The notes beneath the pieces were generated by a model that did no database searches, was not told where the DNA came from, and was given only the letters and a program-made list of their open reading frames with translations. Source: Planctomycetota bacterium (GTDB lineage: Bacteria; Planctomycetota; Phycisphaerae; Phycisphaerales; UBA1924). From it: a stretch of 64,000 bases of DNA. Within the stretch, counting starts at the first letter, position 1. Each line of letters starts with the position of its first letter. The DNA lies in assembly GCA_018968885.1 (NCBI GenBank), contig JAGWZK010000002.1, positions 124,001-188,000 on the forward strand, given 5' to 3'. Made by a program: the position numbers and the translations under genes. Positions 1 to 64,000 of this stretch are shown one piece after another.

Positions 1-1
1 G

Positions 2-1027
2 AACCCCCCCGCCGCCATGGCCGCGGCGATCGTCTCACGTCTCAAGATCATGGCCAACCTCGACATCTCCGAGCGTCGCCTCCCTCAGGACGGTCGCATC
101 CGCTGTGTCGTCGCCGGTCGCAAGCTCGACCTTCGTATGTCCACCATCCCCACCGCAGGCAGCACGGAAAAAGTGGTCATGCGTATTCTCGATACCCGCT
201 CCATCAACGTCGAACTCGATCAGCTCGGCTTCGATGTCGACACCCTCACGATCTGGAAAAACCAGATCGAAAGCCCCCACGGCATCATCCTCGTCACCGG
301 CCCCACCGGCTCGGGTAAGACCACCACCCTCTACGCCTCGCTGCGCCAGCTCGACAAAACCTCCATGAATATCTCCACGGTCGAAGACCCCGTGGAATAC
401 CACTTGGATGGCATCACCCAGACCCAGACCCACGACAAGATCGGCATGACCTTCGCCCTGGCGCTCAAGGCCCTCCTGCGTCAGGACCCCGATGTCATCA
501 TGCTCGGCGAAATTCGTGACATGGAAACCGCCAGCACCGCCATTCAAGCCGCGCTCACCGGCCACTTGGTCCTCTCCACCCTGCACACCAACGACGCCCC
601 CAGTTCCATCACGCGACTGGTCAACATCGGCCTCGAACCCTTCCTCGTCGGTGCTGCCGTCAACGCGGTGCTCGCTCAGCGCCTCGTCCGCCGCCTCTGC
701 AAAGAATGCAAGTTCCAGGAAGCCCCCAGCGAAGACATGCTGGAATACCTCACCATGCAGGGCATGCCCACCGATGCCACCTGGGCCGCCAAGGGTTGCG
801 ACAAGTGCCGCAAGCTGGGGTACGCTGGCCGCGTCGGTCTCTACGAACTCCTCACCATCGATGATGGCGTCCGCGACATCGTCGCCCGCAACCCCAACGT
901 CGCCGAATTCCGCCGCATTTGCATCGAACGCGGCATGGTCACCCTCCGCAACGATGGCCTCCGCAAAGCCCAGATGGGCATGACCACGATTCAGGAAATC
1001 CTGCGGGTGACTGAAGGTAATTCGTAA
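2..1027 (+). CDS. GspE/PilB-family secretion or pilus ATPase, 5' truncated by the window edge
   Basis: This is the C-terminal part of a type II secretion / type IV pilus assembly ATPase, a hexameric motor at the inner membrane. The frame is open from the first bases, and the family block leading to ERRLPQDGRI already begins before the ATG at 17, so that ATG is internal and the true start lies outside the window. In order the protein shows Walker A (GPTGSGKTT), the Asp box (STVEDPVEY), Walker B (DVIMLGEIRD), the His box (TGHLVLSTLHTNDA) and a zinc site of two CxxC pairs (CKEC, CDKC) near the end. GspE, PilB and PulE cannot be told apart without the missing N-terminus and neighbours. A separate MshEN-only protein, the domain that normally forms the N-terminus of this family, is encoded at 51.4-51.8 kb. 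Confidence 0.93.
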   Translation, partial: NPPAAMAAAIVSRLKIMANLDISERRLPQDGRIRCVVAGRKLDLRMSTIPTAGSTEKVVMRILDTRSINVELDQLGFDVDTLTIWKNQIESPHGIILVTGPTGSGKTTTLYASLRQLDKTSMNISTVEDPVEYHLDGITQTQTHDKIGMTFALALKALLRQDPDVIMLGEIRDMETASTAIQAALTGHLVLSTLHTNDAPSSITRLVNIGLEPFLVGAAVNAVLAQRLVRRLCKECKFQEAPSEDMLEYLTMQGMPTDATWAAKGCDKCRKLGYAGRVGLYELLTIDDGVRDIVARNPNVAEFRRICIERGMVTLRNDGLRKAQMGMTTIQEILRVTEGNS

Positions 1028-1150
1028 GGCGTGCTGCTCACAACAGCCAATTCAAATACGTCCCATGCGTCCCATGAGACGTATACGACCTATTGGTCTT
1101 ATCTCTTTGTTCTTCCCTAGTGCCTGGTGCCAAGTGGCTAGTGCCTTGCC

Positions 1151-2830
1151 TTATTCGTCGTCAAAATACTCCGACGCCTCATCCAGCATGCTCTCATCCA
1201 TCTCCGGCTCAAAGCCCTCGGGCTTCTCACCCGTGCGCGTCGCCGAACCCACGTTCTTGGCACCGCGCTTGGCCGCAAGCTTCTTATTCACCACACCGCT
1301 CTTGGCGATCGGTGCCTCATTCGGATCGGCATCGTCGCGGCGGGCTCTCACATTCAACTTGATCGGCACTTCTGAAAATGGCAACTCCTCGCGGAAGCGA
1401 TTGATCAGATACCGCTGATACGCCTGCCCCACCGCCGCCGGACGATTCACCACCAGCGCGATCTCCGGCGGATTGGTTCCGACTTGCGCCACGTAATACA
1501 CCTTGACGCGCACGCCCTGCTTATCGCTGGGCGGGCGCTCTTCAAAGAGCTTGCGCACCGTGCGATTCAATACGCCCGTGGTCACGCGCGTCCTCGCCTG
1601 CTCCTGCATGTCAAAAGCCAGATCCAGCGTCTCTTTGACATTCAATCCCGTCTTGGCGCTCATGAAGGCGATCGGGGCATACGTCAGGCCGCCCAGTTCA
1701 TCACGCAGATAGTTCTCGTAATCCGCCGGTGACACCTTCTCACCCTTCTTGTTCTTCTTGCCGCGGGCGCCACCCTCGTCACTGTCCCACTTGTTCACCA
1801 CGATGATGACGGGCTTGAATTCCTTCTGGCACATCATCGCCAATTGCTCATCCACCTGGCTAAGCTTCACCGTGGCATCAATCATCAGCATCACCACATC
1901 CGCGCGATCAATGGCTCGCTTGGCGCGTTCGAGGGCATACACCTCAACCATCGATTGAAAGCTCTTCTTACGCCGCAGACCTGCCGTATCGATGACGACA
2001 ACCGATCGCCCATCCTGCTCAAAGCGCACATCCACCGCATCCCGCGTCGTTCCTGCAATCTCGCTCACGATCATCCGCGGCGCACCCGCCAGCGCATTCA
2101 CCAGCGTGCTCTTTCCCGCGTTCCGCTTGCCGATGATCGCCACCATCAGATCCGCATGAATCTTCTCCGGCTCCCCCGGCTTGGGGAGCATCTCATAGAG
2201 CGAGTCCTGCAGCTCCCGCCGCATGTAATTGTTCTTGGCGCTGCACATCAACGGCTGGCCAAAGCCAAGCCCGGCAAGTTCCTGCGCGTGACTTTCCCAC
2301 TTGGGACCATCCACCTTGGTCGCCACAATCCGCACGCGGCTTGCCAATCCCTTCGGCCTTCCCTTCCCCTTCTGACTCGTCCCCTGCCCCGCACCCTTCT
2401 TCCCCTGACTCTTCCGCGCGGCCGGCCCCAACCGCCCCTCGCGCAGCAGCGTCGCGATCTCCCGGTCATATGGCGTGATCCCCGCCTGTGTATCCACCGC
2501 AAACAGCACAATGTCCGCCGACTCGATCGCATCCGCAATCTGCGTCTCGATATCCGCCGTCAGCGTCGCCAGGTCCTCACCCACCTCGTCGTACCGCGCA
2601 CCTTCGGCGGTGTAGACACCAAAGCCGCCCGTGTCGATCAACTCGACCGGCTTCCGCGGCCCCTTCTCTTTCCCATCCGGATGGTCCAATTCAATAATCG
2701 TCGCCACCCGATCGCGCGTCACACCCGGCGTCGGATCAACGATCGACACCTTGGCCCCCGCCATCATGTTCAAAAGAGAGCTTTTTCCCGCATTCGGGCG
2801 TCCCACAATGGCAATCCGCGGCATAGGCAT
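1151..2830 (-). CDS. der: Ribosome-associated double GTPase Der (EngA)
   Basis: Der is a tandem-GTPase needed for 50S ribosome maturation. The 559-aa protein has a first G domain (GRPNAGKSS, residues about 10-18; DTGGFG switch) and a second (GKRNAGKST, about 232; DTAG; NKWD), followed by a KH-like domain and a charged C-terminal tail of about 60 residues. It is longer than the usual 440-490 aa because of a Lys/Gly-rich insertion at about residues 150-185, just before the first G4 motif, and because of the tail. The first G4 motif reads TKVD rather than NKVD. The gene is divergent from miaA. The ATG at 2824 (second Met pair) would serve equally well as the start. Confidence 0.95.
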   Translation of the reverse strand: MPMPRIAIVGRPNAGKSSLLNMMAGAKVSIVDPTPGVTRDRVATIIELDHPDGKEKGPRKPVELIDTGGFGVYTAEGARYDEVGEDLATLTADIETQIADAIESADIVLFAVDTQAGITPYDREIATLLREGRLGPAARKSQGKKGAGQGTSQKGKGRPKGLASRVRIVATKVDGPKWESHAQELAGLGFGQPLMCSAKNNYMRRELQDSLYEMLPKPGEPEKIHADLMVAIIGKRNAGKSTLVNALAGAPRMIVSEIAGTTRDAVDVRFEQDGRSVVVIDTAGLRRKKSFQSMVEVYALERAKRAIDRADVVMLMIDATVKLSQVDEQLAMMCQKEFKPVIIVVNKWDSDEGGARGKKNKKGEKVSPADYENYLRDELGGLTYAPIAFMSAKTGLNVKETLDLAFDMQEQARTRVTTGVLNRTVRKLFEERPPSDKQGVRVKVYYVAQVGTNPPEIALVVNRPAAVGQAYQRYLINRFREELPFSEVPIKLNVRARRDDADPNEAPIAKSGVVNKKLAAKRGAKNVGSATRTGEKPEGFEPEMDESMLDEASEYFDDE

Positions 2831-2838
2831 AAGTCATG

Positions 2839-2866
2839 CAGGGTAGGGGCGAAAAACCCTACCCTG
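2839..2866. repeat. Perfect 10-bp inverted repeat between der and miaA
   Basis: CAGGGTAGGG and CCCTACCCTG pair perfectly across an 8-base loop (GCGAAAAA). The hairpin sits in the divergent der-miaA junction and overlaps the first possible miaA ATG (2836). This argues that translation of miaA starts downstream and that this stretch is regulatory or repeat DNA. It lacks a T-tract directly after either arm, so it is not a standard terminator. Confidence 0.8.
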
Positions 2867-2904
2867 TTAAGACACCGCACACGCCCCGAATACCCTCGCC
2901 TCAC

Positions 2905-3888
2905 GTGACCGCACCCGCCATCCATCGCTTTCCCATCATCATCGGCCCCACCGCCGGGGGAAAGTCCGCGCTGGCCCTGGATATCGCCGCCGCACTCGCG
3001 GATTCCGGCACGCACTGCGAAATCGTCACCGCCGATGCCTACCAGATCTACACCGGGCTGGACATCGGCACCGCAAAACCCACCAAGGCCGAACAAGCCC
3101 TTCTCCCTCACCATCTGCTCGACATCATCGACCCGGCCAACCCTGCCCCCTTCACCGTCCACGACTGGCTCACTGCCGCGACACGCACCATCAGCGACAT
3201 CCAAAAACGCGGCAACGTGCCGATCGTCGTCGGTGGCACCCACCTCTACATCAAAGCCCTGTTGGACGGCCTATTTGAGGCCCCACCACCCGACGAAGCC
3301 CTTCGCGCTTCCCTTCGCAGCCGCACACTCGCCGATCTGCGGCAGGAACTCGAAAAATCAGACCCCCTCGCCGCCAGCCGCATCCACCCCAACGACGAAC
3401 GCCGCACCATCCGCGCCCTCGAAGTCCTCCACCAGACAGGCACCTCCATCAGCCAACAGCAAACCCAATGGGCAACCCCCACCGCCCACACCGATCGCGT
3501 GCTGATCGGCTTGGTATGGGAGATTGAGGACATCAATCGGCGGATCAATGCTCGCGTCCGCGGCATGATGGACCAAGGCCTTCTCGCCGAAGTGCGACAG
3601 CTCCACTCCTCAGGCCGCCTTGGCTCTCAAGCCCGCGAGGCCTTGGGATACAAGCAGATCATTGATCACCTCGAAGGGCGATGCTCCTTGGAAGATGCCG
3701 TGGAACGCATCAAGATCGAGACCCGCCGCTTTGGCAAAAACCAGCGCACCTGGCTGAAGCGTCTGCGGCTCACCCCGCACTCACTTTGGATACCCATGCC
3801 AGAAGAAGTCAGCAATACGCCCGATAATACACGGCCTAGCGTTGTTTCCGCGCTCCGAGCCATGCAGACACCCGTCGCTCACACCTGA
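2905..3888 (+). CDS. miaA: tRNA dimethylallyltransferase MiaA
   Basis: MiaA transfers a dimethylallyl group to N6 of A37 in tRNAs that read UNN codons. The protein (327 aa from the GTG at 2905) has the P-loop GPTAGGKSALALDIA at its N-terminus, ADAYQIYTGLDIGTAKP (substrate Asp), HHLLDI, VVGGTHLYIKALLDG and the C-terminal ALGYKQI block typical of the family. An in-frame ATG at 2836 would add 23 residues, but it lies 5 bp from the divergent der start and inside a perfect hairpin. GTG 2905, which starts the protein 8 codons before the conserved domain, is therefore preferred. No clear Shine-Dalgarno precedes either start. Together with mnmE and rimO it gives the window a strong tRNA and ribosome modification content. 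Confidence 0.93.
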   Translation: MTAPAIHRFPIIIGPTAGGKSALALDIAAALADSGTHCEIVTADAYQIYTGLDIGTAKPTKAEQALLPHHLLDIIDPANPAPFTVHDWLTAATRTISDIQKRGNVPIVVGGTHLYIKALLDGLFEAPPPDEALRASLRSRTLADLRQELEKSDPLAASRIHPNDERRTIRALEVLHQTGTSISQQQTQWATPTAHTDRVLIGLVWEIEDINRRINARVRGMMDQGLLAEVRQLHSSGRLGSQAREALGYKQIIDHLEGRCSLEDAVERIKIETRRFGKNQRTWLKRLRLTPHSLWIPMPEEVSNTPDNTRPSVVSALRAMQTPVAHT

Positions 3889-4044
3889 ATCTTGGCTCAA
3901 AGTTGACAAACCGTCCGATGCACGCTTCGCTCATCCGAACCCGGGGCGTGTCTGTTCGTACAAAGTTTGGGTACTTTGCACGCCTACCGTAACCAGTCAC
4001 CTCGATCCAACGTCTGATCTGCATCATCTATATGGCCCAACCTC

Positions 4045-6867
4045 ATGGCTAAACGTCCCAGCAAAAAATCTGCCCCCGCCGCCGCACCGGAAGCCGGAGC
4101 GCTTGCTGTCGCGCCAGCCGTAAGAGCAACCGGTGGTGGAGGCAGGGGTGGCAAGGGCCGCCGCAACTTTGGACCACCCAGAGGCACTGGGTTCACCGCC
4201 GGCAAAGCCAAAGACAAACACCTCGTCATCGTCGAATCCCCCGCCAAAGCCAAGACCATCAACAAGTACCTCGGCAACGACTACCTCGTCCTCGCCAGCG
4301 TCGGCCACATTCGCGACCTCCCGAGCAAAAACCCCAAGGGTGTCAAAAGCCCCGTCCCCGGCGTCGATCTCGAGCACGACTTCAAACCCACCTACGAGTC
4401 CCTTCCCGACAAAGAAAAAGTTGTCGATGAACTCCGCCGCGCTGCCAAAGAAACGCTCGGCTCCGGGCGCGAAGTCTGGTTCGCAACCGACTTGGATCGC
4501 GAAGGCGAGGCCATCGCGTGGCACCTGGCACAGATCGTCGGCATCAAGAGCAATCAGGCCAAGCGGGTGATCTTCCCCGCCATCACCAAGACGGACATCG
4601 AAAAGGCCTTCAAGCATCCCCACGCCATCGATGAAGACCGCGTCAATGCGCAGCAGGCCCGCCGCATCGTCGACCGCATCGTCGGCTACCAGGTCTCCCC
4701 GCTCCTCTGGAAAAAAGTCGCTCGTGGCCTCTCCGCCGGGCGAGTGCAAAGCGTGGCAGTGCGCCTCATCGTCGAGCGAGAACGCGAGATCCGCGCCTTC
4801 ATCCCCGATGAATCCTGGACCATCCACGCCTGCTTCACCCCCGATCTTTCCAAAGGCAGCACCCTCGCCAAAGAGTTTGCCGAATACATGGCTCGCCGCA
4901 ATGAACGTGGCGAATCCCCCAGCCAGAAACTCCAGAACGGCTGGCTCTCTGACAACAACTGCCTGAAGGCAGAACTCGTCGAAATCGGCGGCAACAAGTT
5001 CGATCTTTCCGCCCCCGGAAAGATCACTGACCTCACCCCCAAGGCCAGCGACATTCTCAAATTGCTCGGCGCGTCCGCCGTCTCCGCCACCGTCACCGAA
5101 AATCCTGATGGCAAAGGCCCTGCAAAATTCCAGCGCACCATCAACGCAACCGTTGATCCCCAAACTCCCTACTCGATTACTTCGATCGAGACCAAGCGCA
5201 CCACCAGCCGGCCACCGCCGCCCTTCATCACCAGCACGCTGCAACAGGCGGGCTCAAACGCCCTCGGCTTCGCGGCCCGTCGCACAATGACCGCAGCCCA
5301 GCAGCTCTACCAAGGTGTCGAGATTCCCGGCGAAGGCCCCGTCGGCCTCATCAGCTACATGCGTACCGACTCGACGCACCTCTCCGGCGATGCCATCAAT
5401 ATGGCCCGCGATTACGTCGGAAAGAAGTACGGCGAGAAGTACCTTCCCGAAAAACCCAACTTCTTCTCTTCCAGCAATAAAGATGCTCAGGAAGCCCACG
5501 AAGCCATCCGCCCCACGAGCATGGATTACCCGCCATCACGTGTCAAGAACGCGCTGACGAGTGATCAACTCCGCCTTTACACACTCATCTGGGATCGCTT
5601 CGTCGCCTGCCAGATGAAAGCAGCCGAGTGGGATTCCACCGCCATCACCATCACCGGCGGCACAGATCCCAGGAAACTCTGCTCTCTCCGTGCCACTGGC
5701 CGTGTGCTCGCCTTCGACGGTTTCTACAAAGTCCTCGGCGTCCCCACTGGCGGCGAAGAACAAACCCTGCCGGGCCTGAAGGAAAAGCAGCCCCTGTCGC
5801 CCTTCGCATTGCAGCCGGCGCAGAAGTTCAGCAATCCCCCGCCGCGCTTCACCGAAGCATCGCTCATCAAGACTCTCGAATCAGAAGGCATCGGCCGCCC
5901 CAGCACCTACGCCGACATCATTCAGAAGATTCAGGATCAGAAGTACGTCGAGTCCCTCGAGCGGCGTTTCTACGCCACATCCCTTGGCGAAGTCGTCACC
6001 GACAAACTCACCGAGGCCTTCCCCGAAATCATGAGCGTGGGTTACACCCGCGCCATGGAAGAACAGCTCGACAAAGTCGAAGAGGAACACCTCGACTGGA
6101 TCGACATGCTCCACAAGTTCTACGGCCCCTTCAAGCACGCGCTGGATCACGCCGAAGAAAATCTCGGCCACGCCAAAGCGGAAACCACACCAGCACCTAA
6201 GGAATATCGCTGCGGCCTCTGCCAGAAAGACCTCGTCTATCGCTTCGGCAAAAACGGTCGCTTCCTCAGCTGCTCAGATTATCCCAACTGCAAATTTGCC
6301 CAGCCCTGCGATCGCGATGGCAAACCCCAGCAAGCCGCCGAAACCACGCAGGTCGCCTGCCCCAAGTGCACAGCGCCCATGACCCTCCGCACCGGACGCT
6401 TCGGCCCCTTCCTGGGATGCTCGCGCTACAACGACAAGGCCAATCCTTGCGATGGCATTCTCAACCTGGGCAAAGGCAAAGACGCAAACAAAGTCGTCGC
6501 CAAGAGCCCGCCCCCGCCGCAAACCGACCTCCCCTGTCCCACCTGCAAGAGCCCTCTCAACCTCCGCAACGGCATTCGCGGCCCCTGGCTCGGCTGCTCA
6601 CGATTCCCCAAATGTCGCGGCAGGGGCAAGTGGACCGAACTCGACGAGAAAACCCAAAAGCACCTCATCGACATCCTGGAAAAACACGAGAAGGCCAACC
6701 CCACACCCATCGTCCGCACACTCGATGGCAAAGCGCTGACAGAATCCAGCGGCAAGCCGCTTCCCAACGCGCCCACCATAGAGATGCTCTCCACCGGCCT
6801 CGCCGCGCGCAAACAAAGCGACGGACCCGAGACTCTCGAATCCGTCGCTGATGAAATCGGAGTCTGA
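4045..6867 (+). CDS. topA: DNA topoisomerase I (type IA)
   Basis: TopA relaxes negative supercoils through a 5'-phosphotyrosyl intermediate. The 940-aa protein begins with a roughly 50-residue Ala/Gly/Lys-rich tail, then the TOPRIM domain (HLVIVESPAKAKTI, about 57; FATDLDREGEAIAWHL, about 150). The catalytic Tyr is in ISYMRTDST (Tyr438). Three C-terminal topoisomerase zinc ribbons follow, at roughly residues 722-755, 773-805 and 830-860, each with CxxC pairs. The basic N-terminal extension is not part of the usual enzyme. The gene stands alone, 156 bp after miaA; a TTGACA at 3903-3908 has no good -10 partner. Confidence 0.97.
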   Translation: MAKRPSKKSAPAAAPEAGALAVAPAVRATGGGGRGGKGRRNFGPPRGTGFTAGKAKDKHLVIVESPAKAKTINKYLGNDYLVLASVGHIRDLPSKNPKGVKSPVPGVDLEHDFKPTYESLPDKEKVVDELRRAAKETLGSGREVWFATDLDREGEAIAWHLAQIVGIKSNQAKRVIFPAITKTDIEKAFKHPHAIDEDRVNAQQARRIVDRIVGYQVSPLLWKKVARGLSAGRVQSVAVRLIVEREREIRAFIPDESWTIHACFTPDLSKGSTLAKEFAEYMARRNERGESPSQKLQNGWLSDNNCLKAELVEIGGNKFDLSAPGKITDLTPKASDILKLLGASAVSATVTENPDGKGPAKFQRTINATVDPQTPYSITSIETKRTTSRPPPPFITSTLQQAGSNALGFAARRTMTAAQQLYQGVEIPGEGPVGLISYMRTDSTHLSGDAINMARDYVGKKYGEKYLPEKPNFFSSSNKDAQEAHEAIRPTSMDYPPSRVKNALTSDQLRLYTLIWDRFVACQMKAAEWDSTAITITGGTDPRKLCSLRATGRVLAFDGFYKVLGVPTGGEEQTLPGLKEKQPLSPFALQPAQKFSNPPPRFTEASLIKTLESEGIGRPSTYADIIQKIQDQKYVESLERRFYATSLGEVVTDKLTEAFPEIMSVGYTRAMEEQLDKVEEEHLDWIDMLHKFYGPFKHALDHAEENLGHAKAETTPAPKEYRCGLCQKDLVYRFGKNGRFLSCSDYPNCKFAQPCDRDGKPQQAAETTQVACPKCTAPMTLRTGRFGPFLGCSRYNDKANPCDGILNLGKGKDANKVVAKSPPPPQTDLPCPTCKSPLNLRNGIRGPWLGCSRFPKCRGRGKWTELDEKTQKHLIDILEKHEKANPTPIVRTLDGKALTESSGKPLPNAPTIEMLSTGLAARKQSDGPETLESVADEIGV

Positions 6868-6878
6868 CTCACTGCCGT

Positions 6879-7863
6879 TCAACATCCTGTGCTGAAGGCC
6901 GCGACAAAGTCCAGGTAATCAAAGAAATCAACCACCGTGTCGGCGTTGAAGTCGGCTGTTGTTGAGCCACCACTGAACGCCGCGACAAAGTCAAGATAGT
7001 CAAAGAAGTCCACGGTGTTGTCGCCGTTGAAATCCGCCGCGCAATCCGGGCCGATCTCGAAGCGATACCAGAAAGCCGAGTTGGCCCCCAACGTGCCACT
7101 GGCCACCGCAACCGAATCAAACGAAAGCGTGAACGGCCCCGTGCCATCGATGCCGGGTGATGAAAGACCGTTGGCAAAGCCAGCGTTGTACGGCACAACC
7201 AGCACGTAGTACGTGCCATCAGCAAGAGTCATGCCGCTGAACCCGCTTCCTGAACCACCGTTGAAGTCATCATTACTGCGCAGCAGCACACCAGTACTGG
7301 AATACATGGCCAATTCAGTATCGGTGCCAAATCCACTGCCACCGGTGGTGGTCATGCCACTGATGCTGGTGAACCGACCCAGATCAACCACTGTTGACGT
7401 CTGGAACGTCCACTCCACATCCGTCCACGCGGCATCGCCACCCGCGGCATCATCGAAACTGTCATAACTCTCCAACCTCAGCACATCCCCATCGCGCAGA
7501 ATCATCGCCGCTCCGGGCGTCGCCGCGATCAGCACCGTCCCCGTCATCGTGCCCGTGCGGCTGATGACCACATTCACGCTCCCCGTCGTGCCAAACCTCG
7601 TGTTGCGCAGGTTGAACCGCGCTTCCGAAGCCAGCGTCGCCGGAGTCAAGGGCGACAACCCACCGACAAACGAACTGGAGCCAATCACCACATCAGGCCC
7701 GGAATACGTGTGCAGATAGACGCTGTTTCCGGCATTGCTGACTGCTCCCGCAGAGATCATCATGGGGGGGCTCGACCGTGAAATCTGCCCTCGAAACACA
7801 GGGCATTCCGGCCATCAAGAACATCGCGGCAGCGGACACGAAAGATGTGGTGTGGCGTGACAT
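6879..7863 (-). pseudogene. Secreted protein with PPC-like domain and GC-type dockerin, frameshifted at a C7 tract
   Basis: The gene starts at the ATG at 7863, with a GGAG Shine-Dalgarno 6-9 bases upstream. It encodes a signal peptide (MSRHTTSFVSAAAMFLMAG...SRA|DFTVEPP) and then shifts frame at seven C's (7764-7770, minus strand). Removing one C joins VEPP to MMISAGAVSNAG in the long downstream frame and gives 327 aa. The mature part is beta-rich and contains a pre-peptidase C-terminal-like stretch (TDTELAMYSSTGVLLRSNDD). It ends in two DFN.D..VDFFDYLDFVAAF repeats and a final STGC. No catalytic motif is seen. The single extra base could be a real mutation, a slippage (phase-variable) tract, or a sequencing error. 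The stop lies 11 bp from the topA stop, so the two genes converge. Confidence 0.82.
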
Positions 7864-7978
7864 GGGACGCTCCAGTCGGGCCCACACACAGTGCGGCCCT
7901 ACTTGGGAAACGCCGGATGCCCACAGAACTCACGCAAAATCGTCGCAAAGTGACGATTCGCTCTTGAGGGATCTGCGA

Positions 7979-9106
7979 TCAATGCCCAAACAGGTTCTTC
8001 TCCGCAAACATCCCCTCGGCCTCGAAATACGCCAGCGCCTCCTGCGTACTTCCAAAGATCTTCGTCGCCGTCTCAGTGATAAATGGCGACGGATGCTTCT
8101 TGGGCTTCCACACGATGTACACCTCTTTGGTGTGCTCAAACGCATGGTGCAGCTCGCGCTCCACACCACTCGAAAGCCCCGGAATCCCGCCCGGAAGTTC
8201 CGGAATGTAACTCACGATCATGTCACTTTGATCCACAAGTTTGAAATCCCGCATGTAGATCTGGCCATCGATATCGCCCGCGATATCCAGCACCTCGCGC
8301 ACTCGCACCTTGATCGGCGGTGCATCGCTCGCCACACTGCCTCCATAGCTGTGGGGCGTCACTTCCAGAAACTCCTTCCCGTCCCGCGCCGCCGCAATCG
8401 CCCGCTCCAAAAGCAGCTTCTCATCCACATCACCCGGATCAAACGTGATGAAGTGCTCAGCCAATGCCGCACGGAACGCATCAATCTCCGCCAGAATGTC
8501 GGGCATGTCCACCACGTGGCTCATGGGAAAGCTCGGATACACCTTCCGCATCCCCGGGCGGCACACCAATCGAAACATCGTCCGCGTCGTCATCTGATGC
8601 CGACCACGCGACAAAATATAAAACTGGCTCCCCGGAATCGCCCTGCTCATCAACTCCGTCGCCAGAATCTCCTCCTCGCGCCACACCATGCAATCCTTCA
8701 GCGTCGCATCGATCTCATGCTCTTTGTGCAGGCGATCATGCACCACCTCGATGTTGTCCACCAGACAGATGAACGTATCCGGCTGCAACTTCGTGATCTG
8801 ATCGTAATCAAATGCGGGGAACAACCCGTGCCGCCAGCGAAACGTCGCGTGCGTATTCACCACCATGTTCTTGGCATCACGTGATTCAGCGATCACATCC
8901 TTGAACGCCGCGCGACGCAGCGAATTCAACCGCGAAATCGGCAGATCCAGAATCTTCCCCGGGCGCACATCCGGCCCCTCCTTGTACATCAGGTCGCCCA
9001 CGTGGTACACGTGCATCGCCTCACCCTGAGTCCCGGCAAATCTCGCCGCGGCATCGATATAGGGCTTCTTCTCCATCCCGATCTGACCAGTCACAATTGC
9101 TCGCAT
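7979..9106 (-). CDS. Adenylate-kinase-like P-loop protein fused to a nucleoside deoxyribosyltransferase-like domain
   Basis: The 375-aa protein starts MRAIVTGQIGMEKKPYI, an atypical P-loop (GxxGxxKK) at the very N-terminus as in adenylate-kinase-like NTPases. This start is supported by a TATTAT -10 element ending 5 bases upstream. The last ~110 residues (LVDQSDMIVSYIPE, then SSGVERELHHAFEH, then a KP..PSPF..ETATKIF block) resemble nucleoside 2-deoxyribosyltransferase-like folds, with the SDM..V.Y.P strand and the acidic E.E...A helix. The middle section has no recognised motif. Substrate and role are unknown; I infer nucleotide binding. The gene is divergent from the surface-protein gene at 9211, and the two promoters lie in a 104-bp gap. 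Confidence 0.7.
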   Translation of the reverse strand: MRAIVTGQIGMEKKPYIDAAARFAGTQGEAMHVYHVGDLMYKEGPDVRPGKILDLPISRLNSLRRAAFKDVIAESRDAKNMVVNTHATFRWRHGLFPAFDYDQITKLQPDTFICLVDNIEVVHDRLHKEHEIDATLKDCMVWREEEILATELMSRAIPGSQFYILSRGRHQMTTRTMFRLVCRPGMRKVYPSFPMSHVVDMPDILAEIDAFRAALAEHFITFDPGDVDEKLLLERAIAAARDGKEFLEVTPHSYGGSVASDAPPIKVRVREVLDIAGDIDGQIYMRDFKLVDQSDMIVSYIPELPGGIPGLSSGVERELHHAFEHTKEVYIVWKPKKHPSPFITETATKIFGSTQEALAYFEAEGMFAEKNLFGH

Positions 9107-9139
9107 ATCCGATAATAGGAAGAACAACTCCACGCCAAC
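9107..9139 (-). promoter_or_regulatory. Promoter giving a probably leaderless mRNA for the P-loop protein
   Basis: On the minus strand TTGGCG (9139-9134), a 16-bp spacer and TATTAT (9117-9112) end 5 bases before the ATG at 9106. Transcription would be expected to begin at or next to the A of the start codon, so the message would have no leader. Confidence 0.6.
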
Positions 9140-9174
9140 CCGCATCCGCAGACGCGTCAAACCTACAAAAGTCC

Positions 9175-9204
9175 TTGCGTGGTCGGTGGTTGTTCTGGTA
9201 TAAT
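9175..9204 (+). promoter_or_regulatory. Consensus promoter (TTGCGT-N18-TATAAT) giving a leaderless mRNA
   Basis: TTGCGT at 9175-9180 is followed by an 18-bp spacer and a perfect TATAAT at 9199-9204, preceded by TG one base upstream (extended -10). Only six bases separate TATAAT from the ATG at 9211, so the start codon itself is the expected +1. Confidence 0.75.
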
Positions 9205-9210
9205 GCGGGC

Positions 9211-11355
9211 ATGAACAAGCACATTCTCACTTTGCGCGGGGCTGCGCTTTCTCACGCGCGGCCTGATCTCTTCGAAGCTCTTGAAATCCGCCAACTCTTC
9301 GCCCCCGCCATCCTCAGTCACAGCGTCTCTCCCTCCGTCGTCACTCCCGGCGACAGCGTCACCATCTCCGTCCTCCCCGCTTCCGCTGATCCCGTCCGCG
9401 CGGTCACCTTCTTCCGCGATATCGACGGCAACGGACGCTGGACCCCCAACACCGATATCGATCTTGGCGCGGTCTTCACGCCAACCGGCAGCTTCTACAA
9501 CAAGACCGTCGCCACCGATCTCACCTGGCCCCGCGATACACGCATCTGCGCCGACGTCGTCGACGCCAACGGCGCGTGGTGCGCTGCCCCCTCCTCCCGC
9601 AATCTCACCGTCAACCGACTCCCCACCATCTCCGTCCTCAACGTCAACCCCGCCGCCAACATTCCGCGCGGCAGCAACATCACCGTCTCCGTCACCGCCC
9701 GCGACGATGCCGCCGTCACCGGCGCCTCACTCTTCTTGGATATCAACAACGACGGCTACTGGACTCCCGGCACCGACACCTCCCTGGGCGACATCTTCAA
9801 CGGCACCCCCAGTGGCAACAACACCATCTTCACCAAGGTCATCACCACCAACACTGCCTGGCCCACCTCTGTCTCCCTCTGTGCTGATGTCCGCGACAGC
9901 AACGGCCGCTGGGCCCTCATTCCTGTCTCACAATCCATCACCACCCGCGCCATCAACCCCCTCACCGCACGCGTCACCAGCATCAGTGGCGACGCCGAAT
10001 CGAGCGCTGGCGGCACTCGCAATCGTGAACTGACCGTGACCGTCACCGGCGACACCGCTGTCCGCGCCGCCACCGCCTTCCTCGATTTTGACAACAACGG
10101 GCGCTGGACGCCCAACACCGACATCTCCCTGGGCACCATCTTCGGCTACCCCAATGGTGGCGACTACAACTTCAACATTCCCGCCACGCAAGACCTCCGC
10201 GGCGCGGACTCCATCCCCGTCGTCGCCGATGCCGTGGATGTGCTGGGCACTTGGACCACCAACACCGTCCAGTACACCCTCTTCGACGTCGGACACATTC
10301 AGATCACCCGCTTCACCGCCTTCAGTGGCCCGCCGACTTCCTACCGCTTTGTCGTCGATACCGATTCTCCCACCGGCTTCAATGCCGTCGCCGCCGTCCG
10401 CGTCTTCATCGACACGAACAACAACAAACTCGCCGACACCAGCGACATCTTCATCGCCTCCAGCGCCACCCCCACCGTCGCCACCGGCAATCAGCGCCGC
10501 TTTGAATTTACCGGCACCTACACCGGTACCGCGCCCGCGCGCTTTGCTGTCTCCGCTGTCTATGCCCTCTCCACCAGCATGGCCGACAACGTCGCCAACA
10601 CCCGCATCCGCTTCTCACCCATCTATGCCGATCAGGCCAACCGACCCAGCATCGATTCCATTCAGATGACCTTCCTCGATCAGGTCTCACCACCCGTCTC
10701 CGGCGCGCTGCGCAAGGGCGCTCGCATCGAGATGATCGCCGACTACTCCTCCCCCCTAGGTGCTGATCTCGTCACCTTCTTCATCGATCGCGATTTCGAC
10801 GGCCTGTGGAGCCCCGGTACTGACATCGACCTGGGCTTTGTCGCTCAAGCCGGCCAGACCTCCGGCAGCGTCTCTCGCATCGTCACACTTCCCGAGATCA
10901 ATCTCCCCTTCATCGCCATCGCCGCATCCATTCGCGATCGATCCGGCCGTGGCAACGACGCCTGGTCCGCCCCCGCCTCTCCCATCACCGACCGCTTCTA
11001 CAAAGCACCCGTCATCAGCAACGTCGCCAACATGACCATCGCGCAAGGAACCAATCTCACCTTCACCATGGACATCGCCGATAGCGACGGCATCCGCGCT
11101 GCCAACGCCTTCATCGATATCGGCAACAATGGTGGTCCCGATACGAACGATCGCATCGGTTACGCCGGTCTGCAAACCGGCTCCATCTACAGCGGCCGCT
11201 GGATCACCACCATCACCACCTCAGACCTCGCCGCTGGCACCTACACCCTCGTCCTCGCCGCCGGCGACCGTTACACAGGCAGCCCCAACCGCCCCGGTGG
11301 CACCCAGTTCGGCCTCTGGTCACAGCGCGTCTTTGTCACCCTGACGATCACCTGA
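9211..11355 (+). CDS. Surface protein built from six DxDxDGxW-type beta-sandwich repeats
   Basis: The 714-aa protein begins with a planctomycete extracellular-type N-terminus (FEALEIRQLFAP, about residues 25-36) instead of a classic signal peptide. The rest consists of about six units of roughly 100 residues. Each holds an acidic, probably calcium-binding turn: FFRDIDGNGRWTPNTDIDLG, then LFLDINNDGYWTPGTDTSLG, AFLDFDNNGRWTPNTDISLG, VFIDTNNNKLADTSDIFIAS, FFIDRDFDGLWSPGTDIDLG and AFIDIGNNGGPDTNDRIG. The turns are embedded in Ig-like beta sequence. There is no dockerin tail, unlike the other secreted proteins here, and no enzyme motif. The start at 9211 is fixed by the promoter immediately upstream. 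A structural or adhesive surface role is inferred. Confidence 0.85.
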   Translation: MNKHILTLRGAALSHARPDLFEALEIRQLFAPAILSHSVSPSVVTPGDSVTISVLPASADPVRAVTFFRDIDGNGRWTPNTDIDLGAVFTPTGSFYNKTVATDLTWPRDTRICADVVDANGAWCAAPSSRNLTVNRLPTISVLNVNPAANIPRGSNITVSVTARDDAAVTGASLFLDINNDGYWTPGTDTSLGDIFNGTPSGNNTIFTKVITTNTAWPTSVSLCADVRDSNGRWALIPVSQSITTRAINPLTARVTSISGDAESSAGGTRNRELTVTVTGDTAVRAATAFLDFDNNGRWTPNTDISLGTIFGYPNGGDYNFNIPATQDLRGADSIPVVADAVDVLGTWTTNTVQYTLFDVGHIQITRFTAFSGPPTSYRFVVDTDSPTGFNAVAAVRVFIDTNNNKLADTSDIFIASSATPTVATGNQRRFEFTGTYTGTAPARFAVSAVYALSTSMADNVANTRIRFSPIYADQANRPSIDSIQMTFLDQVSPPVSGALRKGARIEMIADYSSPLGADLVTFFIDRDFDGLWSPGTDIDLGFVAQAGQTSGSVSRIVTLPEINLPFIAIAASIRDRSGRGNDAWSAPASPITDRFYKAPVISNVANMTIAQGTNLTFTMDIADSDGIRAANAFIDIGNNGGPDTNDRIGYAGLQTGSIYSGRWITTITTSDLAAGTYTLVLAAGDRYTGSPNRPGGTQFGLWSQRVFVTLTIT

Positions 11356-11508
11356 ATCGTGCCCCCAATCTGAAACCTCTCCCCCGAACCATGAATCTGG
11401 GGCATCTTTCACATTTTTCATCCACTTTCCGCTGCTCACCCCGATCCGCGTCGTTGGTAAAGTGTCGCAGAAACTCAACCCTGCGCCTTTCCACGGAGTA
11501 CACCCCCA

Positions 11509-12018
11509 ATGACCATGCCCGCGACCACTCCAGTTCCTTCTCGCCTGCGCACGCTGCTGCTCCTCTCCGGTGTCGCCGCCAGCGTCCTCGCCGGTTGCCT
11601 CATCGTCTCCCGTGCTGCCGCCCAGAGCGCCGCTTCTGCGGCACAAACCGCAGCAACTCAGGCCGCCGCAACTCAGGCCGCAGCAGCACGGGCCGCCGCT
11701 CAAGATGAAGAGGCCGCGCGCAAGGCCGCCAGTTCACCCCCGGCATGGATCAGCACGCAACCCGCCACCGGCTCATGGCTCGCCGATGCCGCGCCCACCC
11801 AAGACTGGCTCATCGGCCCTCGACCCGATCCCGACTGGCTCACTACATCCTCACGCGATTTCTCCATCGCCTCCGACGACGATTTCGACCATCTCATGGC
11901 ACTTCTCCCCAAAGCCGAATCTCGCGGCAGCATCCGCATCAATGGCAAAGTTATCCTCCCCTGGGACCTCCCCTCCATCGAGGCCATGCACGAATCAACT
12001 CCCGACGATCCCCGCTGA
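11509..12018 (+). CDS. Small exported or lipid-anchored protein of unknown function
   Basis: The 169-aa protein starts with a basic stretch and a hydrophobic helix (LRTLLLLSGVAASVLAGC). It may be a lipoprotein (LAGC, Cys about 30) or have a signal peptide cleaved later at RAAA|Q. An Ala/Gln-rich segment of heptad-like character (about residues 38-70) follows, then a Trp-rich segment with two ...DWL... repeats, and a C-terminus carrying GSIRINGKVILPWDLPS. No known domain is recognised. A GGAG lies about 10 bases before the ATG. The gene is followed 123 bp later by the SpoIIE-type phosphatase on the same strand. Confidence 0.7.
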   Translation: MTMPATTPVPSRLRTLLLLSGVAASVLAGCLIVSRAAAQSAASAAQTAATQAAATQAAAARAAAQDEEAARKAASSPPAWISTQPATGSWLADAAPTQDWLIGPRPDPDWLTTSSRDFSIASDDDFDHLMALLPKAESRGSIRINGKVILPWDLPSIEAMHESTPDDPR

Positions 12019-12141
12019 GGCCCCTTCAATCCCACAAGCAACCAGCAACCACGTGACCGGAAGCCACCCGTCGGAATCTATCCTCTCGGAGTCACAGCGT
12101 CGTGGCTGCTTCGGAGCCCGTTCCGCCTGAGAGGGTCATGC

Positions 12142-13509
12142 ATGGCGACCAGCGATCCCAATCCACTCCCATCTTCAGCATCCCCCGCCCCTGCCATCGC
12201 ATCTGCCAGCGCCGTTCACGAATACTCCTCCTGGCCAAAACGCGATTGGCGCAACGAACTCTCTCTGGTCGTGGACCTGATGAAAGATGTCAGTCGCCAG
12301 ACCGAACCTCAGGAATTGGTCCGCATTTACGGCGAGGGCATCGAGAAACTCATGCCCGAGCGCCACCTCCTCGCTCTCAGCCGGCGCGGACTTGAGGCAC
12401 CCTGGTACCGCATCACACGCTCCACCACCTGGAGTGAAGACATCAATCCATGGACGCAGAAAGACCGTCTTCCACTTTTGAAGGGGGGCTTTCTCGAGAC
12501 GCTCGCCTACAGCAGCGAACCGGTCATCATCGACGACCTGCAGGCCGATGTCCGATTGAATGACAAGGACCCGGCGTGGGAGTATCTCAAGGACCGCCGT
12601 TCCCTCATGACCATCCCTCAGTACGACAACGGCGAAGCCCTCAATGTCGCCGTGCTGATGTACGACCAGCCATACGCACTCGATCACAGCCGCATTCCCA
12701 ATATGGTGTGGCAGGGCAATCTCTTCGGCCGCACCACGCACACGCTCGTCCTGCGCAAAGAACTCACCGAGGCCTACGCCCGCATCGACCACGAACTCGA
12801 AGTCGTCGGCGAGATACAACGCAGTCTTCTCCCTAAAGAACTTCCCAGCTGTCGCGGCTTGGACCTCGCCGCCACTTATCACCCCAGCGCCCGCGCCGGT
12901 GGCGACTACTACGACCTCTTTCCCCTCGACGATGGTCGCCTCGGCCTGTTTATCGCCGACGTCTCCGGCCACGGCACACCCGCCGCAGTCATGATGGCCA
13001 TCACCCACGCCATCGCCCACAGCATGCCCGAATCCGAACTTCCCCCCGGCCAGATGCTCACACGCCTCAACTCTCTTCTTCTCAAGCATTACACCAACGG
13101 TGGCGGCAGCTTCGTCACCGCCTTCTACGGCGTCTTCGATCCGCGCACGCGCGAACTCGTCTACGCCTGCGCAGGCCACAACCCACCCCGCATCCGCCGC
13201 AGCGACAACGTCTTTCCCCTCGCCATGTCCAGCGGGCTGCCCTTGGGCGTGATGGAGATGGGTCCCTACACAGATTGCACGGTCAACCTTGAAAAAGGCG
13301 ACGTGGTCCTCCTCTACACCGACGGCATCACCGAGGCCTTTGCCGTAAATGGCGACATGTTCGGCGAAAAGCGGCTGGACGAAATCCTTGCCGTCAGCGG
13401 CAATCGCGCCCAGGTCATCGTCGACGCCATCGAAGCCAGCGTCAAACGCTTCGCCGCCGGCCGCGCTGCAGACGATGACCAGACCGTGCTCGCCGCTCGC
13501 GTCGAGTAA
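12142..13509 (+). CDS. GAF-like domain plus SpoIIE/PP2C serine phosphatase (RsbU type)
   Basis: The protein (455 aa) is a cytoplasmic PP2C-type serine phosphatase of the kind that controls anti-sigma/anti-anti-sigma partner switching. An N-terminal sensor region resembling GAF spans about residues 40-215. A short coiled linker (LRKELTEAYARIDHELEVVGEIQRSLLP) follows, then the catalytic domain with the metal-binding residues in GGDYYDLF, IADVSGHG, YTDGITEA and ADDDQT. No anti-sigma factor or STAS gene is seen nearby, so the target is unknown. The gene ends against a convergent dockerin gene. Confidence 0.9.
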   Translation: MATSDPNPLPSSASPAPAIASASAVHEYSSWPKRDWRNELSLVVDLMKDVSRQTEPQELVRIYGEGIEKLMPERHLLALSRRGLEAPWYRITRSTTWSEDINPWTQKDRLPLLKGGFLETLAYSSEPVIIDDLQADVRLNDKDPAWEYLKDRRSLMTIPQYDNGEALNVAVLMYDQPYALDHSRIPNMVWQGNLFGRTTHTLVLRKELTEAYARIDHELEVVGEIQRSLLPKELPSCRGLDLAATYHPSARAGGDYYDLFPLDDGRLGLFIADVSGHGTPAAVMMAITHAIAHSMPESELPPGQMLTRLNSLLLKHYTNGGGSFVTAFYGVFDPRTRELVYACAGHNPPRIRRSDNVFPLAMSSGLPLGVMEMGPYTDCTVNLEKGDVVLLYTDGITEAFAVNGDMFGEKRLDEILAVSGNRAQVIVDAIEASVKRFAAGRAADDDQTVLAARVE

Positions 13510-13510
13510 C

Positions 13511-14849
13511 TCAGCAATCCGAACTGAACGCCGCGACAAAGTCCAGGTAATCAAAGAAGTCGATCACCGTGTCGGCGTTGTAATCCGCGGTAGGCCCATT
13601 GGAAGAGAACTCCGCGACGAAATCAAGATAATCAAAGAAATCGACAATCCCGTCGTTGTTGAAGTCCGCCCCACAGCCGCGCATCGCCATGTGGTCAAAC
13701 ACATAACCGTCACCCGTCGTGCCAAATCTGAAGTTATTGAAGCGGATGCTCTCGATCCCCGCCACACCCGGCGTGATGATCTTGATGTATCCCTGTCGAC
13801 CCGCACCCGGAGACAGCGACGTGCGCTCAGAGAATGTCCCCACATCCCGGCCGTTAATCACCATCCGCGAGTTCCCCTCCATCTGCTGCACGCTCATCCC
13901 CAGCGTGTTCAATGGCGGATTGAACTGGAAGAAAATATCCCCCCAGTTGGTTCCGTCCTGATAGTTGTACGTCGTGTTGTTCCGCCCACTCACCACGCCG
14001 CGCACGCCATCCCACACTCCGCTGTCAAAGGCGTTGCCGAACGGATCGTCAGTGACCGGATTGAAAAGCGCAGGCAACGTGTTGGATGCCGCTGTGAATC
14101 CCGCTCGCGCTTCCCACCCCACCATCACCCTCGGATTCAGCGTCGCCGATTCAAACGTCTCGATCGCGGCTCGCTCCAAGCCAATCGTCGAATCAGGCGT
14201 CTGCCACACCGGGAATCCGGAAATCTCAATCTCAGGGCTCGGGACTTCAGAAAACGCCAGATAATCCATCACAAATCCATCACCACCCTGATTATCCAGC
14301 TTCAACGAAGAAATCGTGTCATTCCCCGTCGCCGATGATGATCGCATACCCGCCACGCGTGCTGCTTGTCGGCAATCCCGTGAGCGTTCCCAGGTCACCA
14401 ACGACCACACCGTTGATCGACAGTGGCGTATTCACATCTCGCTGATACATCGAAAACGCCACAACCTTCACCGGTGGCGAAAAGAACAACTCCACATCGC
14501 CCCAGTTGTTCCCATCATTGTAAAACCGCGTCTGATTCGTCCCCGTGTTGATCAACCCCGCCGTTCCTGTGTAATGCGAATTCAAAAACGCAGAACCAAA
14601 GTTATCCACGCTGGTCACATACACCGAAGGCAACGTGCTCGTCGGCCCATACGTCGTGTTCCCCGTCGTCACCTTCACCTGCAATCCCGCGGCAAGGTTC
14701 ACATCCTCGAAATCCTCGATCGTGCAATTCCCCACGCCCACGTTCTCACCCGTTAATCCCCAACGCTCCGCGCGGTAGTACCCATAGCGAAAATCCGCCT
14801 GCGCGCCCGCGGCAGCCAGTCCCAGCACGATCACAAAACAAGCCTTCAT
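13511..14849 (-). pseudogene. Secreted protein with duplicated sandwich domain and GC-type dockerin, frameshifted in a G4 tract
   Basis: Translation starts at the ATG at 14849 (AGGAGG 5 bases upstream; MKACFVIVLGLAAAGAQA signal peptide). It runs through a first domain and stops after IIIGDGE because of one extra G in 14324-14327. Dropping one G continues as GDGNDTISSLKLDNQGGDGF in the long downstream frame and gives 445 aa. The repair is supported by an internal duplication: the first domain (DFEDVNLAAG ... NNWGDVELFFSPP ... GYAIIIGD...GDGFVMDYLAFSEV) aligns motif by motif with the second (TFESATLNPR ... TNWGDIFFQFNPP ... GYIKIITPG...GDGYVFDHMAM). The tail carries two DFFDYLDFVA repeats ending SSDC. 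Its function is unknown. Confidence 0.82.
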
Positions 14850-14940
14850 CACACCCTCCTTGCCCTAATCTAGCACACCCTCTAAGCCATTCTGACACGA
14901 TTTGCCGTCCCATAAACACGCACGCCCACAGCTGCAAACC

Positions 14941-16752
14941 TCACCCGTCACGCACCACGCGCTCAGCCGTGCTCCTCTCGCGGCTTGCCGCCGTTGCCGA
15001 TGGATCGATCGTTCCATCAGCTGGCAAGAGCAACCTGAACGTCGTGCCACCCTCCTGCTCGCGCTCGCGCCGCTGGGCTGAAGGCCCCAATCCCGGCGTC
15101 CACCAATGCCCCTGCGACCACACCTCAATCCGCCCGCCATGGTCCTCCACCACGCGACGTGTCACCGCCAATCCCAATCCCGTCCCCTTCAATCCCTTCG
15201 TGCTGTTGAATGGTTCAAAGACCCATGCCTGCTTATCCGGCGAGATTCCCGGACCATTGTCCGAAATCAAAAGCTCCGCCACCGCCGTGCAACCCGGAAT
15301 CGCCGCCCCCGCCTTAGCACCCATCAGGTATCCCGCGCGAATGTTGATCACGCCCTTGGTCGCTTCCACCGCCTCCACCGCGTTCGTCACCAGATTCAAC
15401 AATGCCTGATGCATCAACCCAGCATCCAACGGAACCGGCGGCATGTCCTTATCGATTTCGACGAGCACCACAATCCGCCGCTGATTGCACGCCCCCTGCA
15501 CAAGCTCAATCGTCTCGTCGATCAGCGTTCCGACCTTCACCAGTTCCACTTCGATCTGCCTCTGGCTGGAAAACGCCAGCATGTTCAAGGACAGCGACAT
15601 GATTCGATCCAGATTGCGCTTCAGAATCTCCCAGCCACCCTTGGCGATCTTCAGATCATCGCGCTTCAACCCCATCTCGACGACATCCGCGCCGCCATGC
15701 AACCCCTGCAGAATGTTCTTGATGCTGTGCGACAGACCCGCGATCGTCTCGCCGATCGCCGCGAGGCGCTGGGCTTGCAACTGCTGCATGCCCAGTTCCT
15801 GATTCGCCAGCGCCAGCCCCGCGTGCTGACCGATCGCATTCAATAGCGCCAACTGCCCCGGTGTAAATGCATAATTCGCCAACGTCGTATCGATATACAC
15901 CGCGCCGAACATGCGATCTCGATACCTCACCGGCGCGCAGATCGCCGACCTGATCCGCATCTGCTGCACACTGTCACCCGCCGCGAACCGCGGATCATGC
16001 ATCGCGTTTGATGACAGAATCCCCTCGCTCGTGTTCACCACATGCTGCAAGATCGTCCTCGACACCGCGATCCGGGCATCGCCAGGATCCTTTGGCGGCA
16101 CGGCATACTTCACCGCCGCGACGTGATAACTTCCCAGACTCGGCTTGGATGCCGACCCCGCCGATGTCACGTTGTCCATCGTCACGATGAAGCCGCGTTC
16201 AGGCCTGAACTCTTCAAACACCACCTCAAGCACGCCCGCGAGCAGTTCGTCCCGATCCGTCACACCGCGCGTCAAAAGCGTCGTCAATCGATAGATCACG
16301 CGCAAGTGGTCAATCGCTGCGGCTCGCGGCTCCGCTGGTTCGGCCAGCACCACCGAATCCGACGAATCGATCACCGCCATCTCGGGCGCACGCAAACCCC
16401 TCTCCACCGTCGCATCGATCACCTTGTCACCGACAAGTTTCACCGTCTCCTGGTCCTTGGTCTCTGTCGCGCCAAAGACAAACAGGGTGCTGCCACACCT
16501 GATCTGATCGCCGGGGCGCAGGCGAGTGCGCTCACTCAGCCGCACACCATTCACCCATGTCCCATTCTGGCTGCCAAGATCGCGCAGATACCACAGCCCA
16601 TCGGCAGGTGTCAATTCCGCATGCCGCCGCGACACCGTGGTATCACTCATCGGCAATGCCTCGCTGGAACGCCCGATGAGCTGCGGCTCATGCGGGGGCA
16701 GCTCGAAACGCTTCCCTTTGTCAGGCCCCTGAATGACGGATAGAACAAGCAC
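14941..16752 (-). CDS. FHA-GAF sensor histidine kinase
   Basis: The 603-aa protein is a cytoplasmic two-component kinase. It has an N-terminal FHA phosphothreonine-binding domain (LIGRSSEALPMSD..VSRRH, LGSQNGTWVNG), a central GAF domain (about residues 160-330; SAICAPVRYRDRMFGAVYID) and a HisKA region with the phospho-acceptor His in LSHSIKNIL. The HATPase domain has the N box NLVTNAVEAVE, G1 DNGPGIS and G2 GTGLGLAV. The GTG at 16752, just before LSVIQGPDKGKRF, is chosen because longer in-frame starts (up to 16872) would overlap the divergent DinB gene at 16817. FHA fused to a histidine kinase suggests crosstalk with Ser/Thr kinases. No response regulator is adjacent. Confidence 0.9.
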   Translation of the reverse strand: MLVLSVIQGPDKGKRFELPPHEPQLIGRSSEALPMSDTTVSRRHAELTPADGLWYLRDLGSQNGTWVNGVRLSERTRLRPGDQIRCGSTLFVFGATETKDQETVKLVGDKVIDATVERGLRAPEMAVIDSSDSVVLAEPAEPRAAAIDHLRVIYRLTTLLTRGVTDRDELLAGVLEVVFEEFRPERGFIVTMDNVTSAGSASKPSLGSYHVAAVKYAVPPKDPGDARIAVSRTILQHVVNTSEGILSSNAMHDPRFAAGDSVQQMRIRSAICAPVRYRDRMFGAVYIDTTLANYAFTPGQLALLNAIGQHAGLALANQELGMQQLQAQRLAAIGETIAGLSHSIKNILQGLHGGADVVEMGLKRDDLKIAKGGWEILKRNLDRIMSLSLNMLAFSSQRQIEVELVKVGTLIDETIELVQGACNQRRIVVLVEIDKDMPPVPLDAGLMHQALLNLVTNAVEAVEATKGVINIRAGYLMGAKAGAAIPGCTAVAELLISDNGPGISPDKQAWVFEPFNSTKGLKGTGLGLAVTRRVVEDHGGRIEVWSQGHWWTPGLGPSAQRREREQEGGTTFRLLLPADGTIDPSATAASRERSTAERVVRDG

Positions 16753-16816
16753 GCAAAAGAGTACGGATGAGACTCCCTGCGGGATGCGGCAGGACATCCA
16801 CCCCATAACATGCCGC

Positions 16817-17350
16817 ATGGCAAGCCCCACCCCCGCTCCTCTCTCTCCCACCGAACTCTCTTCGCTCATCACGCGTTACGAATCTCTCGCCGGTCTGGCT
16901 CACGCCTTCCTGGCTGATCTCACACCCGCGCAACTCCTCGCCCGCCCCGCCGATGGCTCATGGACCATCCACGAGAATGTCATCCACCTCTGGGATAGCG
17001 ATGTCCAAGGCAGCGACCGCATGAAGCGCGTCGCCAGCATGGAGACTCCCCTGCTCATGAATTACGATGAGACCTCCTTCGTCCGCGCCCTTTCCTATCA
17101 CGCTCAATCCGCCACTCTTGCCGCCGATGGTTTTGCAATCAATCGCCAACTCACCGCCCAGTTCCTGCGCGGGCTTGCGCCAGAGTCCTTCGCCCGTCAC
17201 GGTGTCCATTCTCTCACGGGTGTGAAAACTCTTGTGATGTTGGTGAGCGGCTACATCGGGCATGTCGAACACCACGCGGCGGTGGTAAGTCGCAAACGCG
17301 TGGCGCTTGGTGCAAAGCCGCTGGATCAAATGTGGTTGAAGCAGGGCTGA
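16817..17350 (+). CDS. DinB-family protein
   Basis: The 177-aa protein has the four-helix DinB/YfiT layout with metal-binding His positions: WTIHENVIHLWD (about residue 50) and GHVEHHA near the C-terminus. Family members are metal-dependent thiol transferases or uncharacterised stress proteins, and the exact activity cannot be assigned. The ATG at 16817 (MASPTPAPLS) is preferred over a longer frame beginning at 16733, which runs into the divergent kinase. A hairpin array begins 8 bp after the stop. Confidence 0.82.
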   Translation: MASPTPAPLSPTELSSLITRYESLAGLAHAFLADLTPAQLLARPADGSWTIHENVIHLWDSDVQGSDRMKRVASMETPLLMNYDETSFVRALSYHAQSATLAADGFAINRQLTAQFLRGLAPESFARHGVHSLTGVKTLVMLVSGYIGHVEHHAAVVSRKRVALGAKPLDQMWLKQG

Positions 17351-17357
17351 ATGTCCC

Positions 17358-17560
17358 CGCCGCAACGCGGCGACAGTGACGAGCCCGGGGTGTAACCCCG
17401 GGTAGAGAGCCCCACCCACTTCTCTCTTCTCCGCTCCTATGAGCACCGAAGAAGAGGCACATACCGGCACTGAGTGTCGCCGCGTCGCGGCTCCGTTCAT
17501 TTCAACACCTCCTTTCCCGGGACTCACGTCCCGGGCTCATCACGGGCGGCCCTTGGGGCC
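17358..17560. repeat. Array of five short perfect hairpins in the gap after the DinB gene
   Basis: The 301-bp gap 17351-17651 holds no convincing gene but has five perfect stem-loops: CGCCGC-AAC-GCGGCG (17358-17372), CCCGGGGT-GTA-ACCCCGGG (17384-17402), GCCGC-GTC-GCGGC (17479-17491), CCCGGGAC-TCAC-GTCCCGGG (17516-17535) and GGCCC-TTG-GGGCC (17548-17560). The loops are 3-4 bases and no T-tract follows any of them. Confidence 0.8.
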
Positions 17561-17651
17561 TGTTGTATCCCGCCGCGACGGAGCGAGAGTGAGAAGGCCG
17601 GGTTTGCGGAGCGAGGAAGAAGGGAAATAGGTCGGATAGGACGAATGAGAC

Positions 17652-18442
17652 TTATGGGCGCAGTGAGTTCGGTGCGTCGGAAGAACTTTGGACATTGGAT
17701 GATGTTGGTGGAGTGGTGGTCGGAGAGTTGGGTGCTGCAATGTCTGCCTCATGATCGAGGAGAGCGGAGAGGATTTCGGCAACCTCGGCGGGGGAGAAGG
17801 CGGGTTTGCGAGAATTGCGGTTGAGGCGTGAGGCATGCTTGGCACGAGATGTGCCAGCGGAAGCGGATTCAGTGGAGTCGGTGGAGTTGGTTGCTGAAGT
17901 TGATCCGGCATCCGCAGCGGCAGAGTCGTTTTCGAGTTTGGTGTTCGAGTCGAGTTCGCTGGCGCTGGTGGTATTGGTGGCGTTGGTGCGAGAGCGGCGC
18001 GGCGGAGCGGGTGGAGGAGAGAGTTTGAGGAGCGTGCGCGCGAGAAGGCGCGTCTCGCGAATGAGGGTTTCTGTGTGTTTGGCGAAACGTTCGGCGGCCT
18101 GAGGATCATCGGGATTTTCGGGACATGTGTCGAAGTGATGGATCATGGAGGCGGCGACGGCGAGAGCGCGCGAGAGGGACTTTTTGGCGATGAAGTGTGC
18201 CTCTTTGTCGGCGTTGGCAGACAGGGCGTTGTGCAATTGGTTGATGTACTGGATGGCACGATCGATGTCGGGCCGGCTGACCCAATCGAGGAGATCGAGG
18301 ATGGAAGTTTGGGCGGGATGAAAAGGACTTTGCTTGTTGAGCAGAGCTTGGATGTTGTACCGCTCGGTTTGCAGAAGCTCGAGGAGAGCGCGGTCCTGCC
18401 GATCTAGTGGAGGGCATTGGACGGATTTTGTGTGGTATTCAT
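17652..18442 (-). CDS. Unrecognised helical protein, probably frameshifted near its start
   Basis: The long minus-strand frame encodes a helix-rich segment (RALLELLQTERYNIQALLNK to about LLARTLLKLSPPP) and then a Ser/Thr/Ala-rich tail ending NSLRP. No family is recognised. The coding frame has no reasonable start: its open stretch continues antisense to holA. The ATG at 18442 starts MNTTQNPSNAL and then hits a TAG. Adding one C to the CCC run at 18412-18414 makes it continue as NAPPLDRQDRALLELL, giving about 263 aa. TTGTGG-N17-TATTCT ends 6 bases before this ATG, which supports it as the true, leaderless start. Whether the missing base is real or an assembly error is open. A DNA-binding or flagellar-chaperone role would be guesswork. 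Confidence 0.5.
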
Positions 18443-18477
18443 GAACACAGAATAGGGATTTGTGCGGTGCACCACAA
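18443..18477 (-). promoter_or_regulatory. Promoter TTGTGG-N17-TATTCT upstream of the unrecognised gene
   Basis: On the minus strand TTGTGG (18477-18472) and TATTCT (18454-18449) are 17 bp apart. Six bases then lead to ATG 18442, so the transcript would start at the initiation codon. Confidence 0.5.
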
Positions 18478-18669
18478 GAGGGTTGAGCGGTTTTTGTTCG
18501 GAATTGTTGCAAGTTACGGATTGGCAGGTGTTTAGGCGATCCAAAACAGGGTGAACTGGAAGGAAGTTCGTTCGAGACAGGTCTTGGCGTGGGCTCGCAA
18601 GTCCTTCTGGTGGCTTTGCATCGCGTTTGAAATAGCCCCTGGAGCGAGTGGTCTCTGCTACCTTTGGCC

Positions 18670-19698
18670 ATGGCCAAAAAAGCCGCGACATCTCCTACTC
18701 CTGCCAAAGCCGCCCTCCCTTCCGTCCTTCTTCTCGTGGGCTCTGATGGCTTCATCAAGAAGCAGAAGACTGAACAACTCCGCGATGCTCTGATCAAAGC
18801 ACACGGCGAAATCGAAATCGTCTCATTCCACGGGCCCGACACCACCACCGGCGCGGTGCTGGATGAGTGCCGCAGCTTCGGCCTGATGGTGACGCACAAG
18901 CTCGTCATCGTCGATGCCGCCGAGGCCCTCTTTAAGGAAGACACGCGTCCGCACTGGGAGGCGTACGCCACCGCCCCGTGCGAATCTGCCACCCTCGTTC
19001 TCCGCAACCAAGGTAAGTGGCAATCACCAAAGTTCGACAAACTCGTCACCGTTGAAAAGTGCGACGGCATCTCCCCCGAGCAGGCCGTGGGCTTTGCCAT
19101 CGACCGCGCTAAGAAGGCCCACCGCGCCTCACTCGATCGCGATGCCGCGGAACTTCTCATCGAGCGTCTCGGCGCTGATGCCGGCAACATCGATAGCGAA
19201 CTGGGCAAACTCGCCTGCGCCGCCATCACCGACCCCGACAGCAAAGCAATTCCTCTCATCACCATCGAAGTTGTCCAGCAGATGGTCGGCATGCGCTACG
19301 ACGAGGAATTCTGGGCCATTCAGGACACCCTCCTCCGCGCTGATCGCTCCACCGCAGTCACGCAGCTTCGCCACATGCGCGATGTCGTCCGTCAACCCAC
19401 CGAGCTCCTCTTCTTCGCGATTCTCGACCTGGCGCGCAAACTTCACGGTCTTTCCGCCGCCGCCGCGGCACGCGAAAATCTCGCCTCCGTCTCCGGCCAG
19501 CTCAAACTCTGGGACCCTTCCAAATTCGCGCTCGAGGCCATGGCCCCACGCATCGACCCCGATCGTGCCCGCCGCCTCGTGAAGACCTGCGTCGAAGGCG
19601 CGCACCGCACTCGCGTCGGCCTGGGCGATCCCGACCGCATCCTCGAACGTCTCGTGATTCAGTTCACCGCCGTCGCCAGCGGTGCGAGCAAGCGCTGA
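18670..19698 (+). CDS. holA: DNA polymerase III delta subunit HolA
   Basis: HolA is the clamp-loader delta subunit that opens the beta clamp. The 342-aa product has the delta N-terminal layout (VLLLVGSDGFIKKQKTEQLRDAL; FGLMVTHKLVIVDAAEALFKED) and the C-terminal collar helices (DEEFWAIQDTLLRADRSTAV; QPTELLFFAILDLARKLHGL). The family is divergent, and the protein lacks a functional P-loop, as expected for delta. The ATG at 18670 is preferred; a TTG two codons earlier is in frame. TGCTACCTT (extended -10) ends 5 bases before the ATG, suggesting a leaderless transcript. The gene is divergent from the unrecognised gene at 18442. Confidence 0.82.
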   Translation: MAKKAATSPTPAKAALPSVLLLVGSDGFIKKQKTEQLRDALIKAHGEIEIVSFHGPDTTTGAVLDECRSFGLMVTHKLVIVDAAEALFKEDTRPHWEAYATAPCESATLVLRNQGKWQSPKFDKLVTVEKCDGISPEQAVGFAIDRAKKAHRASLDRDAAELLIERLGADAGNIDSELGKLACAAITDPDSKAIPLITIEVVQQMVGMRYDEEFWAIQDTLLRADRSTAVTQLRHMRDVVRQPTELLFFAILDLARKLHGLSAAAAARENLASVSGQLKLWDPSKFALEAMAPRIDPDRARRLVKTCVEGAHRTRVGLGDPDRILERLVIQFTAVASGASKR

Positions 19699-19701
19699 TT
19701 C

Positions 19702-22122
19702 TCACTGCGGCGTTGCTGAAGCCAGCATCCCCATCATCCTGCGGCACGTCGTCGCATACGTCATCTGTTCCAGGCACCGCTGCCGCATCGATTCCGCTCG
19801 CGCACTCCGCCATGGCTCATCACCAATCGCCCTCTCGATCAACTTCTCCATCGCCATTGGCGAAGTAAAGAACTGTTCATCCAACCCACCCCACAGCCAT
19901 GCCGGGTCCATGCCTTGCCACTGCTCCAGATCATCCTGCTCGCGCTGCGTCACACGTTCCAGCGTGCGCGGCCACACACCACTCGGGTATGTCGGGCTCA
20001 ATCCCAAATCACGCCGCAACTCTTCATACTTTCGGAGTGGCGCGTGCTTGTCCACCTTCCACGCGCCCAAGGGCATCGTTGCGCGCGGTTCCACATCCAC
20101 CGGCTGATCCGCCGCCGCGATCTCGGCCAGATTCCGCATCGGCACCAACGCATCGGCCACGAATCGCGCGGCGACAAACCCGCCACTGAGGGCGCACTCG
20201 ATTATTCTCTGATGCGTCAGCGTGTTGACATCCAGGTGCAACTGCACCCGTGCTGCGGCGTAGGCCTGCCGCAACTCGGCCCCGTGGGCGAGTGGGCCTT
20301 TGGCCCACTTGCCCAAAGTCGGGTGTTTTTCCCATCCCTTGCCATAGAGGTGCATGGTCCAGCCGCGTCGTGTGCAGGCATCGGCGGCCCACTCGAGCGC
20401 CTGATGGCGGAAGATCTGCCCGGCCAGGGGGGAGCAATACATGTGCAGCAACTGATCACACTGCGCGGCGGTGCATGTGGCGTTGAAGGCGGGCACCACA
20501 TTGCGGATCATCTCTCGCAGCTCGGCACGCACTTCGACGCGGTGCGACGAGGCGACGATGCGCTGGGTTTCTGCATAGAGCGCCTGACCGATGGGGGCGA
20601 AGCCCGAGCCGCCCATGGTCTGGATCAGACGATCACGCATCTGCTCGGGCGTTTCGTGGTGATGACTGACGAATGCGATGTCGCAGGAGTATCGCGAGTC
20701 TTTGGGCAAGCGCTCGACAAAGAACTTTTTCTCACTGGCCAGCACCGGCGCGTGCATGGCTCGCTCACGCGGCCAGCCGCTGGCGCGATCGAAGAGCTCA
20801 CTGAAGAGATACCCGACCGAGTAATCCAGTGCGGTTTGGCCTGTCGCGGATTCGGGGGTGAAGAGGTGCGGCATGGCATCCTGCAACCACGTGACCCACG
20901 GCACGTTCTTCGGCGCGATATTGGGGCGAGCGCAGCGGGGGTAGTTGATGAGGATGACCAGATCGGGCTCGAACTCAGCGAAGGCGTGCCAGTAGGCGTT
21001 GGCACTGAGAATGGACTGGTCATCGGGCTCTATGAGGACTTGGGCATCATGGCCGAGGGAACGCAAACCTTCGGCGATGTCGGCACTGGAGTGTTGGATG
21101 AAGGTGCTGTAGCGGCAAGTGGGGATGAGGACGCGCAGGGTGCGATTGCCAAGTGCGGCGTGGGCGAAGATGCCTTTCCAGTGTGCAGCATCTCGAGCCG
21201 CGTACTTGGCCTCAACACTTTGCCGGAGTGTGAAGCACGCGCTGGATTGGGCTGCGGCGGCACGCTCGATGACTGGCTTCAGAAAGTTGCCGGGTTGGAG
21301 TTTGCCGATGGCGCGGAGGGGGAGTTGGCGATCCTGCCGCGAGGAAAGGAAAGTGGTGAGGTTTGCTTCGGCACTTGTGCCCAGGAACCAGTGGATGCGA
21401 TCGTCGGCGATGATCTCGCGGAGATCGCACATGCCCAGGCCAGCGGCGAGGGCAGGAAGATTCGGCTCGACAACCCAGATGGGGCGGCGATAACCGAGGG
21501 AAGTGCGCGGATATGCGCGGCAGGCGTCGATCAGCAACCACGGCGTTGCCAGACCATCGATTGGCAGCGGAGCGGGGCAGGACTCGGGGGCTTCGTTCAG
21601 GCCGGCGACGGTCTGCGTCGCAGCTGTGCGCTCATCGGTGAGCATGTGGAGGGCGGGCAGGATGGAACTGCCGGAGTGTGCCTGCGAGCAGACGACGTTG
21701 CCATCGACGGCGGCGAACCAGCGGAGAGAGTGGGCATCGGCGATGCCGCGGAGGGAGGTTGCGAGATCGGGGGTGATGCTGCCACGAGCGAGGAGGGCGT
21801 TGAGATTGGTGTCGAGGGTGTGGCGGGCCGGGAGTTCGGCCGTGGGGAGCGCGGCGATGGCGGTGGCCAACTGCTGAAACTGCTGTGCGTTCTGAACCTC
21901 TTTTGGCAAGGTTGCCAACTCGGCATGAGCCAGCTCGCGGAGGCCGAGCTTGGCGAGTGCCGCGATGCCGTGAAAGCGGAGTTCCCAGTCCGATTCAATC
22001 TGATCGGCGATGGCGGCGAAGAGGGCGAGGGCCTTCCAGGGCTTTGGCTCGCGTGCGAGGGCGATGAGGGACTCGCGGGTGATGGAGGTTTGTTGGGGAT
22101 GTGGAGCCGTGGTCGCGGACAT
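19702..22122 (-). CDS. CgeB-like glycosyltransferase with long N-terminal region
   Basis: The 806-aa protein, starting at MSATTAPHP, has an N-terminal helical, TPR-like stretch (about residues 15-110) and a central region of unknown fold. A C-terminal GT-B-like half follows (LRVLIPTCRYSTFIQHSSADIAEGLRSLGHDAQVLIE; PDLVILINYPR). It ends in the block ELRQAYAAARVQLHLDVNT..HQRIIECALSGGF, which is typical of CgeB/Glyco_trans_1_2 proteins that modify surface polysaccharide or flagellin. The stop lies 4 bp from the convergent holA stop. The gene is divergent from an FkbM methyltransferase 169 bp away, which fits a joint glycan-decoration role. Donor and acceptor cannot be told. Confidence 0.75.
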   Translation of the reverse strand: MSATTAPHPQQTSITRESLIALAREPKPWKALALFAAIADQIESDWELRFHGIAALAKLGLRELAHAELATLPKEVQNAQQFQQLATAIAALPTAELPARHTLDTNLNALLARGSITPDLATSLRGIADAHSLRWFAAVDGNVVCSQAHSGSSILPALHMLTDERTAATQTVAGLNEAPESCPAPLPIDGLATPWLLIDACRAYPRTSLGYRRPIWVVEPNLPALAAGLGMCDLREIIADDRIHWFLGTSAEANLTTFLSSRQDRQLPLRAIGKLQPGNFLKPVIERAAAAQSSACFTLRQSVEAKYAARDAAHWKGIFAHAALGNRTLRVLIPTCRYSTFIQHSSADIAEGLRSLGHDAQVLIEPDDQSILSANAYWHAFAEFEPDLVILINYPRCARPNIAPKNVPWVTWLQDAMPHLFTPESATGQTALDYSVGYLFSELFDRASGWPRERAMHAPVLASEKKFFVERLPKDSRYSCDIAFVSHHHETPEQMRDRLIQTMGGSGFAPIGQALYAETQRIVASSHRVEVRAELREMIRNVVPAFNATCTAAQCDQLLHMYCSPLAGQIFRHQALEWAADACTRRGWTMHLYGKGWEKHPTLGKWAKGPLAHGAELRQAYAAARVQLHLDVNTLTHQRIIECALSGGFVAARFVADALVPMRNLAEIAAADQPVDVEPRATMPLGAWKVDKHAPLRKYEELRRDLGLSPTYPSGVWPRTLERVTQREQDDLEQWQGMDPAWLWGGLDEQFFTSPMAMEKLIERAIGDEPWRSARAESMRQRCLEQMTYATTCRRMMGMLASATPQ

Positions 22123-22291
22123 GTGCAGGGAGTATCGACGGGTTGAATTGGCTGGCTGGAGATTGGGGTTGGTGGGAGCAATGCCCTGTCGGATCGTGCA
22201 CATTCACCCGCGATGGCGCGATGTACCGATACACCGATGGAGGGTGAGCATCGAACATCCCCACTTTTGGGGATGACCTACGGAGATAGAT

Positions 22292-23134
22292 GTGCCAGCG
22301 GTATTTCACGAAGCGGGGCGACCCAATCAATTTGATGTGCTGCGGCAGTTGGCCAAGTTGGCGGCTGATCAGGAGCAGCTACTGCTGCGCACGCGGCAGC
22401 GGGTGTATGGGCTAGAAGCGGCTGAGGCGCTGCGCTCGTCGGGGCGGACGCCGCGAGAGCGGATTGAGTTTGTGTCGCAGTATGGCGAGGACATGCTGCT
22501 GTATGACCTCTTGGGGCATGAGCCGCGCGGCATGATGATCGAGGCGGGGGCGTTTGACGGCAAGCATTACTCAGTGTCGAATTGCTTTGATGCGATGGGG
22601 TGGAAGACGCTGTTGATCGAGCCGATTCCTGAGATGGCGGAACGGGCGCGGCGGAATAGACCGAATGCGCGCGTAGAGGCGTGTGCATTGGCTGCGCCGA
22701 ACGCGCCGAGCCATATCACACTGTCGGTCACTGGCGATGCGCTCGGCGGCATGCTGAGTCATGTGCAGATGACCGAGACGCAGCGGAAGATGGTGGAGTA
22801 TCACAAGGCGAGCGTGACGCCGGTTTCGGTTCCGGCGCGAACGTTGTCTGAGGTGCTGGGCTCGCAGTGCGGACCGATTGATGCGCTGATTCTGGATGTG
22901 GAGGGGTATGAGATTGCGGCGTTGCAGGGGTTGAACTTTGCGATTCATGCGCCACGGATCATGTTGATAGAGGACAACAGCCGGCGCGAAGAGAGTGAGT
23001 TGAGCACGTTCATGCAGCGGCTGCCGTACACGCAGGTTGGTTGGCTGCAGGTGAATCGCATATATATTCATCAGCAAGCAGGTAATGAACTTGCTCGGGC
23101 GCGCGCGTTGAAGGCGGCACTTACGCCGGATTGA
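22292..23134 (+). CDS. FkbM-family SAM-dependent methyltransferase
   Basis: The 280-aa protein has the FkbM core: SQYGEDMLLYDLLG, MIEAGAFDGKHYSVSNCF (SAM-binding motif I with the acidic E..A.DG), GWKTLLIEPIPEMA, and DALILDVEGYEIAALQGL. FkbM enzymes O-methylate small metabolites and sugar residues in surface glycans. The start is GTG 22292, with GGAG six bases upstream (22282-22285). The neighbouring divergent glycosyltransferase suggests that the substrate is a glycan. Confidence 0.88.
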   Translation: MPAVFHEAGRPNQFDVLRQLAKLAADQEQLLLRTRQRVYGLEAAEALRSSGRTPRERIEFVSQYGEDMLLYDLLGHEPRGMMIEAGAFDGKHYSVSNCFDAMGWKTLLIEPIPEMAERARRNRPNARVEACALAAPNAPSHITLSVTGDALGGMLSHVQMTETQRKMVEYHKASVTPVSVPARTLSEVLGSQCGPIDALILDVEGYEIAALQGLNFAIHAPRIMLIEDNSRREESELSTFMQRLPYTQVGWLQVNRIYIHQQAGNELARARALKAALTPD

Positions 23135-23171
23135 GATGTGTGGGTCGGGGTGGTGCGGCTGGGAAGTAGTT

Positions 23172-23254
23172 CGACCCTTGCAGGGTCGCTGCGTGAATCG
23201 CGGTTCAAATCAGGGGCGTTGCCCCTGCCTACTTCATTCCAGCCCTGCGGGCTG
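23172..23254. repeat. Three perfect hairpins, the last inside the folP 3' end
   Basis: CGACCCT-TGC-AGGGTCG (23172-23188), AGGGGC-GTT-GCCCCT (23212-23226) and CAGCCC-TGC-GGGCTG (23240-23254) are all perfect stems with three-base loops. The third encodes the final LQPAGLE of FolP, so the repeat appears to have become part of the gene end. Confidence 0.8.
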
Positions 23255-24136
23255 AAGGATTGCGACATGCGCTTTGACATCGTGGACGCGGAAGATGCGG
23301 GCGCCGCGAGAGAGGTGTTGCAGGGAGAGTGCGAGCGTTCCGGGGAGGCGTTCGGAAGGTTGGGAATCGCGCCCCAGTGAGACGCGGCCGACGAAGCTTT
23401 TGCGCGAGAGTGCGGAGAGCAGACCTGCGACGGGAGCCGCCTGACGCGCGATATCGAGCAGGCGCGATGTGCCACGGATCAGGGCCAGATTGTCTTCGAC
23501 GGATTTTCCGAATCCAAGGCCGGGATCGATGAGGATGGAGTCGGCCCGCACGCCTGCATCCAGTGCCGCGCGGACGCGCTGGCGCAGATAGTCGCCCACC
23601 TCCGCCACGACGTCTTGATATTGCGGCGGCTGGGCATACTGATCTGAGAAGCGATCCTGCGCTGGCTTCACAAGGCGATGCATGAGGATCACGCCGGGTT
23701 GAGATGCGGCCATCACACTCAGCATCTGTGCATCATCGGTGCCTGCCGAGACATCGTTGATGATATCGGCACCGGCATCGATGGCAGCGCGGGCGACAGC
23801 GGCGCGGGTGGTGTCGATGGAGATGGGGATGTTGGAGAGGGCGGTGTCGCGGGATGCGCGGATGGCGCGGATGACGGGGAGGAGGCGGGCGAGTTGGGTG
23901 GATTCATCCACGGATGATGCGCCGGGGCGAGTGGATTCGGCGCCTAAATCGAGGATGTGTGCGCCATCGGCGACGGCGCGGGCTGCGGCATGCAGCGCTG
24001 GCCCGGAATCTGATGCGGAATCGCCTGCCGAGCCGCCGTCATAAAAGGAATCTGGAGTGAGGTTGATGATGGCGATGATGCGGGCTTGATCGAGTGTGAG
24101 CGAAGCGGTGCGGAATGTCCAGGTGGGGGAGGGCAT
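23234..24136 (-). CDS. folP: Dihydropteroate synthase FolP
   Basis: FolP condenses p-aminobenzoate with 6-hydroxymethyl-dihydropterin diphosphate in folate synthesis and is the sulfonamide target. The 300-aa TIM-barrel protein shows IIAIINLTPDSFYDGG, LDLGAESTRPGAS, ADIINDVSAGT, ILIDPGLGFGKS and SRKSFVGRVSLG in order, all diagnostic. Its last seven residues are encoded by an intergenic-type hairpin repeat. A PTPS-family gene that may act in the same pathway lies at 32.4 kb. Confidence 0.95.
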   Translation of the reverse strand: MPSPTWTFRTASLTLDQARIIAIINLTPDSFYDGGSAGDSASDSGPALHAAARAVADGAHILDLGAESTRPGASSVDESTQLARLLPVIRAIRASRDTALSNIPISIDTTRAAVARAAIDAGADIINDVSAGTDDAQMLSVMAASQPGVILMHRLVKPAQDRFSDQYAQPPQYQDVVAEVGDYLRQRVRAALDAGVRADSILIDPGLGFGKSVEDNLALIRGTSRLLDIARQAAPVAGLLSALSRKSFVGRVSLGRDSQPSERLPGTLALSLQHLSRGARIFRVHDVKAHVAILQPAGLE

Positions 24137-24178
24137 GGGGTGAGTGGAAGGGTAAGACGAGCGAAATCAGATGATTTC

Positions 24179-24201
24179 AGCCGCGTTCCGCGGCTTTTTT
24201 T
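24179..24201 (+). terminator. Orphan terminator-like hairpin
   Basis: AGCCGCG-TTC-CGCGGCT is followed at once by a run of seven T's (24195-24201) in the plus direction. No plus-strand gene leads into it: it stands just upstream of the minus-strand folP. It may stop antisense transcription or belong to the hairpin array that follows. Confidence 0.6.
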
Positions 24202-24258
24202 CTGAGGCAGAGAGGGTGGGGGCGTGTGGTATGTGGGGGACTTGCTTTCCGGGGGCTG

Positions 24259-24430
24259 GATCGCCCTGCGGGCGATCTGCGCACCCCGGCAATTCTCGTT
24301 CGCCCTAAACGGGCGAGGATGTTGAGTCGAAAATCGGTGCATCAAGAGACCGTGCAGATGGTGTGGGGGCGCGACCAGTGGTGCCGCTACGCGGCGACCA
24401 CTGGCTATTGACCCCCATGCCTGCGGCATG
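24259..24430. repeat. Hairpin array including the paired-hairpin repeat unit
   Basis: The 401-bp gap 24137-24537 has no gene. It holds GATCGCCC-TGC-GGGCGATC (24259-24277), CGCCC-TAAAC-GGGCG (24301-24315), a long composite hairpin with outer arms CCAGTGGT and ACCACTGG around GCCGC-TAC-GCGGC (24375-24404), and CATGCC-TGC-GGCATG (24416-24430). The stretch CCACTGGCTA joins the last two, and GCATGAAGAACC follows. The same skeleton recurs at 32.9 and 41.7 kb. Confidence 0.8.
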
Positions 24431-24464
24431 AAGAACCAAAGCAGGAAGCGTGTGCATCGGTTAG

Positions 24465-24492
24465 AAAAAACCGCCCCGATTGCTCGGGGCGG
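24465..24492 (-). terminator. Rho-independent terminator for the large secreted protein gene
   Basis: Read on the minus strand, a 9-bp perfect stem (CCGCCCCGA / TCGGGGCGG) with a 4-base loop is followed by six T's. It lies 46 bp after the stop at 24538 and is a textbook intrinsic terminator. Confidence 0.88.
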
Positions 24493-24537
24493 CTTTGGTT
24501 GTTCTGACCCTAGTGCCTGATGCCCAGTGCCTTGCTT

Positions 24538-26376
24538 TTAGAACTTCGGCTTGCCGCCGTCTTTCTTCTCTTCGGGGGCGCCCTGATCATCCATGGGGTC
24601 GCCGCCGCCCATTTCGCTCTGGACCTTCTTACCGATTTCCTGGACGGTGGTGATGACCTTGGTGGGGACGACGATGCGGAGCTGTGCGCCGCTGGCGTCA
24701 CCGGTGGCGGCCATCGCGACCGGGGGAAGATCGGCCGGAGCCGAGACGGCGGGGCCACCCATCATGGCGGCGAAGCCGCCAAGGGTGTCGATGAGAGACT
24801 TGGAGCCGATCCACATTTCAAAGTTGCGGTTTGCGGGGAGGAGCTTGGAGGCCTCGGCGAGAGACTTACCCAGGCCTTCGCCGTTCTTGGCGGCCTTGAG
24901 AGCCTCATCCATGAAAGGTGCGTACTGGCCGTAGGTCATGACCACGCCCTTGTCAGTGGGAGCGCTGAGGCCTTGGAACTTTCCGGCGGGGCCTGTGATG
25001 AAGCCCATCATCATCTGCACCTGCATCGCCATGGGGTCGTTGGGGTCAGACGGAGTCATGGCCATGGACCATGAATCGGCCTTGACGCCGCTGACGTCGA
25101 CCGCTGCGGCCTTGTACTCGGTGGTGTACTGCATGCCATCGACCTTGGTGCCATTCATCTTGGTCATGACATCGCCGGTGAGCTTGAGGTAATCGCTGCT
25201 CTTATTGGTCTTGATAAAACCAACAGTCTGACTGAGGAGGCCGGCGGAAAGGCCTGCGGGTGAATAGCCGACGGTGAAGGCAGCGCCATCGAAACCTTCC
25301 GGCTTGGCGAGGAGGGCCTCCCACATGCCGCTGGCTTCGGCGACGGCGTTCTTTTCGCCGGGCTTGGCCATGTCTTTGGACGTATCGAACATGCCCTTGA
25401 GCATTTTCTTCATGCTGGCGCTGCTGGTATCCATCGCGATGGCGAAGAGGAAGGGCTTGTTGGGGACGCTGTTCAAAAGGCCGGCGGAGTTACCGTCGCT
25501 ATTGAAGAGGCCGGCCAATTCGGAACCGGGCTTGAACTGGCTGGCGACATCGATGGAGATGTTTTCGGCGGAGAAATTCAGCCCGATGACGCCGGTCTGA
25601 GCATCGCGGACCCAATTTTCGGCGATGATCTCGAGGATCTTGGTGTTGGGAGCATTGCCGCCACCCATCTGGCCGACCATCTCGGCTTGTTCCTTCATGT
25701 CTTTGATGCCGTCTTTGATCTTGGGGGCGAGTTTGCTGACGTTGGCGACGAGGACGACATCGCTCTTATCGGCGACGCGAGTGCCGACAGCGCCGAGGGC
25801 CTTGGTGTGGGCCTCGAGATTGCCACCCTTGCCTTCGAAGCTTTCGGTCAACTCACGCTTGGGGCTGAGTGCGGCATAGCCACCACCGATGTCCTTGGCG
25901 AACATGGTCTGCTGGCCTTTGAGCTCTGCGATGGGCGATGCGGCGTCGCCACCGAGGCCGGTGACGAAAGCCTTGTAATCGGTGACGGGGACGATGATGA
26001 CCATGGGGGCGTTACGCATGCCTTCGCCGGGCATGCCGTCGCCACCATCCTGAGGCACTTCGAGAATCGCGACGGCGGCGGAGCCGTCTTTCTTGATGCC
26101 TTGGGCCTGGAAGAGGGCATCCATCTTCTTTAGGGCGTCGAGAGACTCAAGCTTGAGGGCGCTGCCCATGGCGTTGAAGTTGTTGTGGAAAGTGGTGAGG
26201 TTGGCGACCCCACCGGCCATGGCGGCGTCGGCGGGAACACGATCCAGGGCGCTGGGGACTGCCGCGCCGGCCACAGCACACAGACCGGCGAGGGCGACAA
26301 ACGCCGCGGCCATCAGGCCAGCCGGACGGGAGAAGACGCGAGAGTCAGTACGACGAGTTGCGGTGAGCATGTCCAT
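24538..26376 (-). CDS. Large exported protein of unknown function
   Basis: The 612-aa protein has an N-terminal hydrophobic export signal (LMAAAFVALAGLCAVAGAAV, about residues 21-40). It is followed by an alpha/beta mature part rich in Met, Gly and Lys and a charged tail ending EEKKDGGKPKF. It resembles the general pattern of DUF3352-type bacterial exported proteins (VPADAAMAGGVANL near the mature N-terminus), but I cannot confirm this. It has its own Shine-Dalgarno (AAGGA four bases before ATG) and a strong terminator, so it is transcribed alone and possibly at a high level. No catalytic motif is seen. Confidence 0.8.
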   Translation of the reverse strand: MDMLTATRRTDSRVFSRPAGLMAAAFVALAGLCAVAGAAVPSALDRVPADAAMAGGVANLTTFHNNFNAMGSALKLESLDALKKMDALFQAQGIKKDGSAAVAILEVPQDGGDGMPGEGMRNAPMVIIVPVTDYKAFVTGLGGDAASPIAELKGQQTMFAKDIGGGYAALSPKRELTESFEGKGGNLEAHTKALGAVGTRVADKSDVVLVANVSKLAPKIKDGIKDMKEQAEMVGQMGGGNAPNTKILEIIAENWVRDAQTGVIGLNFSAENISIDVASQFKPGSELAGLFNSDGNSAGLLNSVPNKPFLFAIAMDTSSASMKKMLKGMFDTSKDMAKPGEKNAVAEASGMWEALLAKPEGFDGAAFTVGYSPAGLSAGLLSQTVGFIKTNKSSDYLKLTGDVMTKMNGTKVDGMQYTTEYKAAAVDVSGVKADSWSMAMTPSDPNDPMAMQVQMMMGFITGPAGKFQGLSAPTDKGVVMTYGQYAPFMDEALKAAKNGEGLGKSLAEASKLLPANRNFEMWIGSKSLIDTLGGFAAMMGGPAVSAPADLPPVAMAATGDASGAQLRIVVPTKVITTVQEIGKKVQSEMGGGDPMDDQGAPEEKKDGGKPKF

Positions 26377-26637
26377 ACGTTCCTTGATGCCAGCCCGGCG
26401 AAGAATGCCTCCGGGGGGCGTTTTTGACCTTGTTGGGAATTCGCTTCAGCCCATTTCCAAACCAGACCCAAAAACTGGTTTAGAGGGGATTTGCAGCCCG
26501 AATCGGGGTGTCGATTGGGCCCAAATCGGGGTTGAGGATAGGGCGATTCCCTGTCGGCAACACATCCCCGGTTGCCGGGAACCTGGGCCGCGCACGCGAA
26601 TCCCATACGCTCCTGAACGCACAACACCGGAGCCCTC

Positions 26638-27387
26638 ATGCGCAGTCTTCTTGCCACCTCACTCCTGATTCTTTCTTCCGCACTTGTCGGCTGCCAGGCG
26701 TACCCAGCCCCGGGCGGGCCTGCCAACCTGCGCTCCATGGGATTCGCCCAGCCGGATGGCTCCATCAGCGGTTCTCTGGTTCCTCAGCAACGAGCGACTG
26801 TGTCCACGCTGCTCGGCATCGCGCGGGTGCAGGCACCCGGGTTTGCGACATTCACGGGAGGGAGCACGACCAAGGGGCCGGTGTCAATCGTGACGCAGAT
26901 GGACTCGGAAGACCCCGCGGACATTGCCAAGCTGGGCAGGATGTATGCGATTCGGGGCACGCTCGGGTTGAACAAGCTCGTTCTGCCCGATTCAGTTTCG
27001 ACGGAGGCGGACCTGCGCAAGGCGGCAGCGGAAACTGGGGCGGATGTGCTGCTGGTTTACACACTTGATACTCAGTTCTTTGTGCCCAATCGGGTGGAGT
27101 ATGGCGAGCAAGTGAAACTGGCGTTGGTGGCGGACCCGGCGGCGCATGTGCAGACGACGGCGAATGGTGTGCTGGTGGATGTGCGCTCGGGGCGGATCAT
27201 GGGGCAGGCACAGGGGACGGGGAAAGCGTTTTTGAACGCAGGCAGTGCAGATGGCGGGAGTGTGATTGATCGCTCGCGGAAGAATGCGGAGCGTGCCGCG
27301 TTCAAGGCGATGACGGATGAGGTGATGCAACGGTGGACGTTGATTATTGAACGGGGCGCGGCGGCCCCGGGTGCGGCGACGCCGTGA
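26638..27387 (+). CDS. Predicted lipoprotein
   Basis: The 249-aa protein starts MRSLLATSLLILSSALVGCQ, a clear lipobox with the acylated Cys at residue 19. GGAG lies six bases before the ATG. The mature protein (IARVQAPGFATFTGG; AAETGADVLLVYTLDTQFFV; ANGVLVDVRSGRIMGQAQG) resembles small outer-membrane-associated lipoproteins that contain a GNA1162/CsgG-like alpha/beta domain. That is an impression, not an assignment. The 261-bp gap upstream shows nothing recognisable. The next gene on the same strand starts 99 bp after the stop. Confidence 0.75.
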   Translation: MRSLLATSLLILSSALVGCQAYPAPGGPANLRSMGFAQPDGSISGSLVPQQRATVSTLLGIARVQAPGFATFTGGSTTKGPVSIVTQMDSEDPADIAKLGRMYAIRGTLGLNKLVLPDSVSTEADLRKAAAETGADVLLVYTLDTQFFVPNRVEYGEQVKLALVADPAAHVQTTANGVLVDVRSGRIMGQAQGTGKAFLNAGSADGGSVIDRSRKNAERAAFKAMTDEVMQRWTLIIERGAAAPGAATP

Positions 27388-27486
27388 GTTTGCAGTGATT
27401 GAGTGAGCAATCTTCACCAGTTTCACACCAAAATCGGGCTTGGGCGAATCCCCCACTTCTGCTACATTGGGCGTGGAGGATTTGCC

Positions 27487-29139
27487 ATGATTTCACTTTC
27501 ATCTCGGGTTGCGCTGTTGGCTGGATTGTGCGTCGGGACTGCCGCGATGGGGCAGGCGACGACGTTTGTGGACACTGCCGGCGTGAGTATTTCCTCCTTG
27601 CAGACCAATCCAGCGGATGTGGTGCGGACGGGAACGACGACGATTGATGCGAATGGGGGATACACCTTCAACTTCAACCCGGTGGTGAGTGGTACGGGTT
27701 TTCTGGGTGGGTTTGTCGGCAGCAACATTCCGCTGGGGGATGTGCTCAATTCGTTTGTGTCCGGGCAGCATCGCATTCTGTATGGCGCGGTGCGGAACCC
27801 TGGGGCGGGTGTGCCGGTGAATCTGGATATTGAGGTGGTAGGTGGCTCATTCAGCGGCATCGATATCGCGCTGACGCTGGATTACAAAGTGAGAGCGGAT
27901 CGGCGGGCGGAGGTTGCGATTCGCAACATTCAGAAGCCGTTTGGACTGGGCTTGAGAGTTGAGAGTGGCGGATTGAATGTGGCGACGTGGACACCGCCGG
28001 CGGCAAAGGTGAGTGAGTGGCACTTTGATGGTTCGCTGGCATCGGTGCAGCAATCGGGATTGGCACCATCGAGTGGCCCGGCGCGGATGAGGTATCTGGA
28101 TGATGCGGCGTTTGGGCCGATTTTGGGTGGAGTTGGCGATGAATTGAACTATCCAAACCCGCCCACGCCGACGGGAGTGACGCAGGCGCAATCGTCGTTT
28201 GGGACGGCGGCATCGTTTGGGTTGCCGGCGCTGGGAGGCGGGGATGATGTGGTGTATCGCACTAGCCCGCCGCGGAATCTTGCTGACCCCACCAACAGCG
28301 CGAAGTCGCGCGGGATTGGGTTGGCGCTGTGGCCAAACTCGCGGGATTTCTGGCCGGAGGATCGGAACGGCCAGTGGACGATGGTGTGGGACATTCTGAT
28401 TCCGGCGGCGGCGTGGAACGCGGAGTACCCATCGCCCCTCATTCAGGACAATCACAACAACGACAGTGATGCGGATGCGTTTTTGCGGAAAAACGGTGCC
28501 GCGTTGACGTTTGGATATCAAGTGGCGACGAGTGCGTATGCGACGCTGCCGGGTGTGAGCGCGGGTCAGTGGTTCCGGCTGGCGATCTCAAGCGATGGGT
28601 ATCGCACCAAGCAGGGGCGCGTGTTTGTCAACGGCTCGTTCGTCGGCACCACGGGGGGTGACTGGGTGTATGCCAGTTGCAAGAGCACGGACCCGCGCTG
28701 GGGTGATGTCTCTAGCACGAATCTGGCGGGGACACCGGTTGCGCCCGCGACGTGGAGCGGCTGGGGCCAGTTCCCCAGCCCTTGGGCCAAGAGCCCGAAC
28801 GCCGCGGCTGCGCCGATGGCGGCGACGATCTGCCTTTTCTCTGATCTTCTGGGTCGGGGCGAATCGATTTATGTCGCGAACATGGCGTACAGCGATGAGG
28901 CGATGACGGACACGCAGATTGCGGCGCTGGGTGGCCCCTCGTGGCGGGGCATTGTGCATCTGAAGCCGGCGGGATGTGCGGCGGATTTCAACGCCGACAC
29001 CGTGGTGGATTTCTTTGATTACCTCGACTTTGTAGCGGCATTCAGCAGCAATGACCCGACGGCGGATTTCAACGCCGACACGGTGATTGACTTCTTTGAT
29101 TATCTGGACTTTGTGGCCGGTTTCAGTGGCGGGTGCTGA
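27487..29139 (+). CDS. Secreted protein with LamG-like domain and GC-type dockerin tail
   Basis: The 550-aa protein starts at ATG 27487 with a signal peptide (MISLSSRVALLAGLCVGTAAMGQ). GGAGG lies 7 bases upstream, and TACATT makes a plausible -10. The mature part contains a concanavalin/LamG-like segment (WTMVWDILIP ... GQWFRLAISSDG ... GRVFVNGSFVG ... LFSDLLGRGESIYVANMAYSD). It ends with CAADFNADTVVDFFDYLDF, a second such repeat, and a final GGC. The repeats fit the DxNxDxxxDxxD dockerin calcium loop, and the terminal Cys is the feature that defines the GC type. This copy is intact. It probably binds carbohydrate or acts as an extracellular structural protein. Confidence 0.85.
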   Translation: MISLSSRVALLAGLCVGTAAMGQATTFVDTAGVSISSLQTNPADVVRTGTTTIDANGGYTFNFNPVVSGTGFLGGFVGSNIPLGDVLNSFVSGQHRILYGAVRNPGAGVPVNLDIEVVGGSFSGIDIALTLDYKVRADRRAEVAIRNIQKPFGLGLRVESGGLNVATWTPPAAKVSEWHFDGSLASVQQSGLAPSSGPARMRYLDDAAFGPILGGVGDELNYPNPPTPTGVTQAQSSFGTAASFGLPALGGGDDVVYRTSPPRNLADPTNSAKSRGIGLALWPNSRDFWPEDRNGQWTMVWDILIPAAAWNAEYPSPLIQDNHNNDSDADAFLRKNGAALTFGYQVATSAYATLPGVSAGQWFRLAISSDGYRTKQGRVFVNGSFVGTTGGDWVYASCKSTDPRWGDVSSTNLAGTPVAPATWSGWGQFPSPWAKSPNAAAAPMAATICLFSDLLGRGESIYVANMAYSDEAMTDTQIAALGGPSWRGIVHLKPAGCAADFNADTVVDFFDYLDFVAAFSSNDPTADFNADTVIDFFDYLDFVAGFSGGC

Positions 29140-29237
29140 GCGGCTGCGCCGCAAATTGCCAAAGAAAGAAATTTCCAATTCGCCCTGCAATGGTACCGTT
29201 TCTCGTGCGTTGAGCCTGTGCACTACCGGAGTTCCAT

Positions 29238-30254
29238 ATGCACTTGCTGAATCGTGCCAGCTTTGCGATCCTGATTTCTCTGGTGTTTACCGCGGCGGCG
29301 GTGGCGCAGCCCCTTCGCGGTCGTGTTGAGGCACGCACGACGACTCACCCGACGATGGGGCACACCGTCTCATTCAATATCTATTTGCCCGAGGGGTACG
29401 ACAGTTCCACGCAGCGATATCCGGTGATCTTTCACCTGCACGGCATTGGCGGTAATCAAGGGGGCGTGCAGAACACGGTTGTTCCTCGGGCTTTTGAAGC
29501 CGCGCGATCTTCCGGCATCATCGGCCCGGTGATCATTGTCTTTCCCAATGGCTACACCGATGCGTGGTGGGCCAACAGTGCGAACTCATACAAGCCCGCT
29601 GAGAGCGATGTGATCAACGCGCTGATACCGCATGTGGATGGCACGTTTCGTACCTTCGCCTCTCGTGACTCGCGGGTCATTGAAGGATTCTCGATGGGCG
29701 GGTTTGGTGCGACGAAGTTCTACACCAAGTTTCCGGATCTCTTTGCCTGCTGTGTGGAGTACGACGGAGCGCTGGCGACGTGGCAGACGATGCAGACGGC
29801 GCACGCCTCTCTTGCCGCCGAGATTTTCAATAACGATGTGAACGTCTACAACCAGTATTCAGCGTGGTACTGGACCGGCGCGAGTGCAGCGACACTGCGG
29901 CAACACCCGCCGATTCGCATGGTGGTTGGCCAACTCGTTGGAGGCAATCGCCAGTTTCGCGATCACCTCACCACATTGCAGTGGCCAGCTGATTATGTCG
30001 AGACCACGTGCGGGCACGACATCGGCTGCCTGATGACTGCGCAGGGGCAGCAATCCGCGGCGTTCATCGCTTCACACATTCAACTCGGCTGCGCTGCCGA
30101 TTTCAACCACGATGGCGCCACTGATTTCTTTGACTACCTCGACTTTGTCGCGGCATTCAGCAGCAACACCGCGGCAGCGGATTTCAACGCTGATACCGTG
30201 ATCGACTTCTTTGACTACCTGGATTATGTGGCAAGTTTCAGCACAAGCTGTTGA
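29238..30254 (+). CDS. Secreted esterase (alpha/beta hydrolase) with GC-type dockerin tail
   Basis: The 338-aa protein has a signal peptide (MHLLNRASFAILISLVFTAAAVAQ) and an esterase-D/feruloyl-esterase-like hydrolase domain: oxyanion region HLHGIGGNQGG, nucleophile elbow GFSMGGFGA and a late His in TCGHDIGC. An acidic residue between them completes the expected triad. The tail carries two DFFDYLDF/Y repeats ending STSC. GGAG lies about 6 bases before the ATG. It follows the LamG-like dockerin gene by 98 bp on the same strand, so the two may be co-expressed. Deacetylation or deferuloylation of polysaccharide is plausible; the substrate is unknown. Confidence 0.88.
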   Translation: MHLLNRASFAILISLVFTAAAVAQPLRGRVEARTTTHPTMGHTVSFNIYLPEGYDSSTQRYPVIFHLHGIGGNQGGVQNTVVPRAFEAARSSGIIGPVIIVFPNGYTDAWWANSANSYKPAESDVINALIPHVDGTFRTFASRDSRVIEGFSMGGFGATKFYTKFPDLFACCVEYDGALATWQTMQTAHASLAAEIFNNDVNVYNQYSAWYWTGASAATLRQHPPIRMVVGQLVGGNRQFRDHLTTLQWPADYVETTCGHDIGCLMTAQGQQSAAFIASHIQLGCAADFNHDGATDFFDYLDFVAAFSSNTAAADFNADTVIDFFDYLDYVASFSTSC

Positions 30255-30295
30255 AGTGCGAAGTGCTCAGCAATCTGCGATGATGCGCTTTGTGT

Positions 30296-31087
30296 TCAGA
30301 ACTTCCCGCCGCTCTCAGGGATCAGCGTCGGGCCTGCTCCACCATTCTTCTTGGCGCTGTCGATGGGAAAGAGCCAGACGATGTCGGCGACACCGACGCG
30401 GGTGACACCGATGTTGGTGATCTTGCCGTATTGGAACTGGGCGTTTGCTTCGCGCTGATCGAGGATGACGATGAGCAGAGCTTCGCCTTTTTCAAAGTCG
30501 ACGGGCAGGGGATAGGGGACCTCATTGGTGGTGCTGGGGACGTTGCTGAGTGCCGCACCCTGCACGGAAACGCGGTCGTAGGCCTGCTTGGCGAAATCGA
30601 TGAGATCGGTGGGACCACCTTTGTACTTGCCGAGTTGGGCTTCGACGCGGGTGAGAAAGTCCTTACTCACTTCGTCGGTGAGTTGCGCAGAAGCGGCTTG
30701 GGCAAAGACGACGCGGGCTTCTTCGACCTTTCCAGACTGCAGGGCGAGCATGGGCTCGGCGTAGCGATATGCCGCTTTGACGAACATGGTGATCCCGACG
30801 ATCATCACCACGCCAAAGAGGAAGGCGAGGGTGCCCAGCACCGTGCCGACGATGGCGGGGGTTTTCCCCCGCATTTTTTCTTTGGACCTGGAGACGCGCC
30901 ACAGGGCAAGCAAACCCAGCACCCCGGCAAAGAGACCCAGTGACAAGCCCAGCACCGGCACAGGGCAGGAAAAGACGCTGAGGACACCCAGCACCAAGGC
31001 CACCACTGCCAGCACGCTCATGCGTTCGGCGGCTGGCTCATCACCGGCGGCGTTACCTTGAACCACGTTGTCCGACACCTCTGCCAT
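30296..31087 (-). CDS. DUF4190-type membrane protein
   Basis: The 263-aa protein starts at MAEVSDNVVQ. Two hydrophobic helices (SVLAVVALVLGVLSVFSC..VLGLSLGLFAGVLGLLAL and VGTVLGTLAFLFGVVMIVG) surround the RSKEKMRGK loop typical of DUF4190. A roughly 150-residue soluble region follows (YAEPMLALQSGKVEEARVVF ... VEAQLGKYKGG). The longer frame from 31255 has no signal-like start and is not chosen. Function unknown. It converges with the esterase gene and is divergent from the ROK kinase. Confidence 0.78.
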   Translation of the reverse strand: MAEVSDNVVQGNAAGDEPAAERMSVLAVVALVLGVLSVFSCPVPVLGLSLGLFAGVLGLLALWRVSRSKEKMRGKTPAIVGTVLGTLAFLFGVVMIVGITMFVKAAYRYAEPMLALQSGKVEEARVVFAQAASAQLTDEVSKDFLTRVEAQLGKYKGGPTDLIDFAKQAYDRVSVQGAALSNVPSTTNEVPYPLPVDFEKGEALLIVILDQREANAQFQYGKITNIGVTRVGVADIVWLFPIDSAKKNGGAGPTLIPESGGKF

Positions 31088-31308
31088 GGACCCCGATGTT
31101 ATGAAGCCACTGTGCTGCATTTCACCCGCAATGCCCCCAAACTCACATCGTTCAGTGCAAACTCCCTGAAATGGGGGGTTTTTCTCGCCGGCCCATCCGT
31201 ACACACACCGTTCAGATGGTGGGTTTGAGGGGGACCGATCTGCGATCGCAAACACGCCGATCTACCCTGTCGGCTCTCTTGTACGTGCACGCTCTTTGGA
31301 AACATTCG

Positions 31309-32385
31309 ATGACTTCCGGCAAACTTTCGGGCAAATTCACGGGCACGCGCCCGGTCAAAGGCACTGCTCACCGATCCGGCACTCGTGCTGCGAAACGCGG
31401 TGCGGCTCGAAACCCTGCCGCGAACTCGCGCCGGGGCAAGTCCTTCTTCGTCGGCATCGACTTGGGTGGGACCAACATGCAGATTGGGGTGGTGGATGCG
31501 AGTTTCAAACTGCGCGGAGCATCGCGCAAGAAGACGCGGGCAGAGGAAGGTTCGGCGGCGGTGATCGATCGCCTGGCTCGGGGCGTGCAAGAGGCGTGTG
31601 ATGAGGCGGGGATTGCGACCTCGCAAGTGGCGGCGGTGGGGATCGGCGCTCCGGGGGCGATTGACCCGGAGAGTGGCGTGGTGCTGGAAGCGGTAAATCT
31701 GAACTGGACGGATTACAAACTGGCGCGGATTCTGTCGACTCGTTTGCGCACGCCAGTCTTTCTGGATAACGATGTGAATGTTGCGGTGCTGGGTGAGCAG
31801 CGCATGGGCGCGGCCAAGGGCGCGCCGGATGTGCTGGGTGTGTGGGCAGGAACGGGAATCGGCGGCGGGTTGATCCTGAATGGCGAGCTGTTTTATGGTG
31901 GCTTCAAAACCGCGGGAGAAATCGGGCACACGATTCTGTATCCAGGTGCGCCGCTGGGTGAGCGGACGGTGGAGAACCTGTGTTCGCGGACGAATGTGGT
32001 GCATCGCATTGCCGCGCTGATCAAGGCGAATCACAAGTCGTCGCTGACGCGTCTGGCGGATGGGGAAGTGGAGAAGGTGCGTTCCAAGACGCTGGGGCGG
32101 GCGTATGCCGAGAAGGATGCGCTGACGATGGAAGTGATCGACACGGCGGCGGATTTGCTGGGAATTGCGATTTCGAACTATGTCACGGTGCTTTCGCTGC
32201 CGCTGGTGGTGCTTGGCGGCGGATTGACTGAGGCGATCGGCGCACCCTTTGTGCAACGGGTGGAGCGGAGCGTGCGCAAGCATGCGTTCCCGGATCGGTG
32301 CAAGGCGGTGAAGGTGGTGGAGAGCAAGTTGCGTGATAATGCGGGTGTGTTTGGGGCGGCGCTGATTGCCAAAGAGCGGCGGTGA
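31309..32385 (+). CDS. ROK-family sugar kinase (glucokinase-like)
   Basis: The 358-aa protein has an extra ~45-residue basic N-terminus (GKFTGTRPVKGTAHRSGTRA) before the ROK domain. The phosphate-1 motif is VGIDLGGTNMQIGVVD, the phosphate-2 motif is VWAGTGIGGGLI, and GEIGHTILYPG contains the conserved sugar-contact Glu and His. The CxCGxxGCxE zinc motif of many ROK proteins is not present: the corresponding region reads NLCSRTNVVHRI. It most likely phosphorylates glucose or a related sugar. The PTPS-family gene starts 21 bp after the stop, so the two are probably co-transcribed. Confidence 0.88.
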   Translation: MTSGKLSGKFTGTRPVKGTAHRSGTRAAKRGAARNPAANSRRGKSFFVGIDLGGTNMQIGVVDASFKLRGASRKKTRAEEGSAAVIDRLARGVQEACDEAGIATSQVAAVGIGAPGAIDPESGVVLEAVNLNWTDYKLARILSTRLRTPVFLDNDVNVAVLGEQRMGAAKGAPDVLGVWAGTGIGGGLILNGELFYGGFKTAGEIGHTILYPGAPLGERTVENLCSRTNVVHRIAALIKANHKSSLTRLADGEVEKVRSKTLGRAYAEKDALTMEVIDTAADLLGIAISNYVTVLSLPLVVLGGGLTEAIGAPFVQRVERSVRKHAFPDRCKAVKVVESKLRDNAGVFGAALIAKERR

Positions 32386-32406
32386 TCATGTCACTTACCA
32401 TCCTCC

Positions 32407-32784
32407 ATGTTCTCCCTCACTGTCACCACCGAGTTCTGCGCTGCCCATGCCCTCATCATCGCTGGCCAGCGTGAGGTGATGCACGGGCACAACTTTCGTG
32501 TGACGGCGTGTGTGGAGGGACCAGGGCTGGACGGGGACGGACTTTTGTGTGATTTTCACACCGTGGAATCTTTCCTGCAGGAAATCATCGAGCCCTTCAT
32601 CAACGCCAACCTCAACGCCACTCCACCATTTGACAAGCTGAACCCCAGTGCTGAGAACATCGCCAAGTACCTTGCCGATGAGCTCCACACGCGGCTGGGT
32701 GAATCTCTCGCGCCGGCAGCGCGGGTTGCGTGGGTGAGCATCACCGAAGCACCGGGGTGTGTGGCGACGTACCGGCGGGATTGA
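32407..32784 (+). CDS. 6-pyruvoyl-tetrahydropterin synthase/QueD family protein, PTPS-III-like
   Basis: The 125-aa protein has the family's zinc His triad (His14 in CAAHA, His26 and His28 in HGH) and FHTVESFLQEII and ITEAPG later. At the catalytic Cys position of QueD/PTPS (four residues before HGH) it has Arg22. Glu23 instead gives the ExxHGH arrangement known from PTPS-III enzymes, which produce 6-hydroxymethyl-dihydropterin and can replace FolB in folate synthesis. Assignment to that role is inference. It lies in the same window as folP but not in its operon; it follows the ROK kinase by 21 bp. Confidence 0.8.
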   Translation: MFSLTVTTEFCAAHALIIAGQREVMHGHNFRVTACVEGPGLDGDGLLCDFHTVESFLQEIIEPFINANLNATPPFDKLNPSAENIAKYLADELHTRLGESLAPAARVAWVSITEAPGCVATYRRD

Positions 32785-33351
32785 GTGCGGTTGGGAGCCG
32801 TGGTTGAACGCGATCGATGACACATTGACGAAGACATCAGATGTGTGTTGTTGTCAAGAAGCACTCGCCCACCCATGTTCATGGGTGGAGCAACGAAACA
32901 GATTGGAGATAGAGGAGATGGGGCCTGTGCCAGAGGTTGCGCGATGCTGCGCATCGCTCCACCACTGGCTACCAACACGCGCCCGTTCCACGGGCGAAGA
33001 GGTGGTGATCGGGAATGGTGTGCCAACATTCAATCCGGGGATCACTGTGATTCTGGGTCACTTCGCTATCTGCCGCATGAAGAACCTGAACAGGATCGTG
33101 CATCTGACGTCGTTTCAGCGCGATTGAGCCCAGATTCAACCAACTGTCCCTCTTTCCGGGTTCTCATCACTTTCGCCAAACTAGGCCCGATATCTCGCCG
33201 ATCTGGTTGGGGGAGAGAATGCCAGCCCGGGCACCCCTCTTCACACATCCTTGACAAATCCTGAACAGTCAAGCACTTACGATTCCTTGTCCACCACCCG
33301 CACACGTGAATCCAACTCGCACCCGCCCCGCTCCGTACAACTCCCCTGCCC
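32785..33351. other. 567-bp gap with paired-hairpin repeat, no gene
   Basis: No convincing coding frame is present. The centre (32941-33090) is a hairpin repeat described separately. Near the ppk start a TTGACA stands at 33252-33257, but the best -10-like sequence (TACGAT, 33279-33284) is 21 bp away, so promoter assignment is weak. Confidence 0.6.
32941..33090. repeat. Paired-hairpin repeat unit (copy 2)
   Basis: GCGATGC-TGC-GCATCGC (32941-32957), the spacer CCACCACTGGCTACC, then GCCCGT-TCC-ACGGGC (32981-32995) and GAAGAG. Further on, GCATGAAGAACCTGAACAGG repeats the text that follows the copy at 24.4 kb. The first hairpin is identical to that at 41744-41760. Confidence 0.78.
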
Positions 33352-35589
33352 ATGCCTTCCAAGCCCCAGAAGAACGGACACACCAAAGACGCAGCGCGGC
33401 CTGCCCGCTTGGCTGTGCGTCGCAGCATTGTCGATGTGATTCGGGAACACACGGATGTCGCCGAACCCCGCTTCTTCAATCGCGATCTCTCCTGGCTGGA
33501 GTTCAACCGCCGCGTCCTCGCCCAGGCCGAAGACACCTCACTCCCACTCCTCGATCGCGTTCGCTTCCTCGTCATCTTCACCGGCAACCTCGATGAGTTT
33601 TTCATGAAGCGCGTCGCGATGTTGCGGCGTCTGGTGAACACCAATGACCAGCGCACGGGTCCGGATGGCCTGAAGCCGCGCGATCACCTGGCGGCGGTGC
33701 GGGCGAGCGTGCTGGAACTGCAGGAGCATCAGGCGAACATTTATGAGAAGCAATTACTGCCCGCGCTGCTGGCGGCGAACATCGCGCCGGTGGAGTACAC
33801 GACACTGAATGAGCGCGAGCAGCGTTGGATTGATGAGTGGTACCGGGTGAATGTGTTTCCGGCGCTCACTCCTCTTGCGGTTGACCCATCGCACCGGTTT
33901 CCCTTTATCAGCAACCTGAGCGACAACATCGCGATCATGGGGTTGCTGGAGGGGCAGAGCCGCGAACTGCACCTAGCACGGGTGAAGGTGCCGGCGAATA
34001 TCAAGCGGTATGTGGAATTGCCCGGCGCATCGGGGCAGCCACGGAGATTTGTGGCGCTGGCGGACATCATCAGCAACAACCTGGATCAGATTTTTCCGGG
34101 TGTGACGATCAAGGAGCATTTGCACTTTCGCGTGACGCGATCGAGCGGCTTGCAGTATGACGATAAGTCGCCGCGCGAACAGGATGTGCTGGAATCGATT
34201 GAGAATGAATTGAAGCAGCGGCGTTTTGCCAAGGCGATCCGGCTGGAGTGCCACCCTGATCCTTCGGCACAGTTGCTGAGGCAACTGGTGGACAAATTGA
34301 ATCTGGACCCGGCGGATGTGTATGAGCGTCAGGGGCCGATTGACTACATGGGACTGGCGGATATTGCGGACCTTGATATTGCCGCGCTCAAGACGCCAAG
34401 ATACAAGCCGGCGATTCCGGCGCGACTGACAGCTGACAAGGGGCGGGAGATCTTCGGGTGCATCCGCAAGCAGGACATTCTGGTTCACCATCCGTACGAG
34501 TCGTTTGAGCACTCGGTGGAGCGATTTATCGCCGAAGCAGCGGCAGACCCGGATGTGCTGACGATCAAGCAGACGCTGTACCGCACCAGTCCGGATTCGC
34601 CGTTCATTGCTTCGCTGGTTCGCGCGGCGGAGAGTGGTAAGCAGGTGGCGTGTCTGGTGGAGGTTCGCGCCCGCTTTGATGAACAGCGCAACGTGAAGTT
34701 TGTGAGGCAGTTGCAGCGCGCGGGCGTGCACGTGGCATACGGCGTTCTTGGCCTGAAGACGCACAGCAAGATTTCGCTGGTGGTGCGTAAGGAGAAGCAG
34801 GGCCTGCGCTGCTATGCGCACATCGGGACTGGTAATTATCACCCCAAGACCGCGCAGTTGTACACGGATCTGGGATTGCTCACGTGTGATCCGATTCTGA
34901 CTGGAGATCTGGTCAATCTGTTCAATTACCTGACTGGTCTGGGTGTGGCGCAGAAGTATGACTCGCTGTTGATCGCGCCATTCAACATGCGCTCGCGATT
35001 CAATGAGTTCATCGATCAGGAGATCGAATTCGCCAAGGCCAAAGCGGCGGCGGTGGCGGCGAATGCACCCGGCGCGGCAGACATGCCGGGCGGTCGCATC
35101 ATCGCCAAGATCAATTCGATGGAAGATCAGAAGATTGCCGCACGGCTGTATGAGGCAAGCCAAGCGGGCGTGCGGATCACACTGATTGTGCGTGGATTCT
35201 GCTGCATTCGCCCGGGTGTGCCGGGATTGTCTGAGAATATCAACGTGCGCTCGGTGGTCGGGCGATTCCTGGAACACTCGCGGATTTTCCACTTCGGCGC
35301 TGGGCAGACAGACCCAATCGAAGGGGAGTGGTTCATCGGCTCCGCCGACTGGATGTATCGCAACCTCAACGATCGCGTCGAGTGCATCACGCCGGTGCGC
35401 GATCCTGTTGCACGCGGCCGTCTGCAGCACGTGGTGGATGTCATGCTCGCTGACCGCCGCACAGCGTGGGATCTCACGTCCGACGGCTCATACGTGCGCT
35501 CCATGCCGCCGCCGGATGCCGACCCGAATTCTCCGGCAGCGCTTGGCACGTTTGAGACGCTGATGCGGCATGCGCAGGGGAAGGCGTAG
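33352..35589 (+). CDS. ppk: Polyphosphate kinase PPK1
   Basis: PPK1 reversibly makes polyphosphate from ATP through a phosphohistidine. The 745-aa protein has the N-terminal domain (FFNRDLSWLEFNRRVLAQA; FTGNLDEFFMKRVAML), the head domain, and the two phospholipase-D-like catalytic domains. The catalytic His residues are visible in LGLKTHSKISLVV (about residue 469) and in GRFLEHSRIFHF. YRNLNDRVE is near the end. The length is normal for the family, apart from a short Lys-rich N-terminus. It is transcribed alone. No exopolyphosphatase gene is adjacent. Confidence 0.96.
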   Translation: MPSKPQKNGHTKDAARPARLAVRRSIVDVIREHTDVAEPRFFNRDLSWLEFNRRVLAQAEDTSLPLLDRVRFLVIFTGNLDEFFMKRVAMLRRLVNTNDQRTGPDGLKPRDHLAAVRASVLELQEHQANIYEKQLLPALLAANIAPVEYTTLNEREQRWIDEWYRVNVFPALTPLAVDPSHRFPFISNLSDNIAIMGLLEGQSRELHLARVKVPANIKRYVELPGASGQPRRFVALADIISNNLDQIFPGVTIKEHLHFRVTRSSGLQYDDKSPREQDVLESIENELKQRRFAKAIRLECHPDPSAQLLRQLVDKLNLDPADVYERQGPIDYMGLADIADLDIAALKTPRYKPAIPARLTADKGREIFGCIRKQDILVHHPYESFEHSVERFIAEAAADPDVLTIKQTLYRTSPDSPFIASLVRAAESGKQVACLVEVRARFDEQRNVKFVRQLQRAGVHVAYGVLGLKTHSKISLVVRKEKQGLRCYAHIGTGNYHPKTAQLYTDLGLLTCDPILTGDLVNLFNYLTGLGVAQKYDSLLIAPFNMRSRFNEFIDQEIEFAKAKAAAVAANAPGAADMPGGRIIAKINSMEDQKIAARLYEASQAGVRITLIVRGFCCIRPGVPGLSENINVRSVVGRFLEHSRIFHFGAGQTDPIEGEWFIGSADWMYRNLNDRVECITPVRDPVARGRLQHVVDVMLADRRTAWDLTSDGSYVRSMPPPDADPNSPAALGTFETLMRHAQGKA

Positions 35590-35712
35590 GCGGCGAAGCC
35601 GCCGCCAAATGGCCAAGATGTCACAGGTCCACATTGCCATATGTGTGTGGACGTGGTGAGCAAGCGGCAGGCATGACTCGCGCGACGATCAAGAGTCAGT
35701 TATCCTTTGCGG

Positions 35713-36675
35713 GTGTACCGCCACAGCCCGGCTGACATGTTGACGTATGGTGCACTCGCCAACTGGGAACGCGAACCACCCACGCGCTTCACGCAGTTGT
35801 TTGGGTCAACCATTCGCCGCATTCCTGTGCGGCAGGGTGTCGGCACTCAGCCACGTTCCGCGTGGCGTATCTGGGTGAAAGTCACGGCGTATGTCGCGCC
35901 GCCATTCATACACGCCACGCTCATTGCGGCTTTGAGCTACGTCACATTTAGAGACGTTCTTCCATGGTGGCTGGCCTTGCTGGCGGCGTGCGGCATCTGG
36001 GCCATACTGGTCTGGTTTGGAAATATCCTCCTCGATCGCCATCTCTTCAAACGTCTCATCTGGCTCCGCCGCGCACGCTGTCGCCCGTTCCGCACTCCTG
36101 ATCTCGCGGCATCCAATCGTGAAGTGCTCGAAGAACACCGCCACATCATTCGTGAGCTGGAGCGCACTCAGGGCAAAGTGCCTCGTCGTCGCAAAGGTGA
36201 ACCGCCGCGTGTGGCTATCGGCTTCATTCGATCGGCTCCATGCTCATCGCCGCGCTGGCGAACGCTCATTCCAATCGAGGTTCCATTGTCTTTGTTTGCA
36301 CCTGTCTGGGCGATCATCTCCTTCCCCATTTTCGCTGGTCTGTATCTGCTTGTTGAAAGTCGAGAGTTCTGGGTGTTCCCGGTCTGCATGCTTGTGAGCA
36401 TGGTAGTTGCTGTGGCGATCAATGCATTGCCGCTCGTGTGGCTCGAACACCGCTGGAAAGCCCGCATTTTCGGCATGTTGCACGGGCATTGCCGGCAATG
36501 CCGCCACGACCTCACGCCATTGATGGGTGAGAATCACACTGCCGGCCCCCGCCGCTGCCCGGAGTGCGGCAGCCACTGGCCGCTCGTGCCGCCACCGACA
36601 CCCGCTGAACTCCGCGAGATTGAGAAGCAGTTATCCTCTCTGCGTGCGGCGAAACAGGGCACCACATCTCTTTGA
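35713..36675 (+). CDS. Membrane protein with C-terminal zinc ribbon
   Basis: The 320-aa protein (GTG 35713; ATG 35737 is an alternative) has four hydrophobic helices in two pairs, at about residues 50-100 and 190-245. It ends with a zinc-ribbon-like pair CRQCRHDL...RRCPECG (about residues 263-290). No family is recognised. It is the first of three overlapping or closely spaced small membrane-protein genes. The third (37079-37477) has a similar C-terminal CPACEYDL...RCPECG, so they are likely distant paralogues. Confidence 0.65.
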   Translation: MYRHSPADMLTYGALANWEREPPTRFTQLFGSTIRRIPVRQGVGTQPRSAWRIWVKVTAYVAPPFIHATLIAALSYVTFRDVLPWWLALLAACGIWAILVWFGNILLDRHLFKRLIWLRRARCRPFRTPDLAASNREVLEEHRHIIRELERTQGKVPRRRKGEPPRVAIGFIRSAPCSSPRWRTLIPIEVPLSLFAPVWAIISFPIFAGLYLLVESREFWVFPVCMLVSMVVAVAINALPLVWLEHRWKARIFGMLHGHCRQCRHDLTPLMGENHTAGPRRCPECGSHWPLVPPPTPAELREIEKQLSSLRAAKQGTTSL

Positions 36676-37027
36676 CTGGCTGGCGTTCGTTGCGCTGAGC
36701 ACCGAGCCCGTGAAGGATTGGCCGCGGCTGGGTGGTTCGCCACGGATGCGCTACAGTTGGTTGCCGGAGTGGGCGCGATCTTTGATCTTTGTATACCCAG
36801 ACTCACTATTCACTGTACTTCCCTTCTTGGCATTGCTGCCTTTCGTTCTTTTTGATGTCATGCAGCAGTCTGGTCGGTTCGGCATGAGTCTTGCACTTTG
36901 GATGTTCATGCTGCTTCAGTTCATCGGCCCGATGTCGCATCCCACCATGTTGCGATTGCGAACCGCGACACGGCGGCTGCGCTCCAAACGACCTTCGACT
37001 CCACTCTCCCAGCGGAGGGCTGATTGA
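36644..37027 (+). CDS. Small membrane protein of unknown function
   Basis: The 127-aa product begins at GTG 36644, overlapping the previous gene by 32 bp. It has two adjacent hydrophobic helices (FTVLPFLALLPFVLFDVM and LALWMFMLLQFIGPM) and a basic C-terminus. No zinc ribbon is present, unlike its two neighbours. The overlap and shared strand suggest an operon, but coding status rests only on an open frame with credible membrane segments. Confidence 0.5.
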   Translation: MRRNRAPHLFDWLAFVALSTEPVKDWPRLGGSPRMRYSWLPEWARSLIFVYPDSLFTVLPFLALLPFVLFDVMQQSGRFGMSLALWMFMLLQFIGPMSHPTMLRLRTATRRLRSKRPSTPLSQRRAD

Positions 37028-37078
37028 TTTGAGGCACTCTCGCGGCAAGAAGTGCGAACTTCCTTCGCTGGCGCTCCG

Positions 37079-37477
37079 ATGTGGTCAACCTATTGGATGT
37101 GGATGATGGTTCGGCTCGTGGCACTTTGTGTGACAATGGTCATGCTGGATCGTCCAAAGGTCATTCCGGGGTGGGATTTTCTATCATGGTTCCTCGTCTG
37201 CGCTGGCGTCGCGATCGCCTATTACGTCATGGCTCGCGTGGCCCGGCAACGCTTTCTGAATCGCTTGAAGCGAACGCTCTCAACTCCTCTCTGCCCAGCT
37301 TGCGAGTATGACCTGAGCACCTTTGCCGACGCCACGAACGAAAAGGCCTTGAAACGCTGCCCAGAGTGCGGCACAACGCGACCCCTCTTTGTGCCCCCGC
37401 CACCACCGGACGCCATGCTGGCCTTCACTTGGACCTTGGCAGCGCAAAAGGAACGGCCGATTTTCCCCAAGCGCTAG
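37079..37477 (+). CDS. Small membrane protein with C-terminal zinc ribbon
   Basis: The 132-aa protein (ATG 37079; GTG 37052 is also in frame) has two hydrophobic helices (YWMWMMVRLVALCVTMVML; FLSWFLVCAGVAIAYYVMA), a short basic linker and a zinc ribbon CPACEYDLS...KRCPECG. It ends in a Pro-rich tail. The ribbon matches that of the gene at 35713 in spacing and in the following Pro stretch (LVPPPTP versus FVPPPPPD), which suggests duplication. Function unknown. Confidence 0.6.
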   Translation: MWSTYWMWMMVRLVALCVTMVMLDRPKVIPGWDFLSWFLVCAGVAIAYYVMARVARQRFLNRLKRTLSTPLCPACEYDLSTFADATNEKALKRCPECGTTRPLFVPPPPPDAMLAFTWTLAAQKERPIFPKR

Positions 37478-37499
37478 TTGGCCACTACACTCTCTTCCC

Positions 37500-37751
37500 A
37501 TGGCGACCATCCAAGACATCCTCCCCGGCCAGCGCGTCAAGATCACGCATCAGCACCCCCGTCTGACGGGAGACCTCCTCAACACGGTTGAGGGAACGGT
37601 GATTCGCTTTGGGCAATCCAAGACCGGATCGTGGTATGCGCATGCCAAGGACGGGAAACTTTGGCTGGATCGCGTGGAATTGAAGAAGACCGATGGCGAA
37701 CTCGTGGTGTGCAATCTGGATCAGTACACGACGATTGATGTGGTTGGGTGA
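37500..37751 (+). CDS. Small conserved-looking protein of unknown function
   Basis: The 83-aa protein starts at ATG 37500 (MATIQDILPGQRVKITHQ). It reads as a compact beta-barrel-like sequence (VEGTVIRFGQSKTGSWYAHAKDGKLWLDRVELKKTDGEL), reminiscent of small SH3-like or KOW-like folds. TACACT ends 8 bases before the ATG, so the leader would be very short. It starts 22 bp after the membrane zinc-ribbon gene. No family is recognised. Confidence 0.65.
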   Translation: MATIQDILPGQRVKITHQHPRLTGDLLNTVEGTVIRFGQSKTGSWYAHAKDGKLWLDRVELKKTDGELVVCNLDQYTTIDVVG

Positions 37752-37873
37752 GTGAGCTTCAGAGGTGGCATCGGTCGAAGCGGGCTCCTCAACATCTGGC
37801 AAACTTCATTGGCCCCATCAGGGGCAAATCAAGATGCTGTCCACACGAAGTGCGGTGATGTCCAAGCAAGAGC

Positions 37874-39277
37874 TCACGCTGCGGCGGGCTTGAGGAAGGG
37901 CTGAATCTTGCCATAGGTCAAGGTGCGCCAGAGCCACTCGGCAGGGCCGAATTGGAAGCGGGTGAACGAGAGGGGGCTGATGATGAGTTGGAAGATCCAC
38001 ATGCCAACCACGAAGCCGAGGAGTTCGACGCGGTCGAACTTGGCAAACATGCCCAAGCCCCAGCCATAGAAGATGAATGTCATGACGATGGAGTGCATGA
38101 GGTAGTTGGTGAAGGCCATGCGGCCGACGGCAGCGAGAGAGCGGCCGAGCCAACCCAGGACATTCATGCGTAAGAGGAGCAGCACGAGTGAGAGGTGGCC
38201 GAGAGCCACACCCACTGAGCCCCACCAATTCAGCGGGCCACCGACCAAGAACATGCGGCCCATGCTGAAATCTGATTTCATCAGGTCTTCACCAGAGAGA
38301 AGGCAGAGAGGAAGACCTATCAGGTATCCCAATGCCATGACGATGCCGATGGTGCGCACTGGCATCGACGACTTGAAGTAACCCATCTTCATCAAGGCCA
38401 TGCCCAAGAGCATCAGCCCGGTGCCCTTCCACAACATCCACATGGGAAAGAGAAAGAGGACCAGGAAGAAAGCACTCTTGAGATTCTGCATGAAGGACGT
38501 GGCAAAGCCCCCACGATGAGCATCCACTTCCGCATTGATCGCCTCGGGGCGGGTGGCGGCGTTGGGACCCTGAGGCCCAGTCCAGACATCAAACATCTGC
38601 TTTTCTTCGGGAGTGGGAGTCTGACCGGCATCGAGCTTGACCTGAGCGGCGTTGGATTGGGTTTCCATCCACGTCAGCATGCCGCCCATGCCCATGTTAA
38701 GCAGTGTGCCGATGGCGAGGAAAGCGATGGCGAGAGTGATGAGCCACTTTGGCGCGAGCTTACGCATGGGGTAGAGGAGCGTGCCGCAGAGTGCGTAAGA
38801 AATGAGAATGTCGCCGTACCAGATGCAGAAGGCGTGGATGATGCCAATGCCCAGGAGCACGGCGAGGCGACGGTAGTAGACACCGGCAAAGCCAGCGCGG
38901 CGCGAGGTCGCAGGGTCGGCACCGCCGGTGCTGCGGCTATCCATGAGAATGAGTCCGGCACCAAAGAGCATGGAGAAGATGCCCATCATCTTTTCGGCAA
39001 AGAGAAGGTGGGTGATGTGCCACACGAGTTTGTTGCCACCGGTGAATGGCCCGATGTAGGTTTCCAGTGCTGGCGAACTGGCGGACATGTATGCGGAGCT
39101 GGGGAGGGCAAAGGCGGTGATGTTCATGGCGAGGATGCCCAGAAGGGCAAAGCCACGCACGACATCGACGGAGCCGACGCGTTCGGCTGCTTGCACCGGG
39201 CTGAGGGGAGCGGCAAGGGATTGTGCCGCTCCAATACTGACCACTCCTGCCACGTCACCACTTTGTGCTTGTGTCAT
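37874..39277 (-). CDS. DUF418 integral membrane protein
   Basis: The 467-aa protein has about ten hydrophobic helices and the DUF418 pattern: GSVDVVRGFALLGILAMNI near the N-terminus, EKMMGIFSMLFGAGL, and the C-terminal half with VGRMAFTNYLMHSIV and a FGPAEWLWRTLTYG block. DUF418 proteins are predicted transporters or acyltransferase-like membrane proteins with no settled function. An insertion of about 60 residues (MFDVWTGPQGPNAATRPEAINA) lies between helices. It is followed 50 bp upstream by a small membrane-protein gene on the same strand. Confidence 0.88.
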   Translation of the reverse strand: MTQAQSGDVAGVVSIGAAQSLAAPLSPVQAAERVGSVDVVRGFALLGILAMNITAFALPSSAYMSASSPALETYIGPFTGGNKLVWHITHLLFAEKMMGIFSMLFGAGLILMDSRSTGGADPATSRRAGFAGVYYRRLAVLLGIGIIHAFCIWYGDILISYALCGTLLYPMRKLAPKWLITLAIAFLAIGTLLNMGMGGMLTWMETQSNAAQVKLDAGQTPTPEEKQMFDVWTGPQGPNAATRPEAINAEVDAHRGGFATSFMQNLKSAFFLVLFLFPMWMLWKGTGLMLLGMALMKMGYFKSSMPVRTIGIVMALGYLIGLPLCLLSGEDLMKSDFSMGRMFLVGGPLNWWGSVGVALGHLSLVLLLLRMNVLGWLGRSLAAVGRMAFTNYLMHSIVMTFIFYGWGLGMFAKFDRVELLGFVVGMWIFQLIISPLSFTRFQFGPAEWLWRTLTYGKIQPFLKPAAA

Positions 39278-39327
39278 GTCGAAATCCTTGGGGAAAGCGG
39301 GTGAGGGGTTGCGGACCCGCTGCCGAG

Positions 39328-39840
39328 TTATGCCGCCTTATCGCGGGAGAGGGGCTGAGAGGCAGCGTGCGAGGCCGGGGCCTCGGCTGGCACCGTCGCC
39401 TGGGGGCGGGAACGCAAGCCCAGGACCCAGCCAGAACAGAGGGCCCTTTCTACGGCGTGCAGCAGTGGCGACACAGCGACACAGACCAGAAAGGTGATCA
39501 AGACGAAGGAAGTCGCGTTGCGCTTGGCATCGAGAACGGCAAAGACACCGATGATGCAGGCACTGACCAATGTCAACCACACGATGGTGGAAAGGAAGAG
39601 ATACGCGCAGATGCGCCAATAGCGAGCGCGGACCACGTGTACAAGGCCCTCACGAGTGGAGCGATACATGTAGGCGCGACGGTCACCAAAGCGACGTAAG
39701 AGCTCAGTCACCATCATTCCCTCGAAAGGAAGAGGTGAAGAGTGCGACGCCTCGGGGGAGGGGTCAGGCGCGCGTTCCCATCGCTGATAGCCGGCAGTGG
39801 AGATTGAAGTGTCGCGGGGAGTTTCAGAAGAGGTCTGCAT
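39328..39840 (-). CDS. Small two-helix membrane protein, unknown function
   Basis: The 170-aa protein starts at MQTSSETPRD. A polar N-terminal ~60 residues precedes ELLRRFGDRRAYMYRSTREG. Two hydrophobic helices follow (ICAYLFLSTIVWLTLVSACIIGVFAVL and TSFVLITFLVCVAVSPLLHAV), and the tail is Ala/Pro-rich. No family is recognised. It lies 50 bp upstream of the DUF418 gene on the same strand and probably shares its transcript. Confidence 0.6.
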   Translation of the reverse strand: MQTSSETPRDTSISTAGYQRWERAPDPSPEASHSSPLPFEGMMVTELLRRFGDRRAYMYRSTREGLVHVVRARYWRICAYLFLSTIVWLTLVSACIIGVFAVLDAKRNATSFVLITFLVCVAVSPLLHAVERALCSGWVLGLRSRPQATVPAEAPASHAASQPLSRDKAA

Positions 39841-39930
39841 ACGACGCACCTGATCCTGCTTTGAAATTGAGCCCTGCCTTGAAGTGCGGCGAGGGATCAA
39901 CGGGCAGAGTCAGGAGCGTCTCTCATGAAG

Positions 39931-41268
39931 TCATGCACACGAACTGACACCACCCGCCCAACCGGGAGCGGGGCCCAGGTTTCCTTTCGGCGGCAACCAT
40001 GTGAGCCGCCTGATAAACCCGATGACCTCGCTGCCACAGCCGACACACACGATATCGCAAAGTGTGAGGGTGAGTTGGCCGGGGTCGATGGGCCCCCCGT
40101 CGCGGATAGGGGGCCAAAGGGTGGTAGGGATGCCCAGGGTGGAGAGCATGCACTTACCCATGCAGTTGGCAAACCCCTCGCCGGGGGTATCCCACCAGGG
40201 TTGCTCGGCACACAGGACCGCGCAGCCGGAGGTGACGGCGGAGAGGCAGGCGATGCAGCCATAGCAGGAGACGCTGACGCCTCCGGAGGCGGCGGGGTAG
40301 GGGTTCGGGCCGCCGATGGGGCGGACATACACCATGACCGCGCCACCTTCACCGATGTACTCGACGCGATCAGTGCTGGAGTAATGCTGGGTGTGGGCCG
40401 CGAGAATGGGGCGGGCGTTGACGGGCGCGAGCTCGTGGAAGGGTCCAGCCATCTGACCGGTGAGAGGATCAAAGAGCGCGTAGGCACGTCCGGCCTGGAC
40501 GCAGATGGTGATCAGGGCAAAGACATTGTCGCCGAAGGCAGCTTCGACATAAGAGACTTTGGTGGGGAGTGTTGTCGGGGTGCGGGCGATATGGGCGTGC
40601 AACGCGAGAGCGAATTCGTCCCAGTAGGGAGTGACGCGGAGGAGGGGATCGCGCATGCGGTTTGAGGATGTGTCGATATTGGCGGCGATGGCAGTGGCGT
40701 GCGGCACAAGCGAGGTGAGGAGCGCGGCCTCGGCTGCATCGACTGCGGGTGGGGTGATGTTGGCACCGGGATCGGGCTCGACGGGTGTTGGGTAAAGAAT
40801 GGTGGAATGCACTTCGGAACCGTTGAACTCCAGCGATTCGGGGTTGCCTTCCTGGTAGGCGACGAGGATGTGATTCCAGGCACGATCAGGATTGGCGACC
40901 ATGTCGCTGGCGAGCCAGCCGCAACGCATGTAGTCGCGGACCTCGGTCCAGAGGATGCCGCCGGTGGTGCCGAGCGCGGGATCGTCGGGTGAATAACGCA
41001 CGGCGGGAGTGAGACGTTGGAGAGAGCGGATGGCGCCGCGGACAGGGGAGACCAGAGGGGAGTTAAAGCGTGCATCGGTGAATGTGAAGGTGGAGGCGGC
41101 GGGTGCAGGTTGGCCGGTGTTCACGCCTTGCCAATACAGATCAGACCACTGTCGGAGTTCAGCACGCGTGTTCGCATCAGGGGCGATGTCGGCGGCAGCG
41201 ATGGGTGTGCAGCACAGGAGGCGCAGGAGCGCACAAGAAAGGAAGACAAATCGATTCAGGCCATTCAT
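39931..41268 (-). CDS. Exported protein with Cys-rich C-terminal region
   Basis: The 445-aa protein begins with a signal peptide (MNGLNRFVFLSCALLRLLCCTPIAAA). The mature part has a FTFTDARFNSPLVSP region and WNHILVAYQEGNPESLEFNG, followed by YVEAAFGDNVFALITICVQAG. The last ~110 residues carry more than ten Cys (SCYGCIACLSAVTSGCAVLC; NCMGKCML; CDIVCVGCG), probably a disulfide-stabilised or metal-binding module. There is no dockerin tail. No family is recognised. The ATG at 41268 is chosen because it places the signal peptide at the N-terminus; the frame is open back to 41337. Confidence 0.72.
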   Translation of the reverse strand: MNGLNRFVFLSCALLRLLCCTPIAAADIAPDANTRAELRQWSDLYWQGVNTGQPAPAASTFTFTDARFNSPLVSPVRGAIRSLQRLTPAVRYSPDDPALGTTGGILWTEVRDYMRCGWLASDMVANPDRAWNHILVAYQEGNPESLEFNGSEVHSTILYPTPVEPDPGANITPPAVDAAEAALLTSLVPHATAIAANIDTSSNRMRDPLLRVTPYWDEFALALHAHIARTPTTLPTKVSYVEAAFGDNVFALITICVQAGRAYALFDPLTGQMAGPFHELAPVNARPILAAHTQHYSSTDRVEYIGEGGAVMVYVRPIGGPNPYPAASGGVSVSCYGCIACLSAVTSGCAVLCAEQPWWDTPGEGFANCMGKCMLSTLGIPTTLWPPIRDGGPIDPGQLTLTLCDIVCVGCGSEVIGFIRRLTWLPPKGNLGPAPGWAGGVSSCA

Positions 41269-41401
41269 GAAAATAACACCTCGCCGATCCGGCGAAAGTG
41301 CCCGGAACGGCCTGAAATACCGCACAATCTGCCCCACGTCGGAGTCCCCCGTGAACCCCCGCGAATCAGTCCAGATTTAGTGGAAGACATGTCAATAGAA
41401 A

Positions 41402-41430
41402 GTGACCACAATCACCCGAAGGCGTATGAT
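41402..41430 (+). promoter_or_regulatory. Promoter of the tRNA-Thr gene
   Basis: GTGACC (41402-41407), a 17-bp spacer and TATGAT (41425-41430) lie about 46 bp upstream of the tRNA, giving a 5' leader of roughly 40 bases. Confidence 0.55.
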
Positions 41431-41476
41431 TCTTCCCAAGTTCGCGGACCTTGCGAAGGGTAATCGGACGGCTTTG

Positions 41477-41548
41477 GCCACCTTAGCTCAGCGGTAGAGC
41501 GATGCTTTCGTAAAGCATAGGTCAAGGGTTCAAATCCCTTAGGTGGCT
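41477..41548 (+). tRNA. tRNA-Thr (anticodon CGT)
   Basis: A full cloverleaf is visible. The acceptor GCCACCT pairs with AGGTGGC, and the D arm is AGCTC...GAGC. The anticodon stem ATGCT/AGCAT encloses the loop TTCGTAA with anticodon CGT, and the T arm is AAGGG-TTCAAAT-CCCTT. The discriminator is T, and CCA is not encoded. It reads ACG codons and stands alone between the Cys-rich secreted gene and a hairpin repeat. Confidence 0.95.
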
Positions 41549-41743
41549 TTGATAGACTGACTCGAAGGGCCAAGCTTTGGCCGAAGTGCGATTTGCAGCA
41601 CTCAACAACGGCTCAAACTCAAGTGTGGATCAGCATGCATTGGCGTGGATGTTGCCGCAGAGCCCGGTGGAATCGAGCTATCCGTTGACAGATTTGACAT
41701 TGGTGCTGATGGGCGGAGTGAGGTGGATCTTTCCACGGGTTGC

Positions 41744-41798
41744 GCGATGCTGCGCATCGCCCCACCACGTGGCTACATCCCGATGCCCCGTTGGGGCA
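41744..41798. repeat. Paired-hairpin repeat unit (copy 3)
   Basis: GCGATGC-TGC-GCATCGC (41744-41760), the spacer CCCACCACGTGGCTACAT, then TGCCCC-GTT-GGGGCA (41784-41798), followed by GAGAAAGAAG. The surrounding gap (41549-41890, 342 bp) holds no convincing gene. Confidence 0.78.
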
Positions 41799-41890
41799 GA
41801 GAAAGAAGCGAGTTCCTTATCCCACCTGCTCTGAAATGCCGAGGCATGAGGAGAAGTCGCCAAGGTCAGAAGCTACACAACGAGACACAT

Positions 41891-43138
41891 TCAGCAGCCG
41901 ACGCTGAATTCGGCGACGAAGTCGAGGTAGTCAAAGAAATCGATGACCTGATCGAGATTGAAGTCCGCGCTCGGGTTGTTCGAAGAGAAGGCTGCCACGA
42001 AGTCGAGATAGTCAAAGAAATCGGTCGTTCCGTCGTTGTTAAAGTCAGCGAAACAAACGCTAAGCGTGGCGGCATCACTGTTCACGCTACCACAGGTATT
42101 GCTGACAGAACAGCGCACTGAGATTGATTGTATGAAGTCAGGATCGAACTGAGCATTGATCTGCGCGGAGTTTGAACCGGTAATCGTTCCGATATGATCC
42201 GCTCCGATGGTGAGGCCTCCGTCGGTGAGCACACGCCAGCCGCCTGGTGCGTTTGGATCAGCAACTTGCCACGAGTACCCGAGGGTGCCAACGCCTGATC
42301 CACTGACAGTGGCGCCGGTCGTGCCACCGCGACCTGTGTAGGCTGAAGCGGGCTGGGTGCAAATCTCTAAGCAAGGCGCGCGCCCTACTCGAAACTCTCG
42401 CAATACAAAGTTGCCGTTGGTTGCACGTCCAGGCCCGCCGGTGGGGAGCCCTAGATCCGTGACATTGGATGTTCCGTTAGAATCGAGGACTTAGAGGCGA
42501 ACGCCTGTCACCACAGGAATCGGGCTGGTAGCGATAATCTCGTATCGAACGTGTTCAGGATTGGTTGCTGATGCGAGAATGGACCCGTTTGGACGAACTG
42601 TGAGAGTGCTCGCAGCACCCGTCACATCAGCTCCAGTGGTGTTATTGATGGGAATAGCGCGCATCGAGTCTGGAACCAGCACAATCCAGTTCGCGGTGAC
42701 ATCGCCACCCGCGGATAGTCCATCAGCAAATGTAGAACGATCGTCGCCTGTGACGGAAAGGCGGAAGAGTCCGAGCGAGTGAATGGTTCCACTACCCCAG
42801 AATCCACCACTGAGAGTGGAAATCACGATGCGATAGGGTTCGCCTGGAGTTGATTCACCAAAGTAGCCCGCAATTTCGAACGCAGCGGTTTGATCAAAGG
42901 TGAACTCGCCACCAGAACAGTTTGAGCCTTGGTAGATTGCCCACCCTGTACCGAAGTTATTGTCGACGGCGAGAGAGATGGGATATCCGGCACCGCAGAC
43001 TTGCGAGTAGGTAGACGTGGCCTGCTGCAACGTGGCGGGAGCGGGAGCACATTGTGCGAATGCCGCTGCTGAAACCCACGAGCCGACAACCGATGACACC
43101 ACGCGCAGACGGATCGAGGACGACTGTTTGCACAACAT
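41891..43138 (-). pseudogene. Secreted protein with GC-type dockerin, interrupted by an in-frame TAA
   Basis: Start ATG 43138 (GGAG seven bases upstream) opens a signal peptide (VVSSVVGSWVSAAAFAQ). A F5/8-type-C-like discoidin domain follows (YSQVCGAGYPISLAVDNNFG; FTFDQTAAFEIAGYFGES). The frame meets TAA at 42491-42493 and then stays open in the same frame through VLDSNGTSNV, LPTGGPGRATNGNFVLREF, an Ig-like region and two dockerin repeats ending VGC. VRL*VL followed by GGPGRA.NGNFVL.EF matches a common planctomycete module in which Glu usually stands at the stop position, so GAA to TAA is the likely change. Intact length would be 415 aa. Readthrough is an alternative to a true pseudogene. Confidence 0.85.
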
Positions 43139-43342
43139 CACCCTTCTCCAAGGTTAGGCAGACTGGAATGCAATCCAATCCGTGCTAGCAAAACCACCCC
43201 AGATACCACAAGTGGATGGCCCAAAGTTACTCAGGATGTGCACGTATCTCATCTTTCCCAAATTAACAAAACGCCGTGACGACTGTCAGTCGACGAGTAA
43301 AGAGCCCAGATTGATCCATACGCAGCACGGGGTGCGGCTTGA

Positions 43343-44794
43343 TCAGCTTGATTGCTTCTCGATGATGGTTTCAAGTTCCTTCTCAGTCTTGCTGCTGAAG
43401 CCAGAGCCGGAGAAGAGGATCTTCCCATCCTTGCCAATGAGGTAGAAGGTCGGAATGCCGCGGACTTTGTATTGGTTGGCGACGTTGTCGCCACCCATCA
43501 AGAGGCCATAGGTGAACTTATTATCAGCGAAGTACTTTCTGGCCTTGGTGCCATCGTCGCGTTCGGCCATGTTGACGCCGTAGATCTTGACGTTCTTGTC
43601 GGCGAACTTCTCGTGCATCTTCTGCACGCCCGGCATGGCGGCCTTGCAGGGGCCACACCAGGTGGCCCAGAAATCCATCATGACAATGTTGCCCCGAAGA
43701 GAAGAGAGCTTGACCTCGTTGCCGTCCTTGTCCATCAGAGTCCAATCGGGAGCATCGGATCCGACGGCGAGCAGGCCACTCTTATCCACGCCGGGCTTGG
43801 CGGCATCATTTGGCTTTGCGGGCTTGGTGGGAGCCGTGGCCTGATCGGGCTTGGCTGGCATGCCTTCGGGTGTGTCATTGGACTTCATGCCGATGGGCTT
43901 GACCACAAAGCCATCGGGAACGGCAGGGGAGAAGTTGCCGATCGCTGCGGCACCGTTGATGCGGAACTCAGTCAACGTGAGCGTCATGCCGGGGGCCTTG
44001 GCATCGCCAGCCGCGCCGGGAATGGGAGCGACGGTGCGCTCAACGCTGCGGAGGAGATTGTCCTGCTCGCCGAAGGCATATTTCACCACTGCGCCGCCAT
44101 GAGAGCGAACGCCACCCTTTGCAGGCGGGGCCTTGGTTTCAACCTTCAGGACGTTGCACTTCACGCCGCCAACTTCGACGGTGCCGTCGATGGAGATAGT
44201 GGTGGTGGAAGCAAGTTGGAAGGGTTGTACGTTGAGCATCTCCCAAGGGAGGATGCCACCAGCGCGCTGGCTGGCGAAGAAATTCTGGAGACCGGCATCA
44301 TCCTTGATGACGCCTTCGATGACTTCCTTTTCGGCTTCGCGCACGGAGCGTGCAGTGACGCCATCGAAGGCGATATCGAACGGAGTTGCCTTGAGGGCGT
44401 CGTTGGCGGGCTTTTCGATGCCGACACCGTCTTTGACTTCCTTCTTGCCGGGGGCGGGCTTGGAGTGAGAGGGTGGCATGAGATTCTCACCCTTGGCCGT
44501 CACCTTCCAGCCACCAACCTGCGCGCGAGCGAGAGAAACCGTTGCGGTGCTGGTAGCGGTTCCGGTTCCAGCAAGCGTTGCTTTGAAGGAGATGACTTTG
44601 GTATCGGCAATGGCCTTGCGTGCTGAATCCAGGAGCGCGAGGGCCTTGGCATCGCCCTGCGGCGCAGCCGCGGCGGGGGCTTTGGCTTTGTCCTTGCCAG
44701 CGGGACCCGCTGCGGGCTGGATGCCCATGGAGGTCGAAACGGCGAGGCAGCCAGTGGCGGCGAGAATGCAGGCGATGGCGAGTTTGTGGTTCAC
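43343..44794 (-). CDS. Exported TlpA/ResA-like thioredoxin-domain protein
   Basis: The 483-aa protein starts at GTG 44794, with AGGA five bases upstream, and has an export signal (NHKLAIACILAATGCLAVS). The long middle region (about residues 50-290) is like periplasmic DUF2092/LolA-type beta domains (WEMLNVQPFQLASTTTISIDG; LLRSVERTVAP). A Pro/Lys-rich linker leads to the C-terminal thioredoxin domain with DFWATWCGPCKAAMPG, VNMAERDD and the cis-Pro loop VRGIPTFYLIG. The CxxC motif is intact, so a thiol-disulfide reductase function outside the cytoplasm is likely. It is transcribed alone. Confidence 0.88.
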   Translation of the reverse strand: MNHKLAIACILAATGCLAVSTSMGIQPAAGPAGKDKAKAPAAAAPQGDAKALALLDSARKAIADTKVISFKATLAGTGTATSTATVSLARAQVGGWKVTAKGENLMPPSHSKPAPGKKEVKDGVGIEKPANDALKATPFDIAFDGVTARSVREAEKEVIEGVIKDDAGLQNFFASQRAGGILPWEMLNVQPFQLASTTTISIDGTVEVGGVKCNVLKVETKAPPAKGGVRSHGGAVVKYAFGEQDNLLRSVERTVAPIPGAAGDAKAPGMTLTLTEFRINGAAAIGNFSPAVPDGFVVKPIGMKSNDTPEGMPAKPDQATAPTKPAKPNDAAKPGVDKSGLLAVGSDAPDWTLMDKDGNEVKLSSLRGNIVMMDFWATWCGPCKAAMPGVQKMHEKFADKNVKIYGVNMAERDDGTKARKYFADNKFTYGLLMGGDNVANQYKVRGIPTFYLIGKDGKILFSGSGFSSKTEKELETIIEKQSS

Positions 44795-45291
44795 AGGTGT
44801 CCTTTCACAGCGAGGGGATGCAGAATCATTCGCAGGGCCGCCGCGGCGTGCCTTCGCGGGGCCCAAGCCGGGCCCCATCTGATACGAGCGTGAGACCCGG
44901 TAGGGTTCATCTCAGAAGGAAGGACGCTTGGGTTCTGTGTGGGTTCCGCCGACAGAGGGCGAAAGTCGCAAAAGTGTAAAAGAAACGACGGGTCTGGAAG
45001 AGACTCCCAAACCCGCCGGTGGTGTAGAACAGGCACATTTTGGGTCTGGCGGCGAAATGCACGCCTGACGCCATAAACATGACACACAATCGCGTGATTG
45101 GCCACCAATTCTGGAAAAAAGTCTTGACACGACCCAAAAAAGTTGGCAGGAATGGACTGGAATGGGGGATGTCTCTCAGGCAAACCAAGCAAGCGACATG
45201 AGCAAAGGGCGTATCATCGGCTGCAGTAGGGGGGAACCACCCTGCGTGTTGAAATAAGCAACCAAAGACCGATAACTAACGGAGATTTCCC
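44795..45291. other. 497-bp gap, no gene recognised
   Basis: The gap between the divergent thioredoxin and aldolase genes shows no gene. It contains TTGACA (45124-45129) without a good -10 at 16-19 bp and TATCAT (45212-45217) without a good -35. The only clear element is the aldolase Shine-Dalgarno GGAG (45281-45284), seven bases before GTG 45292. Confidence 0.5.
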
Positions 45292-46419
45292 GTGACAGTG
45301 ACCGCCGCCACCCCGTCTACCAACATTCGTGAGATCCTGGGTGCGGAGGGTGCCGCTCTGCTTTCTTACGAGAGCAAGACGGTGTCGAAGGGGCAGCTGC
45401 ACCTGCCGGGTCCGGACTTTGTGGACCGCGTGGTGGCACAGAGCGATCGCTCGCCGCAGGTGCTGCGCAGCTATCAGCAGATTTTGAACACGGGACGTCT
45501 GGCGGGCACGGGCTTTGTGAGCATCTTGCCGGTGGACCAGGGAATCGAGCACTCGGCGGGCGCGAGCTTTGCTCCGAATCCGGAGTACTTTGACCCCGAG
45601 AACATCGTGAAGCTGGCGATCGAAGGTGGGTGCAACGCGGTGGCGAGCACGATGGGTGTGCTGGCATCGGTGAGCCGCAAGTATGCCCACAAGATCCCCT
45701 TCCTGGTCAAGTTCAACCACAACGAGATGCTGACGTATCCCAACATCTTCAAGCAGTCGTATTTCGGCAGCGTGAAGCAGTGTTACGAGATGGGCGCGGC
45801 GGCGGTGGGTGCGACGATCTACTTCGGCAACGACTCGGCGCGTGATGAGATCAAGTACGTCAGCGACATGTTTGAGGAGGCGCACTCCTACGGCATGGTG
45901 ACGGTACTGTGGTGCTACACCCGCAACAACAAGTTCAAGGTGACGGGCGCGGATGGCAAGAGCGTGGATTACCACTCCAGCGCGGACCTGACGGGTCAGG
46001 CCAACCACATGGGCGTGACGATCAAGGCCGACATCATCAAGCAGAAGCTGCCCACTAACAACGGCGGGTATGCCGCGTTGAACAGCGGCGGCAGCGCGTA
46101 CGGCAAGTGGGATAAGCGGGTGTACACCAACTTGTGCGGCAGCGATGAGGCGGGGAAGGGTGGACATCCGATCGACCTGTGCCGCTATCAGGTGGTGAAC
46201 TGCTACATGGGCCGGGCTCCGCTGATCAACAGCGGCGGCGAATCCAAGGGCGCAGGCGACCTGCAGGAGGCGATCTACACCGCGGTGGTGAACAAGCGGG
46301 CTGGTGGCATGGGCCTGATCAGCGGCCGCAAAGCCTTCCAGAAGCCGATGAAGGAAGGGGCTTCGCTGTTGCACGCGATCCAGGATGTGTATTTGGATAA
46401 GAGCGTGACGGTGGCGTAA
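45292..46419 (+). CDS. fbaB: Class I fructose-bisphosphate aldolase (FbaB/DhnA family)
   Basis: The enzyme cleaves fructose-1,6-bisphosphate through a Schiff base in glycolysis. The 375-aa protein shows [63 protein letters not shown] and the late phosphate-binding stretch [17 protein letters not shown]. These are characteristic of the DhnA/FbaB class, not of the zinc class II enzyme. It starts at GTG 45292 behind a GGAG and ends before a strong terminator, consistent with an abundant single-gene transcript. Confidence 0.95.
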
Positions 46420-46450
46420 ACGCCCAACTTCGTTGATTCAGCAATTGCAG

Positions 46451-46487
46451 CCGCGATCGGTGCATTCCGGTCGCGGTTGTGTTTTTT
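46451..46487 (+). terminator. Rho-independent terminator of the aldolase gene
   Basis: CCGCGATCGG and CCGGTCGCGG pair across TGCATT with a single A-G mismatch and are followed by TTGTGTTTTTT. It lies 31 bp after the fbaB stop. Confidence 0.82.
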
Positions 46488-46514
46488 GCGATCATGCGCA
46501 ACGCGTCGCATGAG

Positions 46515-47780
46515 TCACTCCCCCGTCGCCTTGAATGACACCAGCGGTTTCAGAATGCGTGTGATGGTGACGAGGTCGCGCTGGGCTTCCATGACGATGC
46601 GCAGATCGCGATAGACGCTTGGGGCTTCGTCCCGCATGGCTCTGGATCGAGCTTCGTCGAACGTGACATCCTTCATTTGCTGGCGGACATCTGTCTCAGA
46701 GACGTGGTGCCGCGCATCAGAGCGGGAGCGGGTGCGCCCCGCGCCATGTGAACTTGATGCGAGCGATGCGGATTCGCCTTTGCCCACAACGTGCACGCTC
46801 ATGGTCCCAGCCGAGCCGGGGATGAGGCCGACAGACCCGGCGTGGGCGGGCGCTGCACCTTTGCGATGAATGACCAGGTCCGAGCCGTTGTGCCCCTCGA
46901 TGGCGATGAAATTGTGTGGCACATCAAGAGTGCCTTTCCACGAGATACGGCCACCAATGACCTTTTGCACTGCCTCTGCCCCGGCGGCGAGCATCTGCAT
47001 GCGATTGGCGGTGGCATAGCGCACGCACCAGGTTTGATCAGCCAGGTACCCCACTGCTGCTTCTGAATCGCGGCGGAGACCGGCGATCATGGACCGCACG
47101 CCTTCGGCCTTGGCGACTCGGTCGTAGTAACCAGCAACGGCTTGACCCATGAAGCGCGAGCCGCTGTGCACCATGAGCCAGAGCGTGCCAGATTCATCGC
47201 GTTGCAACTCCACAAAGTGATTGCCTCGACCGAGTGTGCCGAGCTGTCCGACGCCATCGCCTGTGGCAAGTTTGCGCAGATGGGGTTGCACGAGATCTTG
47301 AGGATCGGGCATGTCTGCCGCTTGCACGGCATCGCGTTTGTGCGAGCGGCGAGCCACATCGATGGACCGATTGAACTCCTTGAGTATCGCTTCGCGATCA
47401 GCGAGACTTGGTTCATCGGTATCGGCGATGGCGATGGCACTCATGCCGCAGCCGATATCGCCGCCAATGGCGGCGGGATAGACGATTTCGGCGGTGCCGA
47501 GAACGCAGCCGACACAGACATCTGCCGCGGGATGCACATCGGGCATGATGGCCATGCGCTGCAGATCTGGCAAAGATTGCAGACGGATCAGGGCCTGGGC
47601 GGTGTGCACATCCAGCGGGCTGGCGAGCCACATGGCGACGCGAGCGTCGGCCTCGAGGGCGTGCTGCATCTCGTTGCGGGATTGGCTGCTGCGCTGGGTT
47701 TTCAGGGCGCGCCGCTCCCGCCGCGGCAGGACAGGGTCTGCATCATGATCTTGATCTGGATTCCATTTCCACGAACTCAT
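46515..47780 (-). CDS. rtcB: RNA ligase RtcB (3'-phosphate/5'-OH ligase)
   Basis: RtcB joins RNA 2',3'-cyclic-phosphate or 3'-phosphate ends to 5'-OH ends through a GMP-His intermediate, and in bacteria serves RNA repair. The 421-aa protein has MPDVHPAADVCVG, GGDIGCGM (metal-binding Asp and Cys), GRGNHFVELQ, MVHSGSRFMG and SSHGAGRTRSR with the guanylylated His, so all key residues are present. Its ATG overlaps the stop of the upstream RbfA-like gene by 4 bp (ATGA), indicating translational coupling. No RtcA or PrfH gene is adjacent. Confidence 0.95.
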   Translation of the reverse strand: MSSWKWNPDQDHDADPVLPRRERRALKTQRSSQSRNEMQHALEADARVAMWLASPLDVHTAQALIRLQSLPDLQRMAIMPDVHPAADVCVGCVLGTAEIVYPAAIGGDIGCGMSAIAIADTDEPSLADREAILKEFNRSIDVARRSHKRDAVQAADMPDPQDLVQPHLRKLATGDGVGQLGTLGRGNHFVELQRDESGTLWLMVHSGSRFMGQAVAGYYDRVAKAEGVRSMIAGLRRDSEAAVGYLADQTWCVRYATANRMQMLAAGAEAVQKVIGGRISWKGTLDVPHNFIAIEGHNGSDLVIHRKGAAPAHAGSVGLIPGSAGTMSVHVVGKGESASLASSSHGAGRTRSRSDARHHVSETDVRQQMKDVTFDEARSRAMRDEAPSVYRDLRIVMEAQRDLVTITRILKPLVSFKATGE

Positions 47781-48250
47781 TGGTGTTCTCCAACTGGGCT
47801 ATCTGTCTGGCCTTGCGATTGGCGCTCGATTGCTGGCGCATCTGCTGCGAAGACGAGCTTCAAGGTGGGGACACGCTTGCGTGCGAGGACGGCACCGAGG
47901 CGGACACGCAGGAAAGGCGCGAAGGCCTGCAACCAGCGTTCGACACTGGATGGGTCGTCGGGGTGCTGAAGCGATGACACCCATGCGCGCACATGCGCAC
48001 CGCTGGCACTGACCTCGATGTGTGAGACACCGAGATCGCAGCCGATGCTGGAAGCGCGGCTGGCGAGTTCCTGGTCGATCACGCGGGCGGCTTGTTTGGC
48101 CAAGGCCTGATCGCGATAGTTGGTGCGCTCGGCACGTTCGCGGTTCTCCTTCTGCCGCTCTTTGAGCGACTCTTCGCGAGGATTGATTCCGTCACCTTCC
48201 TGTATCTGTGTGCATTGATCACACAGTTCATCATTTCGAAACGATTTCAT
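47777..48250 (-). CDS. RbfA-like ribosome-binding protein, coupled to rtcB
   Basis: The 157-aa protein has an RbfA-type KH domain at about residues 50-145: RVIDQELASRASSIG, LGVSHIEVSASGAHVRAWVSSL, WLQAFAPFLRVRLGAVLARKRVPTLKLVFAAD. This matches the order of RbfA strands and helices (IEVSxDxxxAxVYVS, AxxFIRxxLxxxLxxRxxPxLxFxxD). RbfA binds 16S rRNA in 30S maturation. The N-terminus is atypical, with CDQC (residues 10-13) and a Lys/Arg/Glu-rich helix. It may be a paralogue specialised for RtcB, or the cell's only RbfA. A GGGAAAGAAG lies just before ATG 48250. Confidence 0.75.
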   Translation of the reverse strand: MKSFRNDELCDQCTQIQEGDGINPREESLKERQKENRERAERTNYRDQALAKQAARVIDQELASRASSIGCDLGVSHIEVSASGAHVRAWVSSLQHPDDPSSVERWLQAFAPFLRVRLGAVLARKRVPTLKLVFAADAPAIERQSQGQTDSPVGEHQ

Positions 48251-48294
48251 ACTTCTTTCCCTTGACCGCTGAATCCGCCTATGGCGGCTACTAC

Positions 48295-48310
48295 TGCTGC
48301 GGTTGTGCCA
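48295..48310 (-). promoter_or_regulatory. Sigma-54-type (-24/-12) promoter candidate for the rbfA-like/rtcB operon
   Basis: Minus-strand TGGCACAACCGCAGCA has a perfect -24 element TGGCAC and the strict GG-N10-GC spacing of sigma-54 promoters; the TT before GC is replaced by CA. Transcription would begin near 48284, about 34 bases before ATG 48250. Bacterial rtc operons are classically driven by sigma-54 with the activator RtcR, which makes this site plausible. Confidence 0.5.
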
Positions 48311-48343
48311 GCACTCGATCCGGCATGAGCGCGGCGATCGCGC

Positions 48344-48363
48344 TGTGATCCGGGTGGATCACA
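48344..48363. promoter_or_regulatory. Perfect 20-bp palindrome upstream of the rtcB operon
   Basis: TGTGATCC-GGGT-GGATCACA has perfect 8-bp arms and lies about 33 bp upstream of the -24 box, centred near -70 from the predicted start. A second inverted repeat, AGCGCG-GCGAT-CGCGCT (48328-48344), abuts it. Either is a candidate activator or operator site. Confidence 0.55.
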
Positions 48364-48553
48364 CATTGAGATTGACAGGTTGGATCAGTACATCACACTC
48401 GGTTCACTGCGCGCATGGAGAGCGACGCTGCGAAACTCGCGTTGCGTGGACTGATGAGTGAGACTCCGCACGATGGCTCGGCCTGCGATGGAAACGCGAC
48501 ACGACATGGACGCGGAACATCACAGAGATGGAGGTGTGAAAAGGCCTGGATTT

Positions 48554-48601
48554 TCAGGGTTTCGCGGGCTTTTTCACCGTCGGGGCATGACTCAACGTCA
48601 T
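48554..48601 (-). CDS. Tiny ORF 2 (15 codons), coupled to ORF 1
   Basis: The ATG at 48601 overlaps the TAA of ORF 1 (TAATG) and encodes MTLSHAPTVKKPAKP. Its RNA would include GTGAAAAAGCC, which pairs with GGCCTTTTCAC downstream (48536-48577, one mismatch). It could be a separate leader peptide or the continuation of ORF 1 after a frameshift. Confidence 0.35.
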   Translation of the reverse strand: MTLSHAPTVKKPAKP

Positions 48602-48657
48602 TACGCCAGTGCGACGATCGTGACGGAGTTCTTGGTTTGACGGGTAACAACAGACAT
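48601..48657 (-). CDS. Tiny ORF 1 (18 codons) with its own promoter and Shine-Dalgarno
   Basis: ATG 48657 begins MSVVTRQTKNSVTIVALA. It has AAAGGAG (48669-48663) five bases upstream and a promoter TTGATT-N16-TAGTAT further up. Expression signals are therefore stronger than for most genes here, although the product is only 18 residues and unrecognised. It lies upstream of the RbfA-like/rtcB operon on the same strand, about 350 bp before ATG 48250, so it may be a leader peptide. Confidence 0.45.
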   Translation of the reverse strand: MSVVTRQTKNSVTIVALA

Positions 48658-48692
48658 GGGAACTCCTTTCTGCCCGAATCGGGCTGAGGAAG

Positions 48693-48720
48693 ATACTACC
48701 GGAGCCTTCGGCAGAATCAA
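48693..48720 (-). promoter_or_regulatory. Promoter TTGATT-N16-TAGTAT upstream of tiny ORF 1
   Basis: On the minus strand TTGATT (48720-48715) and TAGTAT (48698-48693) are 16 bp apart. The expected start is about 48686, roughly 30 bases before the ORF, with the Shine-Dalgarno in between. Confidence 0.5.
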
Positions 48721-48794
48721 GCCCTTTGTGTAGAAAAGTCGCGAAGAACGGTGCAAGCCGATGCGCATGGCCAATCGCAGTTATGCTGCGCGAT

Positions 48795-49634
48795 ATGCAT
48801 CCATTTCTGATGATCTTCGCGGCGACGATTCCGGCACTTCTGATCGGCACTGCGATCTTGCACCTGTTGCCACGGCTGGGTTCACCGGGGCGGGCGATGT
48901 CGGAGCGGCTGTGTCGCGCACCGGGGCTGGATGCGATGGTGACCTACTTCACCATGCTGCCATTGATCGCGGGGCCGATCGTCACAGCGCGGGTGAGCGA
49001 TGTGGAGTACGCCGGGTTGTTTGGATTTCTGGGCGCGTACATCGGGCAGCTGACGGCGATTGTGTTGTGGAGCTGGATACACGAGGCGGCGAATCGTGAG
49101 AAACTGCGTGGACCGCGAATTGTGGGTGTGCTGAATCAGAAGATCGGCCGCGTGCGCAATCATGTCGGGCTTTGGGTGATGAGTGTGGCAGTGCCGGTCT
49201 TCTGGATCGTGCGCGCGTGCGAAATTTTGACGTGGCCACTCATCAGTCGCATTTGCAACATGCCCAGATACAACGAAGGGGAATGGGTGAACTGCTCGCG
49301 GCAGAAGTTTGATGGGCTGGTCGGGCACGATCTGATCTGGTGCCTGTATTGCGACTGGATGACGGGTGTGTGGTCGCTGGGGACGGAGATGCTGCGGAAC
49401 ATCGAGAGCTTCTATTGCCCGATCCGCTTCTATCACGACAAGAAGTGCGAGAACTGCAAGATCGATTTCCCGGATGCGAATGTATGGGTGCCGGCGAATG
49501 GGACCATGAAGGATGTGACGGATCTGCTCGACGCGGCGTACGACGGCAAGAACAACACATGGATGGGTCACCCGGCACGGACGGCGACCGTGACGGTGAA
49601 TGGGAAGGAGATCAAGGTGATGCCGAAGGAGTGA
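48795..49634 (+). CDS. Membrane protein with C-terminal Cys cluster, unknown function
   Basis: The 279-aa protein (ATG 48795, MHPFLMIF; ATG 48783 also in frame) has three or four hydrophobic helices in its first 130 residues (LMIFAATIPALLIGTAILHLL; VTYFTMLPLIAGPIVTA; YIGQLTAIVLWSWI; VGLWVMSVAVPVFWIV). A cytoplasmic-looking region follows with CSRQKFDGLVGHDLIWCLYCDWMTG and CPIRFYHDKKCENCKIDF, a likely metal-binding site, then a short soluble tail. No family is recognised. It is convergent with rimO, with 22 bp between stops. Confidence 0.7.
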   Translation: MHPFLMIFAATIPALLIGTAILHLLPRLGSPGRAMSERLCRAPGLDAMVTYFTMLPLIAGPIVTARVSDVEYAGLFGFLGAYIGQLTAIVLWSWIHEAANREKLRGPRIVGVLNQKIGRVRNHVGLWVMSVAVPVFWIVRACEILTWPLISRICNMPRYNEGEWVNCSRQKFDGLVGHDLIWCLYCDWMTGVWSLGTEMLRNIESFYCPIRFYHDKKCENCKIDFPDANVWVPANGTMKDVTDLLDAAYDGKNNTWMGHPARTATVTVNGKEIKVMPKE

Positions 49635-49656
49635 TGTGTCACGGCTTCGACGGCAA

Positions 49657-51351
49657 TCAACTGCGCAGGACGCTGAGGCCGACGCGCTTTTCGACTTCAT
49701 TCACAGGCCGCGCAATCAGGTCATAGCCATCGTGACCGACGATGACGCAGGGGACCAACTCACCAGAGATGAGCTTGTTCTTACTCTGCACGTAGGTGAC
49801 GCTGTCGATCTGCGGGGCCTGGAAGGTGGTGCGTCCAGCGTACAACTTGCCCCCGCCGGTGACGCCGGTGGTGGCGGTGCTGCTCATGCGCAGCGGCTGA
49901 TCGATGAGCACATTCAGACGCAGGCCAGTGCCTGAGGGTTTGGATTCATTGAAGGAACTGGCGCGATCCTTCTGGCGGGCAAAGGCGATCTTCTGCTGGA
50001 GTTCCATCACCTCGCCGCGGCGGCGGGCCTTGATGTCTGCGGGAACCGCGAGCTTGGGATCCTCTTCCATCGTGCCGGCGACGGTGCCCGCCTCATGCGA
50101 ATACTCGAAGACACCGACTGCCTCAAACTTCATCTCATCCACGAACTTGAGGAGCTCCTGGTGATCCGCCTCGGTCTCGCCGGGGAAGCCGGAGATAAAT
50201 GTGGTGCGCACGGCAAAGCCGGGAATCCTGTCGCGCAGGCGATGCAGGACATCCGCTTGCTTCTGGCTGGTGACGTGCCTCTTCATCAGCGCCAGCACGC
50301 GATCGGAAGCGTGCTGCAAAGGAATGTCGAGATACGGCAGCAAGCGGCCGCGCTTGACCAATCCGGCGAAGGCCTCGATGATCGGCTCAGAGAAGTTTGA
50401 CGGATACGCGTACATCAGGCGCAGCCACCCCTGGCTGCCCGCATCGTCCATCGCGTCAGAGATTCCTTGCAGCAAGGTGGGCAAACCGCCGTACTCGGAA
50501 AAGTCCGCAGCGCCAGTTGCAGACTTCACCTTCAACCCGGTGCCGATGTCATCGCCGTAGCTGGTGGTGTCCTGGCCGATGAGGAGAATCTCGAACGCGC
50601 CATCGTTGACGAGTTCGCGGGTCTCCTGCACGATGCGGTCGATGGGCTTGGAGCGCATCTTGCCGCGAATGCTGGGGATGGTGCAGAAGGCGCAGTTCTG
50701 GTTGCACCCCTCGCTGATGCGTAGATACGCGTAGTGCCGCGGCGTGAGGCGAAGGCGGGCCGAATCATCCTCGAAATACCCGATGCCCTTACCGTCCTTG
50801 CCGTTGACGGTGAGGCCGGTGGTTTCGACGCCGCGCTGCTTGGCCGCGACCAGCGCGTTGGCCGCGATCCAGTACTTGGGACCATCGGCGGCATCGACCT
50901 TTTCGCGGGTGGGCGTCTGGCCGGTGACAGCCTCGACGATCTTGTCACGGTCAAAGACGCCGATCATGGCATCGATGCCGGGGGCCCATTCGAGCATGGC
51001 AGCGCGATGGCGCTGCACGAGGCAGCCGGCGACCACGACGCGCTTCACCTCGCCGCGCTCCTTGGCCTCGATGGCTTCCTTGATGACGCCGAGGGATTCA
51101 TCCTTGCTGGCTTCGAGGAAGCCGCAGGTGTTGACCACGACGGCATCCGCGCCGCCGAATGACTCACCGTCAAAGGAGATCGGAGCCAGGCCGCTCTCCG
51201 CGAGCAGGCCGAGCATTTTCTCGCTGTCCACGAGGTTCTTGGGGCAGCCCAAACTGACCAGCGAAACGGACTCGATGGAGGGAGCAGCCGACTCGCGCTG
51301 ACGCGACGGCTTGGGCTTGGAGGACTTGGTGGCGGAACCTTTGGCTTTCAC
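49657..51351 (-). CDS. rimO: Ribosomal protein uS12 methylthiotransferase RimO
   Basis: RimO is a radical-SAM enzyme that adds a methylthio group to an Asp of ribosomal protein S12. The 564-aa protein has the N-terminal [4Fe-4S] Cys set (SLGCPKN, NTCGF, AGCLVQ), the radical-SAM CNQNCAFCTIP, GQDTTSYG, YLDIPLQHAS and RTTFISGFPGET, and a C-terminal TRAM domain (VIVGHDGYDLIAR). Two insertions make it longer than the usual ~440 aa: one at about residues 155-205 before the radical-SAM core, and one in TRAM (SSTATTGVTGGGKLYAG). GTG 51351 follows TATGAT by five bases, so it may also be read from a leaderless message. The MshEN gene ends 24 bp upstream. Confidence 0.93.
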   Translation of the reverse strand: MKAKGSATKSSKPKPSRQRESAAPSIESVSLVSLGCPKNLVDSEKMLGLLAESGLAPISFDGESFGGADAVVVNTCGFLEASKDESLGVIKEAIEAKERGEVKRVVVAGCLVQRHRAAMLEWAPGIDAMIGVFDRDKIVEAVTGQTPTREKVDAADGPKYWIAANALVAAKQRGVETTGLTVNGKDGKGIGYFEDDSARLRLTPRHYAYLRISEGCNQNCAFCTIPSIRGKMRSKPIDRIVQETRELVNDGAFEILLIGQDTTSYGDDIGTGLKVKSATGAADFSEYGGLPTLLQGISDAMDDAGSQGWLRLMYAYPSNFSEPIIEAFAGLVKRGRLLPYLDIPLQHASDRVLALMKRHVTSQKQADVLHRLRDRIPGFAVRTTFISGFPGETEADHQELLKFVDEMKFEAVGVFEYSHEAGTVAGTMEEDPKLAVPADIKARRRGEVMELQQKIAFARQKDRASSFNESKPSGTGLRLNVLIDQPLRMSSTATTGVTGGGKLYAGRTTFQAPQIDSVTYVQSKNKLISGELVPCVIVGHDGYDLIARPVNEVEKRVGLSVLRS

Positions 51352-51375
51352 CCCGGATCATAGTGCGATCAGCGG

Positions 51376-51846
51376 TTACGAAGCCCGGCGGCCCATCACC
51401 TCAGCAACGGCGGTGAAGTCCCCATAACGCGCGACCATGACCTCTTCCAACTCGCGTTCGCCAGCCAGCACGATGAAACAGCGATCGGAGACGCTCCAGT
51501 TCAGGAAGCGCAGGGCGCGGCCGATGTTGTCCTGGGTAGTGGCGACCATCAGTTCATCGCCATCGTGACGGATCGGCAGCACGCCGAACTGCCACGCCTG
51601 GCGACGCGAGATGCGTGATATCGCAACGGGATCAATCAGTTCCTTACGCGGGTCGATGACGCGAGTAAGGGTTCGATATTGCTCGGCCCAGGCGGATTCA
51701 ACCACCAAAGGGGAGACGCCGAACATGCGCTCAGCAAGCCAGCCGAAAGGGCGGTGACTGACCGCCTGTTCCGCGACAATCACATCACGCTGATCTGCAG
51801 TGATCACACCCTGACGAACCAACACATCACCCAAGCGCATTGTCAT
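51376..51846 (-). CDS. Stand-alone MshEN (GspE N-terminal) domain protein
   Basis: The 156-aa protein (ATG 51846, MTMRLGDVLVRQGVITADQRD) consists of one MshEN/T2SSE-N domain: RLGDVLVRQGVIT, WAEQYRTLTRVIDP, ISRRQAWQFGVLPI and the common LMVATTQDN. It has no ATPase part. In PilB/GspE this domain binds cyclic di-GMP or mediates contacts in the motor. As a separate protein it could regulate the pilus or secretion motor. It lies upstream of rimO on the same strand. The 293-bp gap before it (to 52139) holds no recognised gene. Confidence 0.82.
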   Translation of the reverse strand: MTMRLGDVLVRQGVITADQRDVIVAEQAVSHRPFGWLAERMFGVSPLVVESAWAEQYRTLTRVIDPRKELIDPVAISRISRRQAWQFGVLPIRHDGDELMVATTQDNIGRALRFLNWSVSDRCFIVLAGERELEEVMVARYGDFTAVAEVMGRRAS

Positions 51847-52139
51847 ACACGCATCCCCATGCGTCGCGGCGTGAGCATCCAACCCACGCTCGCGACGCGA
51901 TTGAGATCGGCGAGCAAGTGCCGGGGCTGTGCGTTGGTGCACATTGCGTGCCAGATTCAGCGGCGGGGAATCCTCTGATAGCGATGACACCTGTGATCAC
52001 GCGTGGCGCAATCACGCCGCGATGCACGCAGAAATTCTGACTGGTTCAGTTGGCACTTGAAGAATCGAAATGGTGGAAGGCGCCAATCGCCCCACTTCTC
52101 GGAACTTGGAGTCAAAATCAAGAGCGTTACAGGACCACT

Positions 52140-52511
52140 TCACGCCGCGGGTTCAATCGTGACCGTCAGGTTCTTGGACTGAAACTGCTCCTGATACAAC
52201 TCAGCGCGTTCTTTATGGGTCACAAGCACCTGCGCCACGCCCTGCTTCTGAGCAAGTTCCGTGATATCAAACGCGGCGGTCTGATTCAGCGGCGTCAACT
52301 CCATCAGCGTCTGCATGACAAAGACATCTGTGTTGATGTCATCATCGTGCAGCAAGACGCGATATGGAGGAAGTGACTCAACCCTGGGCTTGCGAGGGAG
52401 AGGCTTGGCCTCCATCGTTGCGCCTATCCCCAAGTCAGTTTCCGGACCCTGCGGCACACCAGAACCACCTGCGGTCGAATTCGTCGGGGTGGGAAGGTCG
52501 GGCGTTTCCAT
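52140..52511 (-). CDS. clpS: ATP-dependent Clp protease adaptor ClpS
   Basis: ClpS delivers N-degron substrates to ClpA/ClpC-ClpP. The 123-aa protein (ATG 52511) has a ~48-residue Pro/Gly/Thr-rich N-terminal extension, then the core: YRVLLHDDDINTDVFVMQTLMEL (substrate-pocket Asp residues present), VTHKERAELYQEQFQSKNLTVTIEP. The loop after the first helix, LTPLNQTAAFDIT, is typical. The longer open frame to 52772 is antisense to the next gene and is not chosen. Tandem clpP genes lie 6 kb away. Confidence 0.88.
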   Translation of the reverse strand: METPDLPTPTNSTAGGSGVPQGPETDLGIGATMEAKPLPRKPRVESLPPYRVLLHDDDINTDVFVMQTLMELTPLNQTAAFDITELAQKQGVAQVLVTHKERAELYQEQFQSKNLTVTIEPAA

Positions 52512-52624
52512 GCATGGATTGTTCGCAGCCACAACCTCCGGGGCCAGCGGCACTTGCGGGTGATTTTCCAGAGTTGCACGCCCGAGAATCCGCACTGGGC
52601 CGGGGGGAGGGGTACGCTGGATTC

Positions 52625-53131
52625 GTGCCGACACCGGACCCCAGTGACTCTCATTCTTTTCCGCATCTGGCAAAGGCCAAAGCAGAGTCCGAGCTGGACC
52701 CTCGGGGGCTGCTGTTTGTCGTGGTTGGTGCTCACTTGCGAGCCGAGTGGCACCACCGGCCGATGGCGGCAAGGTTGATCGGGCAGATTCATGAGCGTTT
52801 GGGGGCGAGGTTTGGGCCTGATGCCGCGAAATGGCCGATTCGGCCGATCACCTGTACGGACGTGTGGTACTTGAATCAGGATGCACTGCGCACCCGCCCC
52901 ACCATTTCCATCGGCGGACCGGACTCCAATGCGCTGGGGGCATATCTGGCGGACAAATTGCCCAGCGCGTTTGCAATCAAAGACAGGGTTCTGGTGCAAC
53001 TGGATCCGCAGTGGACATCGCTGGTTGCGTCGTGCTGGGGAGTGACCCCCGCAGAGACCGCCGCGAGTGTGGATGCCTTTTGCGATCGATATCTGACAAC
53101 GTTTCTGAAGCAGGCGATTGAGGCAGCGTGA
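52625..53131 (+). CDS. Conserved-looking protein of unknown function
   Basis: The 168-aa protein starts at GTG 52625 (MPTPDPSDSHSF), after GGAGGGG about 14 bases upstream. It reads as an alpha/beta protein (GLLFVVVGAHLRAEWHHRPMAARLIGQI; PIRPITCTDVWYLNQDALRTRPTISIGGPDSNALGAYL; VLVQLDPQWTSLVASCWGV). The ISIGGPDSNALG stretch resembles a nucleotide-loop or adhesion turn, but I do not recognise the family. It converges with mnmE, with 3 bp between stops. Confidence 0.65.
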   Translation: MPTPDPSDSHSFPHLAKAKAESELDPRGLLFVVVGAHLRAEWHHRPMAARLIGQIHERLGARFGPDAAKWPIRPITCTDVWYLNQDALRTRPTISIGGPDSNALGAYLADKLPSAFAIKDRVLVQLDPQWTSLVASCWGVTPAETAASVDAFCDRYLTTFLKQAIEAA

Positions 53132-53134
53132 TGT

Positions 53135-54490
53135 TCACTTGCCGATGCAGAAGCGGGCAAAAACGCGCCCCAACACCTCGTCCGCGGAGATATGTCCAGT
53201 CATTTCACCGAGTGCATTGAGGGCTTGGCGCAATGCGGTGGCGCAGACTTCATCTGAATGCGCGGCGGCCAGTGCCTCATTCAATCGCCGGACGGTGTTT
53301 TTCACCGCAGCGCGGTGACGGGGAACCAGACGAAGTTGGGCGGCATGGCGGGATTCGAAACCGGAATCACCCTGACTTGCGATCAACTCGTGCACGCCTT
53401 TGGCGACCAGATCCAAGTGCCACCCATCAAGCGCGCAGACTGCCAGCGCGTGACGCGACTCCCCAGTGGCGTGTGGCAAATCCGCCATGGTGCGAATTTT
53501 CAGCACGCGGTCGCGATCATCGACTGGTGGTCGCCCGCTGGTTGAAAAGCACCCCGTCGGGTCACACCACAGCACGACGTCTGCGCCTGTGAGAGCGCGC
53601 CGGGCGGCCTCCTGGGCTGCGGCGGTGAGAGCATCGCCGTCATCGCGGGGATCAATCTCTGCGATGCCCGCGACATCCACCAACGTCACATGATCGCCGA
53701 GTGCGGGCTCCCACTCCTCTTCGAGTACATCGCGGGTGGTGCCGGCCAGGGGAGAGGCGACTGCACGAGTCTTGCCCAGCAGGGCGTTGAAAAGGGTGGA
53801 CTTTCCCGCATTTGGCGCGCCCCAGAGGACCACTCGGGCAAGACCGGAACGCGCGGCATCGTCACCGACATCAGTCTGATGTTCGATCTGCATCAATAAG
53901 GCGCGCAATCGCGATTCTCTCTCCTGCACGCTGATGGCCACAACATCATCCTGATCAGCAAAGTCGATGCCCGCTTCGATGAGGGCGAGGACTTCGGCGA
54001 TTTCCTGGGCCCATTGCACGGCGCGCTGACCTGGCTCACCTTGGCGGACCAGATCTGCGGCGAAGAGGTCTTCATCACGTGCGGCGGAAATGAGTGCCGC
54101 GATGTGCTGGGCTTGGTCGAGAGACAGTTTGCCAGCCAGAAATGCGCGCGCAGCGAACTCACCGGGGAGTGCAGCGCGGATGCCGGGCAGATCCATCAGT
54201 CGCTGCAAAACCATCTGCACGAGGTGCGGCTGAGCGGGGAGGAGAATCTCCAGCGTTTCTTGACCCGTGTAGGTGTGAGGGGCAACACCTCGCATCACCA
54301 GGACCGGAATCACAAAGGGTGCACCGGCGTTGCTCAGCGTCAATGTGGTGGCGCACGCGCACCTGTGTGATGGCACAGGATCGATGATTCCGGCAAGACC
54401 TTGAATGACCACGGGGCCGGAAAGTCGAATCAGCGCGCGTTGCCCTGCACCGTGCGCACCCAGGGTGGTCGCCAGCGCGACGATGGTCAT
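53135..54490 (-). CDS. mnmE: tRNA modification GTPase MnmE (TrmE)
   Basis: MnmE with MnmG installs carboxymethylaminomethyl on U34 of tRNAs. The 451-aa protein has the folate-binding N-domain (TIVALATTLGAHGAG..ALIRLSGP, starting at ATG 54490), the G domain (GAPNAGKSTLFNALLG; ASPLAGTTRDVLEE; VDVAG) and the C-terminal catalytic Cys in FCIGK. Two GTPase motifs are unusual: the G3 box is DVAG instead of DTAG, and the G4 position reads TMAD where NKxD is expected. It follows yidC in the standard yidC-mnmE order, separated by 17-bp tandem repeats. An upstream in-frame GTG (54535) is possible. Confidence 0.92.
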   Translation of the reverse strand: MTIVALATTLGAHGAGQRALIRLSGPVVIQGLAGIIDPVPSHRCACATTLTLSNAGAPFVIPVLVMRGVAPHTYTGQETLEILLPAQPHLVQMVLQRLMDLPGIRAALPGEFAARAFLAGKLSLDQAQHIAALISAARDEDLFAADLVRQGEPGQRAVQWAQEIAEVLALIEAGIDFADQDDVVAISVQERESRLRALLMQIEHQTDVGDDAARSGLARVVLWGAPNAGKSTLFNALLGKTRAVASPLAGTTRDVLEEEWEPALGDHVTLVDVAGIAEIDPRDDGDALTAAAQEAARRALTGADVVLWCDPTGCFSTSGRPPVDDRDRVLKIRTMADLPHATGESRHALAVCALDGWHLDLVAKGVHELIASQGDSGFESRHAAQLRLVPRHRAAVKNTVRRLNEALAAAHSDEVCATALRQALNALGEMTGHISADEVLGRVFARFCIGK

Positions 54491-54566
54491 GCCTTCGCCA
54501 AATGCGTTCTCACGTTGAGACCTGAGAGCTGACACTGTCGCCCTCCTGAACCTGCCGGCTCATTGG

Positions 54567-54634
54567 TTCCTACGACTCGCTCTTTCCCAGGAATCGCTTG
54601 TTCCTGGAAATCACTAGTTCCCAGGAATCACTTG
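54567..54634. repeat. Four 17-bp tandem repeats at the yidC-mnmE junction
   Basis: Four head-to-tail 17-bp units: TTCCTACGACTCGCTCT (degenerate), TTCCCAGGAATCGCTTG, TTCCTGGAAATCACTAG and TTCCCAGGAATCACTTG. The last three share a TTCC-NN-GGAA-type dyad or a close variant. The final unit spans the yidC stop codon. Confidence 0.8.
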
Positions 54635-56946
54635 CGCTTGCCTTGCTCCATTTCCTGACGCTTCTTTTCAGCGGCTGCCATGACCTTGGCCATGAAGCCG
54701 CCGCCCGAAGCACCCTTGCCATTCTTCTGGCGCTCTTGCCTCATCTTTTCCAGATCGAGCAGGCCGTGCTTTTCAGCATGAGCGCGAATCCACTTGGATT
54801 CGAAAATAGCAAGCGTGGAGTTGGTGATGAAGTAAAGAGAAAGCCCGGCTGGCGAGTTGTACATGAAGAGGGGGAACATGATCACGCTCATCCACTTGAC
54901 GATTTTCTGCTGCTGCTCCTGCTCGGGAGTCAACTGCACCGTGGACGGGGGCGTGAGATACTTCTGGTGCACAAAGAAGACCGCGCCCAGAATCAGGGGC
55001 AGAATGTTGAGAGATGAGATCGGCCCCAGCATGGCGGAAATCAACGGGATCTTGAAGCTGGTGCCAAAGCTCAGAGCGTTGTCCGGCGAGGCAAGATCGG
55101 CCAGGAAGTGCCATTTGCCAGCCGTGGCAGCCTGAAAGAGGCCATAGAACGCGCCCTCGTGGCGCAGTTCGACGGCGTAGAAAATCACGCTGTACACCGC
55201 CAGCCACACCGGCGTCACCAGAATCATGGGCAAACAGCCGAGCATGCCCAGTGGCGACACGCCCTCCTCCTGCCAGAGCTTGGCGGTCTCGCGCTGCAAC
55301 TGGGCCTTGTCGTCCTTGAAGCGTTCCTGAATCTTGGCGATCTTGGGTTGCATTTCCTGCATCTGCTTGCCGAAACGCTGCATGCGAATCTGCGACCAGC
55401 GCGTCACTGGGTGCAGCACGGTGCGCACGACCACCACCATGAAGATGATGGCGAGGGACCAATCACGGAAGATCGAATCATGCAGGAAGTGCATAAGGCC
55501 GAAGATCGTGTTGCCCAGCACTTCATACGAGCAGTAGATGCACGGCCCAATGAGGTTCTTGAAGACCACGAGACCTTCGAGGCGTAGGGCGCTGGTGAGT
55601 TCATCTTTCTTCAGCGCACCCTTGGAAAGGGGACCGGCAAAGACTCCGACCTCGCTGGACACAGATTGCTTGGGGCCGATCTCGGTCACGGGGGTGGTGA
55701 AACGCAGCGCCATCTCGGGATGAATGGGATTGTCGGCCTTCTCCCAGGCCTCACCACGATCCATCACGATGCGATCGATGCGATCAACACTGGTAAGCCG
55801 CTTGTCACCCGCGGCGCCCTTGGCACCAGGGTCAAACAGCGAGTGCACCACTACGCCGTAATAGCGATTGGAAAAGCCCGCCCACACCAGTCGGTGATTT
55901 TCTTTGGTGCTGACCGGGTTAGGCCACCCCACTGCCTGCTCGCTGGCAGAGACGGGTTCTACCGGGAACAGCCCGTTGACGCGCGAGCCCAGTGCAGCGC
56001 TGCGGGCAAAGCGATACTCATCGCTCAAGACAAATGTCTGGGCGGGGTCTTTTTCAGGGCTGAGCAAGTATCCATAGCGGATGCGGCGGTTGTCGCCTCC
56101 GTAAGTGGAAGCCAGATCGCCGTATGACGCTTCAGGCCCCATATCCACAGGGCCAAAAGTAAAGAGGCGCGTGCGCAGGGGTAAATTAGTCAGGTTCTCG
56201 ATCGTGGTGGCGACGCGCAGCTTCGATTCGCCCGCGACCAGCGTAAAGCGTCTTTCGATCCGCACCACCTTCTGATCGGTGGCGTTCACCACAAACGCTT
56301 CGAAGCGCCCGGGAGCAAGTTCCTTCCAGTTTGAATCGCTGGTGCCCGACTGCAAAGGGACCACCGCTCCATTGATCTCCAGCGCTGCTGCGGAAAATGG
56401 CACAATGGTGTCGCCCACGTTGGAGAGCAACATGCCGCTCGAATCAATCCGCGGCAGAAAGAGGACCCGCTGCAACTCCACATGCTGAGCGCGCGAGACG
56501 GTGACAAAATCTTTGGCAAGCTTCAGGGAGGCAATGCCAGCACCCTGAGGCGAGAAAGCAATTTCAGCGCCGGGGCCATCGGCTGCCAAGGAACCCAACG
56601 AGGAGAAAGTCCCGACTCCGCTTTGCGTCAACACCTTGAGCCCGGACAACTCAACCGCAATGTTTGAGGCGTTGTTGGCTGCGGCGGCCTCCGAAGTGAC
56701 AGGAGGGGTCGATGCGGGCTTGGAGTCGTTGGAAGCAGAAGGCGAGGGTGCCGGATTTGTCGGAGTGGACGTCGTCGGCGCAGTGGGCGTCGTCGCCACG
56801 GTCGGGGTGGCCGCGGGCGGCGGGGCGATCTCTTTCTTCACCTGCTTGCCCGTGTTCATCCACACGGCGATCGCCACCCCCACCGCGAAGAGGAGCGTGA
56901 CCAAGGGAACCAGAATCCGCAATGTGGTGTTCTTCTTAGGAGGCAT
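54628..56946 (-). CDS. yidC: Membrane protein insertase YidC
   Basis: YidC inserts and folds inner-membrane proteins. The 772-aa protein has the N-terminal helix (LRILVPLVTLLFAVGVAIAVW), a long Pro/Thr/Ser-rich linker (about 35-95), the periplasmic beta domain with an extended insert, and the conserved insertase core. Core landmarks are SLAIIFMVVVVRTVLHPVTRWS, the cytoplasmic coiled hairpin MQPKIAKIQERFKDDKAQLQ, GCLPMILVTPVWLAVYSVI, and LFMYNSPAGLSLYFITNSTLAI. It ends in a basic tail (KKRQEMEQGKRK) of the kind that contacts ribosomes. It lies upstream of mnmE as in many bacteria. Longer than E. coli YidC (548 aa), mainly in the periplasmic part. Confidence 0.95.
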   Translation of the reverse strand: MPPKKNTTLRILVPLVTLLFAVGVAIAVWMNTGKQVKKEIAPPPAATPTVATTPTAPTTSTPTNPAPSPSASNDSKPASTPPVTSEAAAANNASNIAVELSGLKVLTQSGVGTFSSLGSLAADGPGAEIAFSPQGAGIASLKLAKDFVTVSRAQHVELQRVLFLPRIDSSGMLLSNVGDTIVPFSAAALEINGAVVPLQSGTSDSNWKELAPGRFEAFVVNATDQKVVRIERRFTLVAGESKLRVATTIENLTNLPLRTRLFTFGPVDMGPEASYGDLASTYGGDNRRIRYGYLLSPEKDPAQTFVLSDEYRFARSAALGSRVNGLFPVEPVSASEQAVGWPNPVSTKENHRLVWAGFSNRYYGVVVHSLFDPGAKGAAGDKRLTSVDRIDRIVMDRGEAWEKADNPIHPEMALRFTTPVTEIGPKQSVSSEVGVFAGPLSKGALKKDELTSALRLEGLVVFKNLIGPCIYCSYEVLGNTIFGLMHFLHDSIFRDWSLAIIFMVVVVRTVLHPVTRWSQIRMQRFGKQMQEMQPKIAKIQERFKDDKAQLQRETAKLWQEEGVSPLGMLGCLPMILVTPVWLAVYSVIFYAVELRHEGAFYGLFQAATAGKWHFLADLASPDNALSFGTSFKIPLISAMLGPISSLNILPLILGAVFFVHQKYLTPPSTVQLTPEQEQQQKIVKWMSVIMFPLFMYNSPAGLSLYFITNSTLAIFESKWIRAHAEKHGLLDLEKMRQERQKNGKGASGGGFMAKVMAAAEKKRQEMEQGKRK

Positions 56947-57061
56947 GAAATCTCATTCGATGAGGAGGAACCCATGGAAAACCGAACCAGCGGCAACGAT
57001 AGGTACGCCTCGGGGTGATCTGGTTGTGAAAACGCCCTGTCGGCTTGCACGCCGCGACTGC

Positions 57062-57853
57062 TCAGCGGCCCTCAAACAAGCGATCGCCGAGCCAGTTATT
57101 CAGCTGCGGAATGGCCTTGATCTTGCTCGCGGTCTTGGCGATGTCGTACTCCACACGCACAAACTGCACGCGATCGGGGTGCAGAATCGCGTACGAGGCG
57201 CGGGGGTCAAAATCGCGGGGCTGCCCCACGCTCCCCACATTAATCACGGCCTTTTCCCCCTTGGAGAACTTGTAGGTCATTTCGCCCAGTTCGCTGGGGG
57301 GATAAAAGTCCGGCTCGCTGGTGAAGACGCCGGGGACGTGGGTGTGGCCCACGATGCAGATGTGTTTGACGCGCCCGAGGATCGATTCAATCTTGTCAGG
57401 GCTGGTGCTGGCATCATCGGGGAAGATGTACTCATTGATTGGGCGGCGAGGTGAGCCGTGTACCGCGAGAATGGACTCGACGGTTGCTGGCTCCGCGCCC
57501 TGGGGCATCTGCTCCACCATCCGCACCTTCAATTTGCCCAGAAAGTCGTAGCGTTCGGCACGCAGGGCATCATTCTCTTCGCGGTCAAACTGGTCGCGCG
57601 TCCAGAATGCCGCGGACTCGGCCCCGGGATTGAAGTTGGTGGGTTCGTACAGCACACCGAAGTCATGGTTCCCCATCAGCGACCAGGCGCACTTGGCGCG
57701 AACCAGATCGACGCATTCCAGCGGATCGGGGCCATAGCCGACGGTGTCACCCAGGCAAATGATGCGCTGGACACCCCGGGCTTCGATATCCGCCAAAACG
57801 GTCCGGAGGGCCTCACCATTGGCATGTACGTCTGAAATAACCGCTGTAGGCAC
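57062..57853 (-). CDS. Metallophosphoesterase, possible diadenosine polyphosphatase or cNMP phosphodiesterase type
   Basis: The 263-aa protein (GTG 57853, MPTAVISDVHANG; GAGG seven bases upstream) has all calcineurin-like motifs: SDVHANGEAL, CLGDTVGYGPDP, MGNHDFGVL, AVHGSP and VGHTHVPGVF. These bind two metals. NVGSVGQPRD near the end places it with the YfcE/PrpE-like bacterial phosphodiesterases. The substrate cannot be read from the sequence. A longer frame from 57946 lacks a plausible start context. It is divergent from clpP. Confidence 0.85.
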   Translation of the reverse strand: MPTAVISDVHANGEALRTVLADIEARGVQRIICLGDTVGYGPDPLECVDLVRAKCAWSLMGNHDFGVLYEPTNFNPGAESAAFWTRDQFDREENDALRAERYDFLGKLKVRMVEQMPQGAEPATVESILAVHGSPRRPINEYIFPDDASTSPDKIESILGRVKHICIVGHTHVPGVFTSEPDFYPPSELGEMTYKFSKGEKAVINVGSVGQPRDFDPRASYAILHPDRVQFVRVEYDIAKTASKIKAIPQLNNWLGDRLFEGR

Positions 57854-58240
57854 CTGGAGACCTCGATAGAACACGCACGCCGCTTGCACGCCAGCCGACT
57901 GCCGGATTGGCAAGCCATACCTGACCGATCTCAACTTTAGCGACACCCGGGGCAGGTTGCAACGCCCAAGGAACCTTCCTCACCCAAGGATCCTGCCGCG
58001 TAAACCGCGTTGCAACCGCGATTTACACATTCGCACCAATTCGCCGACTTTGGGCATCCAAATTGCACGATTGTCCATGCCTCAATCTGCCGATTCACAA
58101 GGAGCCCTTTTGGACCTCCTTGCGGACCGGACAGAAAGGGTACCGGACGGCGTCCGGCGTGGTCTGAACTCCCCATTTTGGGGGTGTGGACCTGCTGTTT
58201 GCCGGGTGAACGTGCGGCAATTCCCAGAAAAGGATCCTCT
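57854..58240. other. 387-bp divergent leader region before clpP, two hairpins
   Basis: No gene is seen. CAAGGAG-N11-CTCCTTG (58098-58122) and CCGGAC-GGC-GTCCGG (58143-58157) are perfect stems in the stretch upstream of clpP. An imperfect palindrome GTAAACCGCG...CGCGATTTAC lies near 58002-58028. There is no CIRCE or CtsR box. An AAGGA before ATG 58241 serves as Shine-Dalgarno. Confidence 0.5.
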
Positions 58241-58846
58241 ATGGCCTCAGCCAGCGTCAGCTACCAGCGCACTCGCGAAATGACCATCGATGAGCTCTTG
58301 CTCGAGAATCGCATTGTCTTCCTGATCGGCGAGATCAACCAGTCGTCTGCCGCGCGGGTGATGATGCAGATGCTGTATCTGGAAAACATGAAGCGTGGTC
58401 AGGAGATCAACTTCTATATCAATTCTCCCGGCGGCGCCGTGGATGACACTCTGGCCCTGTATGACACCATGCGCTTCATGAGCAGCCCGGTGAGCACGTA
58501 TTGCCTGGGTCGCGCGTACTCCGGCGGCGCGGTTCTCTTGACCGCCGGCACCAAGGGCAAACGCTACATCCTGCCCCACGCCAAAGTGATGATCCACCAG
58601 CCCTACGGCGGCATCACCGGTCAGGCTGAAGACATCCGCATTCAGGCCGAGCAGATTGGCAAGATGAAGGCCGAACTCAATCGCATCCTCTCTCACTGCA
58701 CCGGCCAGCCGGTGGAGAACATTCTTCGTGATGCCGAGCGTGACAAGTACTTCAGCGCTGAGGAAGCTGTGAAGTATGGCCTCGTTGACGAAGTCCTGAA
58801 CGAGGCCCCCAAGGACAGCCGCCTGGCCTTTGGCGGCAATCGCTGA
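58241..58846 (+). CDS. clpP: ATP-dependent Clp protease proteolytic subunit ClpP, first copy
   Basis: ClpP forms the tetradecameric serine-protease chamber fed by ClpX or ClpC. The 201-aa protein has INSPGGAVDDTLALYDTM, the nucleophile region GRAYSGGAVLLTAGTKGKRY and the His in KVMIHQPYGGITGQAEDI. The nucleophile context is SGGA rather than the usual SMGA. No cleavable propeptide is evident. The second copy begins 74 bp downstream on the same strand, so an operon encoding a mixed ClpP1P2 ring is possible. Confidence 0.94.
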   Translation: MASASVSYQRTREMTIDELLLENRIVFLIGEINQSSAARVMMQMLYLENMKRGQEINFYINSPGGAVDDTLALYDTMRFMSSPVSTYCLGRAYSGGAVLLTAGTKGKRYILPHAKVMIHQPYGGITGQAEDIRIQAEQIGKMKAELNRILSHCTGQPVENILRDAERDKYFSAEEAVKYGLVDEVLNEAPKDSRLAFGGNR

Positions 58847-58920
58847 TTAGGCGTTGACTTTCACCTGCAACTGATTCGAGCAACTTCCAGAAAACCGCAA
58901 ACGACTCTCTCGGAGCAACT

Positions 58921-59547
58921 ATGTCTTACCTCATTCCCATGGTCATCGAGCGTTCCAGCCGCGGCGAGCGGGCTTACGACATCTACTCGCGTCTGCTGAA
59001 AGACCGCATCATCTTCGTCGGCGGACCCGTCACCGATGAAATGGCCAATGTCGTAGTTGCCCAGTTGCTCTTTCTGGCCAACGAGGATTCCAAGTCCGAC
59101 ATCCATATGTACATCAACTCACCAGGTGGCAGCGTTTCGGCCGGGCTCGGCATGCTCGACACCATGCGCTACATCCAGTGCGACATCGCGACGTACATCA
59201 TCGGGCAAGCAGCGAGCATGGGCTCGGTGCTTGCCTGCGCCGGCACCAAGGGGAAGCGATTCACGCTGCCCAACAGCCGCAACCTGATGCACCAGCCGCT
59301 GCTTGGCGGCGTGATGGAGGGTCAGGCGACTGACCTGGAGATCGAAGCCCGCGAGATGCTGCGCATCCGCGACCGTCTGTACAACATTTATTCTGAGCAG
59401 ACCGGGCAGAACTTTGACAAAATCGCTAAGGACTGCGACCGTAACAAGTGGCTGGATGAGCAGGAAATGCTCGATTACGGCCTCATTGACCAGGTGCTCC
59501 GCAAGATGCCGGTGCACAAGCTTGCCGCCAATCGCGATGAAGAGTGA
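58921..59547 (+). CDS. clpP: ATP-dependent Clp protease proteolytic subunit ClpP, second copy
   Basis: The 208-aa protein has [40 protein letters not shown] with the canonical SMGS nucleophile, and [21 protein letters not shown] with the catalytic His. The Asp in [20 protein letters not shown] lies in the expected region. It starts behind a GGAG (CTCGGAGCAACT before ATG 58921). The two copies differ clearly in sequence, so this is an old duplication. Confidence 0.94.
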
Positions 59548-59563
59548 TCGCGACGGGTTGAAT

Positions 59564-60649
59564 CTACATGCGTGACGTTTGAGCCCACTGATCAAGGGTG
59601 CGCTGAGCTGCGCCCGTGCTGATCGCGTGCCGTGCCATATCCACGCCCTCGCGGATACTCGTCGCCACACCGCCTACCCACAGGGCGGCACCCGCGTTGA
59701 GCACCACCATCTCCAAAGCTGGGCTAGGTTCTCCCCGCAACACCTGCCTGGCCAGATCGGTCGCACCGGCCAAGTCAAGACCTGCATATTGGCCCAGATC
59801 GCCACGCTGCACCCCGGCGGCTTCGGGCTCGATATCCCATCCCTTGACGGAGCCATCCTCGATGATGGCTCCGACGGTGCGGCCCATGATCGACAACTCA
59901 TCGCAGCACTGTTCGCCCGCCTCACCATGCACCACCAGCACGCGAGTGACACCCAGCCGCGACAAGGCCCCGGCCACGATGCTGACCAACTCGGGTCGAT
60001 AGACGCCGATCAACTGGCGCTTGGCACCCGCTGGATTGGTGAGCGGGCCGAGAAGATTGAAAATGGTGGGAAAGCCGACAGCGCGGCGAGCAGGACCAGC
60101 AAACTTCATCGCTGGGTGATGGTGAATAGCGAACGAGAAGCTGATGCCCACTTGCTCCAAGCAGCGAGCTTGAGTGGCGGCATCGGCGTCGACGTTCACA
60201 CCCAGGGCAGACAGAATTTCTGCCGAGCCGCGGCCACTGCGTGAGCGATTGCCGTGCTTGGCCACGCGCACGCGCCCGCCAGATGCGGCTGCGGTCACAA
60301 TCGCGGCCAGAGTCGAGACGTTGAGAAACTTGGCCGTGCCGCCCGTGCCGCAAGTATCCACGACACTGTCGATGTTCACTGTGGATGGCAACGTCACCGT
60401 GGTGACGTGGCGACGCATGACGCGGGCGGCCCCGGTCACCTCATCCACGGTGGGCAATCGCACCTGCAAAAGAGCCAAAATCGCACCGATCTGAGCTGCA
60501 TCCAGGGCACCCGTCAACAACCGCTCAAAGATCTCGGCGGATTGCTGCTCGGAGAGACTTCGGCCTGCCACCAGTTCCGCCAGCGCGGCGTGGATGGCAC
60601 CGGGGTCGGCAACTGCCTGTGATCCAGATTGTGGACCGGGTGTGGACAT
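59564..60649 (-). CDS. trpD: Anthranilate phosphoribosyltransferase TrpD
   Basis: TrpD attaches phosphoribosyl to anthranilate in tryptophan synthesis. The 361-aa protein has the phosphoribosyl-diphosphate site DTCGTGGTAKFLNVST, KHGNRSRSGRGSAEIL, HHPAMK, RRAVGFPTIFNLLGPLTNPA and HGEAGEQCCDELSI (GxDE-type metal site). Its length is standard. There is no trpC or trpG next to it; it converges with clpP and is divergent from the large membrane-anchored gene at 60694. Confidence 0.94.
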   Translation of the reverse strand: MSTPGPQSGSQAVADPGAIHAALAELVAGRSLSEQQSAEIFERLLTGALDAAQIGAILALLQVRLPTVDEVTGAARVMRRHVTTVTLPSTVNIDSVVDTCGTGGTAKFLNVSTLAAIVTAAASGGRVRVAKHGNRSRSGRGSAEILSALGVNVDADAATQARCLEQVGISFSFAIHHHPAMKFAGPARRAVGFPTIFNLLGPLTNPAGAKRQLIGVYRPELVSIVAGALSRLGVTRVLVVHGEAGEQCCDELSIMGRTVGAIIEDGSVKGWDIEPEAAGVQRGDLGQYAGLDLAGATDLARQVLRGEPSPALEMVVLNAGAALWVGGVATSIREGVDMARHAISTGAAQRTLDQWAQTSRM

Positions 60650-60693
60650 TGGTGGATCCTATGTGCCGAGTGACGCGTCACTACTATCTACAG

Positions 60694-63618
60694 ATGACCT
60701 TCGCGATGCCCCCATCACGGTCAGAACCCGGCTCGGCCCCGGCGACCGCTGCGCTGGCGAGGGCCCTGCGGCGGCGCGACATCGCGTCCCGGTTTCTGAC
60801 GGCTTTGCCCGTATCGCTGACGTGCAGCACGCTGGTCTGGACGGGTGCGGTGGCACTGTGCCGCTGGGAAAATTCGCCGATGCCGCAGTGGGCGTTTGCC
60901 GGGTTTCTGGGAGGAATGTCCTTGTTCGCAGCGGCGTACTACGGCTGGTCGCGTGCGCGGACGGAATTGACGCTGCTGATGCACGCAGATCAGACCTTGC
61001 GGCTGAACAGCGCACTCTCGAATGCGTGGCAATTGCGGTCGGAGTCCTCGCCCTTTGCGCAAGTGGCTGTGCAGTCGGGTGAGGCGGAGGCACGCACACT
61101 TCATTCACCTGATCGGGCCAAGGTTGTGCCGCTGCGATTTGGTTCGGCGATGCGATCGGTCGTGTCTATCGGCGTGTGTTCGATTTCGCTTGCCGGTGCG
61201 GCTGCGGTGTGGTGGTGGATGCCGAATGAAAGATTCAACGAGGGGACACTGACGCAGAATCAGGCCGAGCAGCTGATTGAACAAGCGGCGGAGGTAGTGG
61301 CACCGCTTTCTCCTGAGTCGGTCACCTCGGAACCTGTTCGCGAAGACGCGATCGCGGCTCGGGCGAGAGCGGAACTGGATGCTATTGAGCAGGAACTGCG
61401 GCAAGGGAAAGTGAGCCCGGATGATGCCGCGTTGCAGGCGGCGAGGGCCTTGGAGGGCGCTGCGGAATCGATGGATGCTGAGACCCGGTCCGCGCAGGCC
61501 CAAGCCGATCGTGCGGCGGAGAAAGTGACACAGGCGGCGAGTTCTCTGGCTGACCGCGCTGAAGGCGGATCGACTGATGATCTGACCGAAGCGCTGGCTC
61601 GCGCGGAACTGACGCGTGCAGCAGCGCGGGCAGAAGAACTTGCGAGGCAACCGGGGCAACTGAGCGAGGAACAACGTCAGGCGCTGGCGGATGAATTGCA
61701 GGCATTGGCTGAGGCCATGCAGGAATCTGCGCGAGCAGAAACTGCTCAGAATCAAGGTCATGAGTCGCCGCGAGATGCGAACAAAACAGCATCTGTACCA
61801 GCTTCCACACCGGCTTCAACGTCTGCCTCTTCTTCTGCACCACCGCCTGCCGATGCGGCCCCCAACACTCAGAAGCCAACTGATGCGGCGAAGGGGTCTT
61901 CGCCATCACAAGACCCTCAAACTACACCCCCTCGCGAAGATCGCGACGAGCGGCCGCAGCAGGACATTGCCAGTGCTCTGCGGCGAGCTGCGGAACAGTT
62001 AAGGAATCAATCAGAGCAAACTGATCAGCAGGCAGCTCGCTCGGCAAATCGCGATGCCGCGAGTTCGGATGTTTCACGCGATGCGGGCCAGAAGAATTCG
62101 CAACGGGAGTCAGCGAACAGGAATGCGACTTCTGAAGCCAAAGAGCAGAGCTCACAAGGTAAAGAACGCCAAGAGAATCAACAGCAAACCCGGAACGGCA
62201 CATCACAAGATCAGCCATCGCGCGAGTCGGGCGAACAGGGCAACCAGGCAAAGCAGGGTGAGTCGAATCGCCAGCCGCAAAGCGACGGTGAAACACAGCG
62301 CGGCAGGCAGAACGACCAGTCGAGTGGTCAGAACCAGCCAGATCAGAAATCGCAGCAAAACCCCACAGGTGATCGCAAGGGCAGCGACCAGAACTCACGC
62401 CAATATGATTCATCGCGTTCCGGAAAAGAAGACTCTGCGGAATCCCCCAATGGCACTCCGCAGTCGCAGCAGAAGCCCAGCGCGCAGCGCGAGCAAACCA
62501 ATCCTCAGGGTGGATCATCGCAAAGCCGGCCAAACCCCGGCGAGAAGCAGACCGGCGACACGAGTCAGGGCCGCGAGGATCCAGCCGCCAAGCCGGGGCC
62601 CAACGATCAAAGCTCCGCCGCCCAAACTCGTGACGGGAAGAGTGGCGATCCGACTGAATCCAAGAATTCCGCGGCTGATCGCCAGAATCAACCCTCAAAG
62701 TCGCCTGGTAACGACGCCGCCACGCCTCGCACCGGTCGCCCGACTGAGAACCCCACGACCCAGGCGCAAACACAGAATCAGAATCCAGACCAAACGCGGG
62801 ACCGGACACAAGACCAGGCGAAGGAACAAAGCCCATCGCAACAAGAAACATCGACTCCGCTGGGCCCGCCGACATCGCGCCCGTCCGATCAGACCACCGA
62901 CCCACGCACCGGGCAACGCGAGCCGACCGACAAGCCAAACGCGTTGAGTGAACTGGCACAGAAGCTGCGCTCGGTGGATCGGGCTCGCCAGTCGCAAGAG
63001 AGTCCAGCACAAAATCTTCGCCAGAAGGCCCAGGAACTGCTGGCCCGCACTGATCCGCAGAACCAATCGCAAGGTGAGTCGCCTCAGAATCCACCAGCGC
63101 AGAATCAGCGTCAATCAGAACGCGGGAGCAACCAGCCGCGCACTTCTGAGGACGTTGCGAGTGCGAATCCCACACCTTCGGCACGCTCAGGATCCGACAC
63201 CTGGGGCAGCGCACCATCCAACCCATCCGGACGCGCGACTGAGGGCAATGCCTCGAACTCGCCCCGCACGCGTCAGGCGGGGGCATCGCAGACGGTCGAA
63301 TTCAACCCTGCCAACGCACCGAACAACTCTGCCTCCTCTGATCGAGTGATCGCCGAGTTGCCGGGCTTGCCGAACTCCAACACCACCGCTCGCGGCACGC
63401 CGACGCTTGGCGAATCCGTTTCGGCAGCCAAACGTCAGGCCGATCGCGCCATCGAAGGTCAGACGATTCCGCGCGAGTATCAGGATCTCATCCGCCGCGT
63501 CTTTCGTCGATATGAAAACCGGGCCCCGGTTTCACCGGCGACTGGGAGCACCACTCCGCCCGATTCTGCCCCACTCTCGCCGGATGCGGCGCCCGCATCA
63601 CCTCAGCCCCCCAAGTAA
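60694..63618 (+). CDS. Large membrane protein with Gln/Ser/Asn-rich low-complexity domain
   Basis: The protein (about 974 aa from ATG 60694) has three hydrophobic helices in its first 180 residues (LTALPVSLTCSTLVWTGAVAL; WAFAGFLGGMSLFAAAYYGW; SVVSIGVCSISLAGAAAVWWW). A helical coiled-coil-like region follows (about 185-340; AARARAELDAIEQELRQGKV). After that come roughly 500 residues of Gln/Ser/Asn/Pro/Arg-rich, probably disordered sequence. A short ordered C-terminus carries ESVSAAKRQADRAIEGQTIP and YQDLIRRVFRRYENRA. It ends 8 bp before a VWA-type gene. The layout fits the membrane proteins found beside MoxR/DUF58/VWA clusters in planctomycetes; its biochemical role is unknown. Confidence 0.8.
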   Translation: MTFAMPPSRSEPGSAPATAALARALRRRDIASRFLTALPVSLTCSTLVWTGAVALCRWENSPMPQWAFAGFLGGMSLFAAAYYGWSRARTELTLLMHADQTLRLNSALSNAWQLRSESSPFAQVAVQSGEAEARTLHSPDRAKVVPLRFGSAMRSVVSIGVCSISLAGAAAVWWWMPNERFNEGTLTQNQAEQLIEQAAEVVAPLSPESVTSEPVREDAIAARARAELDAIEQELRQGKVSPDDAALQAARALEGAAESMDAETRSAQAQADRAAEKVTQAASSLADRAEGGSTDDLTEALARAELTRAAARAEELARQPGQLSEEQRQALADELQALAEAMQESARAETAQNQGHESPRDANKTASVPASTPASTSASSSAPPPADAAPNTQKPTDAAKGSSPSQDPQTTPPREDRDERPQQDIASALRRAAEQLRNQSEQTDQQAARSANRDAASSDVSRDAGQKNSQRESANRNATSEAKEQSSQGKERQENQQQTRNGTSQDQPSRESGEQGNQAKQGESNRQPQSDGETQRGRQNDQSSGQNQPDQKSQQNPTGDRKGSDQNSRQYDSSRSGKEDSAESPNGTPQSQQKPSAQREQTNPQGGSSQSRPNPGEKQTGDTSQGREDPAAKPGPNDQSSAAQTRDGKSGDPTESKNSAADRQNQPSKSPGNDAATPRTGRPTENPTTQAQTQNQNPDQTRDRTQDQAKEQSPSQQETSTPLGPPTSRPSDQTTDPRTGQREPTDKPNALSELAQKLRSVDRARQSQESPAQNLRQKAQELLARTDPQNQSQGESPQNPPAQNQRQSERGSNQPRTSEDVASANPTPSARSGSDTWGSAPSNPSGRATEGNASNSPRTRQAGASQTVEFNPANAPNNSASSDRVIAELPGLPNSNTTARGTPTLGESVSAAKRQADRAIEGQTIPREYQDLIRRVFRRYENRAPVSPATGSTTPPDSAPLSPDAAPASPQPPK

Positions 63619-63626
63619 CTCCACGC

Positions 63627-64000
63627 ATGGCGTTCATCGACTTCACCACTATTCGCTTTGATCAGCCGCTGTGGCTGTGGGTGAGTGCTGCCGCCATTCC
63701 CATCGTGCTCATCGGGTGGTTTACCTTCTCCACGCTCTCGACATCTCGCAAAGTTGTGGCTCTCATCCTGCGCACGCTGCTCATTGTGGCTGTGGCGATC
63801 GCGCTGGCCGAACCCACGCGTGTGCAACGCACCGATGATCTTGCGGTCATCGCGCTGATCGACACTTCAGATTCGGCCCGCAACTACGCCGACGTTTCCG
63901 CCCTGCCGACGCGACTTGCTCCGGTGCTCGCTTCGCCGTCGCCGGCTGACTTGACTGGGGTGATCACCTTTGATGGCTTGCCTCGCCTGATGCGCACACC
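63627..64000 (+). CDS. Membrane-anchored VWA-domain protein, 3' truncated by window edge
   Basis: The open frame from ATG 63627 reaches the last base. It starts MAFIDFTTIRFDQPLWLWV, has two hydrophobic helices (WVSAAAIPIVLIGWFTF; VVALILRTLLIVAVAIALA), then RTDDLAVIALIDTSDSARN. DTSDS fits the DxSxS metal (MIDAS) motif of a von Willebrand A domain. This layout is that of BatA-like or large VWA/glutamine-amidotransferase-like membrane proteins of the MoxR-DUF58 cluster. It is translated directly after the Gln/Ser-rich membrane gene, so they are probably co-transcribed. Confidence 0.82.
   Translation, partial: MAFIDFTTIRFDQPLWLWVSAAAIPIVLIGWFTFSTLSTSRKVVALILRTLLIVAVAIALAEPTRVQRTDDLAVIALIDTSDSARNYADVSALPTRLAPVLASPSPADLTGVITFDGLPRLMRT

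Follow-up and report, generated by a model that had tools for sequence, protein, structure and literature searches.

Why should the gene of a protein that resembles the 30S ribosome-binding factor A (RbfA) overlap the gene of an RNA ligase of the RtcB type? The question is raised by two genes within a stretch of 64,000 nucleotides from a member of the Planctomycetota (contig JAGWZK010000002.1, positions 124,001 to 188,000; hereafter, the window). The original prediction, made from the sequence alone, had proposed that the two genes form a 30S-directed RNA-repair module, with a ribosome maturation factor in place of PrfH. The first part of that proposal, namely, an RbfA-type KH protein whose gene overlaps rtcB by 4 bp, was confirmed by the ATGA sequence at the junction, by the matches to PF02033 and PF01139, and by profile and top fold matches of the smaller protein (here called RbfL) to RbfA only. 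The coordinates of the pair and of two further features are given in Table 1.

Table 1. The rbfL-rtcB pair and accompanying features in the window
Feature	Position	Strand	Product or role	Evidence
rbfL	47777..48250	(-)	157 aa, RbfA-like KH-type-II protein	PF02033, profile search of PDB sequences, AlphaFold2, Foldseek
rtcB paralog	46515..47780	(-)	421 aa	PF01139, alignment to E. coli RtcB, RtcB tree
ATGA, 4 bp shared by the rbfL stop and the rtcB start	47777..47780	(-)	translational coupling	
First codons of rtcB	47646..47780	(-)	basic N-terminal extension, about 40 to 45 residues	
ORF	48726..49634	(+)	302 aa	

The two genes stand alone, since the gene downstream of them, encoding a DeoC/LacD aldolase, is convergent and the open reading frame (ORF) upstream is divergent. 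A larger operon was considered and rejected, as the genes flanking the homologous loci are randomly oriented and close neighbors are few. No RtcA cyclase gene is adjacent to the pair, whose neighbors are the aldolase gene and an ORF with no assigned family, and searches for defense systems and RNA families gave no match. The 302-aa ORF listed in Table 1 has a hydrophobic start and a CENCKID motif, and neither Pfam (above cut-off) nor PADLOC gave a match for it.

Both genes are paralogs of copies located elsewhere in the genome, because a separate canonical rbfA, for which the original prediction had suggested a search, is found after infB on contig C50 (78 bits against PF02033), and a second rtcB lies on contig C19 (346 bits against PF01139, with approximately 26 to 28% identity to the RtcB of the window). 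The possibility that rbfL is the sole rbfA of the genome was therefore discarded. On C19 (locus L003), the second rtcB (1309-2856) follows the gene of a Ro60-type vWA protein (1-1038), an association with RtcB that is a known RNA-repair context, and two different RtcB operons are thus found in one small genome. Ro60(Rsr)-RtcB operons resemble the pair of the window in that RtcB is tied to an RNA-binding partner, but both the RtcB clade and the partner are different.

The RtcB of the pair matches PF01139 with 243.4 bits (cut-off, 27) and conserves the catalytic residues D108, C111, N187, H188, E191, H205, H289, H345, R349, and K417. In particular, residues D75, C78, N167, H168, H185, H281, and H337 of E. 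coli RtcB, which are the Mn-binding and guanylylated His residues, all have an aligned and identical counterpart, so that the ligase active site is intact and ligase activity is predicted. The score against TIGR03073 is 143.8, below the cut-off of 271.8. The basic N-terminal extension encoded by the first codons of rtcB is absent from 10 of 10 aligned relatives.

As for RbfL, its matches to the RbfA models of Pfam (PF02033, 25.7 bits, E value of 1.4e-5) and TIGR (TIGR00082, 20.6) fall under the respective cut-offs of 34.7 (curated) and 51.15, and its gene is flanked by rtcB and the divergent ORF rather than by infB or truB. At the level of sequence, the kinship to RbfA becomes secure once a profile of the RbfL family is used, the seven matches of which among PDB sequences are all RbfA (best E value, 2.9e-8). 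Moreover, the AlphaFold2 model of RbfL (pLDDT of 84.7, with values above 90 in the core) retrieved exclusively RbfA chains among the top 20 Foldseek matches. In the model, a disordered N-terminal extension (residues 1 to 23) is followed by a KH core (residues 24 to 134), with helices at 24-69 and 100-122 and strands at 73-80, 86-93, and 129-134, and then by a disordered tail. RbfL shares with RbfA the KH-II fold and the R...R-x-x-P-x-L core and yet stands outside canonical RbfA, from which it differs in scoring below the Pfam and TIGR00082 cut-offs, in having an additional N terminus, and in missing the C-terminal helix that in RbfA touches S7. The tree suggested for checking the original prediction agrees with this placement, as it separates canonical RbfA from all RbfLs, the divergent form of family f53 among them, and gives this division 100% support; within this tree, the internal relations are poorly resolved, and the RbfL of the window is a long branch.

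Most RbfLs paired with RtcB present, in their N-terminal extension, a motif of the D-x-D-P-x-x-F type flanked by basic stretches, the version of the window being EGDGINPR. Loose patterns recover this motif in 57 to 65 of 78 paired RbfLs, so that it is not universal, and it is absent in 10 of 11 short RbfL paralogs that do not adjoin rtcB, a distribution that makes it a candidate docking site for RtcB. The basic N terminus pointed out in the original prediction is real, whereas the CDQC motif reported with it, present in the RbfL of the window, is private to this genome; a zinc site was rejected, since a CxxC occurs in none of the 78 paired relatives.

Further along the protein, a basic loop of the R-[RK]-[RK]-x-P type between alpha3 and beta3 was detected with a loose pattern in 78 of 78 RbfLs, and the signature of canonical RbfA, G-x-L-R ... 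P-x-L-x-F, is mostly retained. The Gly of the AxG kink (G-x-L-R) is kept in 52 of 78 RbfLs, the one of the window not being among them, and the Arg of the Asp-Pro-Arg between alpha1 and beta1 is lost. Two of the contacts that RbfA makes with the 3' end of the 16S rRNA, those of the DPR Arg and of the AxG kink, seem to be altered, which counts against a reading centered on the ribosome, as does the missing C-terminal helix. It is possible to hypothesize that RbfL works off the ribosome, as a general RNA-binding KH adaptor presenting other broken RNAs (tRNA, mRNA, or phage RNA) to RtcB; in addition to the partial change of the contact residues, the KH fold binds many RNAs, and the conserved basic loop would suit RNA generally. 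We consider this hypothesis doubtful, though worth weighing, as both the profile and the top fold matches lead to RbfA and to no other KH family and as most of the canonical signature has been kept.

The pairing itself is conserved well beyond close relatives. Among 392 genomes of Planctomycetota, the RbfL family profile gave 35 matches of at least 79 bits, separated by a gap from canonical rbfA (at most 47), and a profile of the partner RtcB gave 11 matches at 539 to 615 bits and 3 at 388 to 408, with a gap down to 330. An RbfA-fold gene lies directly upstream of the rtcB in 14 of the 14 cases belonging to this branch and in none of the 16 next-best RtcBs examined, which represent the neighboring branch. 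The pair is patchy in its occurrence (14/392 Planctomycetota genomes): of ten sampled genomes of its family, only that of the window has it, and it is present in about ten other families.

When 84,980 species genomes (GTDB species) were scanned and the best 80 loci taken, the pair extended to other phyla, with 33 loci in Planctomycetota, 27 in Myxococcota, 9 in Acidobacteriota, 4 in Pseudomonadota, and 2 in Nitrospirota; the phylum was not assigned for the other 5, one of which is titled Riflebacteria. RbfL precedes rtcB in 78 of these best 80 loci; of the other two, one has an assembly gap (locus L127, rejected as a true exception, since an N-run precedes its rtcB) and one lies at the end of a contig. 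Overlapping frames are seen in 75 of the 78 loci, the overlap being 4 bp long in 51 and 8 to 17 bp long in 24. Furthermore, in a separate sample of Myxococcota, RtcBs of the branch were paired with RbfL in four cases out of four; the resulting prevalence of 4/189 is a lower bound, because this first look under-samples large genomes and missed a Sorangium genome that bears the pair. Chance as the cause of the pairing is excluded by its conservation, the pair being present in every one of the 78 assembled loci, which span at least five phyla, and a local accident was likewise discarded, given the conservation in other families of Planctomycetota and in other phyla. A separate canonical rbfA was found in 15 of 18 genomes with the pair, the other three being draft genomes. 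The presence of a second, canonical rbfA and the reach of the pairing argue, in line with the original prediction, that the pair is a dedicated module, combining RtcB with an RbfA-type protein that would bind the 30S subunit.

The part of that prediction concerning descent was not supported. In a tree of 67 RtcB rows, the RbfL-linked RtcBs form one clade (SH-aLRT of 98), to which the E. coli-type RtcB is sister (100), whereas the RtcB2 proteins linked to PrfH form a separate clade (100), so that RbfL would not have taken the place of PrfH by descent. The assignment of the RtcB of the window to the PrfH-type RtcB2, to which its NCBIfam matches would lead, was rejected on the basis of the same tree; those matches reflect only the set of models available in NCBIfam. 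Rows from planctomycetes, myxobacteria, and Beggiatoa-type organisms are intermingled within the RbfL-linked clade, and this disregard of the gene tree for phyla suggests that the pair spread by transfer. The distance matrices of RbfL and RtcB for 78 pairs are correlated (Mantel r of 0.75, with 0 of 2,000 permutations as high), an agreement that fits a jointly inherited unit, as expected, and that in part reflects common ancestry.

Archaeal pre-rRNA circularization is carried out by RtcB, and a programmed cut in the pre-16S rRNA could be imagined as the substrate here too, with the pair serving 30S maturation instead of the repair of damage. RbfL is the paralog of a biogenesis factor, and RbfA itself matures 16S rRNA (PMC8201178); nevertheless, the very patchy distribution of the pair, both in the phylum and in the family of the window genome, and the mixing of phyla in the gene tree are unlike a housekeeping step, and canonical rbfA is present besides, which makes this explanation quite unlikely.

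RbfL is also encountered without RtcB. Many Planctomycetota have short RbfL paralogs of about 100 to 140 aa (L054, L059, L062, L064 to L066, L071, L072, L078, and L080), with neither the N-terminal motif, nor an rtcB nearby, nor a steady neighbor, from which it follows that RbfL can act without RtcB. Long-form RbfLs with a DDGxDPR-type motif occur in L050 (5998-6486), L056 (6037-6474), and L079 (5650-6414), where rtcB is absent within approximately 6 kb. Their genomes yielded no RtcB of the branch either, and these RbfLs possibly represent remnants or users of another partner. The existence of unlinked short paralogs could suggest that RbfL only regulates, or is merely co-expressed with, a tRNA-only RtcB with which it has no physical partnership, but this is very improbable, since co-expression alone hardly explains the overlapping frames, the pairing in every assembled locus across at least five phyla, and the correlated divergence of the partners.

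Among known systems, the RtcB2-PrfH operon (TIGR03073/TIGR03072; E. coli ATCC 25922) is likewise a two-gene RNA-repair operon combining RtcB with a ribosome-binding partner, with a 4-bp overlap (rtcB2/prfH, at 2887-2890 of L196) and a patchy spread suggesting transfer; different from the RbfL pair, the partner is a release factor, rtcB comes first, and the RtcB is of a separate clade. PrfH scored above cut-off in only 3 of the 392 Planctomycetota genomes, that of the window not being one of them. One planctomycete genome (G056) has both systems, with a PrfH gene over cut-off and RtcB2 (L200) and a divergent RbfL-RtcB pair (L097). E. coli RtcAB (RtcR regulon) provides the nearest RtcB clade, with the same catalytic residues and approximately 32 to 38% identity; however, the RbfL pair has no adjacent RtcA cyclase and has a near-obligate RbfL, whereas E. 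coli rtcB has no RbfA neighbor.

RbfA sits on the neck of the 30S subunit, with the KH face on the 3' end of the 16S rRNA and its loops between h28, h44, and h45 (PMC9917171; PMC8201178). Colicin E3 cuts the 16S rRNA between A1493 and G1494, and RtcB2 with PrfH reseals it at the decoding center (PMC9223846); E. coli RtcB reseals 16S rRNA after MazF has removed the anti-Shine-Dalgarno tail (PMC13247085). The RbfA site thus coincides with, or adjoins, the 16S rRNA breaks that RtcB enzymes reseal, and the most plausible role of RbfL is to target RtcB for the repair of 16S rRNA. We propose, with a probability of about 0.6, that the pair is a stand-alone RNA-repair bicistron, in which RbfL targets a dedicated RtcB to the 30S subunit to reseal cleaved 16S rRNA. 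On this view, RbfL would have arisen long ago as a paralog of RbfA, a factor of 30S assembly, and have been taken on to target an RtcB 3'-5' RNA ligase of its own. We infer that RbfL would bind the 30S subunit at the RbfA site (the neck, at the junction of h28, h44, and h45 and the 3' end of the 16S rRNA), that RtcB would be kept at this site by the extended N terminus of RbfL, in which basic stretches flank the D-x-D-P-x-x-F-type motif, and that RtcB would reseal breaks with 2',3'-cyclic-phosphate and 5'-OH ends in the 3' minor domain of the 16S rRNA. Candidate breaks are colicin E3-type cuts at the decoding center and MazF-type removal of the anti-Shine-Dalgarno tail. It is on balance probable, if by little, that 30S repair independent of PrfH exists in this form, with an RbfA paralog steering its own branch of RtcB to breaks at the decoding center and 3' end of the 16S rRNA and with transfer among at least five phyla.

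The ribosome link of this RtcB clade would be an independent recruitment relative to RtcB2-PrfH, because the paired RtcBs belong to another clade than RtcB2 and are nearest to the E. coli-type RtcB. Our literature search found no paper connecting RtcB with RbfA; the main survey of RNA-repair operons was outside its reach, so that the RtcB repair operon described here, with a partner that appears to be unreported, may have been mentioned earlier. Two genes are characterized that are overlooked by current models or receive only a general label, RbfL being under the RbfA cut-offs of both Pfam and TIGR. If the proposed reading is true, the pair would represent a second, evolutionarily independent instance of an RNA ligase coupled to the ribosome in bacteria, and we know of no earlier case of a ribosome assembly factor serving as a repair adaptor. 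It would also offer a concrete two-protein system with which to ask which ribosome breaks are mended by Planctomycetes, Myxobacteria, and the other bacteria that carry it.
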